DNA of 11,133 nucleotides, from NCBI GenBank assembly GCA_016934535.1, contig JAFGSQ010000038.1, forward strand, positions 1 through 11,133, given 5' to 3'. Position 1 is the stretch's first letter. Every line of letters starts with the position of its first letter. Source of the stretch: a candidate division WOR-3 bacterium. GTDB lineage: Bacteria; SDB-A. The translations under genes and the position numbers were made by a program. Below the pieces are notes generated by a model that saw nothing but the letters and a program-made list of their open reading frames with translations, ran no database searches and was not told the DNA's origin. Of the stretch, positions 1 through 11,133 are shown in pieces.

Positions 1-1245
1 CTCAACATTCTCGATCCGGACGGAGACAAGGTTGCGCACGGGCTTTTTGTAGTTCACGCAGGACCCGGCGCAGAACAGACGGGCGACACATTTGATATAT
101 GGTCGCACAAGGCGGATGCGAGGGAGCTCTGTGAGCTCATTAGAGACAATTACGACCCTGCCTGCCCTTACATAATTTCAAACGGATGCACCCTCGGAGT
201 ATATTCAATGGAGCCAGAAATGAACGAAGACGGCTCACTCGTCACGGTCGGCGTTTTTTGCCATGAATTCTGTCACGTTCTCGGGGCGCCAGACCTTTAC
301 AACACCGACGACGGCAACTCTGTCGTCGGCAAATTCGAACTTATGGACGCCGGAAGCTGGAACAGGCTTTCAGGAGAACAGCCCGGGACAAGACCCGCCC
401 ATCCTTCACTGTGGATAAAAATGCTTCTGGGTTGGGTTGTTCCCGATTCAATAGAAAGAGACGTCACGGGAGTCCCCGACATAGTGAAATCGGCCAGTCT
501 GGACGCCGCAGGAGGAACCGTATATCCCAGAACATGGAGAGTGCTCCGGAATCCAAACGGAGTTGACTGGACGGACACGCATCCGGGAACGGGCGAGTAT
601 TTTTTGTTTGAGAACAGGGCAAAAATCGGCTTTTTCGAAACGGCTCTTCCAGACGAAGGCATAGCCGTGTGGCATGTTGACGAGTCGAGACCGGACAACA
701 ACGACCCGGAAAAAAGACTTGTCTGCCTGGTCAAGGCCGACGGGGATCCTTCGACGACGGCGTCAGGAAGCGAGGGCGACCTTTTCAGCAGTAATACCGC
801 TGAACTCGGATCCCGCGATGTCCCTTCTCCAAACATGTGGGACGGCGTTTCGAGCGGAGTGAAAATGAGAAACATATCCGCGTCTTCGCAGTTGATGTTT
901 GCCGACATAGAGGCCGGACCGGTTCTTTTCGGCAAAGTTTTTTCCTATCCGAATCCCTTTGAAAAGAGATCCGGCGGAGATGTGTGCACGATTAAATACC
1001 AACCCCTTGGCAGCAGGGCAGAAGGCATGTTTCCCCTTTTCAGAATCGTAATCTTCAACCTGGCCGGCGAAGTCGTTCGACTCCTCGACGACCCTTCAGA
1101 GATATCACCTGTTTCGAGAGAAGCAGTTTGGGACGGAGAAAATGAATACGGAGACGAGGTCTCCAGTGGAATGTATCTGTACGTGATAGAATTGATACCG
1201 TTTTCGGAAGAGAGAAATTTCGGAAGGATAACGTTCATTCACTAA
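1..1245 (+). CDS. M6-family metalloprotease domain protein with C-terminal sorting domain (5' end missing)
   Basis: The frame is open from base 1, so the gene starts outside the window; 414 residues are visible. It is a secreted zinc peptidase of the M6 (immune inhibitor A-like) group. Residues 20-40 carry the HAGPGAE and IWSHK segments typical of this family. The zinc motif HEFCHVLGAPD (HExxHxxGxxD) is at residues 88-98, with the Met-turn segment FELMDAGSWN at 112-121. A later FENR...GIAVWHVD stretch also fits M6. From about residue 308 (YPNPF) to the end there is a FlgD-like Ig/sorting domain with WDG and VSSGMY motifs, as used for surface export in type IX-like systems. An internal ATG at 208 is not the start, because it would cut off the conserved HAGPG region. 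The usual Gly in the zinc helix is Cys here (HEFCH). The stop is one base before the PorV-like gene, so the two are probably cotranscribed. Confidence 0.9.
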   Translation, partial: LNILDPDGDKVAHGLFVVHAGPGAEQTGDTFDIWSHKADARELCELIRDNYDPACPYIISNGCTLGVYSMEPEMNEDGSLVTVGVFCHEFCHVLGAPDLYNTDDGNSVVGKFELMDAGSWNRLSGEQPGTRPAHPSLWIKMLLGWVVPDSIERDVTGVPDIVKSASLDAAGGTVYPRTWRVLRNPNGVDWTDTHPGTGEYFLFENRAKIGFFETALPDEGIAVWHVDESRPDNNDPEKRLVCLVKADGDPSTTASGSEGDLFSSNTAELGSRDVPSPNMWDGVSSGVKMRNISASSQLMFADIEAGPVLFGKVFSYPNPFEKRSGGDVCTIKYQPLGSRAEGMFPLFRIVIFNLAGEVVRLLDDPSEISPVSREAVWDGENEYGDEVSSGMYLYVIELIPFSEERNFGRITFIH

Positions 1246-1246
1246 T

Positions 1247-2200
1247 ATGAAAAAAGCGACAATAACAACTATATTGATGTTGCTGATGAGCTCGCCTGCG
1301 TTTTCATTCAGCGCGGGGGTCACAGGCAGTACATTTTTAAAAATTGGAATAGGGGCGCGACCGGTCGCTCTCGGTTCGGCCTACACCGCTGTGTCCGACG
1401 ACGCCAACTGCATATTCTGGAATCCGGCCGGACTCGGACAGACTTACGCTCTCGGCGGGACCATTTCATTTCTAAATCTTTTCAAGGACGTCAATTACGG
1501 CGCCGGAGCTTTTGTAGTAAGGCTGAAAGCTCTGGGAGTGCTCGGGATAGGCGGTGCGTTTTTGAGCGCGAGCGATGTGAGAAGAGACGCTAACGGAACC
1601 GAGACGGGCACATTTTCCAACTACGATGCGATGTTTATCTTGTCTTTTGGCAGGGAAATTTACGGAGAGAACCTTTTCGGAGGTGTTTCCGTCAGGGGTA
1701 TCCAGAGTAAACTCGGAAACAGGACCGCGAGAACGGCCACACTCGACGGAGGAGTGCTTTTTGTGCCGCATCCTGTCCTGAGGCTCGGCGCCGCTCTTAA
1801 AAATGTCGGCCCAGGCATAGTTTTCATAAGCGAACGGGACCTTCCGCCCACTGAATTGCGGACTGGATCGGCTTTGGTCCTGCCTCTCAATCTCGAATCG
1901 TTCATTCTGAAGACGACATTGAGCGCGGACCTTGGTTTTTCAGAGTTTTCTAAAATTTCGGCAGGTTTCGGCGGCGAACTGACTCTTTTGCCTACGGATC
2001 TCGATTTGGCTTTTAAAGGTTTTTCTCTGAGGGGAGGATATCAGCCGGTCGAGAGGACGGGAGACTGGAGCGGATGGTCTTTCGGCCTGGGAGCAATGGT
2101 ACCGCTCGGAAAAGACAATTATTTTTCAATTGACGCGGTGCATTACTCTTACGGATACCTTGGGGGAGCCGACAGGGTCTCTTTCACACTTAAAATATAA
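1247..2200 (+). CDS. PorV/PorQ-family outer-membrane beta-barrel protein
   Basis: The 317-residue product has a signal peptide (about residues 1-20, MKKATITTIL then a hydrophobic stretch). The family hallmark lies at about 30-64: LKIGIGARPVALGSAYTAVS followed by DDANCIFWNPAGLG. The rest is glycine- and aromatic-rich alternating sequence expected of an outer-membrane barrel, ending in VSFTLKI. In type IX secretion, PorV carries sorting-domain cargo from the translocon to the attachment complex; related proteins occur widely in FCB and WOR-3-like bacteria. The ATG is one base after the TAA of the M6 protease. The nearest purine-rich site (GGAAGGA, about 1222-1228) is too far for a normal ribosome site, so translation is probably coupled to the upstream gene. 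The neighbouring sorting-domain protease suggests a carrier-cargo pair. The family call is firm; the exact paralogue (PorV, PorQ or another) cannot be decided. Confidence 0.88.
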   Translation: MKKATITTILMLLMSSPAFSFSAGVTGSTFLKIGIGARPVALGSAYTAVSDDANCIFWNPAGLGQTYALGGTISFLNLFKDVNYGAGAFVVRLKALGVLGIGGAFLSASDVRRDANGTETGTFSNYDAMFILSFGREIYGENLFGGVSVRGIQSKLGNRTARTATLDGGVLFVPHPVLRLGAALKNVGPGIVFISERDLPPTELRTGSALVLPLNLESFILKTTLSADLGFSEFSKISAGFGGELTLLPTDLDLAFKGFSLRGGYQPVERTGDWSGWSFGLGAMVPLGKDNYFSIDAVHYSYGYLGGADRVSFTLKI

Positions 2201-2271
2201 ATTGCTAAAATTACCTGGTAATATTTTGAATGTATAGCTCATTAGGAAGAATGAAGAAGAGGAGGTGAAAA

Positions 2272-2484
2272 GTGGAGCAGTGGCCTAAATGCCTCAAGTG
2301 CCAATCCGGAATTCTTGTTCCCCTGTCGGACTACGGCAGGGAAGGAGCGACGATAAAGTACAAAGCTTGGGTTTGCACTAATCCGCAATGCGGATTCCAC
2401 ATCAGGATAGACAACGGCGAAATATCGATAGGAGACGCCGAGGTCATACACGACGCGAAATTGAGCCAGAAAAAAAGAATCTAA
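2272..2484 (+). CDS. small zinc-ribbon protein, function unknown
   Basis: A 70-residue protein with two cysteine pairs, CLKC (7-10) and CTNPQC (35-40), followed by GFHIRIDNGEISIG. This is the pattern of a small two-knuckle zinc ribbon. The start is a GTG at 2272, chosen because a strong ribosome site, GGAGG (2261-2265), lies six bases upstream. The ATG at 2251 runs into a TGA after five codons and cannot be used. There is no signal peptide, so it is probably cytoplasmic, unlike the exported proteins on either side. It lies 71 bases after the PorV-like gene and 32 bases before the lipoprotein start. An extended -10-like TGGTAATAT occurs at 2216-2224 but without a good -35. No specific role can be assigned; nucleic-acid or partner binding is possible. 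Confidence 0.78.
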   Translation: MEQWPKCLKCQSGILVPLSDYGREGATIKYKAWVCTNPQCGFHIRIDNGEISIGDAEVIHDAKLSQKKRI

Positions 2485-2516
2485 ATGGTCGGAAAATCTT
2501 TCAAATCGGGGAAAAG

Positions 2517-3548
2517 ATGATAAAAAGAGCACTGTTCGCGTTTCTGTCAGTTGCGTTTATTTCGTGCAGTAAAACCGACGAAACAACCGTTATCTTACAT
2601 TACGAACCGAAAGAACCAGTTTACATTGTTCCTGAGACCCTGACCGTCTTTTCTGATTCTTTCGTTCAGCTCAGTTTCGGCTCGACAGACTTTTACGGAG
2701 ATTACATGGCCGTCCTCGACATTTCACTCTGCAAATGCTTTGTCTACGAGAACGGAATTTTGAAAACCGTCTTCGGCGACAAAGGAGAAGGTCCCGGCGA
2801 ATTCACATTCAACCAGTCAGGATTCGTCAAGTTCACGGATGAAGGCGAAATTGCAATTTTCGATCCGATGAGCTCAAGGTTGCAGATTTTTAATCTGGAA
2901 GGCGTACTGCTGAAATCTGTACAGATCGGAGTTATCAGCATTTCTTTTGACATTTCCGATACTGTGGCGGTGTTCGCTCCCCTGATGGGAAAGAGCCTCA
3001 TTGAGTTCTGCGATGTCAACACAGGAGAACTCATAAAAAAATACGAAGGCGAAACGGAGGTCAATCTTATGGAAGCAAAACTGCCGCCGCCGATGAGAGT
3101 CCTGACAGGAGGAAAAAGCGACACCATTTGGTGGGGGTTCACTGAAGACTACACAATATACCAGTACACTATTGATGATTCGGCCATCAGCGGCTTCACC
3201 GTAGATTACGAACCGATTCCTTTTCCGCAGGAAGTTATCGATCTTATGTACGAAAGAGCCGGTCAATACAGGGAATTTCTCGAAGGAAGAATAAGAGACA
3301 CTCAGCCTCCTTTCTATTTTATATCGTACGACAGCAAGCAGGAAAAACTGCTAATCCATATTGCATCGGACGAATACGCCTATAGCGCAATAGACATATT
3401 CGATGGTCAGAGCAATTATCTGAAAAGGGTTAAACTGGGTTTCGGAGAAAGTTCACAATTACTCGGAATAAGCGGAGGAACAGCCGCTGTTTTCGACATT
3501 GATAGTTTAAAATTGATTCTCTACGACGTGTCTGAAATCTACGAGTGA
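2517..3548 (+). CDS. 6-bladed beta-propeller lipoprotein
   Basis: The 343-residue protein starts MIKRALFAFLSVAFISC, a lipoprotein signal peptide with Cys17 as the lipidation site (Phe at -3 is unusual). The ATG at 2517 was chosen because it begins this signal and has GGGGA at 2508-2512. The frame stays open back to an ATG at 2388, but that extension overlaps the zinc-ribbon gene and would bury the signal peptide. Residues 87-96, GDKGEGPGEF, match the GxGPGEF motif of 6-bladed beta-propeller lipoproteins common in Bacteroidetes-like bacteria. Repeated strands follow, such as IAIFDPMSSRLQIFNLEG and YSAIDIFDGQSNYLKRVKLG. Expected location is an envelope membrane. Such propellers usually bind partners or glycans and rarely have proven enzymatic roles; the ligand here is unknown. 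Confidence 0.8.
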   Translation: MIKRALFAFLSVAFISCSKTDETTVILHYEPKEPVYIVPETLTVFSDSFVQLSFGSTDFYGDYMAVLDISLCKCFVYENGILKTVFGDKGEGPGEFTFNQSGFVKFTDEGEIAIFDPMSSRLQIFNLEGVLLKSVQIGVISISFDISDTVAVFAPLMGKSLIEFCDVNTGELIKKYEGETEVNLMEAKLPPPMRVLTGGKSDTIWWGFTEDYTIYQYTIDDSAISGFTVDYEPIPFPQEVIDLMYERAGQYREFLEGRIRDTQPPFYFISYDSKQEKLLIHIASDEYAYSAIDIFDGQSNYLKRVKLGFGESSQLLGISGGTAAVFDIDSLKLILYDVSEIYE

Positions 3549-3558
3549 TTTTTTAAAG

Positions 3559-4668
3559 ATGAAATCAACCAGAAAATTTCCGGTCGCGGGAACCTTGACT
3601 GCGCTGATTCTTTTCGCTCTTTTTTCTTTCACGCCGCTTGATTCCGCCTGGACCCGGCAGGAAATAAGAGCGGGGGTGTTTCCCTTCGGAGTTTGCGCGG
3701 GCGACTTCGGCAATGACGGTTTTACGGATCTGGCTGTGGCCGGCGTCAAGCTTCTTGGCGAAAATGTCTATCTGATATTGAACAGGGAAGGCGCATTCAG
3801 CCAGCCCAGTCCTTTTCTGGCAGGGGACGGAACTCTCGACGTCGTTGCCGCCGATTTCGACGGAGACGGATTTCTGGACATAGCCGTAGCTGAAAAGATA
3901 TCCCACATTTCAGTTTTCCTGAACACTGGATCGGATTCATTTTACGAATGCAAGCGTTACTATTCCGGACAGGATCCGAAAGCACTGTGTTCCAGTGATT
4001 TTGACCTCGACGGCGACGAGGACATAGCGGTCGCGAATTACTATTCAGGAACTCTAACGGTTTTTAATAACGCAGGTGACGGGACTTTTACCAGGAGCGG
4101 ATCTTATGACGCGAAAAAAAGTCCGGCGGCGCTTTGTGCGGTTGACATAAACAGCGACAATTTTTTTGACCTCGCGGTGTGCGATGCTTGGAACGGGCGC
4201 GTGCTTCTCTTTCTCAACACCGGGGACGGAACTTTCTGTGAACCCATGAAAATTCTTTGCGTTGGCTGGCCGAAAGCAATAGATTTTGCGGATATAGACG
4301 GTGACGGAGATGAAGACTTTGCTGTCGCATGCGCGGCTGACGACGAAGTCAGGATATTAACAAATGACGGTGAAGGGAATTTTGTCATAAAGAGTGTTTA
4401 TGACGGGGGAGACAGGTCTGAGGATTTAATCTTCGCCGATTTTGACGGAGACGGAGATGAAGATTATGCCGTCGTAAGCAGTTACGACGAAAAAATCAGG
4501 ATTTACTCCAACACAGGAGAAGGGTTGTTTGTCCTTGTCTTTGAAGGAAAATCAGGCGAAGAACCCAGATCGCTGTGCACTGCCGATTTCGACAACGACG
4601 GCGATCCGGACATCGCCGTAACAAATTACTCGGTGAACAAGATCTCGGTTTTTTGGAACGAGCAATGA
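3559..4668 (+). CDS. exported FG-GAP/VCBS-repeat protein, seven-bladed propeller
   Basis: The 369-residue protein has an N-terminal signal segment (about residues 1-30, KFPVAGTLTALILFALFSFT). Seven calcium-loop repeats of the DxDxDGxxDxAV type begin near residues 49, 99, 147, 196, 245, 294 and 343, for example DFDGDGFLDIAV and DFDNDGDPDIAV. The spacing of 48-50 residues is very regular, which predicts one closed seven-bladed FG-GAP propeller filling the whole mature protein. The fourth repeat (DINSDNFFDLAV) is the most degenerate, with Asn-Phe in place of the usual Gly-Asp. There is no C-terminal sorting domain, so it may stay in the periplasm or be released. It begins 10 bases after the lipoprotein stop with no clear ribosome site, which fits cotranscription. 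Ligand binding or adhesion is the usual role; no catalytic motif is seen. Confidence 0.85.
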   Translation: MKSTRKFPVAGTLTALILFALFSFTPLDSAWTRQEIRAGVFPFGVCAGDFGNDGFTDLAVAGVKLLGENVYLILNREGAFSQPSPFLAGDGTLDVVAADFDGDGFLDIAVAEKISHISVFLNTGSDSFYECKRYYSGQDPKALCSSDFDLDGDEDIAVANYYSGTLTVFNNAGDGTFTRSGSYDAKKSPAALCAVDINSDNFFDLAVCDAWNGRVLLFLNTGDGTFCEPMKILCVGWPKAIDFADIDGDGDEDFAVACAADDEVRILTNDGEGNFVIKSVYDGGDRSEDLIFADFDGDGDEDYAVVSSYDEKIRIYSNTGEGLFVLVFEGKSGEEPRSLCTADFDNDGDPDIAVTNYSVNKISVFWNEQ

Positions 4669-4688
4669 CTCGATACGGAACTAAAGGA

Positions 4689-5414
4689 TTACGACTCTTT
4701 TATAACGATTGATTTGGCCCAAACATCGCCCGTTCTTCTTCCGCCGGGCTTTGTAAATATGAACACAAGTTCTATTGCAAGAAGAGGAGCGAAATGAAGA
4801 CCGATTTCCCGGAGGAATGATTTCCAGAATTTTATCGGTTTTCCGGTTTTTTCGTCTACGACTTTCATTCCGAGCATTTTCCTGCCCAGACTTTTTCCCT
4901 TGAAAGCGTCGCGGCAGTAAGAATAGAAGACTGCCGCAGTCAGGAGAATAAAGAATAACGACTTGGCCGGAACCTGAAGATATCCGGGTTCGGAAGACTC
5001 GGCGAGGACTACAAAAGGAATGCCTGCGAGGACCAGGAGAACGGACAGCATTCTGTCGATGAATAAAGCCAGTATTCTAAGCCATGGAGATGGTATCTCG
5101 TATTTCCCGGAATATTCCGCGGGCGGAGAGCCGAAAAGAGGGTCTTTTCTGAGTCTCTCATTGAGCGCGGGTACGTCGGAAAACAGCCTCAACAGTATCA
5201 GAAAAGGAAGAGACCCAAGAATAAGAACTAGAAAAGTCAGAAGAAAAGACAGAACCGCCTCGTAAGGACCGGGCTTTTCGAAAATATTTTCCATAAAAAA
5301 AGTGTAAGGCGCGCGAGAAGTAAAGACGATAAAGACCGTCAGAACAAAACACAGCGCCATGACAGAAAGCGAGACGGCCTGGAAAATCCTTTTCGGAATG
5401 AACTTTCTCTTCAT
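4689..5414 (-). CDS. RDD-family integral membrane protein
   Basis: The product is 241 residues from the ATG at 5414. The frame extends five codons further to a GTG at 5429, but neither start has a clear ribosome site; MKRKFIPKR is the more natural N-terminus. About five hydrophobic segments are visible. Counting from the ATG they are near 12-32, 52-78, 113-138, 152-170 and 207-221. The last three form an RDD domain: LRILALFIDR supplies the Arg-Ala-Ile-Asp pattern, followed by GKSLGRKMLGMKVVD and a C-terminal RRTGDVWAKSIVI. RDD proteins are poorly understood; some are linked to ion or solute transport. The extra N-terminal pair of helices is not part of the core domain. It converges with the FG-GAP gene across only 20 bases and is divergent from the SH3-like gene. 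Confidence 0.82.
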   Translation of the reverse strand: MKRKFIPKRIFQAVSLSVMALCFVLTVFIVFTSRAPYTFFMENIFEKPGPYEAVLSFLLTFLVLILGSLPFLILLRLFSDVPALNERLRKDPLFGSPPAEYSGKYEIPSPWLRILALFIDRMLSVLLVLAGIPFVVLAESSEPGYLQVPAKSLFFILLTAAVFYSYCRDAFKGKSLGRKMLGMKVVDEKTGKPIKFWKSFLREIGLHFAPLLAIELVFIFTKPGGRRTGDVWAKSIVIKES

Positions 5415-5453
5415 CCGGCAATAATACACTGCTTTTTGTTTTTTTTCAAAAGA

Positions 5454-5482
5454 TTGAAGTTCCCCTGTCGGCGTGGTAAATT
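5454..5482 (+). promoter_or_regulatory. candidate sigma70-type promoter giving a leaderless transcript of the SH3-like gene
   Basis: TTGAAG (5454-5459), a 17-base spacer and TAAATT (5477-5482) make a fair -35/-10 pair. The -10 box ends six bases before the ATG at 5489, so transcription should begin at or next to the start codon. No ribosome-binding sequence precedes that ATG, which fits a leaderless mRNA. The element lies in the 74-base divergent gap to the RDD gene. It is a pattern match only. Confidence 0.45.
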
Positions 5483-5488
5483 CATCAT

Positions 5489-6043
5489 ATGAGGTGCCTG
5501 ATCCTTTATTGTTTTATAATTTTTGCCTTTCAAACCCAGGCCGTCAGTAAAACTCTCGACGTGGAAACGTATTCGGCGGATCTTGAGATTCTCCATGAAA
5601 CATCGTCTTATTTCAGGCCTTCCGACAGTTCGATGGTTTTCTGCGGTTTTCGACCCGGAGATGTGATACAAATAGCGGCTCAGTCGGAAAATGGCTGGCT
5701 GGGATTTGATCCTGGAGTCGCTCAAGCCGCCAACACGGGAGTTTTCAGATATAGATGGATAAAAAATGACTCCTGCGTAAACCTTAAAGGATTTTCAGAA
5801 CATCTTTTGAGAATGCCTTCTCCGGACCCGTTTCTAACCTACAACATGTTTTTCGGCGGCACGAAAATCTACTGTGAACCGGATTCTCTTTCTCCTCCTT
5901 TGTATATGACACTCAACGGCGATTACGCCGTAATAGCAGGAAACACAGAAGGAGACTGGATACATGTCGATTTTTCAGAAGGGTTTCCTAAAATCGATGT
6001 AGAAGGTTGGATACAAAGCTCTTTTCTCAATTTAAGTTTCTGA
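5489..6043 (+). CDS. exported SH3-like domain protein
   Basis: The 184-residue protein has an N-terminal signal peptide (MRCLILYCFIIFAFQTQAVS). Two SH3-like units follow. The first, about 25-110, contains GDVIQIAAQSENGWLGFDPG and VAQAANTGVFRYRWI, a pattern typical of extracellular bacterial SH3-like folds. The second, about 125-184, contains IYCEPDSLSPPLYMTLNGDY, GDWIHVDF and EGWIQSSFL, a more classical SH3b unit. It is expected to be periplasmic or surface exposed; SH3b units often bind cell-wall or protein ligands, but no enzymatic domain is attached. The start codon has no ribosome site and is preceded closely by a -10-like box. Its TGA (6041-6043) directly touches the stop of the convergent beta-helix gene, leaving no room for a terminator. 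Confidence 0.75.
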   Translation: MRCLILYCFIIFAFQTQAVSKTLDVETYSADLEILHETSSYFRPSDSSMVFCGFRPGDVIQIAAQSENGWLGFDPGVAQAANTGVFRYRWIKNDSCVNLKGFSEHLLRMPSPDPFLTYNMFFGGTKIYCEPDSLSPPLYMTLNGDYAVIAGNTEGDWIHVDFSEGFPKIDVEGWIQSSFLNLSF

Positions 6044-7528
6044 TTATATGAGCAGACACAGCTTTTGAACAGATTCCGTCTCATCGGTATTTAGTTTTAT
6101 AAAAAACACTCCGGAAGAAACTTCGAGAAAACGACTGTCTTTTCTGTCCCATACAAATTCGTGAATACCAGAAATAAAAAAGCCTTGAACAAGTCTTTTG
6201 ACAAATGCGCCCGTGACATTAAAAATGTTTATCTCGATGAAGCTTTCTTTCGGTAGAAAAAAACGCAGGCCGATTTCATTTCTGCCGTATAGAGGGGGAA
6301 GAAAACAAGCGTTACAAGACCAGTCGAAATTCGATTCGCTTTTTTCTTCGACAAACGAGAATGAAGTGATATCCGGAAAGATTTTAGCGAATTGTCCTCC
6401 ATACGTTCCGATGTCGTTTCTCAACAGTCCTCTCGAAGGGTACAGAGCGTGTCCTGGATTCAGCGAATCTTCCGGGTCTTCGCTCGAAGAAGGGTCTCCC
6501 GAATCCACACAAGGCGATAACTGAGACAACACGTAGTTGCTGTCGCAGAAAAGAGGATCCGCGCTGATGTTTCCTGTCCCCGACCAGCCGTCTTCAATGT
6601 CGCAGTAAGTGAAAGCCGTGGTCCCTGCGCTGTAAGTCCATATCTGGTTGTATGATGAATATGTAGCCGTGTTACCACAGATTATATTGTTTCTGACTTC
6701 GACGGAAGTGGAGTGTATAAGTATACCTCCTCCTTTACCGCAGGGTGGAAGACTGCCGTCGCCGAGGGCTGAATTACCTGTAATGACGTTGTTTTCAACT
6801 GTTCGCGGATAAGACGGATTGTCGTTGCCAATCCATATTCCGCCTCCGCCGTAAGTGTTGTGTTGGGAGAAAGGTCTGTAAACTCTGTTTTTTGCTATTA
6901 TGTTGTTCCTTATTATTCCACCGGAATAGTTCAAAACTATTCCGCCTCCATACATACCCGAATTGCCGATTATGACGTTGTTTTGTATCAGCGGAAAGCC
7001 GTCGCCTACTCTAATTCCTCCGGCTCCGGAGCTTACAATTCCCGAGGCGGTTCGAATTGCTTCATTGTAAACGATGACATTGTTGAGGATTTTTGGAGAA
7101 GCAAAAGAAATAAGTATCCCTCCGCCTTCTATGAAAACACCGTGGCCGTGTTCGTCGGTCCACTTCGTGCCGGTGCCCTGCGTGATCGTGAATCCCTGTA
7201 TGACCGAATTAGAATCTTCTCCGCTGACGAAGAGAACACAGCTTCCCGTGTCTTCGCTTGAGGGCTGACTTCCGTCAATCACTGTGTTCAAAATGTGGAC
7301 CGTTTCTCCGTCGACCAGATAAAGGCTCGCAAGCAGAATCTTCTTGCCTCTGAAGTTCAGGTTTTCAACGTATGTTCCTTCTGAGACGATTATCGTGTCG
7401 AAATCACCGCTCGAATCTATTGCCGATTGAATATCAGGAAAGCCGGCGGGAACGTATAATGTTTCTGACAGTGCATTTCCGGCAAACGCCATAATTAAGA
7501 CGGATAAAAAACACAGAATCCTGAGCAT
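6044..7528 (-). CDS. exported right-handed parallel beta-helix protein with C-terminal sorting domain
   Basis: The 494-residue protein starts at an ATG (7528) with a good ribosome site (AAGGAG, about 7533-7540) and a signal peptide (MLRILCFLSVLIMAFAGNAL). The segment LYVPAGFPDIQSAIDSS at about 23-40 is the usual entry to a pectate-lyase-like beta-helix. It is followed by many Asn-rich rungs (NNVIIGNSGMYGGGIVLNYS, RNNIIAKNR, NNVITGNSALGDG, RNNIICGNTA) up to about residue 320. From about 420 to the end is a FlgD-like sorting domain (INIFNVTGAFVKRLVQG, WDRKDS, EVSSGVFF). The helix could bind or cleave polysaccharide, but no specific catalytic set can be named. The glycine-rich rungs are also common in non-enzymatic surface proteins. 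It lies 93 bases downstream of the interrupted gene on the same strand. Confidence 0.85.
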   Translation of the reverse strand: MLRILCFLSVLIMAFAGNALSETLYVPAGFPDIQSAIDSSGDFDTIIVSEGTYVENLNFRGKKILLASLYLVDGETVHILNTVIDGSQPSSEDTGSCVLFVSGEDSNSVIQGFTITQGTGTKWTDEHGHGVFIEGGGILISFASPKILNNVIVYNEAIRTASGIVSSGAGGIRVGDGFPLIQNNVIIGNSGMYGGGIVLNYSGGIIRNNIIAKNRVYRPFSQHNTYGGGGIWIGNDNPSYPRTVENNVITGNSALGDGSLPPCGKGGGILIHSTSVEVRNNIICGNTATYSSYNQIWTYSAGTTAFTYCDIEDGWSGTGNISADPLFCDSNYVLSQLSPCVDSGDPSSSEDPEDSLNPGHALYPSRGLLRNDIGTYGGQFAKIFPDITSFSFVEEKSESNFDWSCNACFLPPLYGRNEIGLRFFLPKESFIEINIFNVTGAFVKRLVQGFFISGIHEFVWDRKDSRFLEVSSGVFFIKLNTDETESVQKLCLLI

Positions 7529-7621
7529 ATTTTCTCCTTTTTGGTCTTTGAATATTTAGACTGTTAAAGCTCGGTTCTGTGACGGTTTTTTGGATCAATA
7601 TTTCAAAAAAAGGGAAATTTT

Positions 7622-8806
7622 CTATTTGATGAGAGTTATCCTTTTCATAACGTTGGTCTTTTCTGAGCATAGCATCAGAAAATATGTACCTGAGGGCAGA
7701 GACGACAGGTCTAAATTTATTTCGCTCGTTCCTTCTCTCAATAGACCGGGAAAATCCAATTGTAATTTTCTTCCGCACAGATCCAACAATTCGATTTTTG
7801 CGTGCGAGCTTGAAGGCAGAAAAAACCGGATCATTATCCTTCCATGTGAAGGATTGGGAGTCAGGCTGAACGACGATTGAGGGCAGGTGAAAACAGGTTC
7901 TTCGACAGAAGTGAACAGACTGTCGAAAAGACTCTGCATTTTCACAGCGTTGACTGTCATTTTCTGGAAATCTTGACCCGCTGCAATGCCGTAGAAAATT
8001 GAAATTGAGTCGAGAGGTCCAAGGAAATAAGGACCTGCTTTTATGTAGACGGCGAAGCTTCCAGACGTGTCAGGGATAATGCCTGGCGCTGTCGTGTCAG
8101 CAAGTATCTCGTATAGATACACGTCTTCGTAAGGCATATCCTCGGGCCAGTGAAAACTGACGCCGAGGTGGGGAACATCACTCAATGTCTTGATTCCGAT
8201 GTATTCAGAAGGGTTGGGTCCGTCATAGAAATATGAAAGACCAAGGGAGTCTATGTACCCGCACCGGTCGTCGGTGTGGCTTGAATTCGTGACGTTAATG
8301 TCGGCGTAGAGACCGAGATATACCTGTTGATAATCATGCTCGGATTTGTTTTCGTATTCGTACTTGAAAATCAGAAAATCCGAGTAATCGGCTCTGGAGA
8401 AAGAAAAACATTTCCTGCGGGAAATTATTCCCGAGACGTGCTCAGAATCATCGAAGTGGTAATCGCTCGCGTACAGCGAGTCGCCGGTCCATTCCCATGC
8501 ACAGTATGAAATGAACCATTCGTTGATCATGTGTCAACACAGTTTGTTCGAAAGTACGACTGTATCACCTGATGACGTGAGAAAACCTATGCCGTGACAT
8601 CCCCTTAGAATGTGGTCCCGGCCTGAGCCGCCGGGGAATTCCAGCGATGAGTTTTCCCTGTTTCCTATGTCACCGTTCAAAGGGTCGAATCCGGTCCAGA
8701 GATTGTTGTTGTTGTGAAAACTGTCGAGAGGGGAAAATCGGCCGTCAGCAAAAAGAGACGGAGAAAAAAAGAAAGGTAAAATGAGAATAAAAGACAGTAT
8801 TTTCAT
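7622..8806 (-). pseudogene. exported sorting-domain protein interrupted by one in-frame TGA (nonsense, error or recoding)
   Basis: An ATG at 8806 with a very strong ribosome site (AAAGGAGG, five bases away) opens a frame with a signal peptide, MKILSFILILPFFFSPSLFA. It stops after 90 residues at a TGA (8534-8536, after SNKLC). The same frame continues at once (CAC, then ATG at 8530) for 302 more residues to the TAG at 7622. Neither half makes sense alone: the first has the signal peptide, the second ends in a sorting domain (LTPNPSHGRIMIRF, IELLDLCGRKLQ, LDLSSLPSGTYFL). The middle (EFPGGSGRDH, then GDTVVLSN) resembles N-terminal regions of large sorting-domain proteins in related phyla; I know no biochemical role. 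Re-initiation at 8530 would give an unexported fragment. A nonsense mutation or base error is most likely. Selenocysteine is possible but weaker, because no redox motif surrounds the TGA. Confidence 0.7.
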
Positions 8807-8870
8807 AGGTCCTCCTTTGAGCTTATTATTCCACAAAAAGAAACAAATGAACACGAAACGCTTAAAAATG

Positions 8871-8901
8871 TTGACAGGGAAGATGCCCGTGTGGATATAG
8901 T
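8871..8901 (+). promoter_or_regulatory. candidate promoter with perfect -35, leaderless start for the small membrane protein
   Basis: A perfect TTGACA (8871-8876) is followed after 19 bases by TATAGT (8896-8901), five of six matches to the -10 consensus. The -10 ends five bases before the ATG at 8907, so the transcript should start at or near the start codon; no ribosome site is present. The spacer is longer than ideal. The arrangement copies that seen ahead of the gene at 5489. Confidence 0.45.
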
Positions 8902-8906
8902 AAGAA

Positions 8907-9389
8907 ATGCAGACGATTCATAATCTAATATTCATTGTAATACTTTTCGCGGGATTTACGGGTCTTTTAAAATCCAGAAATTTTACCGAGTTCGCGATAG
9001 TCAGCTGTGCCACATTGGCTCTTTTTGTTTTGTATCTGGCTTTTTACATAAGATTTGAAACAAGAAAGCACAGGGAAAGCACTCAGAAGGCGATAGACGA
9101 AAATCTGGCTTTGCTGAAATCGTATCCGGACAATTTCCCTTTCAAGATTACGGACAACATTTCCGGAGACTTCGTCGGAGAGCTCAAAAGAGACGACCTC
9201 TTTTTTCTTATCAAGGCTTTTTCTGAAGAGGGTATGAAAGCGAACGATTTTTATTTTCTCGAAGAACTTCTCGAACTGTTCGAAAAGGAAAAAAAACCTC
9301 CGGAAAGTCTTATTGTTTTTTTAAAAAAGATTCTCGAAAAAAAGGGCGAGATTGAACTTCACTGGGACGCCCCTGTCAAAACTCTTTGA
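8907..9389 (+). CDS. small two-helix membrane protein, function unknown
   Basis: The 160-residue protein has two hydrophobic helices near residues 5-21 (HNLIFIVILFAGFTGLL) and 28-49 (EFAIVSCATLALFVLYLAFY). A charged, mostly helical soluble domain follows to the end. The soluble part includes DNISGDFVGELKRDDLFFLI and a strongly charged helix, FLEELLELFEKEKKPP. The positively charged RFETRKHRES after helix 2 suggests that the C-terminal domain lies in the cytoplasm. I do not recognise the family. It has no obvious operon partner: the genes on both sides are on the minus strand. Start choice rests on the ATG position and the promoter-like boxes just upstream, since there is no ribosome-binding sequence. 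After its TGA there are about 160 bases (to 9548) in which I see no gene. Confidence 0.65.
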   Translation: MQTIHNLIFIVILFAGFTGLLKSRNFTEFAIVSCATLALFVLYLAFYIRFETRKHRESTQKAIDENLALLKSYPDNFPFKITDNISGDFVGELKRDDLFFLIKAFSEEGMKANDFYFLEELLELFEKEKKPPESLIVFLKKILEKKGEIELHWDAPVKTL

Positions 9390-9548
9390 TATTTTGACCG
9401 CTTGATAGACAAATATCCTGTTTTTATTTATTCTTAAAAATTGAAATTTCTCCACGAAACCCTTCATTTACTAAATTTACTCACACTTTGCGGACAGCAT
9501 CTTTCACGCCGGTGGATGTTGATTTTCTTGCAAGTGTCTGGATGAAAG

Positions 9549-9587
9549 AATAGGATGAGAGCCGCATATATCGGCTCTCATCCTATT
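9549..9587 (-). terminator. hairpin terminator after the selenoprotein gene
   Basis: AATAGGATGAGAGCCG (9549-9564) pairs perfectly with CGGCTCTCATCCTATT (9572-9587) around the seven-base loop CATATAT, a 16-base-pair stem. It begins six bases past the TGA of the minus-strand gene. The following U tract is weak on this strand (CUUUC), so it may act partly as a 3'-end stabiliser. Confidence 0.75.
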
Positions 9588-9815
9588 AATAGGTCACTGG
9601 ATTTTAATCAAAAGTTTTGAGTCGGTGTAATCCGGCGAACTGAGTTCGACTCTGTATATGCCAGAAGAAACTTCAGAGCCGAAATCGTCATTTCCGTCCC
9701 ACTCAAATTGTGCGTTCTCTGAGAGAGATCTGTTTACAGCGAGAGTTCTTATTGTTCTGCCGCTCAAGTCGAATATCCTCAGTGAAACGTCAGTGCCCGC
9801 AGTAAAGATTTCCAC
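9549..9815. repeat. direct repeat copy 1: sorting-domain coding end plus terminator hairpin
   Basis: These 267 bases recur at 10867-11133 with six differences by eye (about 98% identity). Two differences are in the hairpin and four in the coding part; all four coding changes are silent. Similarity on the left begins exactly at the base of the hairpin. It may continue beyond 9815, but the window ends within the second copy. Confidence 0.95.
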
Positions 9816-10649
9816 GGGTATGAAGGCTGTGCCGATGAATGGATTGGGATAGAAATTGCCGAGTCCGAAAGTCTTTGACATAACCGGCGAGGAAGGCGTC
9901 TCCTCTACGGCGTTAAGACCGCCAATTCCGATTTGATTGCTCTGATGAATGTATTTGGGTGATCCGTGTGTCTGAAGCCAAACGGCAAAATATATCGCCT
10001 GTTCATCGTAATGCCACCAAGAAGTGCTGAGTGTAAAAGGAATTGTGACCTCGAGAGTCTCGGGATAGGTTCCTGAAAATGTAATTGGGGTCCCGTTGTA
10101 ATTTGGATACATTTTTCTCGTAGGATAGTGGAATTCCGAAAAGTATCCATGTGCATAAGGCACCACTTTTGAGGCGGCGTCACAGTGCAATACAAACGGA
10201 CCGGCACCTATTGAAGCCTCAAGTATAAGAGTGACGAAAATATTTCCGGAATGCGTAGTCGGATCGAAATCGCCGTCGAGGAGGATTTCGAGATAGCAGG
10301 GTCTCGACATGGCTGTGTTGAACGAATTCTGAAGGTAAGTGTTATTGGGATAGAGGTTTATATATCCGTCCATGAAGGCGTCGGGAACTCCGCCGACTCC
10401 GTAAAAATTTTTCCGGCCGAGTTGATCGGCGTTGTAAAATGGATCGCTTGACCAAACATGATACTTTACTGCCGAAATACTGTCGCCTTTGTTTTCTATG
10501 AATGTGTTCTGCTGACCAGCATACTGATTACAATAGGTTCACTGAGAAGCCCCGTGGATTTCAAGTAAAGGTCTTCTCACAGCGGAAAACAGAAATCCCG
10601 ACATAAAAAGAATGCCGAGGATTCCGAGGACCAAAACATTCTTCTTCAA
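9594..10649 (-). CDS. probable exported selenoprotein: thioredoxin-fold (Omp28-like) UxxC protein with C-terminal sorting domain
   Basis: Read from a TTG at 10649, five bases after a strong AGGAGG site, the gene encodes 351 residues if the TGA at 10539-10541 is selenocysteine. Residues 1-23 are a signal peptide (MKKNVLVLGILGILFMSGF). Next come PLLEIHGASQ, TGA as residue 37, then Thr-Tyr-Cys40, giving U-T-Y-C where thioredoxin-fold proteins of this type have CxxC. The rest of the fold is present: KYHVW (62-66), DPFYN, RKNFYGVGG and the cis-proline loop GVPDAFMDG (Pro89). From about 265, YPNPF and the FlgD-like domain (IFDLSGRTIRTL, EWDGNDDFGSEVSSG) mark it for surface sorting. The likely role is an extracytoplasmic thiol/selenol oxidoreductase. 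The internal ATG at 10373 would remove the signal and active site. The alternative is a Cys-to-stop mutation; the nearby hairpin argues against it. The gene's final stop is also TGA. Confidence 0.75.
10496..10541 (-). promoter_or_regulatory. candidate bacterial SECIS element with its UGA codon
   Basis: On the minus strand the UGA (10541-10539) is followed after 21 bases by the loop GGUC (10517-10514). The loop is closed by UGCU (10521-10518) and AGCA (10513-10510). Weaker outer pairing is possible: GU/AC, then CUAUUGU (10536-10530) with ACA (10505-10503) and AUAG (10499-10496) around a bulge. A G-G-U apical loop about 16-37 bases after UGA is the known signature for SelB binding. As I recall it, E. 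coli fdhF has the same GGUC loop 18 bases after its UGA. The pairing was done by eye. Confidence 0.6.
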
Positions 10650-10678
10650 GTTTACCTCCTTGAATTTTTTATTCCAGT

Positions 10679-10707
10679 ATTTTAAGCTCAACTATATTAA
10701 AAAGCAA
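10679..10707 (-). promoter_or_regulatory. candidate promoter of the selenoprotein gene
   Basis: On the minus strand TTGCTT (10707-10702) and TAAAAT (10684-10679) are separated by exactly 17 bases. The predicted start near 10672 gives a leader of about 23 bases containing the AAGGAGG ribosome site. The gene can therefore be transcribed independently of the paralogue upstream, which has its own terminator. Confidence 0.5.
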
Positions 10708-10759
10708 ACTAATTATTCAAACTTTCTATTATGCGCGGAATTACGGAACATAACTCAAT

Positions 10760-10824
10760 GCCTACCCTCTTTAGGCCAAAAGGAAGGGACGCCAGGGGTG
10801 TATTAAAACCCCTCTTAAGAGGGG
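10760..10824. repeat. palindromic, possibly REP-like, intergenic element
   Basis: Three small inverted repeats are packed here. GCCTA/TAGGC spans 10760-10776. AGGGGT (10794-10799) can pair with ACCCCT (10808-10813). CCCCTCTTAAGAGGGG (10809-10824) is a perfect 16-base palindrome. The last two share CCCCT, so they exclude each other. The element lies upstream of the candidate selenoprotein promoter and downstream of the paralogue's terminator. The palindrome is followed by UUUU on the minus strand and could add to termination. It resembles dispersed intergenic palindromes, but no second copy is in the window. Confidence 0.5.
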
Positions 10825-10855
10825 ACAATATATTGGAAGGATTTATATAAAATTT

Positions 10856-10905
10856 AAAAGAAAAAAAATAGGATGAGAGCTGCATATATCGGCTCTAATC
10901 CTATT
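10856..10905 (-). terminator. intrinsic terminator of the upstream sorting-domain paralogue
   Basis: The same hairpin as at 9549-9587, here with two mismatches in the 16-base stem (10867-10882 with 10890-10905). It is followed on the minus strand by a clear U-rich run (10868 down to 10856). It begins six bases past the TGA of the partial gene and looks like a standard intrinsic terminator. Confidence 0.85.
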
Positions 10906-11133
10906 AATAGGTCACTGGATTTTAATCAAAAGTTTTGAGTCGGTATAATCCGGCGAACTGAGTTCGACTCTGTATATGCCAGAAGAAACTTCGGAGCCGA
11001 AATCGTCATTTCCATCCCACTCAAATTGTGCGTTCTCTGAGAGAGATCTGTTCACAGCGAGAGTTCTTATTGTTCTGCCGCTCAAGTCGAATATCCTCAG
11101 TGAAACGTCAGTGCCCGCAGTAAAGATTTCCAC
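10867..11133. repeat. direct repeat copy 2: sorting-domain coding end plus terminator hairpin
   Basis: Second copy of 9549-9815 in the same orientation, offset by 1318 bases, cut by the window edge. The encoded 73 residues are identical to the end of the neighbouring selenoprotein. Confidence 0.95.
10912..11133 (-). CDS. C-terminal sorting domain of a paralogous exported protein (5' end outside window)
   Basis: Seventy-three codons are visible before the TGA at 10912-10914; the frame is open to the window edge, so the gene continues beyond it. All visible residues belong to the FlgD-like sorting domain (IFDLSGRTIRTL, FEWDGNDDFG, EVSSGIYRVEL) and equal the last 73 residues of the selenoprotein next to it. 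The GTG at the edge is only an internal Val codon. The gene is followed by its own intrinsic terminator. It is probably a tandem paralogue, but whether it also has a thioredoxin fold or an in-frame TGA cannot be seen. Confidence 0.85.
   Translation of the reverse strand: MEIFTAGTDVSLRIFDLSGRTIRTLAVNRSLSENAQFEWDGNDDFGSEVSSGIYRVELSSPDYTDSKLLIKIQ

Follow-up and report, generated by a model that had tools for sequence, protein, structure and literature searches.

We found that the window, an 11,133-nucleotide contig of a candidate division WOR-3 bacterium, very probably carries a genuine Omp28/HBP35-like selenoprotein gene whose product would be decoded by SelB and exported by the type IX route as a surface UxxC thioredoxin. 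In what follows, G000 is the genome carrying the window (a MAG of 2.23 Mb, 100% complete with 3.9% estimated contamination), the window is its contig C38, and L-numbers denote loci. The gene occupies positions 9594-10649 on the minus strand and encodes 351 amino acids plus a stop. It starts at a TTG at 10649, and a Shine-Dalgarno sequence, AGGAGG (10655-10660, minus strand), can be read 5 nt ahead of it; the GGAGGTAAACTTG context of this element is likewise present in the paralogue L002. The 351-residue frame is open except for a single TGA at 10539-10541 (codon 37), which is directly followed by Thr-Tyr-Cys and, in all, by 314 sense codons before the terminal TGA at 9594-9596. Codon-position GC is about the same before and after the internal TGA. 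The hydrophobic stretch at the N-terminus (approximately residues 1-22, 10584-10649, minus strand), predicted as a helix over residues 3-17 with low pLDDT in the AlphaFold model, is a putative signal peptide. The first-pass annotation of this DNA had described the same start with its AGGAGG, the N-terminal signal peptide, and the in-frame TGA with the residues that follow it, and each of these features was recovered in our translation, the signal peptide as a hydrophobic stretch. It had also warned that automated calling from 10373 would lose the active site; indeed, translation with table 11 gives only one long ORF, of 259 amino acids, from the ATG at 10373.

A conserved UGA/Cys position and the selenocysteine machinery

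A protein search of G000 identified three TGA-containing paralogues, two on contig C32 and one on C49, together with one on C43 that has Cys. With TGA translated as U, all four TGA genes of this genome share U-x-x-C at one position. Further U members (G001 C63; G002 C110 and C63; G003 C210 and C313) occur in genomes of the same genus and family, as do Cys members (G001 C34 and G003 C252a/b). Thus, TGA occupies the identical alignment column in at least nine members from four genomes, with Cys in the rest and long frames intact after the TGA. R25, E30, U/C37, C40, P89 and D94 are invariant in the family alignment, and conservation both spans and precedes the UGA. The invariant Cys40 (10530-10532, minus strand) is the putative resolving cysteine of the UxxC motif. 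TGA members were found in all four genomes of this phylum among those searched, and candidate division WOR-3 is assigned to Caldifarciminota in the NCBI taxonomy. A contig search returned one near relative only, a candidate division WOR-3 MAG. The homologues examined in distant bacteria have U or C at the residue-37 position without exception, with xxC after it, and Cys or TGA stood there in every homologue examined, as the first-pass annotation had predicted. In a tree of 22 sequences the Sec and Cys rows were interleaved and the window protein had its own branch; well-supported branches force at least two changes between Sec and Cys, most simply four. A distant Omp28-like gene, L072 (G060 C1:4779727-4780350), has TGA at UxxC and, judged by eye, a dockerin-like repeat replacing the sorting tail. 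The locus L171 in G212 was left out as a selenoprotein candidate because its TGA lies outside the active site.

A lone TGA in a MAG contig might reflect a sequencing error or a nonsense mutation in an ordinary CxxC gene, and one G003 member of a second family in the window (see below) does carry further stops. We give this explanation almost no weight and consider it refuted by the conservation of the TGA across the family: the same codon recurs in the nine or more members from four genomes with intact frames beyond it, and it is accompanied by a covarying hairpin and a full Sec machinery.

The genome encodes the machinery needed to read UGA as selenocysteine. Both selA (505 bits) and selB (309 bits) scored over the cut-off in G000, on C53 after a tRNA-Sec gene. 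The Rfam tRNA-Sec model matched at the beginnings of both C53 and C71, and these two contigs probably meet at tRNA-Sec. The anticodon loop, CUUCAAA, gives the anticodon UCA. ARAGORN reported no tRNA on the sel loci, though the Rfam model matches there. The selD gene (361 bits; L064, C43:23941-24861, minus strand) has its own in-frame TGA at the catalytic position (GUAAK). All four components that the first-pass annotation had named (selA, selB, selC and selD) were therefore present; the wider selenoproteome of G000 was sampled by homology. Furthermore, selB was over the cut-off in G001, G002, G003 and G060. In G006 it was not over the cut-off, and this genome has only Cys forms among the matches examined.

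These data also bear on whether the UGA could be a real stop, with a shorter protein made from the ATG at 10373, or could encode a standard amino acid through reassignment or suppression. Gene callers would indeed predict the 259-residue product, but it would lack the signal peptide and the entire active-site half, and the conservation across and upstream of the UGA would be left over. UGA is an ordinary terminator in G000 and ends the window gene itself, which argues against reassignment, while the UCA tRNA available for suppression is tRNA-Sec. We therefore regard these possibilities as very improbable. The conserved TGA/Cys column, the Sec machinery and the covarying hairpin support the reading that the first-pass annotation had proposed, in which UGA at 10539-10541 (minus strand) specifies selenocysteine as residue 37 of UxxC.

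The hairpin lies at 10508-10523 (minus strand) and resembles a bSECIS element, with the core UGCU[GGUC]AGCA at 10521-10510 and the loop at 10517-10514. The loop begins 21 nt downstream of the UGA, and the stem is common to the nine TGA genes when these are placed in the UGA register. Pairs were counted by script in this register because a MAFFT gap broke that of the hairpin. Over the five inner pairs in the nine TGA genes, 42 of 45 cells were standard pairs, compared to 3-19 of 45 when one arm was slid. Compensatory changes occurred at four of the five pairs (U-A/A-U/C-G, C-G/G-C, G-C/A-U and U-A/C-G). Five of six Cys homologues have a single base pair at this site, the exception being that of G006 with four. 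The window copy is the weakest hairpin: its core has four perfect base pairs, an A-G mismatch lies outside them, and when longer stretches are folded the minimum-energy structure is a different one. Folding of the window region as a single sequence gave no excess over shuffles, the signal appearing only in the paralogue comparison, and an Rfam scan of the window found no family reaching its gathering score. The published bSECIS rule calls for an upper stem of 4-16 bp, a loop of 3-9 nt, a distance of 16-37 nt from the UGA, a G in the first two loop positions and an MFE of -7.5 kcal/mol or lower (PMC13188914). The stem, loop, G and spacing of the window hairpin fall within these limits and its MFE falls outside; most TGA siblings reach the MFE limit or nearly so.

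Domain architecture, and proposed type IX export and function

The AlphaFold model of the window protein (pLDDT 86.6, pTM 0.64) comprises three domains. Residues 28-115 (10305-10568, minus strand) form a thioredoxin-like domain that matches HBP35 and 2axo. In alignment and model, helix 1 carries the UxxC/CxxC at its N-terminus and the proline stands in a later loop; this is the GVPDAF loop pointed out in the first-pass annotation, and its invariant Pro89 (10383-10385, minus strand) is the cis-Pro candidate. An Omp28/DUF1223-like beta-sandwich follows at residues 120-241 (9927-10292, minus strand; matched by 2axo and 2r2c), and residues 261-349 (9603-9869, minus strand) form a C-terminal domain of the type IX sorting kind, matched by FlgD_ig, PorU and PorZ. 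The sorting domain named in the first-pass annotation is supported by Pfam FlgD_ig (30.8 bits, cut-off 27) and by close homologues, which score 31-50 bits in TIGR04183 and so exceed its cut-off of 23; the window tail itself, at 22.9 bits, is 0.1 bit short. By structure, this tail matches the PorU C-terminal domain (Z 11.9, 2.0 Å over 91 residues) and PorZ (Z 9.3).

The core genes of the type IX system are present in G000: SprA (213 bits, or 428 with neighbours) and PorU (349 bits, or 479 with neighbours) both exceed their curated cut-offs, and the window itself encodes a PorV/PorQ family protein (1247-2200, plus strand; 126.6 bits). Because of these three genes, the export route, which the first-pass annotation had called type IX-like, appears on annotation evidence to be type IX itself. 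Directly before the PorV/PorQ family gene, at 1-1245 (plus strand), lies a gene for an M6-like metalloprotease with a sorting-type tail.

The protein might instead be a selenoprotein that stays in the periplasm or is released without surface anchoring. The borderline score of the window tail (22.9 versus 23 bits) and that of the TGA paralogue C32a (only 15.7 bits) would fit such a location. We consider it unlikely, since the sorting-domain scores of close homologues exceed the cut-off, the genome has SprA and PorU, and the PorU C-terminal domain can be superposed on the tail.

HBP35 of Porphyromonas gingivalis (5y1a) was the best structural match of the window model (Z 24.5, 12% identity over the alignment), with an rmsd of 11.5 Å that suggests a different domain placement. 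Like the window protein, it combines a thioredoxin-like domain with a type IX C-terminal domain; unlike it, HBP35 has Cys-x-x-Cys without Sec and comes from Bacteroidota. HBP35 has been reported as a surface hemin-binding protein on which growth under hemin depletion depends, with a thioredoxin activity in which insulin reduction requires both motif cysteines (PMC2907840), and its secretion has been attributed to the Por system (PMC3120885). By analogy, HBP35 provides a precedent for a surface thioredoxin whose reductase activity depends on the two cysteines of the motif. The same relative raises the possibility that the window selenoprotein mainly binds or reduces metal, heme or metalloid at the surface, with the Sec-Cys pair as a ligand or specialised site; there is, besides, no obvious reducing system outside the cell. 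This we hold to be possible but somewhat doubtful, given that insulin reduction by HBP35 needs both motif cysteines (PMC2907840) and that the Sec/Cys pair and Pro89, which are thioredoxin features, are invariant in the family.

We favor a surface thiol-disulfide oxidoreductase, and from sequence and structural models we infer its Sec insertion, location, activity, substrate and electron donor. SelB and Sec-tRNA(UCA) would recognise the hairpin 21 nt past the UGA and insert Sec at residue 37. The signal peptide would direct export of the chain by the Sec pathway, and the folded C-terminal domain would then guide its passage across SprA, the type IX translocon. PorU would cut the tail and attach or release the protein, leaving the UxxC thioredoxin domain facing outward. 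There, Sec37 may attack disulfides or other sulfur or selenium electrophiles, and Cys40 would resolve the selenenyl-sulfide.

Relation to known Omp28-like selenoproteins

This fold was already known to contain Sec, because an Omp28-related selenoprotein family to which the window family is related has been catalogued. GOS_C was described in 2008 from 74 marine sequences as a UxxC protein with a Trx-like fold (Zhang and Gladyshev 2008, PMC2398784), and a 2026 review equates it with NCBIfam NF045500, 'Omp28-related selenoprotein' (Table 1 of PMC13188914). Like the window protein, this family has a thioredoxin-like fold, a UxxC with Sec first and an Omp28-like domain. The window protein differs in forming a separate branch with a type IX tail, and it did not match NF045500 even at an E-value of 10 (cut-off 200 bits). 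Weak matches of 20-44 bits were given by the paralogue C32a, G003 C313 and the Cys paralogue on C43.

Across 386 genomes, no protein was over the NF045500 cut-off, and many sub-threshold Omp28-like genes carry a TGA. We read eight such loci: the active-site motif had U in six and Cys in two. Because four of the six U loci (in G107, G004, G139 and G068) also carry a TIGR04183 tail over the cut-off, the combination of Sec with a type IX tail is, on their sequences, a recurrent design found in at least four other lineages. The first-pass annotation knew of no described combination of Sec with this sorting domain. Regarding the literature searched this holds, as no description linking Sec with type IX export was found; the combination itself recurs beyond the window's lineage. 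The search likewise returned nothing pairing selenoproteins with WOR-3, selenoproteins with Omp28, or type IX secretion with WOR-3, and the single papers pairing selenocysteine with Omp28, type IX or WOR-3 appear unrelated, as judged by title and term counts.

Two other structural relatives were compared. The Omp28 models (PF11551, NF033782) do not match the window protein, PF11551 matching five of 16 window-family members, and classical Omp28 is named a lipoprotein and its model has no sorting tail; the Omp28 domain structure 2r2c aligns with residues 69-248 of the window model (Z 9.7, rmsd 2.5 Å over 116 residues). Agrobacterium AGR_C_4864 (2axo) shares the thioredoxin plus beta-sandwich arrangement (Z 19.3, 3.9 Å over 202 residues, residues 21-252), but the match ends before the sorting tail and the entry title does not mention Sec.

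The gene cluster and a second hidden gene

A direct repeat of 271 bp, 97% identical, links the 3' end of the window gene (9545-9815) to the right end of the contig (10863-11133). The latter copy (minus strand) is what remains of a tandem paralogue at the contig end, its 3' part coding for residues 279-351, and it is probably the missing 3' end of the TGA paralogue L002 on C32. That gene ends at its own contig end, no more than one base from the start of the C38 copy; for this reason C32 and C38 are probably contiguous, with an inferred junction, and three Omp28-like Sec genes would therefore stand in one array with a second family downstream. The repeat probably caused the contig break, and it suggests recent duplication or gene conversion. 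The same order of the two families as in the window is found on G002 C30.

The second family is represented in the window by another hidden gene (7622-8806, minus strand), with a TGA at 8534-8536, a Cys-Sec motif and a type IX tail; two ORFs, 8534-8854 and 7622-8530 (minus strand), are one gene split by this TGA. All eight aligned members in G000-G003 keep Leu/Ile-Cys-Sec (C-UGA), the G003 member with further stops carrying these within the matched stretch. Members also lie divergently beside tRNA-Sec in G000 (L063, C71 208-1392) and G001 (L107, C90 3705-4892), and the order beside L063 is tRNA-Sec, then selA-selB. Selenoprotein models gave no match to this gene, and none of the 119 selenoprotein families in the review (PMC13188914), compared by description, is like it. 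A structural model of its protein (pLDDT 68) is similar to the supersandwich domain at the N-terminus of glycosidases and phosphorylases (such as bacterial glucoamylase and GH116; Z up to 19.3) and not to thioredoxin. This looks like an undescribed selenoprotein family, but it is less secure than the window selenoprotein because the searches yielded no homologue with Cys and only the C71/C90 pair has a clear SECIS. An Omp28-type Sec gene of another lineage (L150, G004 C85:76030-76647) adjoins G004 C85:76996-77799, which resembles the C-terminal part of the second family within a 957-residue open frame without TGA and echoes the window gene order.

Bacterial selenoproteins are known mostly as cytoplasmic or periplasmic enzymes. 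Annotation would lose much of what is described here: it would truncate two nearby genes in the window, and the window branch escapes the curated Omp28 selenoprotein model. We think it somewhat probable that a set of selenoproteins is exposed on the cell surface of this lineage via type IX, comprising four or more UxxC proteins of the Omp28-like kind and two Cys-Sec family proteins with a glycosidase-like supersandwich, encoded partly in neighbouring expanding clusters, and that the lineage thereby performs extracellular selenium chemistry by a design present in several other lineages. Tandem Sec thioredoxin-like genes with a type IX tail would place reactive selenols at or past the outer membrane, which raises the questions of how electrons are supplied there and which substrates are acted upon.
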